Origin: Pseudomonas sp. R76
GTDB taxonomy: Bacteria; Pseudomonadota; Gammaproteobacteria; Pseudomonadales; Pseudomonadaceae
NCBI RefSeq assembly: GCF_009834565.1
Contig: NZ_CP019428.1
Location: 6,757,901-6,821,900 of the forward strand
Direction: 5' to 3'
DNA length: 64,000 nt
Of the stretch, positions 1 to 64,000 are shown one piece after another. Below the pieces are notes generated by a model. The model saw only the letters and a program-made list of their open reading frames with translations, was not told the origin of the DNA and did not search any database. Within the stretch, counting starts at the first letter, position 1; each line of letters begins with the position of its first letter. The position numbers and the translations under genes are program-made.

Positions 1-1
1 C

Positions 2-3000
2 CTGCCGCAGCCGCACACCGTCGGTTATTCGCTGCACAAACCAAACCTGACGGATTACACCCAGCAACCGCCGGTTGTGGATAACTTGCAGGTACGTTTT
101 GCCGAATCCGTGGCGCCGTTGGCGGCGATTGGCAAACCGGTGACCGAAGGCATCACCCTCAAACCCACCGTGTCAGGCGCCTGGCGCTGGTCCGATGACC
201 GCACTTTATTATTTGTGCCGGAAAAAGACTGGCCGGTAGACGCCCACTACACGCTGGACCTGACGAAGAAAAATCTCCTGGCCGAGGGCGTACTGCTCAG
301 CCAATACAGCAGCCAGTTTTCCACCCAACCGTTCCGCGCCACCCTGGCGCAAAACGAGCTGTATCAAGACCCGTCCAACCCGACGCTGAAGCAACTGGTC
401 GCGACCTTCCATTTTTCCCACCCGGTGGATGAAGACAACCTACGCAAGCGCGTGTCCGTAACCCTCGGCAAAGGCCTGGCCTACCGCGACGCGCAGCTGC
501 CCAACCGCCCGGAAATCACCTTCGACGACACCAAGCTCAACGCCTACGTGCGCTCGGCCGCCCTGGCCACGCCCCTGGAAAGCACGCCGGTCAGCGCCAA
601 GCTCGATGAAGGCATCAAGGCCCGCGACGGCGGCAATGCCAGCACCGCACCGCTGGTGGCGGAAGTCACCGTGCCCGGTCGTTATCGCCTGACGTTCACC
701 AGCGCCGAAGTCAGTTTTGTGGATAACGAGCGCGGTGAGCCGGAGCCCGTGCTGATGTTCAGCAGCTCCAGCGCCGTAGCCGATGACACCATCGCCGGTA
801 AGGTCCAGGCCTGGCTGCTGCCGGAAAAAGCCCAAGACGACACCCGCCCCTACACCAGCAACGACATCGACGACGCGATGCTCGCCCGCAGCACCAAGGT
901 CAACCTGACCCACGTGCCCAGCGTCGAGCCGCTGAACACCTTGCACGCCTTCAAGTTCAAGGCCCCGGCCGGCCGCGCGCTGTATGTGCGCGTGCCTGCG
1001 AACCTGGAAGCCATCGGCGGCTACCTGGCGAAAAACCCTACAGCCTCCTTGATCAGCATGCCGGCGTATCCGCGCACGCTGCAGTTCCTGTCTGACGGCG
1101 CACTGCTCAGCCTCAATGGCGAAAAACGCCTGGGCTTCATGGCCCGTGGTGTGCCCGGCGCCCACGTGGAAATCGCCCGCCTGCTGCCCAACCAGCTGCA
1201 ACACCTGGTGGACCAGAGCAGCGGCAGCTTTGCGCGGCCAAACTTCGGCAATGAATACTTCGACCGCATGGTGGAGCGTCAGTCGCTGGATATTCCGCTG
1301 TCGTCCAATGACCCGGCAAAAACCGTGTACGACAACGTTGACCTGAGCCACTACCTCACCGCCAACGGCGGGCGTCGTGGCATTTTCGTGCTCAAGCTGA
1401 GCCCGCAGGATGACCCGGCCCCGCGTACGTTCGAATATGACCGCAGCAGCACCAGCGATTTGCGTTTTATCGTGGTCACCGACCTCGGCATCATCGCCAA
1501 GCGCTCCAGCGATGGCAGCCATGATGTGTACGTGCAATCCATCGGCAACGGTTCGCCGGTGGCCGATGCGCAAGTCGACATCATCGGCCGCAACGGGCTG
1601 CCGGTCAGCAGTGGCCGCACCGATGCCGAAGGCCACGCGCATTTCGCCAAGCTGGATGAACTGCGCCGTGAGAAAACGCCGCTGATGTATGTGGTCACTC
1701 GCGGTAACGACCAATCCTTCCTGCCAATTGCGCGTCAGTCGCAGCAGCTGGATTTGTCGCGCTTCGACGTAGGCGGTTTGGAAGAAGACGGCGCGATTGA
1801 TCGCCTCAGCGCCTACCTGTTTACCGACCGTGGCCTGTATCGCCCGGGCGAAACCGCGCACTTGGGCATGATCGTGCGCAGCGGCAACTGGAAAGGCGCC
1901 TTGCAAGGCCTGCCGGTGGAGCTGCAAATCACCGACCCGCGTGGCCTGGAAGTGATTCGCCAGCCGCTGAAACTGTCCACCAGCGGTTTTGAAACCTTTG
2001 ATTTCCCCAGCAGTGAAGTCGCCCCTGCGGGCGATTACACCGCGACCTTGCAGCTGATTGGCCAGAAAAACACCCGCACTGACCTCGGCAGTGTCAGCTT
2101 CAAGGTCCGCGACTTCGAGCCGGACCGCATGAAGGTCAGCCTGAGCCTGCATGACACGCCTGTGTTGGGCTGGATTCCACCGGACCAGGTGGTGGCCAAA
2201 GTTACCGCCATGCACTTGTTCGGCGCCCCGGCAGCCGGGCGGCGCGTTACCGCCAAAATGTCCCTGAGCCCAACGCTCGCGGCCTTCGACCGTTACCCGG
2301 ATTACCGCTTCCGCCTCAACGACTCATTGGAAGACGCCAGCACCGAAGACCTCGCCGAAACCACCGTCGACGACAACGGCCAGGCCGTGCTCGACCTCAA
2401 CCTGCAACGCTTCGCCAACAGCACCTATCGCCTGCAAGTGATGACCCAGGTGTTCGAGGCCGAAGGTGGTCGTAACGTGGCGGCGCAAAGTGCGCTGCTG
2501 GTGTCGTCCGCGCCCTATCTGGTCGGTGTGAAAAGTCAGGATTCGCTGTCGTACGTCGCCAAGGACGCCCCGCGCCAGGTGCAATGGCTGGCCGTCGCGC
2601 CGGACCTGACGCCACTGGCGGTGGATGGCCTTACCAGTGAAGTGGTCGAGCACCGGTATGTGTCGGTGCTGGTGAAACAGTCCAACGGCACCTACAAGTA
2701 CGAGTCGCGCATCAAGAACATCAGCCAGCCGGCCGCGCCGCTGACGATGACCAAAGAGGGCGCCAAGCAGACCCTGAACACCGGCACGCCGGGCGATTAC
2801 ACCCTGCAACTCAAAGACGCCAACGGCAACCTGCTCAACCAGATCGACTACAGCGTGGCCGGGCGTGGCAACACCTCGCGCTCTCTGGAGCGTAATGCCG
2901 AGCTGCAACTGCGCCTGGATAAACGCAGCTATGCCACGGGTGACGAGATTGCGATCAGCATTCGCGCGCCGTACACCGGCGCCGGCTTGATCACCATCGA

Positions 3001-5578
3001 ACGTGACAAGGTTTACACCCAGCAATGGTTCAAGGCCGACAGCACCAACAGCGTGCAACATATCCGCGTGCCTGCAGGGCTTGAGGGCAATGCCTACGTC
3101 AACGTGCAGTTTGTGCGCGACATGGGCTCGTCCGAGGTTTATATGAGCCCGCTGTCCTACGGCGTGGTGCCGTTCAGCATCAACCTGGATGCGCGGCGCA
3201 TGGCGCTGAAGGTGGAAGGCCCGGCGAAGATCGAACCGGGGCAAACCCTGGACATCAAGGTCACCGCCGACCGCCCAGGCCGCGCGGTGGTCTACGCGGT
3301 GGACGAAGGCATTCTGCAAGTGGCGCGTTACCAGGCGCCGGACCCGTTGGGCTTCTTTTTCCAGAAGCGCGCATTGGAAGTCGGCACCAGTCAGATTCTT
3401 GACCTGATCCTGCCGGAATTCAGCCGCCTGCTCAGTGGGGCAGCGCCCGGTGGCGATACGGAAGGCGCCCTGGCCAACCACCTCAACCCGTTCAAGCGTA
3501 AACATCAGCCGCCCGTGGCATGGTGGTCTGGCTTGGTGGATTTGCCGGCCGGTGAAACCGTACTGCATTACCAGGTGCCGGACAGCTTCAACGGCAAACT
3601 GCACCTGTTTGCGGTGGCGGTGGATGCCGACAGCGTCGGTGTGAGCGAGGCCAACACCGACGTGCGTGGGCCGATTGTGATCACGCCGAACGTGCCGGCC
3701 TTTGTCGCGCCGGGGGATGTGTTCAATGTGAGCGCCGGGGTGTTCAGCAACCTCGATGCGGCGGCGGACGTGAAGTTTGAGCTGCAAACCAGCGACGGTC
3801 TTAACGTGCAAGGCGACAAAGGCAGCACCTTGTCACTGCAACCGCGCAAAGAAGGCACCGCCGAATTCAAGATCAAGGTCGGCGAAACCCTCGGCTCGGC
3901 GGACCTGCGCTTTATCGCCGTGCTGCCGGACGGCAAGCGTATTCAGGTGGCGGAAACCACCTCGATCCGCCCATTGAGTGAGCACCGTGTGGCCTTGAGC
4001 CTGGGCCGTTTCGACAGCGCCAGCAAAGAGCTCAAGCCGACCCGCGAGCTGTTCAGCCAATTGCGCGACGTGCAGTTGGGCGTGGCGGCCTCGCCGCTGG
4101 TATGGGCCAACGGCCTCAAGCATTACCTGGATGACTACGGCTATGCGTGCACCGAGCAATTGGTGTCCAAGGCCATGCCCGCGTTGATCTGGGGCGGCAC
4201 TGCACCCGAAGCCGAGCAAGCCTTCAGCAGCGCGGTGCGCATGTTGCGCCAGCGTCAGAACCAGGCCGGTGGTTTCGGTTTGTGGGCCGCCAACCCGGAT
4301 GTGGCGCCGTACGCCAGCCTGTACGCCACCGACTTCCTGATCGAAGCCAAGGAACGCGGGCTGCCGGTGCCGGAAGATGTGCTGGTGCGCGCCAATGCGT
4401 ATCTGACAGACCTGGCCAACGGCCCGAGCGAAGGCCTGTCGGAATTGCGCAACCGTGCCTACGCCAGTTACCTGCTGAGCCGTCAGGGGATTCTGGTAAG
4501 TGGCGCCTTGAGCGACATTCGCGAGCGCTACGAAAGCTACTTCAAAGACACCTGGCAGAACGACCTGGGCGCTGCTTACCTGGCCGCCAGCTACAAGCTG
4601 CTCAAGCAGGACCGCCAGGCCGACACGCTGTTCCGCAAAATCCCGTGGCGCTCCCTTGTGGATAAGTGGGACAGCGACGGCCTGTATTACGACCCGCTGG
4701 TGCACGACGCCGAACACTTGCACCTGCTGGCGCGCCACTTCCCCGAGTTGCTGGACGATGTGCCGACCGCCTTGCTGGATAAGCTCGGCAAGCGTCTTAA
4801 CGAGCAACGCTACAACTCGCTGTCGGCCGCGCTGCTGCTGCGCGCCCTGGACAACTATGGTCAGCGCGCACAAAGCGACATGACCCTCAAGGCCACCGCG
4901 TGGCTGGGCGACAAGCAGCAGCAATTGCTGGAGATGGCCGGTCAGCCGCCACGCGCCGCCGTGCCGGGCACTACGCAAAAGCTGGTGCTGGAAAAAACCG
5001 ACGGCCCGGCCGCGTTCTACATGCTCAGCGAAGCCGGTTTCGACAAGGGCGCCAAGCTCAAGCCGATCAACAATGGCCTGGAAATCATCCACGAATACCT
5101 CGACCTCAAAGGCGAGCCGGTGAGCAAAGTGGCGGTGGGCGATGAGTTCCTGGTGCGCCTGCGTCTGCGCGCCACCGACCGCGACCAAGTGCAGCAAGTG
5201 GCCGTGGTCGACCTGCTGCCCGGTGGCGTCGAGCCTGTGTATAACTTGCCGCCGGAGACGGAAGCCGCCAGCGCCGATGAAAGTGAAGGCGACGATTCGG
5301 AGTATGTGGAAACCGCCGACGGGGATGAAGCGGATGCCTGGCAGGCGCCGATCGGCGAGACCGAGCTGAGTAACTGGCAGCCGGACTACGTGGATGTGCG
5401 TGATGATAGCGTGGTGTTGTACGGCACCGCATTGCGCGATGTAGGCACTTTTGTCTACCGCGTGCGCGCCACCAACGCCGGCACCTTCAACACGCCGCCG
5501 GCCTACGCCGAAGGTATGTACGAAACCACCCTGCAAGGGCGCGGCAAAGTAGGCCAGCTTGAAATTACCAAGCCTTAA
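2..5578 (+). CDS. Alpha-2-macroglobulin family lipoprotein (YfhM/ECAM type), 5' end outside the window
   Basis: Bacterial alpha-2-macroglobulins trap attacking proteases in the periplasm through a reactive thioester, and the pbpC-linked type is thought to protect the envelope. The reading frame is open from the left edge, so the true start and lipoprotein signal lie outside the window; the first possible internal start is a GTG at 77. The thioester signature CTEQ is encoded at 4148-4159 within YGYACTEQ, so the protein should be the thioester-active type. Macroglobulin-like beta domains come before it, and the helical thioester domain and C-terminal domain follow. An acidic insert rich in Asp and Glu lies at about 5260-5340. 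The 3' end overlaps pbpC by 20 bases, so the two genes are surely co-transcribed. This pairing is a well-known genomic association. The family call is firm; the total length is unknown. Confidence 0.93.
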   Translation: MPQPHTVGYSLHKPNLTDYTQQPPVVDNLQVRFAESVAPLAAIGKPVTEGITLKPTVSGAWRWSDDRTLLFVPEKDWPVDAHYTLDLTKKNLLAEGVLLSQYSSQFSTQPFRATLAQNELYQDPSNPTLKQLVATFHFSHPVDEDNLRKRVSVTLGKGLAYRDAQLPNRPEITFDDTKLNAYVRSAALATPLESTPVSAKLDEGIKARDGGNASTAPLVAEVTVPGRYRLTFTSAEVSFVDNERGEPEPVLMFSSSSAVADDTIAGKVQAWLLPEKAQDDTRPYTSNDIDDAMLARSTKVNLTHVPSVEPLNTLHAFKFKAPAGRALYVRVPANLEAIGGYLAKNPTASLISMPAYPRTLQFLSDGALLSLNGEKRLGFMARGVPGAHVEIARLLPNQLQHLVDQSSGSFARPNFGNEYFDRMVERQSLDIPLSSNDPAKTVYDNVDLSHYLTANGGRRGIFVLKLSPQDDPAPRTFEYDRSSTSDLRFIVVTDLGIIAKRSSDGSHDVYVQSIGNGSPVADAQVDIIGRNGLPVSSGRTDAEGHAHFAKLDELRREKTPLMYVVTRGNDQSFLPIARQSQQLDLSRFDVGGLEEDGAIDRLSAYLFTDRGLYRPGETAHLGMIVRSGNWKGALQGLPVELQITDPRGLEVIRQPLKLSTSGFETFDFPSSEVAPAGDYTATLQLIGQKNTRTDLGSVSFKVRDFEPDRMKVSLSLHDTPVLGWIPPDQVVAKVTAMHLFGAPAAGRRVTAKMSLSPTLAAFDRYPDYRFRLNDSLEDASTEDLAETTVDDNGQAVLDLNLQRFANSTYRLQVMTQVFEAEGGRNVAAQSALLVSSAPYLVGVKSQDSLSYVAKDAPRQVQWLAVAPDLTPLAVDGLTSEVVEHRYVSVLVKQSNGTYKYESRIKNISQPAAPLTMTKEGAKQTLNTGTPGDYTLQLKDANGNLLNQIDYSVAGRGNTSRSLERNAELQLRLDKRSYATGDEIAISIRAPYTGAGLITIERDKVYTQQWFKADSTNSVQHIRVPAGLEGNAYVNVQFVRDMGSSEVYMSPLSYGVVPFSINLDARRMALKVEGPAKIEPGQTLDIKVTADRPGRAVVYAVDEGILQVARYQAPDPLGFFFQKRALEVGTSQILDLILPEFSRLLSGAAPGGDTEGALANHLNPFKRKHQPPVAWWSGLVDLPAGETVLHYQVPDSFNGKLHLFAVAVDADSVGVSEANTDVRGPIVITPNVPAFVAPGDVFNVSAGVFSNLDAAADVKFELQTSDGLNVQGDKGSTLSLQPRKEGTAEFKIKVGETLGSADLRFIAVLPDGKRIQVAETTSIRPLSEHRVALSLGRFDSASKELKPTRELFSQLRDVQLGVAASPLVWANGLKHYLDDYGYACTEQLVSKAMPALIWGGTAPEAEQAFSSAVRMLRQRQNQAGGFGLWAANPDVAPYASLYATDFLIEAKERGLPVPEDVLVRANAYLTDLANGPSEGLSELRNRAYASYLLSRQGILVSGALSDIRERYESYFKDTWQNDLGAAYLAASYKLLKQDRQADTLFRKIPWRSLVDKWDSDGLYYDPLVHDAEHLHLLARHFPELLDDVPTALLDKLGKRLNEQRYNSLSAALLLRALDNYGQRAQSDMTLKATAWLGDKQQQLLEMAGQPPRAAVPGTTQKLVLEKTDGPAAFYMLSEAGFDKGAKLKPINNGLEIIHEYLDLKGEPVSKVAVGDEFLVRLRLRATDRDQVQQVAVVDLLPGGVEPVYNLPPETEAASADESEGDDSEYVETADGDEADAWQAPIGETELSNWQPDYVDVRDDSVVLYGTALRDVGTFVYRVRATNAGTFNTPPAYAEGMYETTLQGRGKVGQLEITKP

Positions 5579-7856
5579 ACGCCTGACGCCGCTGCTGGCA
5601 GCGGCGGTGGTGTTGGCGGGGCTGCGGCTGTGGCCGCATGCCCCGCTGGAACAGGCCGTGACCTCGTCGCGGGTGGTGTTGGCCGACGACGGCGCGCTGC
5701 TGCGCATGACCCTGGCGGATGACGGCCAATACCGTTTATGGCTGCCGCTAGCGCGCATGTCGCCATCACTGGTCGAAGCCTTGCTGCTCAAGGAAGACCG
5801 CAATTTCTACTGGCACCCGGGGATCAATCCCCCGGCGCTGCTGCGCGCGGCCATGGCCACCTACAGCGGCGGCCAGCGCCAGGGCGGCTCGACCTTGAGC
5901 ATGCAACTGGCGCGGCGCTTGTGGAATTTGAACACTCGCCAGGTGCCAGGCAAGTTGCAGCAGATGGCCTTGGCGCTGTGGCTGGAAGCGCGTTACAGCA
6001 AGCACGACATCCTTGAGGCCTACCTGAACCTGGCGCCCATGGGCGGCAATATCGAAGGCGCCGAGGCGGCCAGCCGCATTTACTTTGGCAAGTCGGCGGC
6101 GCAGTTGTCGTTGTCTGAAGCGCTGGCGCTGGCGGTGATTCCCCAGCAGCCGGGGCGACGCGCTCGCTTCGGGCCATCGCTGCAAAATGCACGGCTGCGC
6201 TTGATGGCCGACTGGCGCGAGACTTATCCACAGGACCCGCGAAACGACAGTTTGCTCGACTTGCCACTGGAAGCGCGCAACCGCCAGCAGATCCCCTTTT
6301 TGGCGCCGCACTTGAGTGAACAACTGCTGGCGTCCCAGCCCAGCAACGAGTTGAACAGCACGCTCAACCTGCCCTTGCAGCAATTGCTCGAACGCCTGAT
6401 TACCGGCTTTATCGCCGAGCGGCGCAGCACGGGTGTGGAAAACGCCACGGCGATCCTGATCGACAGCCGCGACCAGAGCGTCAAGGCGTTGGTGGGCTCG
6501 GCGGATTACTTATCCACAAGCATTCACGGGCAGGTCAACGGCGTAACGGCGCGGCGCTCGCCGGGGTCGACTCTCAAGCCGTTTCTGTATGGTCTGGCGC
6601 TGGATCAGGGTGTGATCCACCCGATGAGCATCCTCAAGGATTTGCCGAGTAACTTCGGCTACTTCCAACCGGAAAATTTCGACGGCAGTTTTATCGGGCC
6701 ACTGACGGCGCGGGATGCCTTGATCCTTAGTCGCAACATCCCGGCGGTGTGGCTGGCCAGCCAGGTGAAGTCGCCGTCGCTGTACGGATTGCTGCAACGC
6801 GCCGGCATCCAGGGCTTGCGCGGCGAGAGCCATTACGGCCTGGCCTTGGCGCTGGGCGGTGGCGAGATGACGCCCGAAGAACTGGCGCGGCTGTATGTGA
6901 TGCTGGCCGGCGATGGGCATCTGCGACCGTTACGGTATTTGCAGGAACAGCCGCAAACCACCGGCCCGCAACTGCTCACGCCGCAAGCCACGTTTATGGT
7001 GCGCGATATGCTGCGCCGCAACCCACGGCCGGATGGCTTGCCGGGCCGCCATTGGCGCACCGCGTGGAAAACCGGCACCTCGTGGGGGTTTCACGATGCG
7101 TGGAGCGCCGGTCTGGTCGGGCCGTACGTGTTGGTGGTGTGGGTAGGCAACTTCGATGGCCGACCCAACCCTGCGTTTATCGGCGCCAAGACCGCCGCAC
7201 CGCTGTTCTTTCGCATCGCCGACGCCCTGCCGCTGGCGCTGCCCACTGTGGTGATAAAACCGGACAAGCCGCCCGCCGGGCTGGTGCGCATCGACGTGTG
7301 CGCCGCTTCCGGCGAGTTGCCCAACCGCTGGTGCCCGCAAACTCGCAAGACCTGGTACGTGCCCGGTGTGTCGCCGATTCGTGTGTCCAACCTGCACCGC
7401 CCGGTGCTGATCGACACCCGCACCGGCAAGGCCGCGTGCCCGCCGTTTGACCCGCAATACACCCGTGAGGAAGTGTTCGAGTTCTGGCCCAGTGATGTGC
7501 AGCGCCTTTATCGTGCAGCTGGCCTGCCCCGGCGCACGCCGCCCAACGTGATGAAAAACTGCCAGCCCAACCGCATCAGCGACCAGAGCGAGGCACCGCA
7601 GATTCGCTCGCCGTTGACCCAGGTAAGCTATCAATTGCGCCTGTCGCAGCCGCAGGAAAGTATCCCGCTGAATGCCAACGCGGCCAGCGATGCGGCGACG
7701 CTGTATTGGTTCGCCGACCAGACCTTGATCGGCCAAGGCCCGCCGCAAACCACACTGAATTGGCGACCGGGCAAGTCGGGGGAATACTGGTTGCGGGTCA
7801 GTGATGATCAGGGCCGCAGTGCGAGCCGGGGGTTGAAGGTGGAGTTTGTGCCTTAG
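5559..7856 (+). CDS. pbpC: Penicillin-binding protein 1C
   Basis: Class A penicillin-binding protein of 765 residues that makes glycan strands and is thought to repair peptidoglycan together with the upstream macroglobulin. A signal anchor lies at about residues 9-25. The glycosyltransferase domain shows the EDRNF motif and QGGSTLSMQ. The transpeptidase domain has the active-site tetrad STLK, an SRN motif and KTGTS. The C-terminal ~90 residues form the BiPBP_C domain typical of PBP1C. The start is taken as the TTG at 5559, which overlaps the end of the preceding gene and leads straight into the signal anchor. The length matches the family. Confidence 0.95.
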   Translation: MKLPSLKRLTPLLAAAVVLAGLRLWPHAPLEQAVTSSRVVLADDGALLRMTLADDGQYRLWLPLARMSPSLVEALLLKEDRNFYWHPGINPPALLRAAMATYSGGQRQGGSTLSMQLARRLWNLNTRQVPGKLQQMALALWLEARYSKHDILEAYLNLAPMGGNIEGAEAASRIYFGKSAAQLSLSEALALAVIPQQPGRRARFGPSLQNARLRLMADWRETYPQDPRNDSLLDLPLEARNRQQIPFLAPHLSEQLLASQPSNELNSTLNLPLQQLLERLITGFIAERRSTGVENATAILIDSRDQSVKALVGSADYLSTSIHGQVNGVTARRSPGSTLKPFLYGLALDQGVIHPMSILKDLPSNFGYFQPENFDGSFIGPLTARDALILSRNIPAVWLASQVKSPSLYGLLQRAGIQGLRGESHYGLALALGGGEMTPEELARLYVMLAGDGHLRPLRYLQEQPQTTGPQLLTPQATFMVRDMLRRNPRPDGLPGRHWRTAWKTGTSWGFHDAWSAGLVGPYVLVVWVGNFDGRPNPAFIGAKTAAPLFFRIADALPLALPTVVIKPDKPPAGLVRIDVCAASGELPNRWCPQTRKTWYVPGVSPIRVSNLHRPVLIDTRTGKAACPPFDPQYTREEVFEFWPSDVQRLYRAAGLPRRTPPNVMKNCQPNRISDQSEAPQIRSPLTQVSYQLRLSQPQESIPLNANAASDAATLYWFADQTLIGQGPPQTTLNWRPGKSGEYWLRVSDDQGRSASRGLKVEFVP

Positions 7857-8040
7857 GAAGATGAGTCCTCAGGATGTTTGCCTGCTTCTGCTAGAAATCC
7901 TCATACCTTACTCATTTGAACGAAAGATAATCTTTGCGCATTCAATAGGCCTGAATATCGTGCGAATAATGCGAACGTTCACTATCATGATGGCCTGGAG
8001 CCATTAAGGCGATCAGTAACCACAGCAAATTAGGAATGCG

Positions 8041-8313
8041 ATGACCAACTCCACACCACTCACTACGACCATGACCTACATCAAATGGGCGCTTCTAATC
8101 GTCGCAGCAGCGTCCAGCGCTGTAGCTCTGTATCTGCATTTCCATGGAGGTCCCTTGTTTGCACTAGCCTACTGCTTGGTCTGGGGCAGCTTGTGTCTGA
8201 TCGTTGCAGGCCTAATCTTCAAATCCGACAAAAGCCAAGCCGCTATTGCTACGGCTAGCATCGCATTGGTTCTGATCGGATTCTGGCAATTCCCGCCATG
8301 GGCACTGATTTAA
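8041..8313 (+). CDS. Small membrane protein of unknown function
   Basis: A 90-residue protein with three hydrophobic segments at about residues 14-32, 38-58 and 66-84 and almost no soluble part, so it is probably an inner-membrane protein. I do not recognise the family. It starts at ATG 8041 after a 184-base gap from pbpC and is followed at once by a strong hairpin terminator, so it looks like its own transcription unit. The base composition is plainer than pbpC. It sits outside the Tn7-like ends and is read as backbone. Confidence 0.7.
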   Translation: MTNSTPLTTTMTYIKWALLIVAAASSAVALYLHFHGGPLFALAYCLVWGSLCLIVAGLIFKSDKSQAAIATASIALVLIGFWQFPPWALI

Positions 8314-8351
8314 AACAGCAAAAATCAAAGTCTGTGTATCCGGCAGATTAA

Positions 8352-8377
8352 AAAAGGGGCGCATTTGCGCCCCTTTT
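8352..8377 (+). terminator. Rho-independent terminator
   Basis: A perfect 12-base stem, AAAAGGGGCGCA paired with TGCGCCCCTTTT, has a 2-base loop and ends in T residues. It lies 38 bases after the small membrane protein gene. The A/T flanks make it potentially bidirectional. Confidence 0.85.
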
Positions 8378-8439
8378 CTATCTGTATGTTCCGTCCTGAA
8401 TAAGGTTTACACCTTCTGACCCATTCTCAGGAGGGAGTA

Positions 8440-8841
8440 ATGAATACGGGAGAAAGGCGCAGTCAGCGTGATTACACGCTGACCTTTAAATTGTCGGTCG
8501 TCGACCAGGTCGAAAAAGGCGAGTTGAGTTATAAAGAGACTCAAGAGCGCTATGGCATTCAGGGTAAAACGACCGTACTGAATTGGTTACGCAGGCATGG
8601 TCGGCAGGACTGGAGTCAAGGCGCGTCCATTCGCTGCAAGAGACCCCGATCCATGGATGAGCCCGATAAACCGCTGACACCCGAACAGCGAATCAAAGAG
8701 CTTGAAGAAAAGCTTGCCCAAGCCAACCAGAAAGCTCAGTTTTTCGAAGCCGTCGTTGATGTTTTGAAGAACGACTTCGGTGTTTCTGTCGTAAAAAAGC
8801 GATCCGGCAAGTCCTCTCCCAGGGGCAGATCCAAGACCTGA
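8440..8841 (+). CDS. IS3-family transposase OrfA
   Basis: A 133-residue DNA-binding subunit of an IS3-type transposase. The N-terminal half is a helix-turn-helix domain for binding the IS ends (segment YGIQGKTTVLNWLRRHG). The C-terminal part is a leucine-zipper-like helix, EQRIKELEEKLAQANQKAQF. Near its end the sequence A AAA AAG at 8793-8799 sits in the zero frame, the classic -1 slip site that makes the OrfAB fusion transposase. The gene itself looks intact, but its OrfB partner is broken, so autonomous transposition is unlikely. Confidence 0.85.
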   Translation: MNTGERRSQRDYTLTFKLSVVDQVEKGELSYKETQERYGIQGKTTVLNWLRRHGRQDWSQGASIRCKRPRSMDEPDKPLTPEQRIKELEEKLAQANQKAQFFEAVVDVLKNDFGVSVVKKRSGKSSPRGRSKT

Positions 8842-9499
8842 GCATTAGTCGGGCTTGCCAGTTCATGGGGATTTCCCGTCAGGCTTATTACAAGCGCAAC
8901 CGGGCGTGTGATGCCCGGGCCCGTCATGCCCAGGAAGTGATGAGGTTCGTGAGGGAAAAGCGACTTCGGCAACCGCGCATTGGCACCCGAAAACTTCACA
9001 ATCTAATGCGCACTGAGCCAGAAGTGTCCGTAAAGGTTGGTCGAGACCGTTTATTCGATATCTTGCGAGATCGGCGCGAACTGGTTCCCCGCAGACGGGC
9101 CTATCACAAAACAACAGACAGCCATCATCGCTTTCGCCGTCATCCAAACCTGCTCAAAGATGGGCCGATTCAGGTAGTCGCCAAGGCGCCAGAGCAAGTA
9201 TGGGTTGCGGACATCACCTACTTACCAACGCAAACGGGTGTGGCTTATCTGAGTTTGATCAGCGGCTGCATGCCAAATACGGCATCACCTGCTCAATGAC
9301 CGATGGCTACGACTGCTACCAAAATGCATTGGCTGAACGTGTGAATGGGATTTTGAAAAACGAGTTATTGCTGCATCGCCCCAAAGATTTTGCAGAGGCC
9401 ATCCGGATGGTGGACGAGTCGGTGCAGATCTATAACAACGAGCGGCCTCATCTGTCGCTGAAATACAAAACGCCCGATGCGGTGCATCGGGCGTTTTAA
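8796..9499 (+). pseudogene. IS3-family transposase OrfB, internal deletion with frame change
   Basis: This is the catalytic integrase-core subunit, read in the -1 frame after the slip site. The first part carries the OrfB N-terminal region (SRQAYYKRN) and the first catalytic Asp in VWVADITYL. At about 9255-9265 the frame switches and the protein resumes at LHAKYGITCSM, with the final catalytic Glu in NALAERVNG and the family ending NNERPHLSLKYKTPDAV. The middle part, with the second catalytic Asp, is missing, a loss of roughly 200 bases. The enzyme must be inactive. Confidence 0.85.
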
Positions 9500-9546
9500 G
9501 GCTAAAACAGGTGTAAACCTATTTCAGGACTAGACTGATCCTACGG

Positions 9547-9672
9547 AATAAAGTCTGTCGGATCGAGCCCAGCAATTACTGGGATTAGCCGACGGGCTAA
9601 TCAGAAATAAAGTCTGTCGCATCCCGCATTTTTTGAGGCCTTACCGTGTGACCTACTAAATAAAGTCTGTCG
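9547..9672 (+). repeat. Left-end TnsB-type binding sites (three copies)
   Basis: Three exact copies of AATAAAGTCTGTCG lie in the same orientation at 9547-9560, 9606-9619 and 9659-9672, with start-to-start spacings of 59 and 53 bases. The same 14-mer occurs inverted at 39049-39082. Tn7 has three separated TnsB sites in its left end, so this is read as the transposase-binding array. Between them, the short palindrome ATTAGCCGACGGGCTAAT lies at about 9583-9602. Confidence 0.88.
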
Positions 9673-9946
9673 GAATTACGCAACCACATGATTTTAATGA
9701 ATTTTAACGACATAAGTTGACTACTGACGCTTGTAACTCACGCACAGTGAGAATGATGATCGAGACGTGCTCGGGGCCTGACCTGCCAGACCCCGGGACC
9801 ACCCGGTCCACAACCAATGCAGATTTTGCCGTTCCGTCGACGCTATTATCCGCGCATCCACGTCGATCAGTTCTCCCGCGGCCCTTCACTCGGAGCAAAG
9901 CAGCCGGCCGGCCGAACCAGATGAGCATCTTTAGACGAAGCCAGTC

Positions 9947-10201
9947 TCAGCCGTGCATAGTTCCGCAAACTTCCAACTCCGCAGCCTCCAGCACAGCGCG
10001 TGGATCTTCTGTTAAAACACTTTTCGGCTGACGACCTCCCAGGCAGCCGTCACTCGACCCAAACCAAAATGCCATACCCCAACCGTCCTTCTGAGAACCA
10101 AGGACCGACCGCAGATCATCGTGAACGGTAATCTGCGGATAAAAGGTACTGCCCGCTGCCAGTACCACTCTGGATCCTGGGAAACTCTCATAACCACAAC
10201 A
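9947..10201 (-). pseudogene. Fragment resembling an Xre/MbcA/ParS-type antitoxin C-terminal domain
   Basis: An open frame on the minus strand with no ATG before the upstream stop at 10202-10204. The readable part has segments typical of the toxin-binding domain of Xre/MbcA/ParS antitoxins: FPGSR near the start, a GW.MAFWF stretch, GGRQP, and PRAVLEAAELE near the end. The N-terminal helix-turn-helix part is missing. It sits directly downstream of the three small proteins and could in principle start at GTG within SRVVLAAG, but a truncated remnant is more likely. No partner RES toxin is nearby. Bases 9673-9946 hold no recognisable gene. Confidence 0.4.
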
Positions 10202-10220
10202 TCAGCAAGTCGAGAAAGCT

Positions 10221-10352
10221 TTACGGTTGCTTCGGAGGGGGCGCGACAGGCTTGGCCACTGCTTGCGAAGTCGGTCTTTGGGGAACATAGCCGTTAGTTT
10301 GCAAACCATCCTGCACGGGAGCTGGCTTACCATTTTCATTTTTGTCAGTCAT
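10221..10352 (-). CDS. Small Pro-rich tandem protein, copy 3
   Basis: A 43-residue protein, the third and last of three related small proteins downstream of the DUF6338-type gene. It starts MTDK, has the shared block GYVPQRPTS in the middle and ends VAPPPKQP. It is hydrophilic, lacks a signal peptide or membrane segment, and is probably largely disordered apart from the two conserved blocks. It is 14 bases from copy 2 and has a purine-rich ribosome site (AGGAAGG) about 9 bases before ATG 10352. Function unknown. It is identified as real because three adjacent frames share the same start, middle and end motifs. Confidence 0.75.
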   Translation of the reverse strand: MTDKNENGKPAPVQDGLQTNGYVPQRPTSQAVAKPVAPPPKQP

Positions 10353-10366
10353 TTCCTATACCTTCC

Positions 10367-10498
10367 TCAAGGATTTTTTGGTGGAGGAGCTACCGATTTA
10401 CTTTCGCTGGTTGGTTTTGGAGAGTATCCATCCCTAAACTCTTGCCGTCCGCCATCACCTGATCCGCTTGTACCGCCGTTCTTTTGCTTGTCTGACAT
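10367..10498 (-). CDS. Small Pro-rich tandem protein, copy 2
   Basis: A 43-residue protein that begins MSDK, continues with a Gly/Ser-rich stretch (about residues 8-17), then carries DGYSPKPTSE and ends VAPPPKNP. It resembles its two neighbours in the start, the GY-x-P-x-PTS block and the proline-rich tail, while the linker differs in sequence. A GGAG lies about 9 bases ahead of ATG 10498. The gap to copy 1 is 51 bases. No enzyme motif or membrane segment is visible; a short adaptor or ligand for the membrane protein is an inference only. Confidence 0.78.
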   Translation of the reverse strand: MSDKQKNGGTSGSGDGGRQEFRDGYSPKPTSESKSVAPPPKNP

Positions 10499-10549
10499 TA
10501 ATAGTCGCTCCGCTGTCTAAAGATTATCTGGAATTTACTCAACAAACCT

Positions 10550-10687
10550 TTATGGATTTTTAGGTGGTGGTGCTGGCGCACGCTCGCTTGTTGGAATAGG
10601 CATATAACCGTTACTTACGCGACCTGTATCGCGCTTTTTGGAAGGAGGGGCAACTCTTTCAGATGAGTCATTTTTCTTGTTCGACAT
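10550..10687 (-). CDS. Small Pro-rich tandem protein, copy 1, overlapping the DUF6338-type gene
   Basis: A 45-residue protein that starts MSNKKN, has NGYMPIPTSE in the middle and ends APAPPPKNP. Its start lies inside the 3' end of the membrane protein gene (20-base overlap in another frame), so it is probably translationally coupled to it. GAGG lies about 9 bases before the chosen ATG. Another in-frame ATG six bases upstream would add Met-Lys; the inner ATG is preferred because it matches the MS/TDK starts of the two paralogues. Confidence 0.78.
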   Translation of the reverse strand: MSNKKNDSSERVAPPSKKRDTGRVSNGYMPIPTSERAPAPPPKNP

Positions 10688-11294
10688 TTTCATTTTCCTC
10701 AGCGTCTTTGAGGTTGAAGAGCTCAAGTGTAGCTATTTCTTTGGCAAGTATGATGATACCGGCGGAGTCATTTCTCTTTCGTTCGAATCCCCCTCCCTCG
10801 CTCAAAACCCATGCCTCTTCGAGGTATATCTGCTCCGGTGCCGGACTGCTCGAAGCAAAAGACTTTGTGTCGAAGCGGCCCGCGATTTGACGTCCGTCAA
10901 CCAAGGTCACTATCACCCAATAGCGACCTCGCTGGCTGAACACAAAATCCCAAGGTTTTCCCGTGGGGTGCGCAAGCGATCGTTGCAGCAGCTGGGTTTT
11001 GCGAAGCCATAGAAAGGCCCATGCCCAAGCAATCGGAGCAACCAGCACTACAAGGATGTAAAACAACACATAAAGCGTTGGATAGGATGCTCTGAGGTTG
11101 AAGTTCTCTACTGCGTAAATCGGCCCCAATAGCAGCGCGTAGTTGATGGAGCTATAGGCGACGGCGTCTATTAACTGTTGCGCTGAGTCTTTGACTTGCG
11201 TCGGCTGAAGAAGCGCGTACATCTTCAGGCTGATGAATCCGGGAACGACGAAAGCGATGAAATAGAAAAGCTTGTTGGCTGCCCAAATATCCAT
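10668..11294 (-). CDS. DUF6338-type membrane protein
   Basis: A 208-residue protein with three predicted membrane helices at about residues 7-28, 45-65 and 73-97, then a soluble C-terminal half. The C-terminal domain has the pattern I associate with DUF6338: WDFVFSQRGRYWVIVTL, DGR, a SFASS-P segment, IYLEEAW and GIIILAKEIATLELF. A stretch resembling a ribosome site (AGGAC) precedes ATG 11294. It heads a four-gene run with three tandem small proteins, the first overlapping its end. Its function is not known to me. The membrane-plus-cytosolic-domain design would suit a membrane-acting defence or stress protein, but that is inference. Confidence 0.8.
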   Translation of the reverse strand: MDIWAANKLFYFIAFVVPGFISLKMYALLQPTQVKDSAQQLIDAVAYSSINYALLLGPIYAVENFNLRASYPTLYVLFYILVVLVAPIAWAWAFLWLRKTQLLQRSLAHPTGKPWDFVFSQRGRYWVIVTLVDGRQIAGRFDTKSFASSSPAPEQIYLEEAWVLSEGGGFERKRNDSAGIIILAKEIATLELFNLKDAEENENVEQEK

Positions 11295-11426
11295 ATCAGT
11301 CCTTTTTAATTGGGTTCTGTTGTCGTCGTCAGAAGTCGGTCAATGCAAGCTGAGCAGATATTGCCCTATCAGCGTCCCTGCTAGCATGATTAGGTCTGAT
11401 AAAAACTCATTTCGCAGGCCTTGCGC

Positions 11427-11577
11427 TGTTGGCGCTGATACGATTTTGACCCAGGCTGCTGAATTTGACTGACCCAAACATACCCTTTTAAATCCCGCGC
11501 GAGGTCTTCGTTTTCTGAGTTTTCGGGTGGGTCAACGAAGTCCGGCAGACTGGGTCAAAATCGTATCAGCGCCAACA
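11427..11577. repeat. Miniature inverted-repeat element, IS21-like
   Basis: A 151-base unit with perfect 27-base terminal inverted repeats (11427-11453 and 11551-11577). They begin TGTTGGCGCTGATACG and contain TTTTGACCCA. Ends of this kind (TGT...ACA with TTTGACCCA) resemble IS21-family termini. The inside has no reading frame; it contains further short GACCCA/TGGGTC motifs. No flanking direct repeat is evident. The rest of the 11295-11731 gap shows nothing recognisable. Confidence 0.7.
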
Positions 11578-11731
11578 CATACAGCTCAGCACCGCAAGCA
11601 CAGGTGACCAGACTCGGTAGCGCCAGTGCCGCAAAGCGCAGGATGACCAGGCCGTATACCCCCTCCAGTCGGCTAAAAGGGTCACTCTTGCGACATCCAC
11701 CAGCGGTGTAATAGATGTATCCGTCAAGCTG

Positions 11732-12033
11732 TCACACATCACGCTCATGTCCAACGCAATGAATGCATCCCGGGCTTGGCGAAACGCATGGTGCTGGTAA
11801 TTTTCGCCCGGCGAGTTCCAGCTGAAAATTAATCTCGGCGTCAACCCAACTCGCTAACTCGGCCGCCGCGGAATGAAACGCGCGCTCCAGCTCTTTCATA
11901 TCCGGCGCGTCGTCTGATGCATCCAGCCAAGCCTTTCTGGCAATGCGGTAATCCTCCAAGACCGACAGGATATCCTCACTAAGTCTGATAGCCGCCGGAA
12001 ACGATAGGATATGAGGGGGGTCTGCCTTTTTCA
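11732..12033 (-). CDS. Hypothetical protein, possibly frameshifted
   Basis: A 100-residue frame from ATG 12033. The first ~70 residues look like a compact helical protein (segment LSEDILSVLEDYRIARKAWLDA followed by a second helix up to WVDAEINFQLELAG). After that the composition changes to a Pro/Cys-rich tail, while another frame at 11566-11844 continues with helix-like sequence (ENYQHHAFRQARDAFIALDM). This suggests one gene with a frameshift near 11830. I do not recognise the family. The 267 bases between it and mtlD hold no clear gene. Confidence 0.4.
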
Positions 12034-12300
12034 TGGTGGTTTTTCCTACATCTCGTTGCATATATCTATATTCCGGATCGCTGGTTTTGCCGGTACAAAG
12101 AGCACGTCGAACAGGAAAGAGAGAAGGTGCCGGCGACTGCCTTGCGAAAGCAGTTCGTCCTCGCCGGCGCCAAACGCGCCCGAGAGTTGCGGGCATGAAT
12201 CTGGCCAGATGGTTATGTTGAACAGACAAAGCGCTGTAGCGGTTCAGGAACGTCTGGGTAAAACGCGTAAGACTCCCCTGCGTAGTTACGACATGGACGG

Positions 12301-14442
12301 CTACGATCCAACCTGAAGTGGCCAATCCCAGTGAGCCGAGATAGGTTCCACAAGCTGCCGAAAATGCCCCGAAATCGCCTCTATCAGAGTCGCATCAGTA
12401 AGCGGATCTAACCCAGGATAGGGCTTACCGTTGTAGTTCCCCGTATAAGTCAGTACGTTCTCAACACTGCCAGTGTCATCGTAAAGCTTCCTTATCTGAA
12501 AGCACTCCTGTTCTTTGCTGTCGGTCGAACGCAGTGCGTAATGGATGGCCAATGCAGCGCCGAACTCCAGAGCAGGGGTATCAATGCCGTGTTTTCTGGC
12601 GAGTTCGATGCTGCTCAGAATGCGCTCGTTGCGTTGTAACTTGCGCAGAGGGTCGCGCGCTACACGGGCGCAAGGGTCCTTGAAGGAGGTTTTGCAGCGC
12701 TCCAAGAAGGTTTGAGCAAAACCGGCGACGGCCTCGTTCATCTGTGCATTGTCTGCCAGCAAAGCAGGGGCCACCTCCTGACGGATCAAGCGCTCCGCCA
12801 AAGCGTCGACACGCGGGTCGCCCATGCCCTGGCCCACCCAGTCGTACCCCAGTAAGCTGGCATACCAGGCAATAATCGCGTGAGGGCCGTTCCATAGGCG
12901 GTTCTTGATGACCTGGATTTGCGCGATATCGTCGACGGTCTTCACCTGGCGCAGCCGCTCCAGCAGACCGCTGCCGCGCTCCACGTACAGGGGCATGTCC
13001 GGCTCGCTGTTGAACAGAATCAAATGCATCTGGTTGAGTGCGCAACTGGACTGGGTGAACGGGCGAAATCGACCAATCAACCGTTCGTATTCAGGCAACG
13101 GAGTGGCAGGTTTGGGTGCCGCGATTTGCTCGTCGTCCATGCTGTTTTGGAACATTTGCGACTTTATCCGCAGTTGTCTCAGCAAGGCATCATTGCTGAT
13201 CTTGTTGACGATGCGGCTGACCACGGTTTCGGCAAAGTGGGTCTTGTTCAAGATCTGCTGGCAGATATCTACCGAGCACAACAGCGCCAACTCCGCTTCG
13301 ACGTGCCGGCGAACGAAGGCGGCGCCACCTACCTTGTTCAACACAATCAAGATCGTGAGTTCGCGGCCGCGGTGCTCAAAGCGTCGTAACAGCCCCTTGG
13401 CGATTACCCCTGCCTGTTTGCGGATGGCTTGCTCGGGCAAGCTAAGTCCAACGATCTCTGCGACGTCATACATATCTATCACCGCTTCGGCGTCATCCAT
13501 GTCGATCATTCGCATGTTTTCGATGGTCTGATCGAAGGATGTCGCGCCGTAACGCACGCTGTACCGGCCAAACGCCGCGACAGTCTCACGCAGCATGCGC
13601 GACCGGGTAGCTGCGATAATTTCACTAGGCCGGGTGTAGCCGTCCCAGTGGGAGAAGACTTGCGTTAGGTATCCACCACCGATGGCCCCAAAGCCATGAA
13701 TACCCACGCGGAATTGGTTCAGCGCCTGGGGAAAAGGCTCGCTCAATTCTGGTGTGCCCAAGTGGGGGATGCACTCGCTTAAGTCTGCGAGAAACTCGTG
13801 CATGCTGTGGTACGCCTTGAGCGCTCCGGCCTTGACCTCGGTGGCGGGCGGCTTGATGTCTTCAATCAGGATCGGCTGCCCTTCCGCACGGATTGCCGAC
13901 AGCAAACCGTTTTCAGAGTCTTCGACCATGAAGCAACTGCCAGGCGCGCAATTGAGGGCGCCGGCCGCGCGCAAGAATATCTCGGGGTGAGGCTTGCCCT
14001 GGCTGACTTCGTCGCCACACACAGTAATGTCGAAGTACTTGAGCACGTTGGCATTGATCAGGTATTCCTCGGCAATGGCTCGGCGGCTTGAAGTAGCGAC
14101 CGCCATGGTCAGGCCGCATTTGCGTAACCGCTCCAGCACCTCCAGCAAACCCGCCTTGATGGGTACGCCGTGATGACGCACGTACTCCAGTTCAAGTTCA
14201 TCAGCCCGCTGGCGGATCTGCGCGTAGGGGAAATCTTCACCGTTGTGCGCCTTCGCGAGCGCTTCGGCCTTCTTCGCGCTCAAGCCCAGTGAGCCGATCA
14301 AGGTTTCCTCGCTGAGCGGCTTGCCGAAAAGCTCGTTGGAAGCCTGTTTGAGGGTTCTGAAGCGCAACCGCTCTGTATCAAACATGGTGCCATCCATATC
14401 GAAGATGGCGCTGAGTATTCTCTTCCCCTGGAAAAAAATCAT
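12301..14442 (-). CDS. mtlD: Bifunctional mannitol-1-phosphatase / mannitol-1-phosphate 5-dehydrogenase
   Basis: A 713-residue fusion that should reduce fructose-6-phosphate to mannitol-1-phosphate and then dephosphorylate it to mannitol, a compatible solute. Residues ~10-215 are a HAD phosphatase: motif I DMDGTMFDT, motif II around ATSSRR, and the acidic motif VEDSENG. From ~245 on is a polyol/mannitol dehydrogenase: nucleotide-binding GIHGFGAIGGGYL, the lysine region LNKVGG and a conserved NGPHAIIAWYASLLGY. This HAD-dehydrogenase order is the unusual MtlD described from Acinetobacter as the enzyme of salt-induced mannitol synthesis. GGAG precedes ATG 14442. It stands alone, with a long upstream gap that could hold stress-responsive control. 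The gene is intact. Confidence 0.9.
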   Translation of the reverse strand: MIFFQGKRILSAIFDMDGTMFDTERLRFRTLKQASNELFGKPLSEETLIGSLGLSAKKAEALAKAHNGEDFPYAQIRQRADELELEYVRHHGVPIKAGLLEVLERLRKCGLTMAVATSSRRAIAEEYLINANVLKYFDITVCGDEVSQGKPHPEIFLRAAGALNCAPGSCFMVEDSENGLLSAIRAEGQPILIEDIKPPATEVKAGALKAYHSMHEFLADLSECIPHLGTPELSEPFPQALNQFRVGIHGFGAIGGGYLTQVFSHWDGYTRPSEIIAATRSRMLRETVAAFGRYSVRYGATSFDQTIENMRMIDMDDAEAVIDMYDVAEIVGLSLPEQAIRKQAGVIAKGLLRRFEHRGRELTILIVLNKVGGAAFVRRHVEAELALLCSVDICQQILNKTHFAETVVSRIVNKISNDALLRQLRIKSQMFQNSMDDEQIAAPKPATPLPEYERLIGRFRPFTQSSCALNQMHLILFNSEPDMPLYVERGSGLLERLRQVKTVDDIAQIQVIKNRLWNGPHAIIAWYASLLGYDWVGQGMGDPRVDALAERLIRQEVAPALLADNAQMNEAVAGFAQTFLERCKTSFKDPCARVARDPLRKLQRNERILSSIELARKHGIDTPALEFGAALAIHYALRSTDSKEQECFQIRKLYDDTGSVENVLTYTGNYNGKPYPGLDPLTDATLIEAISGHFRQLVEPISAHWDWPLQVGS

Positions 14443-15694
14443 TGGCTGATGCTCCTTGTAACGTGGGATCGCTCACCGCCAGTCAACCTCGTGCAAGAGG
14501 CACTGCGGCAGCACTCTGTCGTGACCCGAAGTTGATGCCGTTTGAGCCTGGATGCCGACCGGTCTGTATTTCACTCAGGTAGTGACGAATTCGGATAGAA
14601 AAAGCAGGCGAGTAGAACTCACCGCGACGAAGCGGAAAGTGACGGCGCAGGTTCAGTGACTAAACGATTAGAAAGCTAGGCGGAGGGACGTAAAGATGGC
14701 GCCGATAGGCGCAACTGCCAGAGAAACAAGTTGGCAAGCCGTGTGAAGCGGAGAGTGTGGAGCGGTGCGTAACGAACCCTGTGGCTACATTTATGTAGCG
14801 TTTAACGTGAGGCCCACAGTGCGCAAACAGGGATGCGTGCAATGGGCCAGAATGGCGATTGATGCGTGTGATTCCATGCATAGGGCTGGATAACTTCCTA
14901 CGAAGTGGCTCGTCGTTTTTTAGCAATAGCATGTACGGGATGCCCAAATCAAGGGTGACGGGTGCACAGTCCGGACTTCAATTGAACCCGAGCAGTGGAC
15001 GGACATGGCCATCCTTTTTTTGAAAAATCCGCAGTATTAAAGCGCTCCGACGGGATCGGCTCAAAGCGCTTTTGGTCGGTTCAAGTGAGGTTTTAATATT
15101 TTTTAACAATTAATTTTTGTCTTTTTTGAAACTCCTAAGCCCCGGAAGGCATGGCCTAGAGCCATGACCACGGGACAGATTGTCGCACTCAACGAGAGGT
15201 AAGGCGGTTGCGCTGAAACGTTTCAGGTGCGATAAAAAAAAGGGATGAGATACGAAAGCCAATAAAAATCCTAAATTTCCGACTGCGAGCCGACAACTTC
15301 GCCGAGCCCCTATTCACAACTTTCAGTCCGCTCCTCCTACTGGAAACCCTGCCGTTCAACCTCATAGAGGCAATTTCATTCGGTATCGCCAACGCCGAGC
15401 TGTAACAAGGACCGGACCATTGAGAAATCAATCCACTCCGAACGGTGACATCGCCCGACCCGGCGAGAAAACCAGTATCCCCTACCCGGGGTCTTTCGTC
15501 GGCCTGACTGAAGTGATCAGTGCCGTGCAAACCGCCCTGTCTGCGCTGAGAGCGCTGATGAAAATGTCTCTGCTCAATCCAGCGCCGGATGATAAGTCGC
15601 CCTCGAACAAATCCAAGCGCAAGAACAGGGTATGCGCGCATCGGCCCGACCGCGGGGCAAGCGCCACGCGAACAGAGTAAGGATCGGGGGACCC
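14443..15694. other. Long region without a recognisable gene
   Basis: About 1.25 kb between the divergent mtlD and DUF1254 genes. Short frames exist on both strands but none has a convincing start, composition or family motif. An AT-rich stretch at about 15085-15135 (TTTAATATTTTTTAACAATT) could be promoter DNA. The part next to mtlD, up to about 14640, is the likely place for its promoter and any salt-responsive control, but I cannot name a site. Confidence 0.5.
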
Positions 15695-16891
15695 ATGTCT
15701 AAATTTACGTGCGCTCAGGTTTTACTCTCGGCAGCAACATTCACTGCTGCATTTTGCGTTCCGGCCGACACGGCCATCCACAGTCACGAACCGCTTAATT
15801 TGGCACCCAATACCTTCCCTCAGGACTATTGCACAGCCAAGCTCAGTCAATACGACACCCATATACACACCAACAGCGTTCTACCGCTGCGGGCCGCTTT
15901 TCCGATTTATGGCAATCCCGGCGCTCACATCGCTAATAACTCTGGCATTGGCGAGCAGGGCTTTTCCGACATTTTCCCAATGCCAGGTGAATGGAAGCAG
16001 CTAGACATCGGTCCACCAATCACTTCGTCCACTGCAGAACAGGATGAAGAATTATCTGCTCCCAATTCCATCGACCAGATTTTCGCCGAGTCTGACTTCC
16101 AACAGGCGATCCAGAGCTACCTGTGGGCGCTGCCATTGGTGTTCTACACCCAGTTGCAGGATGAAATCGGCAACAAACTGGATACCCACAGCGGTGATCT
16201 GATGATGCTAAGCGGCGACGAAAATACGCTTGGCGCCCAAGTCGAAAACCCTGCGACGGCTTACATTCTAGCGTTCGTAGACCTCAATGAAACAGGTCCA
16301 CTGGTGATCGAGCTCCCCCCCGATCCAACGGCTGTGGGTGGCGTCGGCGACTTCTGGCAGCGAGTTATCATCGACATGGGGCAAGTCAGTCGGGAGCAAG
16401 AGAAGGGTGGCAAATTTCTGGTAGTACCTTCAGGAGTAGAACCTCCCGCTGATGTCGGAAAGTTTGAATTGGCTAGATCGGAAACCACGAACGTGCTGTT
16501 GAGCCTTCGCGTACCCAACCCAGTCAAGGGTAAAGCGCTGATCAAAAAAATGAAGATCTATCCCTATGCCGAACAAGACAAACCGGGCAAGAACAAACTG
16601 CTGTCCGCCAGCAGCAGTATCTGGTCTGCCGCGCACCCTCGAGGTATGGCCTATTGGGAACATTTGCACCAGATTATCCAGACGAATCCAGTCAACGAAT
16701 GTGATCGTTTCGATATGGCCATGCTTGCCGCCCTGGGCGTAGAAAAGGGTAAGCCCTTCAACCCAACCGACGAGCAGCGCAAGGCACTGGAGCAAGGCGC
16801 GCAAATCGGCGAAATGATCGCCACGCGCTCCCTATTGGTTGGATCTCCATCCAGATCTTCGAAATCGTCAACGCAGGTAATTCGACCATGA
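15695..16891 (+). CDS. DUF1254-domain exported protein, C-terminally truncated
   Basis: A 398-residue protein from ATG 15695, chosen because it begins a signal peptide (MSKFTCAQVLLSAATF, cleavage near residue 24); an earlier ATG at 15632 would bury this signal. The middle carries the DUF1254 pattern (AILAFVDLNETGPLVIELPP-like strand, a FWQR..IDMGQ segment, GGKFLVVPSG) and later RGMAYWEHLHQII. Full-length relatives continue with a DUF1214 domain after GAQIGEMIA. Here the frame instead ends within 25 residues in a Ser-rich tail, so the C-terminal domain has been lost. The protein is probably non-functional or reduced. Confidence 0.65.
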   Translation: MSKFTCAQVLLSAATFTAAFCVPADTAIHSHEPLNLAPNTFPQDYCTAKLSQYDTHIHTNSVLPLRAAFPIYGNPGAHIANNSGIGEQGFSDIFPMPGEWKQLDIGPPITSSTAEQDEELSAPNSIDQIFAESDFQQAIQSYLWALPLVFYTQLQDEIGNKLDTHSGDLMMLSGDENTLGAQVENPATAYILAFVDLNETGPLVIELPPDPTAVGGVGDFWQRVIIDMGQVSREQEKGGKFLVVPSGVEPPADVGKFELARSETTNVLLSLRVPNPVKGKALIKKMKIYPYAEQDKPGKNKLLSASSSIWSAAHPRGMAYWEHLHQIIQTNPVNECDRFDMAMLAALGVEKGKPFNPTDEQRKALEQGAQIGEMIATRSLLVGSPSRSSKSSTQVIRP

Positions 16892-16927
16892 AGAGTCCAA
16901 TGGGACGCGACAATCGGAAGAGCCCCC

Positions 16928-17263
16928 ATGCCACAAAATAAATCCGAGCACGAACTCTTCCTCCTCCTCACTGCCAAGCTAACTCTAAATGACAGTGGCT
17001 CTGTTTTTAGTTCGAATGAAGAGCAGATTGAACAGGAATTAGACGATGAAGCTGAGCGACGTGGAATTGCCCAATGGGAGTTGATATTGCAGCTAAGCAC
17101 CACTTCTGAAGAACAACTACAGAGCCAACTGCATGCAGCCCATCAAGAAATAGCTGAAATGGTCGAGATGAGTTGGGAGGATTACTGTCGACTACACAAC
17201 CTATCTGAGACGATAGAACAGCATCGTACAAGTGTGCAGGCATTCCCATCGTTCAAGAAATGA
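16928..17263 (+). CDS. Hypothetical protein
   Basis: A 111-residue, acidic, mostly helical protein with long Glu/Gln-rich stretches (about residues 25-45 and 60-85) and no signal peptide or membrane segment. I do not recognise a family. It starts at ATG 16928, 36 bases after the truncated DUF1254 frame. No enzyme motif is visible. The 147 bases after it hold nothing clear. Confidence 0.45.
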   Translation: MPQNKSEHELFLLLTAKLTLNDSGSVFSSNEEQIEQELDDEAERRGIAQWELILQLSTTSEEQLQSQLHAAHQEIAEMVEMSWEDYCRLHNLSETIEQHRTSVQAFPSFKK

Positions 17264-17410
17264 ACAGATCACTGAGCATGAACTCCTCATTGAAGTGACA
17301 TCTTTGAATTCATTTGAAAATTAGTTCGGCTACCGCCTCTTAGGCATAGAGAGGACCGCCAGATCCAATTCTTTCCGGAGCTCCTGCGTAAGCGGCTAGC
17401 CGACTTACAT

Positions 17411-18138
17411 TCACATGGCTGGCGGCGTGTGGTTTAGTCCATCGACTGCATCAAGTATTTGCCGTACCCGAACCATTACGGACATGTTCCCCTCTAGCCT
17501 TAAGACCGCACAGTTACGAGCAGCCAACCATTCCCGATGTCTGGCTAAGCTCCGTCCGGGGAGACCTCCCTCTTCATACTGCGCAGCCCAGGCCAGAAAC
17601 TCCGGTTTTGCTTGACCGAAACGTTTTATCTCTCGACGTTCTAGCCTCTCTAACCTGAGTTCAACAGGAAGATAAAGAAACACCACAAGATCAAATTCAT
17701 TTTCAAGCGGTTGACCCCAGCCCATTACAGATCCGGCGACCACGGCACGGCCATGAAAGCGCATTTCTTGTAGCAAACGCTCGAGGCCGAACTCCAACTC
17801 ATCGAACAATGTGATATGGCCTTCCTCCAGACCCGCTTTCTGGATTCCACACTGAAGCATTCGGCGAGATCCCAGACCTAACTGGCGCAATGGGATTTCG
17901 CCGTCATGCAGGGAAAGACCGCCAACTTTTAGGTTGATGGACGCCAAGTCGAGATGGGCCTTATAGGCATCAAGTACAGGGACACCCAAGAGCTTCGCAA
18001 TCTCTTGTGATTTGGTTGCTGCATTGTCGAAGTTGGTCAGGGTGACAGCCCGGTCGACATCGAGCGAACTCCTCGCGGTCCTCGATGCATTGGCCAATAG
18101 CTCGCTCAAGCTCTGCGCCGCGGTCAGCTTGGCAGCCC
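17411..18138 (-). pseudogene. Chimeric remnant: OLD-like ATPase middle part fused to a P-loop kinase-like C-terminus
   Basis: An open frame running from the IS66-side junction at about 18138 to a stop at 17411; the only usable internal start is a TTG at 18109. The first ~110 residues match the later part of an OLD-family ATP-dependent endonuclease, ending in the Walker-B-like segment HITLFDELEFGLE. From RLLQEMRFHG on it switches to the C-terminal half of a small P-loop kinase-like ATPase: LVVFLYLPVELRLERL, FLAWAAQYEEG, GRSLARHREWLAAR. The two parts belong to unrelated proteins joined in frame by deletion. The missing OLD-like N-terminus is found 4.7 kb away at 22877-23176 on the same strand. 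Confidence 0.65.
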
Positions 18139-18170
18139 CTTAGGTGAAGTCCGTACTTATTGAGTGGTAA

Positions 18171-18302
18171 GTCGAACCAAAACGAAAGGCTGAAGCGTTG
18201 ACGATCATTGAATTACCGCTTGGCCAGCAAACGCTCACGGTGAAGTGGCCATCCTCAGATCCCGAGGGATGCGCCCGCTTCATCCGAGGACTCGCCCGAT
18301 GA
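18171..18302 (+). pseudogene. Short IS66 TnpA-like remnant
   Basis: An open frame whose last 35 codons read like the end of an IS66 accessory protein (ELPLGQQTLTVKWPSSDP, then ARFIRGLAR). It ends in TGA overlapping the tnpB start as ATGA, the usual coupling in IS66 operons. There is no ATG; a TTG at 18198 is the only plausible start. The N-terminal DNA-binding part is absent. Confidence 0.4.
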
Positions 18303-18634
18303 TACGCATCGATTCCATCTGGCTCGCCACCGAGCCGATGGACATGCGCGCAGGCACCGAGACCGCGTTGGCCAGAGTGATCGCGGTGTTCGGTGCGGCG
18401 AAGCCGCACTGTGCTTATCTGTTCGCCAACCGCCGCGCCACTCGGATGAAAGTTCTGGAGCATGACGGCTTCGGCATCTGGCTGGCTGCTCGCCGGTTGA
18501 ACCAAGGTAAGTTTCACTGGCCAGGCATTCGGCATGGCTCTGAAATGGAATTGGATGCCGAGCAACTTCAAGCCTTGGTACTGGGCTTGCCATGGCAACG
18601 CGTGGGTTCTGGTGGCGCGATCACACTGCTTTAA
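18299..18634 (+). CDS. tnpB: IS66-family accessory protein TnpB
   Basis: A 111-residue IS66 Orf2 protein, needed for transposition of these elements in a way not fully understood. It shows the family pattern IDSIWLATEPMDMRAG near the start, then AYLFANRRATRMKVLEHDGFG and GKFHWP. The start at ATG 18299 overlaps the preceding stop. The gene appears complete. Confidence 0.85.
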   Translation: MIRIDSIWLATEPMDMRAGTETALARVIAVFGAAKPHCAYLFANRRATRMKVLEHDGFGIWLAARRLNQGKFHWPGIRHGSEMELDAEQLQALVLGLPWQRVGSGGAITLL

Positions 18635-18695
18635 GGGCTGCCATTAACCTATCGGTCTATCGCCGCGAACTGCCTGCTCTGGCAAAATCCGCGGC

Positions 18696-20222
18696 ATGAC
18701 TTCTTCACCCAATCTCGACCAAATGTCCCCCGACCAACTGCGTGCCTTGGCTGCGCAGTTGCTGTCGCAGGTCGACACCATGGGCAAGAAGATCCATCGC
18801 GATCAAACAGTCATCGAGAAGCTGACGCACGAGATCGCGCAGCTCAAGCGCTTGAAGTTTGCCAAGCGCAGCGAGCAGTTGAATCCGCAGCAGGCCAGCT
18901 TGCTCGATGACCTGATCGATACCGATATCGCGGCGATTGAAGCTGAGTTTCAAGCCTTGCAAAACGCTCCGACACCGGCCGGGAAAAAGAAAAAGCCTAA
19001 ACGCACTGCGTTGCCGGCAGAGTTTCCACGCACGTTGATCCATCACGAACCGGACACCACTCACTGCCCATGTGGCTGCGCACTCAAACGCATCGGTGAG
19101 GACGTCAGCGAGAAGCTGGACTATACGCCCGGCGTGTTTAGCGTCGAGCGTCATGTCCGGGGCAAATGGGTCTGTGATGACTGCGAAACGCTGATCCAGG
19201 CGCCGGTTCCGGCGCAGGTCATCGACAAGGGCATCCCGACTGCCGGGTTGCTGGCCCACGTCATGATCGCCAAGTTTGCCGACCATCTGCCGCTTTACCG
19301 CCAGGAATCGATTTTTGGTCGGGCAGGCTTGGCGATCCCTCGTTCAACCTTGGCTCAATGGGTTGGCGTTACTGGCGTGCAGTTGCAGCCTCTGGTCGAT
19401 GCGCTACGCGACGTAGTGCTCGGGCAGCAGGTCATCCACGCCGATGAAACACCGGTACAGATGCTCGCTCCGGGTTCGAAGAAAACCCACCGCTCTTATG
19501 TCTGGGCCTACGCCACCAGCCAATTCTGCGAAACAGCGGCTGTCGTTTACGATTTCAGCCCCAGCCGCGCGGGTGAGCACGCTCGTAACTTCCTGCAAGA
19601 CTGGAGGGGCAAGCTGGTGTGTGATGATTTTGGCGGTTACAAGGCCAGCTTCGAACTCGGCGTGACCGAGATCGGCTGCATGGCCCATGCGCGGCGCAAG
19701 TTCTTCGAACTGCACGCCACCAATAAGAGCATGCTCGCCGAGCAGGCCCTGCGCTATATCCAACTGCTGTACGAAATCGAGAGCGAAATCCGTGACCTGG
19801 AGCCGGATTTACGCTGCCGAATACGGCAAGAAAAAGCCGTCCCGGTGATGGCTATGCTGCATGCCTGGATGCTCGCCCAGCGCGATCTCGTGCCTGAAGG
19901 CTCAGCCATCAGCAGAGCACTGGATTACAGCCTGAAACGCTGGGCAGCGCTGTCGCGCTACCTGGATGACGGGGCCGTACCCATTGACAATAATTGGTGC
20001 GAGAACCAGATCCGGCCCTGAGCGTTGGGTCGCAAGAACTGGCTCTTCGCAGGGTCGCTACGCAGCGGAAAACGGGCGGCGGCGATCATGAGTTTGATCC
20101 AGTCTGCGCGGCTGAATGGTCATGATCCGTATGCCTATCTGAAGGATGTTCTCACGCGCCTGCCGACGCAGCGGGCGAGTGAAATCGATCAGTTGCTGCC
20201 GCATAAGTGGCAACCGGTTTAG
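18696..20222 (+). pseudogene. tnpC: IS66-family transposase TnpC with a single in-frame TGA
   Basis: The transposase frame runs from ATG 18696 and stops at TGA 20019-20021, but the same frame then continues for 66 more codons to 20222 with normal IS66 sequence (ALGRKNWLFAGS, then RLPTQRASEIDQLLPH). In other IS66 transposases this position reads IRPWALGRKNW, so a Trp TGG codon seems to have mutated to TGA. The N-terminal leucine zipper (residues ~20-60), zinc-binding Cys-rich domain (HCPCGCALKR, then CDDC) and DDE core (HADETPVQ, CDDFGGYKA, NNWCENQ) are all readable. Losing the last 67 residues probably inactivates it. Confidence 0.85.
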
Positions 20223-20402
20223 TCACGCAAGGTGTGAGGGCGGACGATACGTTTTTTCGAAACGGTTTTACCATATAACGTCAGTTCGCAGCCCGGAACC
20301 TAGCAATAGGTGACCTGAGAACACTTACACTGGAAGTGACGACAACGATGCCTGACAGCAAAGGCATCGGTGTCGCTTGCCTGCTCCGACAGTCCGTCGG
20401 GG

Positions 20403-20711
20403 TCAACTCATCTCTGGAACGAGGTGGCTCATGAACGTCAGGTTTTCAATAGCGTGCATATACTCAGAGAATCTCGGATCTCCATCGTTGAACGCCTTTG
20501 CCACTTTTTGTGCGTTCTCAAGACTGTCCCACATTGCTAAGTCCGCGAAGACTCGGTCGTCGCTCATAGGGCAGTAGGCACGGTACTCGATCAAACCAGG
20601 AAAGGTCTTTAACGTTTCACGAAGCCCTGCGCGGAGCACAGGCACTTGCGCAACGCATTCCTGTTTGACCTTGAAAATGGCTAATTCGAGTACATGAGAT
20701 GAGTGCTGCAT
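20403..20711 (-). CDS. Antibiotic biosynthesis monooxygenase-like (ABM/dimeric alpha-beta barrel) protein
   Basis: A protein of about 102 residues from ATG 20711, with the look of a ferredoxin-like dimeric alpha-beta barrel: an early strand VLELAIFKVK, a mid segment FPGLIEYRAYCPM and the late FADLAMWDSLENAQKVAKAF helix. Such proteins are small oxygenases or stress-related enzymes of varied substrate. It is the last gene of a three-gene minus-strand run (HHH protein, WYL regulator, this) and is probably controlled by the adjacent regulator. The specific substrate cannot be told. Confidence 0.65.
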   Translation of the reverse strand: MQHSSHVLELAIFKVKQECVAQVPVLRAGLRETLKTFPGLIEYRAYCPMSDDRVFADLAMWDSLENAQKVAKAFNDGDPRFSEYMHAIENLTFMSHLVPEMS

Positions 20712-20755
20712 AGGGATGACCTTCTGTGTGTTAAGGAGTCCCAATTATCAGTGGC

Positions 20756-21469
20756 TCATACTGACAGCGTAGTGTCAGTAGTGGTAATCGCTTTCCACTG
20801 GCTTGCCTGGTGCTTCATATACGTTTGGAGATCAAGGGCAGGATTGTCGGGTGATGGTTGTCGGGCAATAGCGATGGAGGTTATGCGATCAACCCGAAAA
20901 TCACGGTAAGCCGCCCTGGTACTACACCAGCTTCCAACCGTCCACTTTCCTCCCCAGTAGAAAAGGCCAAGGGGGGAAATGAGGCGTTGCGAAACCGCAC
21001 CGTCCAAGCTGGTATAAGTTATCTTCAGCGCCTGAGTGTTTTCGATGGCATTTCGAAGGGTTGCCAGATGGCCCCGCGTCGAGGAAGGTGTTGTTCCAAG
21101 TGCCCTGATTTTTGCCGCGCCGGGGTCAACCTTGTGATGGACTATGGACGCTGAGATTTTGCTCAACAACATCCTCGCAGCAGCACTTAGATCGTTATCG
21201 GCGGAAGCTGAAAGCATTTCCATCCCGAGCATCAATGCATCCAGTTCGAGCCTGTTCAACGTTAAAGGCGGCATCTCAAAATCGGCATCCAAGGCATACC
21301 CCACGCCAGCGGTACCATAGATTGGGATTCCACTGAAGGAAAGGTCGTCGATGTATCGATAGATTGAGCGAACGGAAACGCCAATTCGGCTAGCCAGTCG
21401 CTCAGCAGAGATTGGCTGATGGACACGAATCAGATTTACCAATTGAAATAAGCGATCAGCTTTACGCAC
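20756..21469 (-). CDS. YafY-type HTH/WYL transcriptional regulator
   Basis: A 237-residue regulator. The N-terminal winged helix-turn-helix (residues 1-60) reads RLFQLVNLIRVHQPISAERLA, with recognition region VSVRSIYRYIDDLS. The C-terminal half is a WYL ligand-sensing domain (about 130-215) with ALKITYTSLDG and the PLGLFYWGGKWTVGSW core. It overlaps the upstream HHH-protein gene by 8 bases, so the two are translated together, and the ABM-like gene follows 45 bases downstream. It most likely controls its own small operon. The inducing signal is unknown. Confidence 0.85.
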   Translation of the reverse strand: MRKADRLFQLVNLIRVHQPISAERLASRIGVSVRSIYRYIDDLSFSGIPIYGTAGVGYALDADFEMPPLTLNRLELDALMLGMEMLSASADNDLSAAARMLLSKISASIVHHKVDPGAAKIRALGTTPSSTRGHLATLRNAIENTQALKITYTSLDGAVSQRLISPLGLFYWGGKWTVGSWCSTRAAYRDFRVDRITSIAIARQPSPDNPALDLQTYMKHQASQWKAITTTDTTLSV

Positions 21470-21716
21470 CAGGTGTGCTCAACCGAGAGTCCTTTGCAAA
21501 CTCAATGGCCGCGGTAATGGCGGCCCGAGCTTGGGGGCTATTCTTCCAGCAAGTCGATCCCACTGCTGCCGATGCCTGAGCCAGGATGTCACAAGCATTC
21601 GCTTTGCTGAGCACAGCTAGCGAGTCAATGCCCATCTGCTCAAGGCGAGCGATAACGGCCGGCCCTACGCCCTTCAGGGCCAGCAAGGCATTATGTTCCG
21701 TCAGTGGAAATGGCAT
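21462..21716 (-). CDS. Helix-hairpin-helix domain protein
   Basis: A small protein of 84 residues from ATG 21716. It carries a helix-hairpin-helix type DNA- or protein-binding motif, LLALKGVGPAVIARLEQMGI, followed by a helical domain ending AAITAAIEFAKDS. A longer frame exists upstream to 21776, but the shorter start is preferred because it begins right before the conserved part. It overlaps the WYL regulator gene and is the first gene of the three-gene run. Function beyond binding is unknown. Confidence 0.6.
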   Translation of the reverse strand: MPFPLTEHNALLALKGVGPAVIARLEQMGIDSLAVLSKANACDILAQASAAVGSTCWKNSPQARAAITAAIEFAKDSRLSTPGA

Positions 21717-21843
21717 CCGTAAACTCCTGTTATCGGCCAATGAAGCAACCGGAGTTTGCCCGACGAGAGAGGGCATCTCAATAGATGGACTCCATCGCCC
21801 TAAGCGTAAGCATCAGGAAGGTAGGTTCGGCAGACGGACGATA

Positions 21844-21909
21844 CGCCTGCCAACCCAGCGCGCGGGTGAGATCGAGCAGCTGCTGCCGCATCGGTGGATA
21901 CCGGCCTGA
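21844..21909 (+). pseudogene. Remnant of a second IS66 TnpC C-terminus
   Basis: The last 21 codons read RLPTQRAGEIEQLLPHRWIP-A, nearly the same as the end of the complete IS66 TnpC 1.7 kb upstream (RLPTQRASEIDQLLPHKWQP-V) but clearly a different copy. Nothing of the rest of that transposase remains. With the main IS66 it brackets the HHH-WYL-ABM gene run. Confidence 0.75.
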
Positions 21910-21961
21910 CTAACGTAGAGCGATTCGGTCGCACGCTTGTCGGAAGCAAGCTATCGCCTGC

Positions 21962-22675
21962 TCAATCTGGCAATGCCTTAGCAATTGCCGCTTCAAGCAT
22001 AGGTTTGGCTGCGTCATGCAAGAGTTGGCCGTGAGCGCCTACGACATGTTCGAAGTCAAGCCTCAGAAGCCTCTCGAAGTCGGCGACAAGGCTGCCCCCC
22101 TCCGGCGTGACGCGTTTCAGCCAAGGGCCGCCAATGAGTAGCGTCAGCTTAAAACCCATCATTCGAAGTACGCATCTGCTAAGGAAAGTCGTGTAACTCC
22201 AGTCGGCCCAATATTGAATGCTATCCGTGGCGATGAGCAGTTTTAGATTCTTCAGCAAAAGGCACGCCTCAGGGTATTTGGCCGCTTCATACACGAAAAA
22301 CTGTGCATCAGGCATCGGCGGAGACGCTGCTGCGTTGATCACATGGTTTGCCATAGGCACCTTGTAAGTCTCCGGTCGAGATTGGCACCAGAACTCCGCC
22401 TGATATCGGTCAACGTAAAACCGATCGTCTAGACCATGGAAATCTCCTAAACGCAGGACATGGCGAACATTACCTAGCGCATCCAGCTGACTAAGTGCGG
22501 CATCGCTCAGGCGCACCGGGTTGATGAGGGTCAATTCATCGCCACTTTTGACAATGACCATGTTTCGGTTCATACGCATTCCAGGGCCGATCCTGATGCT
22601 GCCATGAACTAGGTAAACGTTGTGGAAAATAGGAGTGATAGGGTCATGGGGGAACGCGGGTGGGTACACTGACAA
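21962..22675 (-). CDS. Metallo-beta-lactamase-fold-like protein (DUF4336-type)
   Basis: A 237-residue soluble protein with the general look of a degenerate metallo-beta-lactamase fold: an early strand NVYLVHG, MVIVKSGDELTLINPVRL, and a loop VRHVLRLGDFHGLDDRFYVDRY where active enzymes have the HxHxDH metal motif. Only scattered His and Asp residues remain there. A late GPWLKRVTPEGG..VADFERLL and FEHVVGAHGQ complete the pattern. I cannot assign a substrate. It lies between the IS66 remnant and the OLD-like N-terminal piece, on the same strand as both OLD fragments. Confidence 0.5.
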   Translation of the reverse strand: MSVYPPAFPHDPITPIFHNVYLVHGSIRIGPGMRMNRNMVIVKSGDELTLINPVRLSDAALSQLDALGNVRHVLRLGDFHGLDDRFYVDRYQAEFWCQSRPETYKVPMANHVINAAASPPMPDAQFFVYEAAKYPEACLLLKNLKLLIATDSIQYWADWSYTTFLSRCVLRMMGFKLTLLIGGPWLKRVTPEGGSLVADFERLLRLDFEHVVGAHGQLLHDAAKPMLEAAIAKALPD

Positions 22676-22876
22676 TTCCTTGTGAAGTTATCCTTACTCA
22701 CTGCTTGGCGAATCCTTATCAACCCAAGCGTGACGACCGTACCTTACCTTGGGACGTCCTACGCATCCATAGCTGACCCTGCCAGCAATGTTCAGGATCC
22801 TATCTAGACCGTTGCACGGTGAGGTTCGGGGCGACTGCACCTCATTGCTGATCCTGCTCAGTACAGGTAGGCGCCT

Positions 22877-23176
22877 TCACCGGACGGTTACATTGAGTGC
22901 ACAGAAGTCAGTTGCCAAATGCCCGATTGTGATCTCAATGACAATGGGATCAGCGATCTTGCATTGGTAAAAATCTGAATCGCTGAGAGCAAGATTCCAC
23001 TGGGGATGGAACGTGTAACGGATGGCTTCTAGGATGGTGGATTTTGAGGAGTCGCCCTTGCCTATAAAGCAAAAAATGTCGGCTGTTGGCACGTTCCAAT
23101 CAAGCGCTTTCACCCCTCGAAAGTTCTTGATCACGATCTTTCTGATTTTCACCGACCGGTATCCTCTGAACGTCAT
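22877..23176 (-). pseudogene. N-terminal fragment of an OLD-like AAA ATPase/nuclease
   Basis: The first ~90 residues of an OLD/RecF-type ATPase: KIRKIVIKNFRGVKALDW, the Walker A-like segment CFIGKGDSSKSTILEAIRYTF, then SDSDFYQ and IVIEITIGHL. The frame breaks off at about 22895 and ends in unrelated residues. Its likely continuation, the segment ending in FDELEFGLE, is at 17411-18138 on the same strand, so the gene was split and partly deleted (roughly 200 or more residues lost). It lies downstream of ietS in the same direction, so it may once have been the third gene of that operon. Bases 22676-22876 hold nothing else clear. Confidence 0.75.
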
Positions 23177-23374
23177 CTATGAGTGAGGCGAAATCCATTT
23201 GTAGCGCCTCGCCTGGCTCTCAAGGAAAGCTGGAGGAGTGGCCATTCGCCTTACCCATCATAGATGACATCCAGCGAGCCGGGGAACTCGCCGTACGCAT
23301 GCGCCGAAGATCGCATTACCCCGAAGGCTTAGGGATACCTACTGGAGAGGAATCACAACGAATGTCGATCACTC

Positions 23375-25801
23375 TCAATTCTGCAATCGAACAGCAGTCA
23401 TCTTGGCCTTTTGCTGCTCCCTGACCACAGCCTGCTCATTTATCCGGGTCTGGATTTGGGTGTAGAGCTGAGCCCGCTCGTTGTCGCGGTCGGCCACCGT
23501 AACCACCAGAGAATACTGTTCCTTTTCTGCGGCCGAGGGATTCCAGTCACGATCCTGCCTGACCACGACCACAAACCACTTCTCTCCGGGTTTCCCTTGT
23601 TTGAACGTCCAGCGAGAAGACTGAACCGTGCCATGGTTTCTCATTTGGGCGGGAATGTCGCGATTTGTGTCCCTGGCTTCTTTGAGTACCTCCGTCTTCT
23701 TTTTCATCTCCTGGCTAAAGTGTTTCTGTACCTCTTCCAGCGAGGTGCCCGTGACCAAGCGGTAATAAATTTGGGTAGCCAGATATTCAATCCGGGTAGT
23801 CCGGACTACTGGCGAGTAAGCCAGTGTTATTGAAAGCTCTCGGGTCCCTCGAGCGGAGCGCAAATAGTCCTCCGGCAACGGCAGTTCGAAGAACTGGCAT
23901 CCGTCGTTCTCAATGGTTTCCTCTGACATCAACACCACGACGTTATCGGAAGACCTAAAAAGATCAGCCTCACTCACCACACCATAGCCGGCCACATCCC
24001 TTTCTACGTCGCGGTTCCAGGTGGCTTTCGCCTTCTTGTAGCTCTTTCGAAACTCCTCCGAAAACGTCGAGGTGACCGCATCCGGCAGATAAGCCTGATT
24101 CACCAGCATTGCTCGAAGCATATTCGCAGACGCCGTCGGGTAAGCGTTCAGCAGGCGCTCGGCTAGGTGAGTGATGTACGGCGCCGCCAAGCTGGTCCCG
24201 CTTATTTCCTTGAAAACCGTATTCCCCGTCCACTGGTGGTTGAGCGTTAACACGCCCAAACCTCGCATGTGCGGCGCCCATTGTGCGTTTGCTTGCCTCA
24301 TAGGGCTGGCGAGATTGCCGCCGGCCGCAACGAGCTCGGGCTTGATCGCCCCTTTTACCGACGGGCCGTGCCGAGTGAAGGGAGATGGTTGGTTTTCCGA
24401 TGCAGGTGAAAGATGGTAAATCTCCGGATACTTCTGGCTGTCAATCGTAGAGTTGTGTCGGGAGATGCTCCCCACCGTCAACACCATCATTGCAGGTGCG
24501 GGGTCGATGATGGCGCTCTGGGCAGCGATTAGGTACTCCGGGTACTCGCCGCGCCAACTGTTGGTTGGGACTGGTGGGCTTTCGGAGCCACAGAAATTGC
24601 CCGTAGAGACTACGAACAAGATGTTGTAACGCCGGGAAAGGACATCCAGGATATAGGCTAGCCCTCTGACATGAGCACCATCGTAGGGAGCATTACTGTT
24701 GCCCAGCGAGAGGTTGAAGATCCGGCATCCGAGTTCGACGAAATGCTCTACAGCCTTCGTCAGCGATACCTCGAGAGTGAGTTCGTCGTAAACCGCATTA
24801 CCTGTATGCGGACATTTCTTCATGACTTTTCCATTGAAGAGCCAGAACTCCGGCTTCCAGAAATTCGAGTTGTTACAACCCTCAACGTCGCCATACAGGG
24901 CAACGCCGGCCACAGCGGTGCCGTGACCTGCTTCATCTGCATCCCCCTCCTCATCGACAAACGAGGCGCTCTCAGCCATTGCAGGCTTCAGGAGGGGATG
25001 ATTCCCGTTAATGCCGCTGTCTAGAATGCAAACGCGGGCTGCGTCATTAGGGGGTGGCGGGATGTTGAGAGGCAACTCATTGATGTCTCGGTTCAGCTGT
25101 TGAATGCTAATGCCAGTGGCTGGGATGAGATCCACCAGACGAACATCGCGCTGGTTGAGCAGCAACTGAGCTTGCTCGGGGGTGACCTCGACCCGGTACA
25201 TGAGCAAGCTGTCCAGATTGATTCTGTCGAGCTTCTTTATGTGCTCGGCGGCTAGCCAGGTCTCGAAAGAGGTTGTGAGCTGAACACGACTTGGGTGATG
25301 CGCGACCTGAATAGGCCACAATTCGACATCGAGCTTGAAGGTGAGGGTGTCTGGCAAGCCTATATTCTTAAGAGCCCAACTCTTCCGATCTTCTGCGGAC
25401 CAGGCATCTACACCTGCAATAGCCTCGAGAATCTGGCGATGGGTCAAGTTGGCGTCCATGACACCCAGCTTTTGCAGATGGGCGGTAAATTTTGCCAAAC
25501 CCTCTTCGCTCGCGAACACTACGCAGAGTTGCTTGCCTTCTTGGCTGATAAACTCCAACCCATGCGTATTCAGGTTGGCGAAGGTCAATGCGCCCTCGTA
25601 TTCCAGCTTTAAAACATAAGGGGATTTGTCTGAAGAGCCAATTTGCTTCTTGGCCAGCCCCTCCGCTGTGGCGAAGTAACCGTTGAGCTTTTGACCGTGA
25701 CCAAGCCGATCTTCGCGGGTGACGAAGTGAGGGGGGCTTTTTGTCCGACGCGAGTTATCCAGAACTTCACGTGTAATACTCAGATGCTTGTAGGTTGCCA
25801 C
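23375..25801 (-). CDS. ietS: IetS-like subtilisin-family serine protease
   Basis: An 808-residue cytosolic S8 protease, with no signal peptide. The catalytic triad is readable: Asp in ARVCILDSGING, His in EAGHGTAVAGV and Ser in EISGTSLAAPYI; an N-terminal ~250-residue extension precedes the protease domain. It starts at a GTG (25801), 25 bases after the AAA ATPase gene. AAA-ATPase plus subtilase pairs are the IetAS module, known as a stability/incompatibility toxin-antitoxin pair of an Agrobacterium Ti plasmid and as an anti-phage system in enterobacteria. The protease is the presumed effector and the ATPase its regulator. Both genes look intact here. Confidence 0.85.
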   Translation of the reverse strand: MATYKHLSITREVLDNSRRTKSPPHFVTREDRLGHGQKLNGYFATAEGLAKKQIGSSDKSPYVLKLEYEGALTFANLNTHGLEFISQEGKQLCVVFASEEGLAKFTAHLQKLGVMDANLTHRQILEAIAGVDAWSAEDRKSWALKNIGLPDTLTFKLDVELWPIQVAHHPSRVQLTTSFETWLAAEHIKKLDRINLDSLLMYRVEVTPEQAQLLLNQRDVRLVDLIPATGISIQQLNRDINELPLNIPPPPNDAARVCILDSGINGNHPLLKPAMAESASFVDEEGDADEAGHGTAVAGVALYGDVEGCNNSNFWKPEFWLFNGKVMKKCPHTGNAVYDELTLEVSLTKAVEHFVELGCRIFNLSLGNSNAPYDGAHVRGLAYILDVLSRRYNILFVVSTGNFCGSESPPVPTNSWRGEYPEYLIAAQSAIIDPAPAMMVLTVGSISRHNSTIDSQKYPEIYHLSPASENQPSPFTRHGPSVKGAIKPELVAAGGNLASPMRQANAQWAPHMRGLGVLTLNHQWTGNTVFKEISGTSLAAPYITHLAERLLNAYPTASANMLRAMLVNQAYLPDAVTSTFSEEFRKSYKKAKATWNRDVERDVAGYGVVSEADLFRSSDNVVVLMSEETIENDGCQFFELPLPEDYLRSARGTRELSITLAYSPVVRTTRIEYLATQIYYRLVTGTSLEEVQKHFSQEMKKKTEVLKEARDTNRDIPAQMRNHGTVQSSRWTFKQGKPGEKWFVVVVRQDRDWNPSAAEKEQYSLVVTVADRDNERAQLYTQIQTRINEQAVVREQQKAKMTAVRLQN

Positions 25802-25826
25802 AGCTTCTTCCTTGAAAATTTATGTT

Positions 25827-26813
25827 TTAGGACTTTCTGAGGTCCTCCCGCACAAGAGCGCTTTTAAGCTCCTTGATGGTCAGAAACTCTTGCTCTCGCA
25901 GGATCATCCGTTTGGCGGCGCGGCGAATAACCCGCTCGATATCCGCGCCGCTCTTACCTTTAAATTCCTTCAATACTTCTTTGTCGTCAATCTCGAATTG
26001 ACGACGGATCCCTCGCAGTTTCAGCAACAAGATCTCCTTCAACTGCTTTTCATCCGGAAGCGGAAACTCGATCGACTCATCGAATCGCCGCCAAATGGCA
26101 GAGTCTAAGATCTTCTCATGGTTGGTAGCCGCCAGGATCAAACTAAGACCTTCGTATGAGTCCATCATCTGAAGGACCGCGTTCACAACACGTCTTAGTT
26201 CGCCATGGTCGCCACTATCACCACGTTCTTTACCGATGGCATCGAACTCATCGAAGAGAACAACAAACGGATGTTGGGCAATAAAATCGAAGACCTTACG
26301 AAGGTTGGCTGCCGTTTCGCCCAAGAACGAGGACATCAATGCATCCAAGCGGACGATAGCTAAAGGTCGATCAAGCTCGAAGGCCACGACCTCTGCAGCA
26401 AGCGTCTTTCCGCAGCCGGGTGGGCCGAAGAAAATCACCTTGCCAGCGGGCTTCATGCCGTAGCTGCGCAGCACATCAGCACGCCGGTTCTCCTCAAGGA
26501 TCTCCTCCAATGCAGCGGAACTGCTGGGGGGAAGTATCACTTCATCAAGAGACCGCTTTGGAGTTCTTATATCGAGCAGTGGTAAACCACGCTCCTTGTC
26601 TACGGGAACGTCGTAGTGAGCTCGTGGCGTATTACTGGATGCCTTGAGATTCAAATCGCTGCCGTAGAGGATCTGCTCCAGATCGTTAGCCAGAAGATGA
26701 TGCTGCTTCTGCCGCTCCTCCTCGATAACCGCTTTAGAGGCAAGACGAAACGCATCGGCATCGCCAGCGGTACCTGCTCGGAACAGCTGACGGAGAATTT
26801 TTCCATTTGCCAT
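25827..26813 (-). CDS. ietA: IetA-like AAA ATPase
   Basis: A 328-residue AAA+ ATPase of the FtsH/spastin-like type. Walker A is FFGPPGCGKT, Walker B FVVLFDEFDAIGKER, sensor 1 region ILAATNHEKILD and arginine fingers in AIWRRFDESIEF. The N-terminal ~90 residues may contact the partner. The start at ATG 26813 is preferred over 26822 because GGTGG lies close upstream. The protease gene follows after a short gap, so the two form one operon. In the known system the ATPase restrains the protease, and loss of the ATPase is harmful; that is established for relatives, not shown here. The ~250 bases upstream hold only the probable promoter. Confidence 0.85.
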   Translation of the reverse strand: MANGKILRQLFRAGTAGDADAFRLASKAVIEEERQKQHHLLANDLEQILYGSDLNLKASSNTPRAHYDVPVDKERGLPLLDIRTPKRSLDEVILPPSSSAALEEILEENRRADVLRSYGMKPAGKVIFFGPPGCGKTLAAEVVAFELDRPLAIVRLDALMSSFLGETAANLRKVFDFIAQHPFVVLFDEFDAIGKERGDSGDHGELRRVVNAVLQMMDSYEGLSLILAATNHEKILDSAIWRRFDESIEFPLPDEKQLKEILLLKLRGIRRQFEIDDKEVLKEFKGKSGADIERVIRRAAKRMILREQEFLTIKELKSALVREDLRKS

Positions 26814-27062
26814 AATTACCACCTTCTAAGTTATTGATTAATAAACTTATATAGACTTCGACAACCCTGTCAGGACTACATAATTTCCAATAACTTGTCT
26901 CGCATTTTGATTTTCATAATCAGGCACTCCATTCCCAATTCAACATCTGTACACACACGTGCTAACACTTTGGAGCCGGGCAGCTGGCATGGCGGCGTAG
27001 CCTAGTTCATGTTGGAGTGGTCTTAAATGGCCCCTCCCGAAATTCCGCCGAGCTGCAACCTG

Positions 27063-27653
27063 TCACCCCACCTCTCGACCGATTGCAAGAGCCATCCAAG
27101 ATGGCAGGAGCGACCGCACCGAGCTCAACGCCTGCCAGTCGATGGGAGTCAGCTGTTTACGCAGCCTTTCCATCACCTCACCTATACGCCGCTCTCCCAA
27201 CCAAGCCAAGGCTCGAATTACAGCACCGGCAGTCGTGGAGCCAAGCGCTAGCATCCAGCGAGGGGCGTGTCTTATCTCCGCCGTTGCATCTCCCACTTTA
27301 AGCGCCCGAGTACGCCCATTGCTGAGAAAAACGTTCCCATCTAGGGCTTGCGCCGACAGACCCAGCATCTTTGCAGAGCGCGCCCCATCAAGGACGATCT
27401 CTTCCTGATTCTTCGAAGCCAGGGCGCTAACAACCTTATCCATCGAAGGCGTTGCTTGCTTACCCAGGTCTGTAATGGCGGCTAGGTAAAGCCCACGAGC
27501 CGCGCGAATAAGCTGCCCAGCCTTTGCTAATCTTGAAAGCGCCTGATCTACAGCAGCCCGGCTCCCCAAGTGTAGAAACTCTTTGGGACTCAGTAAGCCA
27601 CCCTCAGGCAGACGCCTGCTGTGGTCTAGGATCGATTCAGGAAGGGTCTTCAT
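27063..27653 (-). CDS. AbiEi-like antitoxin (DUF6088 type) without toxin partner
   Basis: A 196-residue protein with an N-terminal winged helix (GGLLSPKEFLHLGSRAAVDQALSRLAKAGQLIRAARGLYL), typical of AbiEi/DUF6088 type IV antitoxin regulators, followed by the usual C-terminal half (VFLSNGRTRALKVGDATAEIRHAP). Such genes normally precede an AbiEii nucleotidyltransferase toxin. Here the downstream DNA (26814-27062) has no such gene, so it is an orphan. It may act as a repressor or anti-addiction factor, or be a leftover. Confidence 0.8.
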   Translation of the reverse strand: MKTLPESILDHSRRLPEGGLLSPKEFLHLGSRAAVDQALSRLAKAGQLIRAARGLYLAAITDLGKQATPSMDKVVSALASKNQEEIVLDGARSAKMLGLSAQALDGNVFLSNGRTRALKVGDATAEIRHAPRWMLALGSTTAGAVIRALAWLGERRIGEVMERLRKQLTPIDWQALSSVRSLLPSWMALAIGREVG

Positions 27654-28072
27654 AGGCTTAGGCTGCTCTTACCACTTTAATGTCAGAAGTATGAGTCTAC
27701 ATCTGACATCGGTCAAATAATGATCATGCTTAGCCGCGAGTAGTCTCCAGGCCATTGGGACCCACTTGCGTCTGTGTATTGGCGCTTACCCTGTTTGACC
27801 CAAAAGCTGACGTGACTTTTGTAAAGATTGCGGTCTCAGGCCGTGCGCCAATTTGCACGCGAGGCAGCCCATTGCCGCCAAGTAAGGCAATTTGGCAATA
27901 GGCCTCAATGACATGCCGGGAGATGCAAGCCTGCCTCTTTAGTGAATCGGCTGCTCGGCTGAGCAAGGTGATTATCCAAATCAACCCGTAACAGATAGCA
28001 CTTGCCGTCGTTTTGTCGCTATTATGCCTACCAATAGTCATAATGCCCTCAAATTGACAGCGAGTATCTTGC
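27654..28072. other. Intergenic region between divergent genes
   Basis: About 420 bases. A minus-strand frame at 27730-28074 has no recognisable domain, and its first ATG sits within the start of the divergent regulator gene, so I do not call it. The region should hold the promoters of the AbiEi-like gene and the RHH/HTH regulator gene. No clear repeat or terminator was seen. Confidence 0.4.
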
Positions 28073-28975
28073 ATGGCCAGATTAAGCGTTCGCGACTTTC
28101 CTGATAACTTGCACCAACTGCTGCTACAGGCAGCTGCCAGGCATGAACGTTCACTAGAAGGGGAAACCCGGTTTGGACTGGCGCGTTATCTTGAATCCCT
28201 CGAAGCGCCTCAGCCTGAGACAGCGTCGTTGTGTGAATCTTGGCAGCGCTCTACCGGCCAGCGTTTGCAAAAGCTCTTTACGCGCTTGCGCGAAGACGAC
28301 GTTTTTTCCTGGGGCGAGCGCAGCGACTTGCCTCACCTAGCCTTGGCTTTAGGGGAAACGTCGCCGGCAACTCTGATGAACTGCATCGACGGTCGTGAAG
28401 CGCTGCCCTTTGATCTGGCCAAGCGTATTGCTGACCGCTACAGTTGCAGTCTGGAGTGGCTAATCAACGGCTCAAGCTCCATGTTTCCATATCCAGAAGT
28501 TGGCGGGGACTATCACGAGTTTTTCGAGCCAGCAGTCAGCGGCAGTGGTGTCAGTATCAAGCTGGTCCGGCTCTGCACCGTTGAGGATTCCGACGGCAAT
28601 CCAGGCCCACATGACGGTACCTTGCTGATGTTCAGATGCAAGGACGACAAACCAAACATTGCCTCGGGGTATAGCGGTCGCTTTTATTTAAATGATCGTA
28701 TGGGTGGTGGCGGCCATGGCAGCCTGGCAAATTTTGCCAATTTTCTAAACGAGAATAGAAGCTTGCAATTCAGCGAATACAATTGCACGGCGCCGATTGA
28801 TAATTCGATGATGTGGGACCATCACCCCAACTACTATCTTGGTTTCAAGCATTGCAGTAAGGCCTCCTGGCTCTACCCTCTGCTTGCTGGTAGGTCACCT
28901 TCCAGCATTGATTGGTCGCAGCAGCACGGCTACATGAGCCCAAAGCCGAAGATTAGCTACTTTCATGATCTGTAG
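28073..28975 (+). CDS. FitA-like ribbon-helix-helix protein with a second HTH-like segment
   Basis: A 300-residue protein. Residues 1-40 match the ribbon-helix-helix fold of FitA/VapB-type antitoxins (LSVRDFPDNLHQLLLQAAARHERSLEGE, then ARYLE). Residues ~85-130 look like a lambda-repressor-type helix-turn-helix (ALALGETSPATLMNCIDGREALP, then LAKRIADRYSCSLEWLING). The last ~160 residues are unassigned, aromatic-rich and probably form a sensing or effector domain. No VapC-like toxin follows. Two DNA-binding modules in one chain suggest a regulator rather than a classical antitoxin. Confidence 0.65.
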   Translation: MARLSVRDFPDNLHQLLLQAAARHERSLEGETRFGLARYLESLEAPQPETASLCESWQRSTGQRLQKLFTRLREDDVFSWGERSDLPHLALALGETSPATLMNCIDGREALPFDLAKRIADRYSCSLEWLINGSSSMFPYPEVGGDYHEFFEPAVSGSGVSIKLVRLCTVEDSDGNPGPHDGTLLMFRCKDDKPNIASGYSGRFYLNDRMGGGGHGSLANFANFLNENRSLQFSEYNCTAPIDNSMMWDHHPNYYLGFKHCSKASWLYPLLAGRSPSSIDWSQQHGYMSPKPKISYFHDL

Positions 28976-28978
28976 TGA

Positions 28979-29464
28979 CTAAATCTGCGTATTGATCCCA
29001 CTGAATGGCTCGGGCGATTTTGGCGGATGCGTGACATCCAGCGCAGTGCGGCAATAACCAACGTCTTGCCACGCACCATGCTTGAATCCCACCTCTGGAT
29101 GCGTGCCGATGTGAGAGAGGCCAAGTGCTTTGTGCAGTCCCACGCTTCCTTTGTTCGGCAACACGATCCGGCATGAGCTGTGTGAAAACCTTGCGTCCTC
29201 ATATCGCCAGCACCACGTCATACCACGCCCGCCCGACTTCGCTACGATGCGCTTCTGCGTGTGCAGAGCCAACGACCTGGTCGTCTCGCACAGCAACCAA
29301 GTACGGGTAATTCGGCAGCGTCGCCTCCATCCGCTTGACCATCTCTTCGACTGAAGGCGGCTCAAGCTCAAACGAAATCACAGTATTCCCATCCAGCGGT
29401 GCATGGACTGCCGGATGGCTACTGCATCCAAACCTTGCGCAATCCTTACGATGATGTTGCTCAT
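28979..29464 (-). pseudogene. GNAT acetyltransferase (phosphinothricin acetyltransferase-like), frameshifted
   Basis: Three frames together spell a GNAT enzyme of the Pat type. The start is MSNIIVRIAQGLDAVAIRQ at 29464. In another frame follow NTVISFELEPPSVEEMVKRM and YPYLVAVRDDQVVGSAHAEAHR, and in a third come SVGLHKALGLSHIGTHPEVGFKHGAWQDV near the end. The central acetyl-CoA loop region has been lost. At least two frame changes and a deletion make it inactive. Confidence 0.75.
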
Positions 29465-29609
29465 CGCCCATAGCCGTGGCCGAAGAAGTGCAGGAGCACC
29501 TAAAGCGGCAAAAAGTGCAGATCGGCATGTCAGCTCAACAGAGCTAAACTGAAGATTGCCGAGAATGAGTACCCAACTACTCCTGCGCAATGACTTTGAG
29601 GGCCTCACT

Positions 29610-29897
29610 ATGACCATGCCGAATGAACGCACACAGGCAGTCATCCAGACGGGGAAATTTCTGCTTGAGCTATCCCAAGATTCATCTTTGCCCGAACGGA
29701 TACGCCGTGACGCCAAATTTCTTCTGCGTCACTATCCAAGTCCGTTTCAAATTCTGTTGGCGGGCCGGATCGAAGAAGCGTCAGATCCTGAAGTGTCCCC
29801 GATGGGTCCGGTTTTCAGCTCATCCACCGAAAGCAGCTATCACTCCCCGCTCGTTTGTGCTGCAGACGCGACCTCCCCAAATGAACGACTGGGATAG
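29610..29897 (+). CDS. BPSL0761-family small protein
   Basis: A 95-residue protein from ATG 29610. Its first ~60 residues follow the BPSL0761 family pattern: TMPNERTQAVIQTGKFLLEL, SLPERIRRDAKFLLRHYPS, LLAGRIEE. Members are small helical proteins of unknown role, often found on mobile DNA. The C-terminal ~35 residues are divergent and Ser/Pro-rich. The 3' end overlaps the start of the Sir2 gene by 17 bases, so the two are probably translated together. Confidence 0.7.
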   Translation: MTMPNERTQAVIQTGKFLLELSQDSSLPERIRRDAKFLLRHYPSPFQILLAGRIEEASDPEVSPMGPVFSSSTESSYHSPLVCAADATSPNERLG

Positions 29898-30642
29898 AGC
29901 TAGCGGAGCCTTGGGCTCCGCTCGAGAGGTCGTGTTTTTCACCGGAGCCGGCGTCTCTGCTGCAAGTGGGATTCCAACATTTCGCGACAAGCTCACAGGC
30001 TTTTGGGAGAAACTCGACCCTGAAAAGCTGGAAACGGCACGGGCTTTTCGAGAGAACCCTCAACTGGTTTGGGGTTGGTACCTGTGGCGGCGCTCCCAAG
30101 CTGGCCAAGCCCAACCAAACGCCGCTCATCTTTCGATTAGCCACCTGGCGAGCACCGGCATACAGGTTTCAGTTATCACTCAGAATATCGATGACCTGCA
30201 CGAGCGCGCGGGATCTCAGAACGTCGTGCATTTGCATGGCAGTTTGATCAACCCGATCTGCTTTGCCTGCAAGCGTACGGCGGTACTCACGAATGATCAA
30301 TTTCAGGTTTCTGCAGAGGGACAATGGGTAGAGCCGCCGCGGTGTACCCGGTGCAATGGGAAACTCCGACCTGGAGTTGTGTGGTTTGGAGAGGATCTGC
30401 CTCCCGGAGCTTGGAAAGCAGCATTGGCTGACGTCAAAAATTGCGACGTTCTGATCTCCGTCGGGACTTCAGGAGCCGTCAGGCCTGCGGCGGATATTCC
30501 TGAAATCGCGTCGACATCTGGTGCGACGGTCATCCACGTAAACACTGCGGACGTCTGCCTAGGGGCTCCAAACGAGCTGATGCTCATAGGCTCCGCCGAG
30601 GAAGTGTTGCCTGCGCTGCTGCAGACCAGGCACTCTTCATAG
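29881..30642 (+). CDS. Sir2-family NAD-dependent deacylase (CobB-like)
   Basis: A 253-residue sirtuin that removes acyl groups from lysines using NAD. It shows the NAD-binding GAGVSAASGIPTFRD, TQNIDDLHERAG, catalytic His in LHGSL, four zinc cysteines as CFACK and CTRCN, and the late GTSGAV and HVN motifs. ATG 29881 is chosen since it falls just before the conserved core; a longer frame from 29623 only overlaps the upstream gene in another frame. It ends 44 bases from the convergent tnsC. Size and motifs fit a plain deacylase rather than the NAD-depleting defence Sir2 domains, but its place on the element makes a defence link possible. Confidence 0.88.
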   Translation: MNDWDRASGALGSAREVVFFTGAGVSAASGIPTFRDKLTGFWEKLDPEKLETARAFRENPQLVWGWYLWRRSQAGQAQPNAAHLSISHLASTGIQVSVITQNIDDLHERAGSQNVVHLHGSLINPICFACKRTAVLTNDQFQVSAEGQWVEPPRCTRCNGKLRPGVVWFGEDLPPGAWKAALADVKNCDVLISVGTSGAVRPAADIPEIASTSGATVIHVNTADVCLGAPNELMLIGSAEEVLPALLQTRHSS

Positions 30643-30686
30643 GACTGAAAATGTCTTGGGTGGACACGCGACCGTTTTCGTAGCGC

Positions 30687-32039
30687 TTACTTTGCTGGCC
30701 CTCTTGGCTTAGGCAAACCTTTGGACTCTGAGAGCAGTCGGCTGTACGCATCCTCTAACCCTTCCCGAGTTTGCGCGGGCAATGCTGGTTTCTTCTCTCG
30801 CTTAGGCTTCGAAGGGAGATTGGACGGTGAACCCGGTGGGTGGAGCTGCTCGAAAGTCTTACGCTCCTCGGCTGTAAGGGATGAAACAAAAACCTTCTCG
30901 CTCACACGTAAAGCACGATCGTCCTTGGCAAAGCTCAAGACGTTTGATGGCATCGGCACCGGGAACGGGCAACGAAGGTCAGGCCTGCCCCTGGTTTTGT
31001 TCTTATGAACGCTGAGGCGAATTAGCTCTTCAACGTCGTCCCTACTGCTGGAGTAAGCGGCTGAAAGGTATGCTTTGTTGACGTCCTCCAAAGTAATCGT
31101 ATGGCGACGGGCCGCACGGGCTTCAAGATACGCCACCTTGATCAGTTGAACCGCCAGGCGCTTTATACCGAACGTCCAGCGATACAGCTCATGTACCAAG
31201 GCACTCGGATCTGCAGATATGCGCCGCCCGCTTACCCGTATGCATTCTAGAACGTAATCCTTCCAGGCCTTCGAGTCAGGATGGTCCGGTAGCATGATAC
31301 GGGGTTCAGAGAGAAGCCGTTGCTTGTCCTCACTGTTCCTTGTCAGCAATTTGTGGCCCAGGCTGTAGTTGGCCACATAGATCATAGGAACCCCAAGCCC
31401 GGCCATGGTGAGCAATATGTCCGTCACCCGGGCTACGCCTTGCCCAGTGCTCTGATGCTGCATTTCTTCGAGCACCATCAGTGATACACCATCACGATTG
31501 ACCCTACGCCGGCATTCGGTCAGAAGCTTGGACGTGTTCGCTCTCACCCCTGTTGCGTCGCCGCCAAGGAAGTCTCCCAACAGTTGCCTGCCGCCAGCCT
31601 TACCCCTGGCGCTGGCGTACCAGTACGAGATTAATATATGAGGTTCGTGGTAATGAGCGGATGCATAAGGTGCAGGTCCAGGCATCACCTTCATCAGCGC
31701 ACTGATAGTTTGGCTCTTCCCAACCCCTGCAAGGCCGGTGAGGCAGATAGGAAACGCCTCGTTCTCAGGGGGGTGATATAGCCGCCGCTGATATTGCCGG
31801 TCCGTGGAGAAACTCTCAGCCGAAAAGCTGCGCGCACGATCAACGCTATCTTTGATGAAGTCCAAAGAAAACTGGTTGGGAAGGAAAATCGTCTTCAGTA
31901 CCTCTGACAAACGCTCAGCGGCCAATGCAGGGCTCAATTCCTCAAGCCCGGCTACCGGATCAGGTTGCACTGTAATCAAACTCCGGATATCAGCCAGCGT
32001 GTCTAGCCCGTCAAAGCGCGCAGAAAAGATGTTAGTCAT
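30687..32039 (-). CDS. tnsC: Tn7-like transposition ATPase TnsC
   Basis: A 450-residue AAA+ ATPase that links target selection (TnsD/TniQ) to the TnsAB transposase. It has Walker A GLAGVGKSQT (residues ~103-112), Walker B SLMVLEEMQH and a sensor-like IYVANYSLGHK. A basic, Pro/Lys-rich C-terminal tail (last ~60 residues) may contact the transposase. Its start overlaps tnsB by 8 bases, giving the order tnsA-tnsB-tnsC on the minus strand. The gene is intact. Confidence 0.92.
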   Translation of the reverse strand: MTNIFSARFDGLDTLADIRSLITVQPDPVAGLEELSPALAAERLSEVLKTIFLPNQFSLDFIKDSVDRARSFSAESFSTDRQYQRRLYHPPENEAFPICLTGLAGVGKSQTISALMKVMPGPAPYASAHYHEPHILISYWYASARGKAGGRQLLGDFLGGDATGVRANTSKLLTECRRRVNRDGVSLMVLEEMQHQSTGQGVARVTDILLTMAGLGVPMIYVANYSLGHKLLTRNSEDKQRLLSEPRIMLPDHPDSKAWKDYVLECIRVSGRRISADPSALVHELYRWTFGIKRLAVQLIKVAYLEARAARRHTITLEDVNKAYLSAAYSSSRDDVEELIRLSVHKNKTRGRPDLRCPFPVPMPSNVLSFAKDDRALRVSEKVFVSSLTAEERKTFEQLHPPGSPSNLPSKPKREKKPALPAQTREGLEDAYSRLLSESKGLPKPRGPAK

Positions 32040-34065
32040 TGCCTTTCCCCATCAACCGCTTCTGGTCGGCGGCATCACGCTCAGCCGCTCCGCCCTTGGC
32101 AGGGCGCCCAGGCTTGCGGGTACCACTGTCCCAGGCCTTGCCAGTGGCGTGAAGAAATTGGGCATTGCGATCCTGAAGGATTGCGGGCTGCTCTTCACGA
32201 AGCTGCGCATTGCCGCGCAGCCGACTCTCATTGAGCGCCTGAAGATCCGACAGAGAAATGTCGACGCTGCTGGGGTGAACGCTCGCTGGCTTTACAAAGT
32301 CCAGCTCGTACAAAACGCCTTCTAATTCGATCCAGATATGTCTGACACACATCGTCATGACATAAGCGGTTACCGGTATCTGGCCATTGAACGCAATCCG
32401 GTCAAAAACTTCGGTTTCAATCAACTTCGATGAATTGTACTTACGACCGTAAAAATAAACGCCACTCCTTTTGATGTGCGCCGGACGAGGAGTCAGAAAT
32501 TCTCTCACTGCGTAGTCAAAACTCACCTCCGTGCCGGAATCGTAACCAAGATCACTATAGAACTTGTAAATGTTATGTGGGGTGGGACTGAAGCCCACCT
32601 CCAACATCTCAGGCGTCATCTTCCCTTCAGTACCTGAAGCATGGTTATCGTAAATAGCTTGCAGAATATGCCGCTTGCATATCTCTACAAAGTTGAGAGA
32701 GCTATGAAAGTGTGTTGGCTGATCATTGTCAGATTTGGTCCTAGGATGCGACGATTCAACCGTTGCTTTCGACTGACCCGAGTGAGTAGGAGTCAGTTCA
32801 AGTCTGGATAACCAACTCATCATTTCGCCACGGGCCACTGCTTCTGAACGAATCGGTACGCCCATGGTAGAGCCTGGTCCACGGTCAAAGACGATGTTTT
32901 GCGGCAGACCGTAAGTGGGCCAGTCTTCTTTTCTGATCGTCAGGCCAAACAACGACGCAAATTTGACCTTGCAAATGGCCATCGAGAACAGGGCCATGCG
33001 GTAAGCTTCCATGTTTTCTTTGTTTTCGGAGAAACCTAAGGCGACTACAGCACCAGACTGGCCACACACCCCTCGAACTATACAGGCCGAATCCATAGCG
33101 GATCCTTCGAGCAAGCCAGCTATCTTGCCTTTGGGGTTATAGCCGTCAAATTCAACAAGTTGGCTTACATTGACCAAGTCATGGGAAAAGCTCCCAACAA
33201 ACCCGGACTTAGCTCGAGCCCCACTGGTACCTCTACGTGCTTTCCTATACGCCTTCGTACTTATCGCCTGACCAATGTAGTAATCGTACTGTCCTTTTGT
33301 GGGGAAAGGCTTACCTTCGGGATGATAGAACTTCTTATTTCCTGTCGATGTTGTAAAAGGAACACAACCGAATTCACCGACCAGCACTGCACCAAAGATT
33401 TCAGCGTCAGATTTAGTTTTATCGTTGTATTTGATGAACCCGTCCAGGATAGAAGCCTGCATTTCGGCCGTAGCAGGGGATCGGGATTTGCGTCCTGACT
33501 TTGGCGGCCTTCCCAACATTTGCCCGTCTGCGGTCTGTTCCCTTTTGCCTCTACCGCAGCGGTCGAACTTGGGCATAAGCGCCCACTTCGAGCGGCCGAA
33601 CACTAGATAGCTAAAAAACCAAAACCTCAACCGGGCTGCATTCTGAGAAGGTGACTGATTGGCAGCATGAGCGTTGATGATCGATTCGGGATTGTCGTTC
33701 GAGAGCATCTCTTCAGCATGACCTACCAACTCCGCTATGGCGAGGTAACGCTTGTTAACCATTTCATCGTAGCTTTTCGTTGCCCTTACCCGATCTTTTT
33801 CCAATTGATCCACTGAAATGCCCCGGATGGCCATTAACCAAGGAGGTGTGGCGTCACTACCGCATTCCACAAGATCACCATTGGTCAGGGCTAGATCAAA
33901 TTCAGGCCGGGAAAGCGTTAGCAAACTCGCAGTGGTGCCCTCTTCATCAAAAAATACAAGGCGTGCCCTGTTTGCCCTGCCGTCACCTGCAAGGAAATAG
34001 TATTCGACATCCTTCGTCAGCCCTTTGAATCCTTCAGGTGCTCTCAGCTTAGAACCAGTGATCAT
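32032..34065 (-). CDS. tnsB: Tn7-like transposase TnsB
   Basis: A 677-residue DDE transposase that binds the end repeats and joins the 3' ends to the target. The integrase core lies around residues 275-440, with candidate catalytic residues Asp in LVEFDGYN, Asp in IVFDRGPG and Glu in KATVESSHPR. An N-terminal set of DNA-binding domains precedes it. A C-terminal basic tail (KPGRPAKGG) is the probable TnsC contact. It overlaps tnsA by 4 bases and tnsC by 8, a tightly coupled operon. The gene is full length. Confidence 0.93.
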   Translation of the reverse strand: MITGSKLRAPEGFKGLTKDVEYYFLAGDGRANRARLVFFDEEGTTASLLTLSRPEFDLALTNGDLVECGSDATPPWLMAIRGISVDQLEKDRVRATKSYDEMVNKRYLAIAELVGHAEEMLSNDNPESIINAHAANQSPSQNAARLRFWFFSYLVFGRSKWALMPKFDRCGRGKREQTADGQMLGRPPKSGRKSRSPATAEMQASILDGFIKYNDKTKSDAEIFGAVLVGEFGCVPFTTSTGNKKFYHPEGKPFPTKGQYDYYIGQAISTKAYRKARRGTSGARAKSGFVGSFSHDLVNVSQLVEFDGYNPKGKIAGLLEGSAMDSACIVRGVCGQSGAVVALGFSENKENMEAYRMALFSMAICKVKFASLFGLTIRKEDWPTYGLPQNIVFDRGPGSTMGVPIRSEAVARGEMMSWLSRLELTPTHSGQSKATVESSHPRTKSDNDQPTHFHSSLNFVEICKRHILQAIYDNHASGTEGKMTPEMLEVGFSPTPHNIYKFYSDLGYDSGTEVSFDYAVREFLTPRPAHIKRSGVYFYGRKYNSSKLIETEVFDRIAFNGQIPVTAYVMTMCVRHIWIELEGVLYELDFVKPASVHPSSVDISLSDLQALNESRLRGNAQLREEQPAILQDRNAQFLHATGKAWDSGTRKPGRPAKGGAAERDAADQKRLMGKGND

Positions 34066-35024
34066 TCGGACAGCCCGGCAAAAAGTGAGCCATAGACCTG
34101 CAGAACATCCGGCGCATCCGTCACCAATGGATGATCGATAAGGATCGGGTCAAACAAACTGACAGGTAGTTTGCGCTCCCATATGTCTTTGTAGATCTTC
34201 GTCAGAAACAGATCACGCCGCCCCCACCTCTGTCCGTACATCAAGGCAACGGACGCTACTGGTCTCCCTTGAGTGACACAGTCTTCGATGTCGTGTGAGA
34301 AATCCTCGAGAAGATTTGATTCGAGGCTGATCTCGCGATCATGGTAGCCATACAGAAGATCCAAGTTGGCCACTAGGACTGGGTCCAGCAGATCCCTGGA
34401 AACCCTCACAGTCCTGATGCCTGCACTGTGGTAGTAAATCTCTTCCAAGGCGTGCCGTAAGCGAGCTTTCTCGCGGTTTTCTTTCTGTTTCGCCAAGCTC
34501 TTCAAACTTCCCCGAGCGACCTCATCAAAATCCATCGCATTCAACTTTACTGTCCAGTTCACGGCATAGGGGTCCGAGCCTTGCGGCTGGATATAGAGAA
34601 GCAGATCGCCCAAATAGGGGTGGGGAACCCTCTGGCGCTCACCATCATCGTAGGTCACGACAGCTGTAGCGTGTTTGAGACCGATTTCCTCTGCAACCAA
34701 TGATGTTCCCTTCACTGGCAGAAGTTTCAGCCCAGCAGCTAAGGGGTTTCCTTGAAGTGGATGAACTTGTGGAATGGGGCTGAGCATTTTCTGCTCATGC
34801 AACTCGAACACGTCGGGATTATAAAGAGCGAGTTGTGCGAAGATTCTTTCAGGGGTAGAAAGAAGATGCAGTGCTCGTCCAAGCTTCCTGCTATTAAGGC
34901 GGCATATACGAGAGCCCTTGGGCGCTTCACCAGGGACCGCATAAATTCCGGATAAGTAAATATCTCCCCATTTGAAACGGCCTTGTCGGCCTATTATGCG
35001 GAGTAACGATTTTTTTAGATCCAC
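34062..35024 (-). CDS. tnsA: Tn7-like endonuclease TnsA
   Basis: A 320-residue restriction-like endonuclease that cuts the 5' ends, allowing cut-and-paste transposition. Candidate PD-(D/E)XK residues are Glu in STPERIFAQL, Asp in YLGDLLLYI and Lys in NWTVKL. It is longer than Tn7 TnsA (273 residues), with the extra part at the C-terminus (LDPVLVANLDLLYGY onwards), which may form the winged-helix TnsC-binding domain. As first gene of the tns operon it reads away from glmS. Its separate presence (no fusion to TnsB) means a Tn7-type rather than Tn5053-type machine. Confidence 0.88.
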   Translation of the reverse strand: MDLKKSLLRIIGRQGRFKWGDIYLSGIYAVPGEAPKGSRICRLNSRKLGRALHLLSTPERIFAQLALYNPDVFELHEQKMLSPIPQVHPLQGNPLAAGLKLLPVKGTSLVAEEIGLKHATAVVTYDDGERQRVPHPYLGDLLLYIQPQGSDPYAVNWTVKLNAMDFDEVARGSLKSLAKQKENREKARLRHALEEIYYHSAGIRTVRVSRDLLDPVLVANLDLLYGYHDREISLESNLLEDFSHDIEDCVTQGRPVASVALMYGQRWGRRDLFLTKIYKDIWERKLPVSLFDPILIDHPLVTDAPDVLQVYGSLFAGLSE

Positions 35025-35154
35025 TTATGTTATCTACCATCCATTCAATCCTTAGCAGGTGACGCATAACAGTCCACCTACATCGGTTGAATAAGCCATC
35101 CAATAGCGCGGGCACGGCGATAGCTACACCACGCGCAGTATACTTTTCTGGAGA

Positions 35155-35270
35155 CGAGCGGAGCCGTGCAGGGCTTGACGCCCTACGCGAGGGGATAGAC
35201 AATGGATTCGTCAGGAGTCGAAAGCTGACTTATCCTCAAAGGCCCAAGGTCACACTTGGGCCTTTGTCTA
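35155..35270 (+). ncRNA. Possible small transcript ending in a strong terminator
   Basis: In the 717-base gap between tnsA and the TnsD-like gene, a perfect 11-base stem, AAAGGCCCAAG with CTTGGGCCTTT, is followed by GTCTAT (35238-35265). No gene runs into it from the left on the plus strand. A small hairpin, AGGGC-TTGAC-GCCCT, lies upstream at about 35169-35183. This looks like a short structured RNA or a leader, but no known family is recognised and no promoter could be fixed. Confidence 0.3.
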
Positions 35271-35451
35271 TCTGGCTCCTGGGTTTTCTATCCAGATTCC
35301 ATGTTGTGTTTCCTCAAGCTTCAGTAATAGGCACTCAAACTATCTCGTTTGAGATAGCTGCACTTTGATAGCAACCTCGACGTTAATTAGGCAGAATTTG
35401 CATCGGTCGTTTGTAATGCATCTTCAGATTCAGTACTGCCTTTAGTAAACG

Positions 35452-35715
35452 TCAATTAATGATGCATGGTACCGCTGAAAAATGTCGGTTGACAACTGGA
35501 ATAAAACAGCTAAGTTGCGCCTCCGCCGGCGCTTTTTTACTGACTTCCCAGTATTTTCGGTGCTTGTAGCGCCAAAAACCCGCATGCATAGATGACCCGG
35601 TAATTAAAAAAATCTGGTAAATCCCCCCAGTTATGGGACCTACGATTCGTGAATAATCGTCTACCTGTTTAGGCGAAATTGATCCGTAGCACGAGTAGCC
35701 GGCAGCTAAACTCAT
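35452..35715 (-). CDS. Hypothetical small protein, doubtful
   Basis: An 87-residue frame from ATG 35715 with a purine-rich AGAGGAA directly before it, a Gly-rich hydrophobic stretch (IVGPITGGIYQIFLITGSS) and a basic patch (RYKHRKYW). It runs divergently from the TnsD-like gene whose start is at 35742. I do not recognise it. Codon choice is uneven, so it may be chance. Confidence 0.25.
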   Translation of the reverse strand: MSLAAGYSCYGSISPKQVDDYSRIVGPITGGIYQIFLITGSSMHAGFWRYKHRKYWEVSKKAPAEAQLSCFIPVVNRHFSAVPCIIN

Positions 35716-35741
35716 TTCCTCTGTTTCCGCTCGGAGGCCAC

Positions 35742-37385
35742 ATGAGCGTCACTTCAGGTCAGGAATGGGTGAGAGGGCAATTCCCTCGGCTGGACTGGCT
35801 ACCCGACGAAACACTATTCAGCCTATGCAGTCGACAGCATCTGGTAATGGGTAACCTGGACCCTGCGACTACATCGACTGCCGTGCTGGGCCTATCTGAG
35901 AAATTTATAAAGCATGATATTCCTTGCGGCATAGCAGCTTTAGAACAGAATGGATTTCATTATTGGGGGAACGCTGAATCGATTCTCCTACATCACACAA
36001 TATTCTCAGTATTTATACCGTTCCAGAATAAAACCAAAATTGAAGATGCAATAGTAACTATAAAAGGCGATCGAATTGATTCACTTAAATATCGACTTGG
36101 CTTGGTATCAAGTGGTTTTGGCGCTGAACACCCGTTGAAAGCATGTCCGTATTGTATGCGCGAGGATGTGTACGCCCATGGTATAGCTTACTGGCACCTC
36201 ACACACCAATATCCAGGTGTGTTGATCTGTCCACGCCACCAAGCTTGGCTAATGGTATCCACCAAAAGTAGGCGGTGGTCAGGTAGGTTTGAATGGTCGC
36301 TACCTACCAAGGACTGCTTGATCCAACAGGCCTCCTCACAGAAGCTGTGGTTACGCCCGGCTTTCCTGAACTTGGCAAACAATGTCATCGATCTTGCGGT
36401 CATCGGCAGAGTAATGTCCCTCGAGTCCTGCGCCGTCGCTGCGACCTATCGAACAGCTGTGCTCCAAGGGGGTAGATCTGCATCGCTGCTTGATCGCATA
36501 GAGCCGCTTCGCCGCTTTCATCTGTTTGAATCATTGCCGGAAGATGAGAAAAGCACTGAGTCATTTATGAGCCAGCTTATCCGTCCCCCCCGCAGAAGCA
36601 TTCATCCTTTGAAGCATCTGCTACTGATTGATTGGCTATTTGATGACCTGCGCTCGTTCCTGAAGGCCTACGACGCTGAAGTCGCCAGATTAGTCCAGCG
36701 AGTCGCTAGCACTACATCGCGAAAACCTGATAAGCAAGTCTCGCTTTCAAACGCTGCGGCTCCAACCAAAAACACTCCAAGGCCCAAACGATTAAAAGGC
36801 GAGCTTAAAGAGGTTCTGCTCTCAAAACTGGGCAAGGGCATTCCGAAACAGAAGCTTTGTGAGGAGCTTGAGATCTCGATCTCAACGATCAATAGATTGT
36901 TGCGTGCCAATCCAGTTACCAATGCACTGGCTATTGAAGCTAGGAACAGCCGGGAGCTAGCGGAGCACAGAGCGCAGTGGCGATACCTACACAATTTGCA
37001 TCCTGAACTGGGGGTCCAGGCTTTGAGAAACATCATTCCTTCTATCTATGCCTGGCTTTATAGAAACGACAAAGCATGGTTGATGGCCAAAGAGCAAACC
37101 TTCGTCAAACCGGCCAAAGTGGAAAAACACCCCGTTGACTGGGAGGCCCGAGATTCTCGTCTGCTCAGCATGATACGAATGGCGTACGAGGCGATTACTG
37201 GACGGCAGCGCGGTCCAGTCACTACGACCGAGCTTTACGCCCGGGTTCCCATGCTCTCGTCTTGCTTGGAAAATCGGAACCGATACCCCGCCTCAAGAGC
37301 ATTCTTGTCCACGGTGCTGCATCGCTCCAAGTCGACGGTCCTTCACGACCACGTGCAATGCGGTAAGGCCAGCGGATTTCGGTAG
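35742..37385 (+). CDS. tnsD: TnsD/TniQ-family target selector 1 (probably glmS-directed)
   Basis: A 547-residue protein that should recognise the attachment site and recruit TnsC. The N-terminal TniQ domain opens with FPRLDWLPDETLFSLCSR. A zinc-finger-like cluster follows, CPYCMRED, then HLTHQYPGVLICPRH. The C-terminal half has a helix-turn-helix (KQKLCEELEISISTINRLL) and a long tail, as in TnsD of Tn7 (508 residues). The start at 35742 is chosen for the CGGAGG ribosome site 6 bases before it; an in-frame ATG at 35679 lacks one. By size and domain layout this is the better candidate for the glmS-specific selector. Confidence 0.85.
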   Translation: MSVTSGQEWVRGQFPRLDWLPDETLFSLCSRQHLVMGNLDPATTSTAVLGLSEKFIKHDIPCGIAALEQNGFHYWGNAESILLHHTIFSVFIPFQNKTKIEDAIVTIKGDRIDSLKYRLGLVSSGFGAEHPLKACPYCMREDVYAHGIAYWHLTHQYPGVLICPRHQAWLMVSTKSRRWSGRFEWSLPTKDCLIQQASSQKLWLRPAFLNLANNVIDLAVIGRVMSLESCAVAATYRTAVLQGGRSASLLDRIEPLRRFHLFESLPEDEKSTESFMSQLIRPPRRSIHPLKHLLLIDWLFDDLRSFLKAYDAEVARLVQRVASTTSRKPDKQVSLSNAAAPTKNTPRPKRLKGELKEVLLSKLGKGIPKQKLCEELEISISTINRLLRANPVTNALAIEARNSRELAEHRAQWRYLHNLHPELGVQALRNIIPSIYAWLYRNDKAWLMAKEQTFVKPAKVEKHPVDWEARDSRLLSMIRMAYEAITGRQRGPVTTTELYARVPMLSSCLENRNRYPASRAFLSTVLHRSKSTVLHDHVQCGKASGFR

Positions 37386-37423
37386 CCCCTCACGCTAGCT
37401 GAAGAAAAACGAGGTGTAAGGAC

Positions 37424-37690
37424 ATGAGTAAGATTTCGATCCTAGGATTGGCCCTTTCGCGCCCGCCAGCATGCTGGAGCTCAACATACCGTGGCTACGA
37501 GCTCAGGCGGGTACAAGTCTTGATGCAGGCAAGTCACACTTTAGGAAACCGTAAAAGCGCCGATAGGTGGCTCGGTTCACCAGTACTTGCACTCAACCGA
37601 CGCAGCCCTTGCGAGATGCTGACCAAACCTAGCGGCTATCCCGAGGTTCGAGACGTATTGCTCAGAATTGAATACGGCATTTATATGTGA
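37424..37690 (+). CDS. Orphan Xre/MbcA/ParS-type antitoxin
   Basis: An 88-residue protein whose last ~50 residues match the toxin-binding domain of Xre/MbcA/ParS antitoxins: HTLGNRKSADRWLGSPVLAL, then a P.EML...GY.EVRD-like segment and the ending RIEYGIYM. The usual N-terminal HTH (~70 residues) is replaced by a short unrelated stretch. No RES toxin gene is adjacent. It starts 38 bases after the TnsD-like gene, on the same strand, so it is probably co-transcribed with it. It might be an immunity or stability factor, or a captured fragment. The 37691-37849 gap is empty. Confidence 0.65.
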   Translation: MSKISILGLALSRPPACWSSTYRGYELRRVQVLMQASHTLGNRKSADRWLGSPVLALNRRSPCEMLTKPSGYPEVRDVLLRIEYGIYM

Positions 37691-37849
37691 CCTGTTCTGT
37701 CTCCCTGGCGGCGCAGTGAGCGAGAGGAAACAGCGGTATTCACCGCCAAGGATTGACCAGTTGATCTTATAGTGTGAAGGGGATATCGAAACTCATGGCA
37801 ATAACTTCATTAGAGGTTAGTCCTCCTAGCGTACATTTAGAGAGGAAAA

Positions 37850-38956
37850 CTATTTCCGCCTGTAAACACCCGGCGGCGCATTATTTACTCGTTCGGGTTT
37901 AGGTTGAGGGCCTTTTCTTTTTGGCCGTTCAAAACTACAGCATGGATAATAAACTGGCCGCCAATCCCACATTCGCAATAAGTCCTTAGCAGGGAACGGA
38001 CAACACCAAACACCAACACCTTGGTCGTAGTCTTCTTCAACGAAATGTGTTGATTCTTGATGCCCTGAAATATACGTGGACCACAATGACTCAATCGGGC
38101 GGATTTCGTCTCCATATGCTTTCACATCACTGACAAAGTCCGCAAACTTTCCATAGGCTTCGACTATAGCCTGGATAATAAAATCAGTGGATTCTCCGTG
38201 TGGAAGCCTGTTTACAGACCTCGACGTCTTAACAGTTTCCAGCCGCCATTTAATTATTTCTCCCAACTGCATGTTGGATCCAGAGTTCAAAACTCTACGC
38301 TTTAGGTTATCGTTTTTATGGACTTTTTCATCCAAGACCGCGAGAACTGACTCCTCTGAGAGGTGATGGGTGAATGACAGAATATCCGTAAAAATCTGAG
38401 CTTTCTTTAGCTCATATGGATCTGTGTTCAGCGTCACAGGGCAGTCTTTAAGATACCGACCCTCGCAGCTGGTCCACATCACTCCCAAATTATGACCTCC
38501 ATGGCAAAACTGCCTGTCACAGAAGGGGCAGCGCTTAACAAGCTCTACATTGTGTTCAGCACAGACTTTCAGCTCACAACAGTGAGCACGTCGCCAGAAG
38601 GAAAATCCTAAGCGTTCAATATCTTCGGCAACACAAACAGGACAAAACCCTGATGGGGTTCTATTTGAGTCGTAGCACCTCGATTGACCTATGTATTCGT
38701 CCCTAGAGTAGGAGATATCTTGAACATTCTTGAAAACCTTCTTTAACGGATAGTTAGTATGCCTATGAAGCATCTTGTTCAAGCCATAGCAGCCAATCCA
38801 TCCCTGCATTTCGGCGATTAACAAAATATCCGCTCGTAATACGCAGTTTTTGGGAAACCTCTGAAAAATTTCTTCGGAAGAGTGTTTTCCTTTAATAAAA
38901 AGAGTTCTTTCCACAAAGGAACGCACAGTTTCCTCAGGCTGAATAGCTAAGATCAT
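37850..38956 (-). CDS. tniQ: TniQ-family target selector 2
   Basis: A 368-residue TniQ-domain protein next to the right transposon end. The N-terminus MILAIQPEETVRSFVERT is the typical TniQ opening, which is why ATG 38956 is preferred to the longer frame up to 39025. Two zinc-binding clusters follow: CPVCVAED and CCELKVCAEH, then CPFCDRQFCHGG. The mid-part is helical and a late CCPFP...YPCCSFERPKRKG tail is basic. It is unlike the larger TnsD-like protein in length and C-terminus, so it likely directs insertion to another class of site. It reads toward the TnsD-like gene. Confidence 0.85.
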   Translation of the reverse strand: MILAIQPEETVRSFVERTLFIKGKHSSEEIFQRFPKNCVLRADILLIAEMQGWIGCYGLNKMLHRHTNYPLKKVFKNVQDISYSRDEYIGQSRCYDSNRTPSGFCPVCVAEDIERLGFSFWRRAHCCELKVCAEHNVELVKRCPFCDRQFCHGGHNLGVMWTSCEGRYLKDCPVTLNTDPYELKKAQIFTDILSFTHHLSEESVLAVLDEKVHKNDNLKRRVLNSGSNMQLGEIIKWRLETVKTSRSVNRLPHGESTDFIIQAIVEAYGKFADFVSDVKAYGDEIRPIESLWSTYISGHQESTHFVEEDYDQGVGVWCCPFPAKDLLRMWDWRPVYYPCCSFERPKRKGPQPKPERVNNAPPGVYRRK

Positions 38957-39048
38957 TTTTTCGATAAAACCTAGAGCTGCGTCGAGAGCAATGAGGCACG
39001 GAGGAAAACGTCGCTGGCTGCTCAACCGGGGGGGCAGGAAGGCGCCAG

Positions 39049-39098
39049 CGACAGACTTTATTTATTTCCGACAGACTTTATTTCGTAGCTTCAAGACA
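39049..39098 (-). repeat. Right transposon end with two TnsB-type sites
   Basis: Inverted copies of the end repeat (CGACAGACTTTATT) lie at 39049-39062 and 39069-39082, 20 bases apart, close-packed as in the right end of Tn7. The proposed terminus is ACA at 39096-39098, giving a TGTCTTGAAG start on the other strand. Tn7 right ends have about four sites; only two perfect ones are seen here. Confidence 0.85.
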
Positions 39099-39146
39099 GT
39101 ATACGCCTGCGCAGTACTACTCCACCGTCACCGACTTCGCCAGGTT
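39099..39146 (-). other. attTn7 site at the glmS 3' end
   Basis: This is the last codons of glmS plus the 18 bases after its stop, up to the transposon end. TnsD of Tn7 binds the conserved glmS end and inserts downstream. The presumed duplicated bases are GTATA at 39099-39103; the partner copy at the left end could not be found because of the IS3 remnant there. Confidence 0.7.
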
Positions 39147-40949
39147 GCGCGGCTGGTCCACGTCCGTCCCTTTCAGCACGGCGACGTAGTACGACAGCAG
39201 TTGCAACGGGATGGTGTAGAGGATCGGCGACAGGGTGTCGTGGATGTGCGGCATGTTGATGACGTGGGTGCCTTCGCCATTGGTCATGCCGGCTTTTTCG
39301 TCGGCGAATACGATCAGTTGGCCGCCACGGGCGCGGACTTCCTGCAGGTTGGATTTGAGCTTTTCCAGCAGTTCGTTGTTCGGCGCGACGGTGACCACTG
39401 GCATGTCGTCATCCACCAGGGCCAGTGGGCCGTGTTTCAGCTCACCGGCTGGGTAAGCTTCGGCGTGGATGTACGAGATTTCCTTGAGTTTGAGCGAGCC
39501 TTCCATCGCCACCGGGTATTGCGCGCCGCGGCCGAGGAACAGGGTGTGGTTTTTGTCGGCGAACAGTTCGGCGACTTTTTCCACGGTGCTGTCCATGGCC
39601 AGGGCTTCACCGAGGCGGGTTGGCAGGCGGCGCAGTTCTTCTACCAGCGTGGCTTCGACGCCTTCGGCGAGGGTGCCGCGCACTTGGCCCAGGGACAGGG
39701 TCAGCAGCAACAGGCCGACCAGCTGGGTGGTGAAGGCTTTGGTGGAGGCCACGCCAATTTCACGACCGGCCTGGGTCAGCAGGGTCAGGTCGGATTCGCG
39801 CACCAGCGAGCTGATGCTGACGTTGCAGATGGCCAGGCTGGCGAGGAAGCCCAGCTCTTTGGCGTTGCGCAGCGCAGCCAGGGTGTCGGCGGTTTCGCCG
39901 GACTGGGAGATGGTCACGAACAGGGTGTCGGGTTGCACCACCACCTTGCGGTAGCGGAATTCGCTGGCGACTTCGACCTGGCACGGGATGCCGGCCAGTT
40001 CTTCCAGCCAATAACGGGCAACCATGCCGGCGTGGTAGCTGGTGCCGCAGGCGACGATTTGCACGTTGCGTACTTTGGCGAACAGCTCGGCGGCTTGTGG
40101 GCCGAAGGCGTTAACCAGCACTTGGCTCTGGCTGAGGCGGCCTTCCAGAGTGCGTTGCACCACGGATGGCTGCTCGTGGATTTCCTTGAGCATGAAGTGG
40201 CGGAATTCGCCTTTGTCGGCGGCTTCGGCGCCGTCGCGGTATTGCACGGCTTCGCGTTCCACGGAATTGCCGTTAACGTCCCAGATCGCCACGCTTTCAC
40301 GACGGATGTCGGCGATATCGCCTTCTTCCAGGTACATGAAGCGGTCGGTGACCTGGCGCAGCGCCAGTTGGTCGGAGGCGAGGAAGTTTTCGCCCAGGCC
40401 CAGGCCGATCACCAGTGGGCTGCCACTGCGTGCGGCAACCACGCGGTCTGGCTGGCTGGCGCTGACCACGGCCAGGCCGTAGGCGCCGTGCAGTTCTTTA
40501 ACGGTGGCCTTGAGGGCGACGGTCAGGTCGCCGAGGTCCTTGAGCTTGTGGTTCAGCAGGTGGGCGATGACTTCGGTGTCGGTGTCCGAGGTGAACACGT
40601 AGCCCAGGCCTTTGAGCTGCTCGCGCAGCACTTCATGGTTTTCGATGATGCCGTTGTGCACCACTGCCAAGTCACCGGAGAAGTGTGGGTGCGCGTTGCG
40701 TTCGCATGGCGCACCGTGGGTGGCCCAACGGGTGTGGGCGATGCCGAGGCGACCGACCAGCGGCTCGCCGAGCAATGCTTGCTCCAGTTCGCTGACCTTG
40801 CCCGGGCGGCGCATGCGCTCCAGCTTGCCGGCGTTGGTGAAGACCGCCACACCGGCGCTGTCGTAGCCACGGTATTCCAGGCGCTTGAGGCCTTCAAGCA
40901 GGATGGCGGTGACGTTGCGTTCAGCGACTGCGCCTACAATTCCACACAT
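39117..40949 (-). CDS. glmS: Glucosamine-fructose-6-phosphate aminotransferase
   Basis: A 610-residue enzyme that makes glucosamine-6-phosphate from fructose-6-phosphate and glutamine, the first step to UDP-GlcNAc. The nucleophile Cys follows the initiator Met in [11 protein letters not shown]. The glutaminase domain covers residues ~2-240, and two SIS sugar-isomerase domains follow ([25 protein letters not shown]). The ending KSVTVE is strongly conserved and is part of the Tn7 recognition site. It lies 10 bases after glmR. The gene is intact despite the nearby insertion. Confidence 0.97.
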
Positions 40950-40959
40950 GGTTTTTCTC

Positions 40960-41727
40960 CTAGATGATTGCCGCGCATATCAGCGTAATGCCGCGGGCTT
41001 GGATCTGGTCGCGGGCCTCAAGCGGCAGGCGATCATCGGTAATAAGGGTATGGACGCTGCTCCAAGGCAGTTCCAGGTTGGGAATCTTGCGGCCGATCTT
41101 GTCGGATTCGACCATCACCACCACTTCACGGGCGACCTCGGCCATCACGCGGCTCAGGCCCAGCAGTTCGTTGAAGGTGGTGGTGCCGCGCTGCAGATCG
41201 ATGCCGTCGGCGCCGATGAACAGCTGATCAAAGTCGTAGGAACGCAGCACTTGCTCGGCGACCTGGCCCTGGAATGAATCCGAATGCGGGTCCCAGGTGC
41301 CGCCGGTCATGAGCAGCACCGGTTCGTGTTCCAGCTCGCTCAAGGCGCTGGCCACGTGCAAGGAGTTGGTCATCACCACCAGGCCGGGCTGATGGCCCAG
41401 CTCGGGGATCATGGCGGCGGTAGTGCTGCCGCTGTCGATGATGATGCGCGCGTGTTCACGCAGGCGCATCACGGCCGCACGCGCGATGGCACGCTTGTAG
41501 GCCGAGATGGGTTGCGCGGCGTCGCCCACCAGCTCTTGGGGCATGGTGATGGCGCCACCGTAGCGGCGCAGCAGCAGGCCATTGCTTTCCAGCGCGGCCA
41601 AGTCCTTGCGGATGGTCACTTCCGAAGTTTCGAAACGCTTGGCCAACTCGTCCACGCTGACTTCGCCCTGTTCATTGAGCAAGGTCAGGATGTTGTGGCG
41701 TCGTTGGGGTGTATTTCGTTTCGACAT
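40960..41727 (-). CDS. glmR: DeoR-family regulator upstream of glmS
   Basis: A 255-residue DeoR-type repressor. The N-terminal helix-turn-helix reads [35 protein letters not shown]. The sensor domain has the sugar-phosphate isomerase-like fold with [10 protein letters not shown] and the late [11 protein letters not shown]. The start is set at ATG 41727, directly before [10 protein letters not shown]; an upstream ATG at 41766 is less typical. It is co-transcribed with glmS and probably tunes amino-sugar synthesis; that role is inferred from position and family. Confidence 0.9.
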
Positions 41728-41833
41728 GGTGATGGTAAGTTTCGTTTCGAAAGATAACGAAGGCAATCAAAACCTATTGGGGGAAGATCGTCAAGCGCGG
41801 CACGCGATATTTTTAAAGTCGCCACAAATCAAA

Positions 41834-41923
41834 TGTGGGAGCTGGCTTGCCTGCGATAGCGGATTGTCAGGCGACATTCAGGGTAAATGCCAGACCGCTA
41901 TCGCAGGCAAGCCAGCTCCCACA
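41834..41923. repeat. Inverted REP pair (REPIN)
   Basis: A perfect 29-base inverted repeat: TGTGGGAGCTGGCTTGCCTG at the start of the left arm (41834-41862), its complement at 41895-41923, and a 32-base loop. This is the typical REP doublet of the P. fluorescens group, sited in the gap between glmU and glmR. Confidence 0.92.
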
Positions 41924-41957
41924 GGAGATAGCATTAGCCAGTTGGGTTGTGGATAAC

Positions 41958-43325
41958 TCAGGTCTTCTTGATTTTGACCGGGCGTTTCCAACCGTCGATG
42001 TTGCGTTGGCGGGCGCGGGCTACGCCGAGCTGCAAGTTATCCACATCCTGATTGATAGTCGAACCCGCGGCGGTGGTGGCGCCATCGCCTACTTTTACCG
42101 GGGCAACCAATGAATTGTTGGAGCCGATAAACACGTCTTCGCCCAACACAGTCTGGTGCTTGTTCGCGCCATCGTAGTTGCAGGTAATAGTGCCGGCACC
42201 GATGTTGGTGCGCGCGCCAATGACTGCATCGCCCAGGTAAGTCAGGTGACCGGCTTTTGCGCCCTCACCCATTTGCGCGTTTTTCAGCTCGACGAAGTTA
42301 CCCACATGGGCCCTGGCGCCGAGCACACTGCCCGGACGCAACCGCGCAAACGGGCCGGCATCGCTGCCCTCGCCCATCACCGCGCCGTCGATATGGCTGT
42401 TGGCTTTCACCACCACGCCTTTGCGCAGGGTGCTGTCCTTGATTACGCAGTTGGGGCCAATCACCACGTCGTCTTCAATGATCACGCGGCCTTCGAGGAT
42501 CACGTTGATGTCGATCAGCACGTCACGGCCCACGGTGACTTCACCGCGCACATCGAAGCGGGCCGGGTCACGCAGGGTCACACCTTGGGCCATCAGGCGG
42601 CGGCCTTCGCGCAGTTGGTAGTGGCGTTCAAGCTCGGCGAGTTGCTTGCGGTCGTTGGCGCCCTGCACTTCCATCGGGTCGTGGGGCTGCTCGGTGGCGA
42701 CCAGCAGGCCATCGCTCACCGCCATCTCGATCACGTCGGTGAGGTAGTACTCGCCCTGGGCGTTGTTGTTGGACAGGCGGCTCATCCAGTCGGCGAGCTT
42801 GTTGGCCGGCACCGCGAGAATCCCGGTGTTGCCTTCAGTGATTGCACGCTGGGCTTCGCTGGCGTCTTTGTGCTCGACGATAGCCGCCACCTTGCCATCG
42901 GCATTGCGCACGATGCGGCCATAGCCGGTGGGGTCATCCAGCTCAACGGTGAGCAGGCCCATCTGGCCGGGCACTACGTGCTTGAGCAGGCGCTGCAGGG
43001 TTTCCACTTCGATCAGCGGCACGTCGCCGTAGAGGATCAGCACGGTGTCGGCGCTGATGAACGGCACGGCTTGCGCGGTGGCATGGCCGGTGCCGAGCTG
43101 TTTGTCCTGCAAAACGAAATTCAGGTCATCTGCCGCCAGGCGTTCACGTACCACATCGGCGCCATGGCCGATGACCACGTGAATACGCTGTGGGTCGAGT
43201 TGCCGGGCGCTGTGGATAACATGGCCGAGCATGGAGTTGCCCGCGACCGGGTGCAGCACCTTGGGCAGGGCCGAACGCATGCGGGTGCCCTGGCCTGCGG
43301 CGAGAATGACGATTTCAAGAGACAT
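41958..43325 (-). CDS. glmU: Bifunctional GlmU (UDP-GlcNAc pyrophosphorylase / GlcN-1-P acetyltransferase)
   Basis: A 455-residue enzyme that acetylates glucosamine-1-phosphate and joins it to UTP. The N-terminal nucleotidyltransferase has [20 protein letters not shown] and the metal-binding DVPL region. The C-terminal left-handed beta helix has the repeated hexapeptides and the late [13 protein letters not shown]. Length and motifs fit the family. It sits between the ATP synthase operon and glmR-glmS, as in other pseudomonads. Confidence 0.97.
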
Positions 43326-43385
43326 GAATGGCTACCAATCCTGGGCGGTCCGGCTTTAGACCAGAGAAGTGTTTTGCAAAAAAAG

Positions 43386-43413
43386 AAAAAGGGTAGCCGA
43401 GGCTACCCTTTTT
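43386..43413. terminator. Terminator after atpC
   Basis: An 11-bp stem, AAGGGTAGCC-GAG-GGCTACCCTT with A and T flanks, sits between atpC and glmU. On the minus strand the stem is followed by T-rich sequence (TTTTTCTTTTT), so it ends the ATP synthase transcript. Confidence 0.88.
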
Positions 43414-43448
43414 AATCAATCGCGCTTGAAGCATGGCGGCGTGGCCGC

Positions 43449-43865
43449 TTACTTCTTGCGCAACTGCTGGAGCGTGCGCAGCTGAGCTGCAGCCTCGGCC
43501 AGACGTACAGCAGCAGCGCTGTAGTCGAAGTCCGCGCCCTTTTCGTTCAGGGCCTTCTCGGCAGCCTTGACGGCTTCCTGAGCGGAGGCTTCATCCAAGT
43601 CGCCAGCACGTTGCACGGTGTCGGCAAGTACCTTGACCATGTTCGGCTGAACCTCGAGGAAACCACCAGAGATGTAAAACACCTCTTTGTCCCCGCCTTG
43701 CTTGGTCAGAGTGATCGGACCTGGCTTCAAGCTGGTGATCAACGGCGCGTGGCCCATGGCAATACCCAGGTCACCGAGTTCGCCGTGTGCAATCACCATT
43801 TCTACCAGACCGGAGAAGATTTCCCCTTCCGCGCTGACGATATCGCAATGGACTGTCATAGCCAT
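43449..43865 (-). CDS. atpC: ATP synthase epsilon subunit
   Basis: A 138-residue subunit of the F1 central stalk that inhibits ATP hydrolysis. The N-terminal beta-sandwich ([30 protein letters not shown]) and the C-terminal helical hairpin ending [11 protein letters not shown] are both present. It is the last gene of the operon, 44 bases after atpD. Confidence 0.96.
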
Positions 43866-43909
43866 CTGATTGCCTCAACCTGATGAGCGCCCGTTGCCGG
43901 GCGCCGGGA

Positions 43910-45313
<1,404 letters not shown>

Positions 45314-46174
45314 TTAAACCGCGGCAGCGCCGCCGACGATTTCCGAGATCTCTTGGGTGATCGCAGCCTGACGCGCCTTGTTGTAGATCAGCTGCAAATC
45401 GCTGATCAGATCACCGGCGTTATCGGTAGCGTTTTTCATCGCGATCATCCGCGCCGCTTGTTCAGCTGCGTTGTTCTCGACCACCGCCTGGTAAACCTGC
45501 GACTCCACGTAGCGCACCATCAAGCCGTCAAGCAGCTCTTTGGCGTCTGGTTCGTAGAGGTAGTCCCAGTGGTGCTTGAGTTCCTGATCCGGAGTCGCCA
45601 CCAGTGGAATCAATTGCTCCACGGTCGGCTGCTGGGTCATGGTGTTGATGAACTTGTTGGATACCACGGAGAGGCGGTCAATCCGGCCTTCCAGGTACGC
45701 ATCCAGCATCACCTTCACACTGCCGATCAAATCATTGATCGACGGCTCTTCACCCAGGTGGCTGATAGCTGCAACGACGTTACCGCCGAAGTTACGGAAA
45801 AAGGCCGCACCCTTGCTACCAACAACACACAGATCGATCTCGACGCCCTTTTCGCGGTTTACCGCCATGTCCTTGACCAGGGCCTTGAACAGGTTGGTAT
45901 TCAAACCACCGCACAAACCACGGTCACTGCTCACTACCACATAACCCACACGCTTAACGTCGCGGTCGATCATGAACGGGTGGCGGTATTCCGGGTTGGC
46001 GTTGGCCAGATGCCCAATTACCTGGCGGATACGCTCCGCATAAGGACGGCTAGCAGCCATGCGCATTTGTGCCTTGCGCATTTTGCTGACCGCCACTTTT
46101 TCCATGGCGCTGGTAATTTTTTGCGTGCTTTTGATGCTCGCAATCTTACTGCGAATCTCTTTTGCGCCTGCCAT
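45314..46174 (-). CDS. atpG: ATP synthase gamma subunit
   Basis: The 286-residue central rotor shaft. It shows the N-terminal helix [30 protein letters not shown] and the conserved C-terminal helix [16 protein letters not shown], then [16 protein letters not shown]. Its length is standard. Confidence 0.97.
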
Positions 46175-46224
46175 GTAACACCTATCAGGTTAGCAAGCGG
46201 GAGCCTTGCGGCTCCCGCTGCGGC

Positions 46225-47769
46225 TTACCAGGTTTGGGTGGCCTTGAACTTCTCGATACCGGCTTTCATGCCAGCATCGATATCGTCATTGAAGTCACCC
46301 TTCACGTTGATCTTCGCCATCAATTCGGCGTGATCGCGGTTGAAGTAAGCAATCAGCGCTTGTTCAAAGCTGCCGACCTTGGCGATTTCAACGTCGGTCA
46401 GGAACCCACGCTCAGCGGCATACAGCGACAACGCCATGTCAGCGATCGACATTGGGGCGTATTGCTTCTGCTTCATCAGCTCGGTAACGCGCTGACCATG
46501 CTCAAGTTGCTTACGGGTCGCTTCGTCCAGGTCAGAAGCGAACTGGGCGAATGCCGCCAGTTCACGGTACTGAGCCAGAGCGGTACGGATACCACCGGAC
46601 AGCTTCTTGATGATCTTGGTCTGAGCGGCACCACCCACACGGGATACCGAAACACCGGCGTTCACTGCAGGGCGGATGCCCGAGTTGAACATGGCCGATT
46701 CCAGGAAGATCTGACCGTCGGTGATGGAAATCACGTTGGTCGGAACGAACGCGGAAACGTCGCCAGCCTGGGTTTCGATGATCGGCAGTGCGGTCAGGGA
46801 ACCGGTTTTGCCGGTCACTGCGCCGTTGGTGAACTTCTCTACGTACTCTTCGGATACGCGGGATGCGCGCTCCAGCAGACGGGAGTGGAGATAGAACACG
46901 TCGCCTGGGTACGCTTCACGGCCTGGTGGACGGCGCAGCAGCAGGGAAATCTGGCGGTAAGCCACTGCTTGCTTGGACAGATCGTCATAAACGATCAGCG
47001 CGTCTTCACCGCGGTCGCGGAAGAATTCACCCATGGTGCAACCGGAGTACGGTGCCAGGAATTGCAGCGCAGGAGATTCCGAAGCACTGGCAGCCACGAT
47101 GATCGTGTTGGCCAGGGCGCCGTTTTCTTCCAGCTTGCGAACCACGTTGGCGATGGTCGATTGCTTCTGACCAATGGCTACGTAGACGCAGAAAATGCCG
47201 CTGTTCTTCTGGTTGATGATCGCGTCGATCGCCAGAGCGGTTTTACCGATCTGACGGTCACCGATGATCAGCTCACGCTGGCCACGGCCGACTGGGATCA
47301 TGGCATCGACAGCCTTGTAGCCAGTCTGTACAGGCTGGTCTACCGACTTACGCCAGATCACGCCTGGAGCAACTTTCTCGACCGCGTCGGTCTCGGTGTT
47401 GCCCAGTGGACCTTTACCGTCAACAGGGTTACCCAGTGCGTCGACTACGCGACCCAGCAGTTCCTTACCAACCGGAACTTCCAGGATGCGGCCTGTGCAC
47501 TTGGCGCTCATGCCTTCAGCCAGACTGGTGTACGCGCCCAATACAACGGCACCTACGGAGTCTTGCTCCAGGTTGAGGGCCATACCGTAGACGCCGCCCG
47601 GAAACTCGATCATCTCGCCGTACATTACGTCGGCCAGACCGTGAATCCGCACGATGCCGTCAGATACGCTGACGACAGTGCCTTCGTTACGGGCTTGGGA
47701 GGTCACATCGAGCTTGTCGATGCGGCCCTTGATAATTTCACTTATTTCGGAAGGATTGACTTGCTGCAT
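46225..47769 (-). CDS. atpA: ATP synthase alpha subunit
   Basis: The 514-residue regulatory nucleotide-binding subunit of F1. The P-loop is [15 protein letters not shown]; the motif [13 protein letters not shown], with the Arg that reaches the catalytic site, is present. The N-terminus [17 protein letters not shown] is typical. Confidence 0.98.
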
Positions 47770-47790
47770 TGCTCTGCTGCCCCTTCAAAC

Positions 47791-48327
47791 TCAAGATTTC
47801 AATGCTTCGGCAAGATTCGCGAGTTTGCCGCGAATCGAGCCATCGATAACCAGGTCGCCGGCGCGAATGACAACACCCCCAATGAGGGATGGGTCTTCCG
47901 CAACTTGCAGGCGCACTTCCCGGTCGAGTCGTGCACTGAGAACCTTGGCGAGTTTGTCTTGCTGTTCTTGGTTCAATGCAAAAGCACTGGTCACTTCAAC
48001 GTCTACCGACTTCTCTTGCTCGGCCTTGTACAGGTCGAAAAGAGCGGCAATCTCCGGCAACAGCGGGAGACGGTCGTTTTCGGCAACGACGTGGATGAAG
48101 TTCTGCACTTTCACATCAAACTTGTCGCCGCACACGTCAATAAACGTGGCGGCCTTGTCTGCGCTCGTCAGTCGCGGGGCCTTGAGCACGCGCTGCATGG
48201 TGTCGTCTTGCGACACTGCTGCAGCCAGGCCGAGCATGGCTGACCAAGAGGCCAGCTGCTGGTGGGCCTGGGCGTGCTCGAAGGCTGCCTTAGCGTAAGG
48301 TCGGGCCAACGTGGTCAATTCTGCCAT
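47791..48327 (-). CDS. atpH: ATP synthase delta subunit
   Basis: A 178-residue stator subunit linking F1 to the b subunits. It has the N-terminal helical bundle start [14 protein letters not shown] and the late [27 protein letters not shown], hallmarks of the OSCP/delta family. Confidence 0.96.
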
Positions 48328-48339
48328 GATCGCCCTCGC

Positions 48340-48810
48340 TTAAATTTCAGCAGCCAGTTTGTTTACCAGCTCCGCGTGCGCGTTTTGATCGATTGTGGCA
48401 CCCAGGATCTTCTCAGCACCGCCGACGGCCAGAGCACCCAGTTGGGCACGCAGCGCATCTTTGACACCGTTCAGTTCCTGCTCGATCTCGGCCTGAGCCT
48501 GAACCTTCACACGGTCAGCGTCGATACGGGCTTTTTCAACAGCCTCTTCAACAATCTGATTACCGCGCTTCTTGGCTTGCTCAATGATTTCAGCTGCCTG
48601 TGCCTTAGCATCGCGCAGTTGATGGCCCGCTTTCTCTTGGGCCAACTCCAGGTCGCGAGCTGCACGGGTGGCAGCGTCCAGTCCATCCGCGATCTTCTTT
48701 TGACGTTCATGCAGAGCCGCGATGACCGGAGGCCATACGAACTTCATGCAGAAAACGACAAAAATCAAGAACGCTAAGGACTGACCAATAATGGTTGCAT
48801 TAATGTTCAC
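48340..48810 (-). CDS. atpF: ATP synthase b subunit
   Basis: A 156-residue peripheral stalk protein. It has one N-terminal membrane helix ([20 protein letters not shown]) followed by a long charged coiled coil. The start is set at a GTG (48810), giving the family's usual MNINAT start and 156 residues; a longer frame to 48846 would add non-conserved residues. Confidence 0.95.
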
Positions 48811-48866
48811 GCCAATACCTCGCTCGTTCGTTGCACAACACACCAATCACTCGAAAAAACGAGTGA

Positions 48867-49139
<273 letters not shown>

Positions 49140-49257
49140 TTACGTCGTATGGTTTAGGTTTTTTAGATTTTAAAGCGGTAAAACAAATCGTTTCATAGCC
49201 CTGTTGGGCCACCTTCCCGTGTTACCGGGAAGGACATCAGACTGGTCGAGACCGGTC

Positions 49258-50554
<1,297 letters not shown>

Positions 50555-50699
50555 TCTTGCTCCTCAATGGTCGGCTGCCGAGAATCAATAACTTGGCATA
50601 ATTTGTGCCGACAAAATGCGCGCAGAGTATAGGGGCGGTTCTGCCCCTATTCAACTGTCGGGTAGTGTTTTCCGATCGCGCGCTACATAAGCAAATGTT

Positions 50700-51572
50700 T
50701 CAGCGGATGTGGGCAAGGACGCCCTGAAGCTCATCGAGTGAGTTATATCCGATGACTAATTGCCCTTTGCCTTTCTTGCCGTGACGAATTTGCACCGCAG
50801 AGCCTAGGCGCTCGGCCAGGCGCTGCTCGAGTCGCGCGATATCCGGATCAGGTTTGGCGGTTTCGACCGGTGCAGGTTTACCGCTGAGCCATTGGCGAAC
50901 CAACGCTTCAGTCTGACGAACGGTGAGGCCGCGTGCGACAACGTGTCGCGCCCCTTCAACCTGTTGATTTTCCGGCAAACCGAGCAAAGCACGGGCGTGA
51001 CCCATTTCCAGGTCGCCGTGGGACAACATGGTCTTGATGACTTCCGGCAGCGCAATCAGGCGCAACAAGTTGGACACGGTGACGCGGGATTTACCCACCG
51101 CATCGGCCACTTCCTGTTGCGTCAGTTTGAATTCCTGCTGCAAACGCTGCAGGGCGATCGCTTCCTCGATTGGGTTGAGGTCTTCACGCTGGATGTTCTC
51201 GATCAACGCCATGGCGATAGCGGTTTCGTCCGGCACATCGCGCACCATCGCCGGGATGGTGTCCTTGCCGGCCTGCTGGCTGGCGCGCCAGCGGCGTTCG
51301 CCAGCGATGATCTCAAAGCGGCCGCCGCCAATCGGGCGCACCACGATCGGCTGCATCACGCCCTGGGCCTTGATCGAATTGGCCAGTTCTTCCAGCGCCT
51401 GGGGGTCCATGTCCCGGCGTGGCTGATATTTACCGCGCTGGATCAGGTCCAGCGGCAGGTGTTGCAGCTCGCGCTCGTCGGCTTGCACCGCTTGTTCTTC
51501 AAGCGAAGTGACAGTCGGACCACTCAGCAGTGCATCCAGTCCACGTCCGAGACCTCGTTTCTTGACGGCCAT
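50700..51572 (-). CDS. parB: Chromosome partitioning protein ParB
   Basis: A 290-residue CTPase that binds parS sites. It shows KKRGLGRGLDALLSG, the CTP-binding GERRWRASQ region, HTH LTQQEVADAVGKSRVTVSNL, and the C-terminal dimerisation domain. It follows parA by 9 bases. I found no clear parS palindrome nearby. Confidence 0.97.
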   Translation of the reverse strand: MAVKKRGLGRGLDALLSGPTVTSLEEQAVQADERELQHLPLDLIQRGKYQPRRDMDPQALEELANSIKAQGVMQPIVVRPIGGGRFEIIAGERRWRASQQAGKDTIPAMVRDVPDETAIAMALIENIQREDLNPIEEAIALQRLQQEFKLTQQEVADAVGKSRVTVSNLLRLIALPEVIKTMLSHGDLEMGHARALLGLPENQQVEGARHVVARGLTVRQTEALVRQWLSGKPAPVETAKPDPDIARLEQRLAERLGSAVQIRHGKKGKGQLVIGYNSLDELQGVLAHIR

Positions 51573-51581
51573 GGGGATTCC

Positions 51582-52379
51582 TTAAGTTGGCTGGGCTGCA
51601 GCGGTGCGTGAGTTGCGGCGTTGACGGCGAACCATCTCGCCGGCCAGTGCCAGATAGGCAATGGCACCACGGGATGATTTGTCGTACGCCAGCGCGGGCA
51701 TGCCATAGCTTGGCGCTTCGGCCAGGCGGATGTTGCGTGGAATCACGGTGTCGTACAGCTGATCACCGAAGTGTTCCTTGAGCTGCGCCGACACATCGTT
51801 CATCAGGCTCAGGCGCGGATCGTACATGGTCCGCAGCAGGCCTTCGATTTGCAGGTTCGGGTTGAGCAACTCGGCGATACGCTTGATGTTATCCACAAGG
51901 TCGCTCAAGCCTTCGAGCGCGAAGTACTCGCACTGCATGGGGATAATCACCCCATCGGCTGCCACCAATGCGTTCAACGTCAGCATCGACAGCGACGGCG
52001 GGCAGTCGATCAAAATGTAGTCGTAATTCTCGCGGATCGGCGCCAAGGCGCTGCGCAGACGGCTTTCTTTCATCTGCATTTCCAGCAGCACCACTTCCGC
52101 CGCGGTCAAATCGCGGTTGGCCGGCAGCAGTTGATAACCGCCATGCTCGGAATAGTGCATGGCCTGGGCCAGGTCGCACTCGCCAATGAGCAAGTCGTAG
52201 ACCGAGTTTTCCAGGCCGTGTTTATCCACACCGCTACCCATGGTGGCGTTGCCCTGTGGATCGAGATCGATCAACAGCACCCGGCGCTTGGTCGCGACTA
52301 GGGATGCTGCGAGGTTGATGCAGGTGGTGGTTTTGCCCACGCCACCTTTTTGGTTCGCTATCGCGAATACCTTAGCCAT
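51582..52379 (-). CDS. parA: Chromosome partitioning ATPase ParA (Soj)
   Basis: A 265-residue deviant Walker ATPase. The P-loop is KGGVGKTTT near residue 11, and the Walker B-like DCPPSLSML is present. The start is at ATG 52379 (MAKVFAIANQ), not the upstream ATG at 52397, since the conserved sequence begins there. With ParB it segregates the origin region. Confidence 0.97.
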   Translation of the reverse strand: MAKVFAIANQKGGVGKTTTCINLAASLVATKRRVLLIDLDPQGNATMGSGVDKHGLENSVYDLLIGECDLAQAMHYSEHGGYQLLPANRDLTAAEVVLLEMQMKESRLRSALAPIRENYDYILIDCPPSLSMLTLNALVAADGVIIPMQCEYFALEGLSDLVDNIKRIAELLNPNLQIEGLLRTMYDPRLSLMNDVSAQLKEHFGDQLYDTVIPRNIRLAEAPSYGMPALAYDKSSRGAIAYLALAGEMVRRQRRNSRTAAAQPT

Positions 52380-52397
52380 TCTTGCTTGTGTTCCCAA

Positions 52398-53042
52398 TCA
52401 TGCCGTGCGGCGCAGTATCAGCAGATGGCGTTGGCCTTGGCAACCGGGTACGGCCAAGGCGTGTTCGCTATCGAGGTGGAAGTCTGCCGGCAATGCTAAC
52501 AGCTCGTCGCTTGGATGAACGCCCTTCATTGCCAGCCAACGGGTGTCGCGGTCGCCTAAGTGGCGGGTCCAGTTGCTGAAGTTCTCCATGCTGCTGAATG
52601 CCCGGGAAACAATTCCGTTGAAGGGCTGCTGCGGCGTGAAGGCTTCGACGCGACTGTGGATAACGTTGAGGTTATCCAGCTTGAGTTCGAGTTTGACCTG
52701 GGTCAGGAAGCGGGTTTTCTTGCCATTGCTGTCCAGGCACGTGACTTGCGACTCGGGAAACAGGATGGCCAGCGGGATGCCAGGCATGCCGCCGCCACTG
52801 CCCACGTCGAGCCAGCGACCGTTTTCGATAAACGGCATGACGCTCAGGCTGTCGAGCAGATGCCGCGAGACCATTTCGTCCGGGTCGCGCACTGCTGTGA
52901 GGTTGTACGCCTTGTTCCATTTGATCAACAGGGCCAGATAACCCAGCAGCAATTCGTGCTGGGCTTCGGTCAGGTTGACGCCAAGCTGGCGAGCACCTGT
53001 GGATAACTCTTCGGCGTGTTGCGAGGTGACCAACGAACTCAA
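52398..53042 (-). CDS. rsmG: 16S rRNA m7G527 methyltransferase
   Basis: A 214-residue SAM-dependent enzyme. The SAM site [17 protein letters not shown] is clear, followed by [12 protein letters not shown] and later [10 protein letters not shown]. It overlaps mnmG by 4 bases, the common pairing. Confidence 0.97.
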
Positions 53043-54934
53043 GCGCTTTGCTCCAACTGACGGCCCGCGCCGCGTTTTTTCAAATGAATCATCAACAGCG
53101 AAATGGCTGCCGGGGTGACGCCCGGGATACGTGAAGCCTGGCCAAGTGTCTCCGGCCGAGTTATCCCCAGCTTGCTTTGGATTTCTTTCGACAGCCCGGA
53201 AATCCCGGTGTAATCGATATCCACAGGCAGCTTGGTGTCTTCACTGGCGCGCAGGCGAGCGATCTCGTCCTGTTGGCGATCAATGTAGCCGGCGTATTTG
53301 GTCTTGATTTCAACCTGTTCGGCGACCTGTGGGTCTTCTGCACCGTGGCCTGTCACTTCGACCAGACCAGCGTAGTCGATTTCCGGACGGGACAGCAGGT
53401 TCAGCAAGTTGTATTCGTGGGTCAGCGGCGTGCCGAATTTTTCGGCAATTGCGTCGCCCTGCTCGGTGCCTGGGCGAACCCAGGTACTTTTCAGGCGCTG
53501 TTCTTCCAGCGCGATGCTTTCGCGTTTTTTGCAGAACGCAGCCCAGCGTGCGTCATCGACCAAGCCCAGCTCGCGACCTTTTTCGGTCAGGCGCAGGTCG
53601 GCGTTGTCTTCGCGCAGGATCAGGCGGTATTCGGCCCGGGACGTAAACATCCGGTACGGTTCCTGAGTCCCGAGAGTAATCAGGTCATCGACCAACACAC
53701 CGATGTACGCCTCATCGCGACGCGGGCACCAGCTGTCTTTGCCTTGAGCACGCAGTGCCGCGTTGGTCCCGGCCAGCAAACCTTGGGCGCCGGCTTCTTC
53801 GTAACCGGTGGTGCCGTTGATTTGCCCGGCGAAGAACAGGCCGCCGATCACTTTGGTCTCGAGGCTGTACTTCAGGTCACGCGGGTCGAAGTAGTCGTAC
53901 TCGATGGCGTAGCCCGGGCGCACGATGTGGGCGTTTTCCATGCCGCGAATCGACTGCACGATCTGGATTTGCACATCGAACGGCAGGGAAGTGGAAATGC
54001 CGTTCGGGTACAGCTCGTGGGTGGTCAAGCCTTCGGGCTCGATGAAGACCTGGTGGCTTTCCTTGTCGGCAAAGCGGTGAATCTTGTCTTCGATCGATGG
54101 GCAATAACGCGGGCCGACGCCTTCGATCACCCCGGAATACATCGGCGAACGGTCGAGGTTCGCGGCAATGATTTCGTGGGTGCGGGCGTTGGTGTGGGTA
54201 ATCCAGCAGCTGACCTGTTTGGGGTGCTGCTCTTTGGAACCCATGAACGACATCACCGGGATTGGCGTATCGCCGGCCTGTTCGGTCATCACCGAGAAAT
54301 CTACAGAACGCCCGTCGATACGCGGCGGGGTCCCGGTTTTCAGACGGCCGACGCGCAGCGGCAATTCACGCAGGCGTTTTGCCAAAGCAATCGACGGCGG
54401 ATCGCCGGCGCGGCCACCGGAATAGTTCTGCATGCCGATGTGGATAAGTCCGCCGAGGAACGTACCGGTGGTCAACACCACGGATTCTGCGAAGAAACGC
54501 AGGCCCATTTGCGTGACAACACCGCGAACCTGGTCTTGTTCGACGATCAGGTCATCCGCTGCTTGCTGAAATATCCACAGGTTCGGCTGATTTTCCAGGG
54601 TTTCGCGTACCGCGGCCTTGTACAGGATGCGGTCAGCTTGTGCCCGAGTAGCCCGTACGGCCGGGCCTTTGCGGCTGTTGAGCACGCGAAATTGAATACC
54701 ACCCTTGTCGGTCGCCATGGCCATGACGCCGCCGAGGGCGTCGATTTCCTTGACCAGATGGCTTTTGCCGATCCCACCAATGGCGGGGTTGCAACTCATG
54801 GCACCGAGGGTTTCCACGTTGTGCGTCAGCAACAGGGTTTTGACGCCCATGCGTGCTGAGGCCAGTGCTGCCTCGGTACCGGCATGACCGCCGCCGATGA
54901 CGATCACTTCAAAACGGGAAGGGAAATCCACCAC
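53039..54934 (-). CDS. mnmG: tRNA uridine-5-carboxymethylaminomethyl enzyme MnmG
   Basis: A 631-residue FAD enzyme that with MnmE modifies U34 of several tRNAs. It shows the FAD-binding [14 protein letters not shown], the family patterns [16 protein letters not shown] and [16 protein letters not shown], and the C-terminal helical domain. Its MnmE partner lies 4.5 kb away, separated by the Fec genes. Confidence 0.97.
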
Positions 54935-55440
54935 GCACCTCGTGCCTGCTTATGTAGGTAATCAGGAATTGATTGTTGAAAGAGTTTTAGAGCTTTGGCG
55001 ACAAGTATAGGGACTTAGCCCTTCCTAAAGAACCCTTTGCACAAAATTTAACCAGCTGTGGATGAATCACAGACAATAGAAATTAAAAAGAAAGAAATTT
55101 ATAAAATCTTTGTTTTTATGTTTATTTCTACTGAGCCTACTTTCTGTGGATAGATCTCTACAGGCCTTTATTTACGTTGTGTACAGCGATTCAAAAGTCT
55201 GTGGTCATATGCCAATGAGGCCCTTGGATAAGTGCCTTAAGCCTGTGGATTAAACAGGTGGTTATCCACAGAGGGGTTTTTACTCAGGTTTCAGGCCCTG
55301 TTATCAACTGGGCACAAGGGCGGTTATTCACAGGGCTTAATCCACAGAAATGGTGTATTTCGCCCACGACGATGCCACCGAAATCCTGAGACCGGGCAAA
55401 CAACACTTCAAAAACGGAGCTATTGTGAGAAATCGGTGTG
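54935..55440. other. AT-rich region with a DnaA-box cluster upstream of mnmG
   Basis: A 500-base gap with an AT-rich block (55075-55140) and at least six sites matching or close to TTATCCACA: 55059 (inverted), 55145 (inverted), 55244 (inverted), 55262 (exact), 55324 and 55338. The layout resembles an origin of replication. Reports of two origin-type segments in pseudomonads make this worth noting, but no function is shown. Confidence 0.6.
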
Positions 55441-55446
55441 GCAGTT

Positions 55447-55466
55447 AATAATAGTAATTATCATTA
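55447..55466 (+). promoter_or_regulatory. Fur box ahead of the fecI-like gene
   Basis: AATAATAGTAATTATCATTA closely fits the Fur consensus (GATAATGATAATCATTATC). It lies 20 bases before the sigma factor gene start, so iron probably represses the operon. Confidence 0.8.
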
Positions 55467-55485
55467 ACCTAGCTCATCGCGCCCT

Positions 55486-55992
55486 ATGCCTCCTCCATCC
55501 CACTCGGTTGCAGTCCAGCACATCTATGAGCAGCACCATTCGTGGCTGCAAGGGTGGCTAAAAGGTAAGTTGCATAACGCCTGCGATGCGGCCGATGTGG
55601 CCCACGATACGTTCGTGCGTATTTTGGGCGGGCGTCATGCGGCACAGATCCTCGAACCCCGGGACTACCTGGCAACCATCGCCAGAGGTTTGGTGATTGA
55701 CCGCTATCGCCGGCATGCGATTGAACAGGCTTATAAACAGTCGTTGGCTGAGCGCCCCGAAGCCACTGCCATCAGTGAAGAAGACAAGGCCATCATCATT
55801 GAAACCCTGGTGGCTGTGGATAAAGCCCTGGCTGACCTTGGCAATCGAGCCCGACGAATTTTCATGCTGTCGCAGATCGAGGGCCTGACTTATCAACAAA
55901 TCGCCGACCAACTGCAGGTCTCGCTGACCACCGTAAAGAAACACATGATTCGTGCCCTTACTGAATGCTCATTGCTCATGGCCAGCCTGTAA
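55486..55992 (+). CDS. FecI-like ECF sigma factor
   Basis: A 168-residue extracytoplasmic-function sigma factor for iron uptake. Region 2 reads HDTFVRILGGR then DYLATIARGLVIDRYRR, and region 4 reads LSQIEGLTYQQIADQLQVSLTTVKKHMIRAL. It ends one base into the anti-sigma gene, giving translational coupling. It should direct transcription of the downstream receptor gene when the anti-sigma factor signals a bound ligand. Control by iron is shown by the Fur box just upstream. Confidence 0.93.
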   Translation: MPPPSHSVAVQHIYEQHHSWLQGWLKGKLHNACDAADVAHDTFVRILGGRHAAQILEPRDYLATIARGLVIDRYRRHAIEQAYKQSLAERPEATAISEEDKAIIIETLVAVDKALADLGNRARRIFMLSQIEGLTYQQIADQLQVSLTTVKKHMIRALTECSLLMASL

Positions 55993-56936
55993 TGGCCGCC
56001 CCGGACCGTAAGGTTTTCGAAGCGGCTGCCAGTTGGTACGTGCAGTTTCAATCGCAACCGCCTACGCCCGCTGAGCGGCATGCCTGGCAACAATGGCTCA
56101 ATGGCGACCCTGCGCATCAGGCCGCATGGAACCAGATGGAGCAAATTCAACGCAGCCTTGGCGCTCTGCCGCGGGATTTCACCCGTCGCGCTTTATCGGC
56201 CACGCAACAACGGCGGCAGGTACTCAAGTGGATGCTGGTGCTGGGCGGCACCGGTTATCTGGGCTGGAACGTCCAAGAACACACGTCGCTGGGTAGTGTC
56301 TGGGCGGATTACCGCACGCGTGTCGGTGAACGACGGCATATCGAATTGGCCGATGGCACTCGCATTGATCTCAATACCGGCACCGCCATTGATGTGGCGT
56401 TCGACGGGCGCCAGCGTTTGGTCCGACTGCGCGAGGGCGAGGTACTTATCCACACCGGCAAATTGGGTGGGCAGACGCCTTTTTATGTCGACACCCACCA
56501 AGGTCGGATTCAGGCGTTAGGCACTCGGTTTACCGTGCGCCAGTTGCCGGGTTCGACGCGTGTGGGTGTGCTGGAAGATCGGGTGAGCGTTTCGCCTGCT
56601 GATCAACCTGAGCACAGCCGATTGTTGAAGGCTGGAGAAAGTGCCGACTTCGACCGCCAGAACATCGCCCCCAACCAAGCCTATCGCAACATCCAGACCG
56701 CTTGGGTCGATGGCCAGGTGATCGTTCTCGACGCTCGGCTTGGGGATCTGATCAACGACCTGGCGCGTTATCGCCCAGGTGTCCTGCAGTGCGATTCGGC
56801 TTCTGCCGGCCTGCGGGTTTCGGGAACGTTTCGCCTCGACTCCACCGATGCAGTACTGGCCAACCTGCAAGCCACGCTGCCGATCCAGGTGAAATATTTC
56901 ACTCGCTATTGGGTCTCGGTGAAGCGCGTTGGTTGA
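55992..56936 (+). CDS. FecR-like anti-sigma regulator
   Basis: A 314-residue inner-membrane signalling protein. Residues 10-60 are the DUF4880 N-terminal domain (ASWYVQFQSQPPTPAERHAW), a membrane helix lies at about residues 77-95 (WMLVLGGTGYLGW), and the periplasmic FecR domain follows (HIELADGTRIDLNTGTAIDV). It passes the signal from the receptor to the sigma factor. It starts at ATG 55992, sharing one base with the preceding stop codon. Confidence 0.92.
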   Translation: MAAPDRKVFEAAASWYVQFQSQPPTPAERHAWQQWLNGDPAHQAAWNQMEQIQRSLGALPRDFTRRALSATQQRRQVLKWMLVLGGTGYLGWNVQEHTSLGSVWADYRTRVGERRHIELADGTRIDLNTGTAIDVAFDGRQRLVRLREGEVLIHTGKLGGQTPFYVDTHQGRIQALGTRFTVRQLPGSTRVGVLEDRVSVSPADQPEHSRLLKAGESADFDRQNIAPNQAYRNIQTAWVDGQVIVLDARLGDLINDLARYRPGVLQCDSASAGLRVSGTFRLDSTDAVLANLQATLPIQVKYFTRYWVSVKRVG

Positions 56937-57028
56937 ACGCAAAAAATAATCCACAGGGGGGTTATCTTTTTTTTACCTGGCCCGGCCCTACAGGTAATCA
57001 CGACGTTACCTTCAGGGCTTACCCACTT

Positions 57029-59467
57029 ATGCGCCTCCCCACCCAGTTTCGCCAACGACTCTCTTACCACGGCATGACCTACGGTTTACTGCTGGCCACG
57101 GCGACTACGGCCGGTGTTGTGTTGTCCACAGGCGCCATAGCCGCCAGCGTCGCGCAACACTACACCATCGCTGCCGGCCCACTGGACACCGCCTTGAGCC
57201 AGTTTGCCGCCAAGGCCAATGTGATTCTATCGTTCTCGCCGCAGCAGACCGCGCGTTTGAATACGCCTGGGCTGGAAGGTGACTACTCGGTTGATCAAGG
57301 CTTTGCGCTGTTGCTGCAAAACTCTGGGTTGCAGGCAGTCACGCAAGCCCCCGGAAGCTATGTATTGCAGGCGGCACCGGCCGGGCAACTGACGCTGGCA
57401 CCGACGACTGTGAGCACTTATCAACAGCTCGGTTTCAATCAAGACATTGCTGGCGATGTGGGCTACAAGGCGCAAAACAGCCGCATCGGCACCAAGACCA
57501 GCACGCCGCTCTCGGAAACCCCGCGTTCGGTTTCGGTGGTTACTGGCCAACGTATCAAGGATCAGAAGTCGCAAACGCTGACGGACGTATTGGGTTACGT
57601 GCCGGGGATCTTCGCGCCACCTTTTGCCGCTGGCGACGGCCTGGCCGGTGACCTGTTCTTTATTCGTGGCTTCAACGCCACGGATTATGGCTACGGCCTG
57701 CTCCGCGATGGCCTTCGGGTGCAGGGCAATCGGTATGACACCACCAGCGAACCGTATGGACTGGAGCGCGTCGAGATTTTCCGTGGCCCGTCTTCCCTGC
57801 TCTACGGGGAAAACGCGCCCGGCGGGCTGGTCAACCTGGTCAGTAAACACCCAACCGCTGCGCCCCAGGGCGAGGTGCAATTGGGTTACGGCTCCAACAA
57901 TCGACGCCAGTTGGGTGTGGATATCTCGGGCCCGCTCAATGACAGCGACAACATCCTCGGCCGCGTGGTCATGCTGGGACGCAAATCCGACACCCAGACC
58001 GACCACGTTCCTGATGATCGCTTGTACATCGCACCGTCCCTGACCCTGAACTTCGACGACTACAACACCCTGACGCTGTTGGCCAACTACCAGAAGGACC
58101 ACACCAATCTGGAACTTGGCTTACCGGCCGCCGGCACGTTGCTGAATAACCCCAATGGCAAGCTGTCCAAACACACCATGCTTGGCGACCCGGACTGGAA
58201 CACCTTCGAACGGGAAGCCTGGAGCGCCGGCTACGAGTTCAGCCATAGCTTCAATGATGATTGGCAGTTCCGCCAGAACTCGCGCTACATGCAGTCACGC
58301 ATCAACCGCCATGAAACCTGGCCCGGCGCGCTGAACAATCGCGGCTTCGGCACCCAGCTGAACATGACCGCCTACGACCGCTACAACAAGTCCATGGTCT
58401 ATTCGCTGGATAACCAGCTCGAGGGTAAATTCGAGGTGGGCGGCCTGGAAAACACCGTGCTGTTTGGCGCCAGCTATGACCGCACCTCGTTCAATCAGGA
58501 CTGGGATGCAGGCTTTGCCGGCACCATCAATGTGTATAACCCGGTGTACCTGCGCGATCCGCTCACGCCTATCGCGGTTCAGAACACCCTGCTCGAACAG
58601 CAGATGAAGGGCGTTTATGCACAGGTACAGAGCAAATATGACCACTGGCTGTTCCTGCTGGGCGGTCGCCAGGACTGGGTCGACAGTGATTTCCGCGACA
58701 AAGTGAACAAGGCCAGCAACACCGGCTCCGAAGACAAAAAGTTCACGTACCAGGGCGGCGTGATGTACCAGTTCGACAACGGCCTGACGCCGTATGTCAG
58801 CTACTCCACCGCCTTTGTCCCGGTGCAGCAGATCTCCAACGCCGGTGCGCCGTTAAAGCCGATCACCAGCAGCCAATACGAAGTGGGTGTGAAGTACGAA
58901 CCGATTGGCTGGGACACCGTGATGACGCTGTCGGTGTATGACCTGCGCAAGCAAGACGACACATATCTGGATGCCACCACCAACAGCTATCGCCAAGTCG
59001 GCGAGAGCCGCGCCAAAGGTGCGGAAGTGGAGATCAACAGCAACATCACCCCCAACCTGAATGTAACTGCGGCCTACACCTACACCGACGCAAGGATTAC
59101 CAAGGATTCCGCCACATCATTGGTCGAAGGGCGCCAAATGACCGGGGTTCCTCGCAACCAGGCGTCAGTGTGGGGCAAGTATCGCTTCCTCGACGGCCAG
59201 CTGAAGGGTTTGTCTCTGGGCGGCGGTGTGCGCTACTTCGACAGCACCTTTTCCTACACCGCACCGACGCTGTACGGAAAGCTGGATGCCGGAAGCGTCA
59301 CGTTGGTGGATGCGGCCATCGGTTATCAGATCGACAAACACTGGTCGGTGGATGTGAACGCCAAGAACCTGTTCGACAAGGAATACGTATCCGGCTGCAA
59401 CGATGCGGGGCGTTGCTATTGGGGTGACAGCCGTACCTTGCTCGGTACGGTGTCCTACAACTGGTAG
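57029..59467 (+). CDS. FecA/FpvA-type TonB-dependent siderophore receptor
   Basis: An 812-residue outer-membrane transducer. A long signal peptide ends near residue 38. The secretin/TonB N-terminal domain (YTIAAGPLDTALSQFAAKAN) that touches FecR is present, so it is a signalling receptor. The plug domain has PRSVSVVTGQRIKDQ and YGENAPGGLVNLVSK, and the barrel ends with an aromatic residue (YNW). The start at ATG 57029 is chosen because it begins the signal peptide; a frame upstream overlaps fecR. The siderophore cannot be named from sequence alone. Confidence 0.93.
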   Translation: MRLPTQFRQRLSYHGMTYGLLLATATTAGVVLSTGAIAASVAQHYTIAAGPLDTALSQFAAKANVILSFSPQQTARLNTPGLEGDYSVDQGFALLLQNSGLQAVTQAPGSYVLQAAPAGQLTLAPTTVSTYQQLGFNQDIAGDVGYKAQNSRIGTKTSTPLSETPRSVSVVTGQRIKDQKSQTLTDVLGYVPGIFAPPFAAGDGLAGDLFFIRGFNATDYGYGLLRDGLRVQGNRYDTTSEPYGLERVEIFRGPSSLLYGENAPGGLVNLVSKHPTAAPQGEVQLGYGSNNRRQLGVDISGPLNDSDNILGRVVMLGRKSDTQTDHVPDDRLYIAPSLTLNFDDYNTLTLLANYQKDHTNLELGLPAAGTLLNNPNGKLSKHTMLGDPDWNTFEREAWSAGYEFSHSFNDDWQFRQNSRYMQSRINRHETWPGALNNRGFGTQLNMTAYDRYNKSMVYSLDNQLEGKFEVGGLENTVLFGASYDRTSFNQDWDAGFAGTINVYNPVYLRDPLTPIAVQNTLLEQQMKGVYAQVQSKYDHWLFLLGGRQDWVDSDFRDKVNKASNTGSEDKKFTYQGGVMYQFDNGLTPYVSYSTAFVPVQQISNAGAPLKPITSSQYEVGVKYEPIGWDTVMTLSVYDLRKQDDTYLDATTNSYRQVGESRAKGAEVEINSNITPNLNVTAAYTYTDARITKDSATSLVEGRQMTGVPRNQASVWGKYRFLDGQLKGLSLGGGVRYFDSTFSYTAPTLYGKLDAGSVTLVDAAIGYQIDKHWSVDVNAKNLFDKEYVSGCNDAGRCYWGDSRTLLGTVSYNW

Positions 59468-59486
59468 AGCGCTGTGGATAACGCTG

Positions 59487-60857
59487 CTATTTGCCGATAC
59501 AGAAGCTGGAAAAGATCCGTCCCAACAGATCATCCGAGCTGAACGCGCCGGTGATCTCGCCCAACAGCTGCTGCGCCTGACGCAAATCCTCAGCCAGCAG
59601 CTCCCCTGCCCCCGCCAAGGTCAGTTGTGCCCGACCGTGCTCCAACGCCGCGCTGGCGTGACGCAGCGCCTCCAGGTGCCTGCGGCGTGCGCTGAAGCTG
59701 CTCTCCGAGGTTTGCTCATAGCCCATGCAGGCCTTGAGATGGTCGCGCAACAATTCCAAGCCATCGCCGGCCGACTTTGCGCTCAAGCTGATGGTGACAT
59801 GGCCATCCTCGCTGGTTTCCATGGCAATGGCTTCGCCGGTCAGGTCGGCCTTGTTGCGAATCAAGGTGACCTTCGCCGGGTCCGGCCGCTGTTCGAGGAA
59901 TTCTGGCCACAGCGCAAAAGGATCCACAGCCTCTTGCGCGGTGGCATCCACCACCAGCAGTACTCGATCCGCTTCGCCGATAGCCTTGAGTGCACGCTCT
60001 ACGCCGATCTTTTCGACCTGGTCGTCGGTGTCGCGCAAACCGGCAGTGTCGACCACGTGCAGGGGCATGCCATCGATGTGGATATGTTCGCGCAAGATAT
60101 CCCGGGTGGTGCCGGCAATCTCGGTAACGATGGCCGCCTCGCGACCTGCCAGGGCATTGAGCAGGCTCGATTTGCCGGCATTCGGTCGGCCGGCAATCAC
60201 CACTGTCATACCGTCGCGCAGCAAAGCGCCCTGCCCGGCTTCGCGCAGCACTGTGGATAACTCATCTCGGACTTTATCGAGCATTGCCAGGACATGGCCA
60301 TCGGCAAGGAAGTCGATTTCTTCCTCCGGAAAGTCAATCGCCGCCTCGACGTAGATGCGCAGGCTGATCAACTGCTCGGTCAAGTTATGCACACGCAACG
60401 AAAAGGCACCCTGCAACGAGCGCAATGCATTGCGCGCTGCCTGTGCAGAACTCGCTTCGATCAAGTCGGCAATGGCTTCAGCCTGGGCCAGGTCGAGTTT
60501 GTCATTCAGGAACGCACGCTCGCTGAATTCCCCCGGACGCGCCAAGCGGCAGCCCAACTGCAGGCAGCGCTGCAGCAACATATCCAGGACCACTGGGCCG
60601 CCGTGGCCCTGCAATTCGAGTACGTCTTCGCCGGTGAACGAGTTGGGGCCGGGAAAATACAGCGCCAGGCCTTCGTCCAATACGGTTTTATCGGCATCCA
60701 GAAAGGGGCCGTAATGGGCATATCGCGGTTTCAACTCACGGCCGCTGATGGCCTGGGCTGCCACACCCGCCAGCGGCCCGGAAATTCGAACGATACCGAC
60801 ACCGCCGCGACCTTGAGCGGTGGCGACAGCAGCGATAGTTTCACGAGGAGCGCTCAT
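59487..60857 (-). CDS. mnmE: tRNA modification GTPase MnmE
   Basis: A 456-residue GTPase that works with MnmG on tRNA wobble uridine. The N-terminal domain starts [20 protein letters not shown], the G1 motif is [17 protein letters not shown]3 is DTAGLRDT, and the C-terminal FCIGK carries the conserved Cys. The start is ATG 60857; an upstream ATG at 60875 is less typical. Confidence 0.97.
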
Positions 60858-60890
60858 CAGCAGGTTCCAGAACAAAAGTGACGGAAAGCA

Positions 60891-60913
60891 AAACGCCCCA
60901 CTAGGGGGCGTCT
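60891..60913 (-). terminator. Terminator after yidC
   Basis: On the minus strand GACGCCCC-CTAGT-GGGGCGTTTT forms an 8-bp stem followed by T residues, between yidC and mnmE. Confidence 0.75.
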
Positions 60914-60936
60914 TGAGTGGTTATCCACAGAGTAAA

Positions 60937-62619
60937 TTACGCCGCAGCTTTTTTGGTAGCCGCTTCGATTTTACGTGTGATGTACCACTGTTGAGAGATC
61001 GACAATACGTTGTTGACCACCCAGTACAGCACCAGACCAGCAGGGAACCACAGGAAGAAGAAGGTGAAGATGATTGGCATCATTTTCATTACCTTGGCCT
61101 GCATCGGGTCCGGCGGAGTCGGGTTCAAACGCTGCTGGATGAACATGGTCGCGCCCATGATGATCGGCAGGATAAAGAACGGGTCTTTGATCGACAGGTC
61201 AGTTATCCACAGCATGAACGGCGCCTGGCGCATTTCCACGCTTTCCAGGAGTACCCAGTACAGCGAGAGGAATACCGGCATCTGTACCAGAATCGGCAAG
61301 CATCCACCCAGCGGGTTGATCTTCTCTTTCTTGTACAGCTCCATCATGGCCTGCGACATTTTCTGCCGGTCATCACCATGTTGCTCTTTCAGCGCGGCCA
61401 GTTTCGGGGCCACGGCACGCATGCGCGCCATCGACTTGTAGCTGGCTGCCGACAGCGGGAAGAAGATCCCCTTGATCAGCATGGTCAGGAAGATGATCGA
61501 GAAGCCCCAGTTACCGACGATGCTGTGGATATGTTGCAGCAGCCAGAAGATCGGCTGGGCAATGAACCACAGAATGCCGTAATCCACAGTCAGTTCCAGA
61601 CCTGGGGACAACTCTTTCAGCACTGCCTGGCTTTTCGGGCCGGCGTACAGAGTGGCGCTGGTTTCAGCCTTGGCACCTGGTGCGACGGTCAACGCCGGGC
61701 CAGTGAAACCAATGATGTAGTTGCCTTGGCTGTCTTTGCGGGTTTGAACCAGGTTGGCTTCACCCTTGTTCGGGATCCATGCGGTCACGAAGTAGTGTTG
61801 CAACCAGGCAACCCAGCCGCCTTGGACGGTTTCTTTCAGCGCGCCCTTGTCGATATCTTTCATCGACACTTTTTTGTACGGCTCGCTACTTGTCCACAGG
61901 GCGGCGCCCAGGTAAGTCGCGGTGCCGGTGGCAGTGCTGGAAGAAGGATCGGCACTGTTATCACGCTTGAGCTGGGCAAACAGGTTGCCGCTCCAAGGCT
62001 TGGCGCTTTCGTTGTCGATCAGATAAGTGACTTTCAGATCGTACAAACCGCGGGTGAAGCTGAAACGCTTGATGTAGTTGACGCCGTCCTGACTGAATTT
62101 CAGGTCAACGTTCAACTGGTTCTGGCCATCAGCCAGTTGATAAGTCTTCTGTTCGGTCGAATAAACCGGACGACCGGTAGCACGAGCATCCGGACCGTCG
62201 GTGCCGGTCAGGCCACTTTGTGCCAGATAAGTACGTTCACCACCGTTGTCGAACAGTTGGAACGGAACATCCGGATGGTCTTGGCGACGTGGATACAGCG
62301 GCAGTTTCAACTGCGCGATATCACCACCTTGTGGGTCGATAGCCAGGTCGAGCACATCCGTTTTAACGTGGATGAGGTCTTTATTGGTGACCACTGGCGT
62401 TTCTAGAGGGGCGTTTGTCTCGCCATTCGCGCTGGGAACATCGGCACTCGCGGACGCATTGTTACCCAACGGAGTGTCCGGAATAGCCGGCGCAGCCTGA
62501 TTGGTAGCAACATTCTGAGTCGGCAGGGCAGCCTGGCCATAGTCCTGGTTCCACTTAAGAACCATGACGTAGGACACGATTGCCAGGGCGACGATCAGGA
62601 TCGTGCGTTTAATATCCAT
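60937..62619 (-). CDS. yidC: Membrane protein insertase YidC
   Basis: A 560-residue inner-membrane insertase. It has the N-terminal anchor (ILIVALAIVSYVMVLKW), a large periplasmic beta domain, and the conserved C-terminal five-helix core with GWGFSIIFLTMLIKGIFFPL and NPLGGCLPILVQMPVFLSLY. Its length fits gammaproteobacteria. Confidence 0.97.
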   Translation of the reverse strand: MDIKRTILIVALAIVSYVMVLKWNQDYGQAALPTQNVATNQAAPAIPDTPLGNNASASADVPSANGETNAPLETPVVTNKDLIHVKTDVLDLAIDPQGGDIAQLKLPLYPRRQDHPDVPFQLFDNGGERTYLAQSGLTGTDGPDARATGRPVYSTEQKTYQLADGQNQLNVDLKFSQDGVNYIKRFSFTRGLYDLKVTYLIDNESAKPWSGNLFAQLKRDNSADPSSSTATGTATYLGAALWTSSEPYKKVSMKDIDKGALKETVQGGWVAWLQHYFVTAWIPNKGEANLVQTRKDSQGNYIIGFTGPALTVAPGAKAETSATLYAGPKSQAVLKELSPGLELTVDYGILWFIAQPIFWLLQHIHSIVGNWGFSIIFLTMLIKGIFFPLSAASYKSMARMRAVAPKLAALKEQHGDDRQKMSQAMMELYKKEKINPLGGCLPILVQMPVFLSLYWVLLESVEMRQAPFMLWITDLSIKDPFFILPIIMGATMFIQQRLNPTPPDPMQAKVMKMMPIIFTFFFLWFPAGLVLYWVVNNVLSISQQWYITRKIEAATKKAAA

Positions 62620-62621
62620 GA

Positions 62622-62867
62622 TTACTCGGCCATCGAAGAAGAACGGGAGGTAGGGATAGGTGGAACCGGGTCATAACCACCGGGATTCCACGGATGACAG
62701 CGGCCTAAACGACGAAAGGCCAGCCAGCCACCGCGCAGAAGACCATGATTTTCTATGGCCTCTAACGCGTAGCAGGAACAACTGGGGTAGAAACGACAGT
62801 GGTCAGCCATCAGAGGACTAATGGCATAACGGTAAAACTGGATCGGAACGAGGGCCAGTTTACGCAT
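62622..62867 (-). CDS. yidD: Membrane protein insertion efficiency factor YidD
   Basis: An 81-residue peripheral membrane protein with the conserved Cys pattern [15 protein letters not shown] and [18 protein letters not shown]. It overlaps rnpA by 8 bases and precedes yidC by 2. Confidence 0.95.
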
Positions 62868-63267
62868 TGGTGCTGTCTACCCCTACAGTTTCGGTGCTGA
62901 CTGCTGGTGCTGGCTTGTTGGTACGCGCCAAACGTTTCCAGAGCTTGCCGAAATGCTGAATCAATTCGGGGTTTTCTACGTCCCCCAAGCCTTTGCGCGC
63001 GACGATAACAATATCCCAACCAACCAGAGTTTCCTGGTGGAGGCGAAACGATTCGCGCATCAGACGCTTGAGGCGATTGCGCTCAACGGAGAGCTTTACG
63101 CTCTTCTTGCCGATCACCAACCCGAGACGGGGGTGATCCAGATCGTTGTTACGCGCAAGGAGCAGGAGATTTTTCCCCGGAACCTTGCCGGTGGGGGAGT
63201 CAAAGACTGCCTTGAAGTGCCGGGGGGTTAGCAGACGCTTTTCCCGACTGAAGTCCTGACTCACCAC
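62860..63267 (-). CDS. rnpA: Ribonuclease P protein component
   Basis: A 135-residue basic protein that helps RNase P RNA mature tRNA 5' ends. The RNP motif [18 protein letters not shown] is clear. The start is set at GTG 63267 ([13 protein letters not shown]), as in related pseudomonads; a frame open to 63360 overlaps rpmH and is not expected to be used. Confidence 0.95.
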
Positions 63268-63280
63268 CAGTACCGGATTA

Positions 63281-63415
63281 TCAAACTGCCAGACGCGCAC
63301 GACCTTTGGCGCGGCGACGCGACAGGACAGCACGGCCGTTCTTGGTAGCCATGCGAGCACGGAAGCCGTGAGTACGGGCGCGTTTGATGGTGCTTGGTTG
63401 GAAAGTACGTTTCAT
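63281..63415 (-). CDS. rpmH: Ribosomal protein bL34
   Basis: A 44-residue, very basic protein starting [20 protein letters not shown] and ending RARLAV. It is read from ATG 63415 and ends 13 bases before rnpA. Confidence 0.97.
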
Positions 63416-64000
63416 GGCGTTGTTACCTGGTTCGTCCACAACGGGCCGGAATGGCCCCCGTTTTAAGAGACCGGCGATTCTAGAGAAAGCAAGCCTCTAG
63501 GTCAATTTCCAACCAGCTTTTCCTTTAATTAGATCTTTGCAGGCCACCAGGCCTTTTTTGTCCGCTCGGCTTTCATGAGCAATGCCATAGATATAAAAAT
63601 AAAGAAGGAAGTTATTTAAAGCTTTTCTGTAAAGCTTATAAAAGCTAGGCAGGCGTTCTTCTGTGGATAACTGCCTTGAGCCCACATTCCACCTGATGTA
63701 CAGAGAATGACAACTAGGCGGGGAAACGGTGCTTAGCCTGTGCTGCACTGTCGGATAAGCTGTGGGTGGAATGGGTTGTTATCCACAGGCCAGTTACCCA
63801 CAGACTTTCGACCCCACTTGTGCAACGAGCTTAGGGGCGCTTATCCACAGAGCTTATGCACAGACCATTGGTCGCCTTTTTTACGGTTAACGCATTGATT
63901 TTGGGTGCTCTGTGAGCAACCTACATGTGGATAAGTGGACGGCTGGCCGCTACAATGGCGGCTGTTTTTGCCTCACCGGCTTTCAACTTAGGGGATATCC
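63416..64000. other. oriC-like region upstream of dnaA
   Basis: About 585 bases with no gene. An AT-rich block lies at 63585-63640. DnaA boxes are exact at 63662 (inverted), 63779, 63841 and 63926 (inverted), and near-exact at 63794 (TTACCCACA) and 63854 (TTATGCACA). This is the rpmH-dnaA gap that carries the chromosomal origin in pseudomonads; dnaA should start just beyond the right edge. Confidence 0.88.

Follow-up and report, generated by a model that had tools for sequence, protein, structure and literature searches.

Organization of the DUF6338 locus

The window (the whole stretch of 64,000 nucleotides that was analysed) carries on its minus strand a gene of the DUF6338 family followed by three small frames of 45, 43 and 43 codons, just as the initial annotation had described, and these frames, called minis hereafter, are listed with the DUF6338 gene below.

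10668..11294, minus strand: DUF6338 gene, 208 aa (Pfam PF19865, E = 5.2e-42)
10550..10687, minus strand: mini1, 45 aa, with an NGYMPIPTS block and an APPPKNP end (open frame, dN/dS)
10367..10498, minus strand: mini2, 43 aa, with a DGYSPKPTS block and an APPPKNP end (open frame, dN/dS)
10221..10352, minus strand: mini3, 43 aa, with an NGYVPQRPTS block and an APPPKQP end (open frame, dN/dS)

The DUF6338 protein scored 144.2 bits against PF19865, for which the curated cut-off is 26.5, and thus belongs to this family. The GYxP blocks and the APPPKNP or APPPKQP ends claimed as shared motifs were found in the three minis, and the claimed coupling of the first mini to the membrane gene is matched by a 20-nt overlap, the ATG of mini1 lying at 10687. 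A clear Shine-Dalgarno-like sequence was observed upstream of mini1 (GAGG) and of mini3 (GAGGAAGG). The window minis are strongly hydrophilic, with GRAVY values ranging from -1.13 to -1.63. None of them had a Pfam match, and nine minis compared with NCBIfam and PHROGs gave a single PHROGs match (E = 0.33), by a mini of the other branch. At 11431-11570, upstream of the DUF6338 gene, GCTGATACGATTTTGACCCAG-like sequences occur in inverted orientation, perhaps the remains of a small mobile element.

The Tn7-like element carrying the locus

The placement of this gene set in the cargo of a Tn7-like element among defence genes, which had been noticed earlier, held up, with repeats present at both ends and the following features between or at them.

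9547..9673, plus strand: left end, three AATAAAGTCTGTCGG-like repeats (9547, 9605 and 9658; repeat search)
23375..26822, minus strand: IetS and IetA defence genes, cargo (PADLOC, IetS E = 0, IetA E = 2.2e-103)
35679..37385, plus strand: TnsD/TniQ transposition protein (PF15978, E = 3.7e-36)
37850..39025, minus strand: another protein of the TniQ family, right end (PF06527, E = 3e-9)
39048..39084, minus strand: right end, two inverted AATAAAGTCTGTCGG-type repeats (repeat search)

The element is about 29.5 kb long, and the DUF6338/mini cluster lies about 0.6 kb inside its left end, with a Sir2 gene and an AbiEi-like gene as further cargo. Its ends were located through the repeats, a Tn7 end motif having no useful match in the window, and the two frames expected to encode TnsB and TnsA (window 32032-35024) matched no Pfam family at E = 0.001. 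A 610-aa frame at 39117-40949, taken as a putative glmS, adjoins the element. No reverse transcriptase was detected among the window proteins scanned against profiles.

Selection on the mini genes

The closest relatives of the window copy, L008 and L009, share 91 and 89% identity in DUF6338, respectively, and all three mini frames are intact in both. In the comparisons of the window with L008 and L009, dN/dS was 0.15 and 0.14 for mini1, 0.03 and 0.12 for mini2, and 0.06 and 0.08 for mini3, while DUF6338 gave 0.06 with either relative. The values were computed pairwise, and synonymous sites were saturated in most of the more distant pairs. A mini2 value of 0.94, for L010 or L011 against L013, comes from one synonymous and three nonsynonymous differences in a very close pair. 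An additional, earlier GYQP block was found in mini1 of six of the seven aligned related loci (L009, L010, L011, L013, L014 and L021) and is absent from the window copy and from L008. The pattern of substitutions shows purifying selection acting on the minis of the close relatives of the window, in line with the earlier view that selection keeps the motifs; with dN/dS values of 0.03 to 0.15 in the comparisons with L008 and L009, the mini frames of the window are, judged by coding constraint, real genes.

Distribution of the DUF6338/mini pairing

DUF6338 loci were collected from plasmids (14 records), phage records (1), viral contigs, three named genome contigs, E. coli and further genomes. One query detected DUF6338 in 6 of 5426 E. 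coli genomes, and a second query gave no match in E. coli. At genus level, 47 of 298 genomes passed the PF19865 cut-off; at class level 8 of 321 did so and at phylum level 19 of 349, and the class of G905 gave 10 of 240 and the order of G641 gave 8 of 48. These sets overlap one another. A Haloferax volcanii gene in the control set matched PF19865 as well. The loci come from alpha-, beta- and gammaproteobacteria, among them Thalassospira, and from Streptomyces.

Two rules, both written after some of the loci had been seen and therefore not blind, were used to count mini-like frames. Under the first rule, a frame qualified if it started between -90 and +120 nt of the stop codon and carried either a GYxP/GYxG motif or five or more prolines with a PP among the final 20 residues; such frames followed 63 of 76 DUF6338 genes against 9 of 249 other genes in the same loci, the count omitting ten locus ids (copies of the window itself, duplicates, and broken or cut loci) and two identical ones. 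Under a looser rule, 86 of 96 DUF6338 frames (clustered at 90% identity, window included) had a mini-like frame directly downstream (GYxP in 57, tail in 70), against 68 of 687 control genes (GYxP in 57, tail in 15), a background of 10%. Of the 86 positives, L071 is probably a chance match, L086 is uncertain and L063 was scored through a frame other than the likely mini; L095 was counted twice in the 96, once as positive and once as a miss. Among the nine remaining misses, the DUF6338 frame is broken in L006 and L073, where mini-like frames lie further on, and small Pro-containing frames were seen by eye in L075, L077 and L092. The expectation that homologues would have such small frames downstream was therefore correct for most of them and failed for L017, L057, L096 and L097, which show none. 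Of the 48 viral-contig loci, 30 were inspected by eye, several of them near-duplicates, and in 29 of these between one and four mini genes are present; L148, the remaining one, is a fragment.

DUF6338 is thus encoded with one to four short Pro-rich minis in most loci examined. That the minis are chance Pro-rich frames is opposed by the control-gene counts (9/249 and 68/687), with the reservation that the rules were not blind; given the purifying selection and the strong excess downstream of DUF6338 genes, the frames are more than chance. Their presence behind DUF6338 in the majority of relatives examined, and across several groups of bacteria, makes the minis look like old, conserved partners of DUF6338 and not like accidents.

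This bears on a report from P. stutzeri ATCC 14405, which describes three Pro-rich proteins of <50 aa (SEP1, SEP2 and SEP5) in a predicted operon with DUF6338, detected by mass spectrometry with 44-114 spectra each, while no peptide was recorded for the DUF6338 protein (PMC10433244). The authors considered the three small proteins in 2023 as unconserved beyond P. stutzeri and possibly of de novo origin. Recent birth of such genes would agree with their low sequence identity and short, biased composition, and with the few relatives that ordinary searches find; it is, however, largely contradicted by the conservation of motif and position across distant hosts and by dN/dS well under 1 in close relatives, and we regard it as scarcely credible for the minis.

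Types of mini-proteins

In the main branch, GYxP-type blocks number one to four and the C-terminus resembles PPPKKP, while minis of one Pseudomonas branch lack GYxP, keep a Pro-rich end (e.g. APSAPPPPKR or PPAPPKAPKK) and often occur in one or three copies. The set of three GYxP-bearing minis noted at first is therefore right for the window and does not extend to all relatives, which have one to four minis and include the branch without GYxP. On a Streptomyces plasmid, a 48-residue protein with RGYTPK is encoded between DUF6338 and a CHAT gene. A mini profile search of 5.8 billion proteins returned 155 matches at E up to 1, and all the named ones among the 120 listed are hypothetical proteins. 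Fusion of GYxP motifs to larger proteins was checked in frames of at least 110 aa in loci up to L152, and only two run-on frames, from broken Acinetobacter copies, and one chance match were obtained. In L020 (about 6650-6754), a mini frame is nested almost wholly, in another reading frame, within the 3′ end of the DUF6338 gene.

The poly-proline near most C-termini, the short frames and the overlap with the upstream gene could also be taken to mean that the minis are translation-regulating peptides, whose PPP stretch stalls ribosomes and so controls expression of the operon. We find this very improbable, as the minis sit downstream of the gene to be controlled, the GYxP blocks are conserved too, and stable P. 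stutzeri products were seen by mass spectrometry (PMC10433244).

Genomic settings of other DUF6338 loci

The neighbours of DUF6338 vary considerably. In L002, DUF6338 comes after TnsD/TnsE and is followed by TIR and caspase genes. In the Acinetobacter plasmids L003 (513-5096) and L088 (2858-7096), a metallohydrolase and an E2-ThiF-JAB fusion, split in L088, precede DUF6338 and its minis, with no ubiquitin-like protein annotated in either gene row. In L184 (the same as L091; 9162-10879), a UG17-like reverse transcriptase lies 11 nt upstream of DUF6338, which a GYxP mini follows. E. coli integrase-linked elements carry DUF6338 near TIR genes, and once also near SIR2, while DUF6338 lies behind a PDC-S64 gene in a prophage that we take to be P2-like (L150).

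Three candidate rules on these settings were rejected. Association with reverse transcriptases has one case only, and three relatives of this reverse transcriptase that were examined have no DUF6338 nearby; the neighbours are too mixed for a defence island; and mobility is not general, as the Pseudomonas branch without GYxP shares a chromosomal neighbour gene of 1008-1035 aa in 5 of 10 loci (L165, L166, L168, L172 and L173). Among ten neighbour proteins picked from other loci, three are of housekeeping type and two are phage tail genes, and a pure defence reading is weakened by these neighbours together with the chromosomal one.

The mobile locations, the tight coupling or overlap of the genes and the several copies of the small partner would also suit a toxin-antitoxin-like pair, in which DUF6338 alone harms the membrane and the minis are its dedicated inhibitors. 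L087 and L146, where the DUF6338 frame is broken and a mini is intact, point in the direction expected if DUF6338 is harmful. On the other hand, DUF6338 matched no model, with 0 families in PADLOC-DB 2.0.0 for the window and L085 proteins, and several minis are encoded though a single antitoxin usually suffices, so we hold this explanation to be unlikely.

Alternatively, the minis might be secreted antimicrobial or signalling peptides, with DUF6338 as exporter or immunity protein. They are Pro-rich, different peptides occur in one operon, a HlyD-family secretion gene lies just upstream of DUF6338 in L182, and antimicrobial proteins are named as a possibility in PMC10433244. This is nevertheless quite improbable in our estimate, given that no constant export-gene neighbour occurs among the annotated loci read, that the window minis are so hydrophilic, and that three predicted helices with a barrel are unlike an exporter.

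Predicted structure of DUF6338

Two AlphaFold models of DUF6338 contain three long helices and a barrel closest to Sm/LSm folds, with moderate scores. In the window protein, the helices are predicted at residues 6-29, 37-64 and 72-99, presumably spanning the membrane, and the barrel at about 110-195, while a mini-protein is predicted to be mostly disordered. The Sm/LSm-like fold of the barrel is new here and, as a prediction, has moderate support. A 62-row DUF6338 profile gave 0 matches to solved Sm proteins in the PDB at E up to 10; no MscS-named family was listed for the window protein or in a search with 62 members at E up to 10, in which the HMMER filters drop most weak matches, and no MscS title occurred among the 50 structure-comparison matches listed.

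With Sm, LSm and Hfq as the nearest folds, the barrel might instead bind RNA and tether it to the membrane, the minis being accessory factors. The canonical Sm2 motif has an Arg-Gly, which is not seen in the DUF6338 alignment, where ILxxEI takes its place, and we think an RNA-binding role decidedly unlikely on this predicted fold.

A model of the DUF6338/mini module

We give an even chance to the reading that DUF6338 and the minis form a conserved two-component membrane module, with the minis as disordered multivalent ligands of the barrel. The DUF6338 helices would span the membrane with the barrel facing the cytosol, and DUF6338 would assemble into an oligomer that might be a ring, an arrangement known from Sm proteins and from the MscS channel. 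GYxP blocks and PPPKxP tails would be the parts of the minis that contact the barrels. With more than one motif on a peptide and more than one peptide from an operon, binding would be multivalent and would hold the oligomer in one state. A trigger might then alter how the peptides are bound, and the activity at the membrane would change accordingly; the module, often on mobile elements, would probably be an effector cassette for phage defence. We infer mini binding to the barrel, oligomer formation and defence with confidence falling in this order. The earlier idea of a ligand or adaptor fits the predicted Sm-like barrel beside disordered Pro-rich peptides, the binding itself being what the model supposes.

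A more speculative form, which we put forward tentatively and consider rather unlikely, would make DUF6338 an Sm-like ring anchored in the membrane and perhaps acting as a pore, with the disordered, multivalent minis gating it. It would be used as an interchangeable effector cassette behind different immune sensors (TIR, CHAT or caspase, E2-E1-JAB and UG17 reverse transcriptase) on transposons, plasmids and prophages. What results is a model, open to testing, of a membrane effector with peptide ligands that is frequently carried by mobile elements.

Comparison with known systems

The likeness of DUF6338 to Sm/LSm/Hfq proteins lies in the predicted barrel fold, and the differences in the presumed membrane anchor, the canonical RNA-contact motif not seen and the lack of a PDB sequence match. 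MscS is a ring-forming mechanosensitive channel whose three membrane-spanning helices and Sm-like domain in the middle resemble those predicted for DUF6338; we know of no small peptide partner of MscS. Literature searches turned up no bacterial example of a membrane-bound Sm-like barrel partnered by motif peptides in several copies.

DRT10 consists of a UG17 reverse transcriptase, a SLATT protein and an ncRNA (PMC12632851, preprint; PMC8934634). In L184, DUF6338 sits behind the reverse transcriptase, where DRT10 loci often carry the SLATT gene, but DUF6338 is not SLATT, and L184 is a single case. A UG17 reverse transcriptase beside the membrane protein occurs in this one relative only and not among the window proteins scanned; three plasmid relatives of the L184 enzyme have no DUF6338 nearby, and a SLATT_5 search of the L184 genome (G1014), run without a positive control, gave no match.

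The closest known case is the P. stutzeri operon, beyond whose description (PMC10433244) a literature search on the term DUF6338 and on the DUF6338/mini pairing returned nothing. This operon resembles the window in having DUF6338 and three Pro-rich proteins of <50 aa, and its frame pattern is matched by L157, of the branch without GYxP, where two of the three mini frames lie in +1 and the third shares the frame of DUF6338. Contrary to the absence of relatives stated there, the loci collected here, on which the comparison was made, keep position and motifs across hosts. Three supposedly strain-specific peptides would thereby join a conserved pairing that is widespread and escapes ordinary searches, and the DUF6338 family gains a candidate fold and a near-constant partner.
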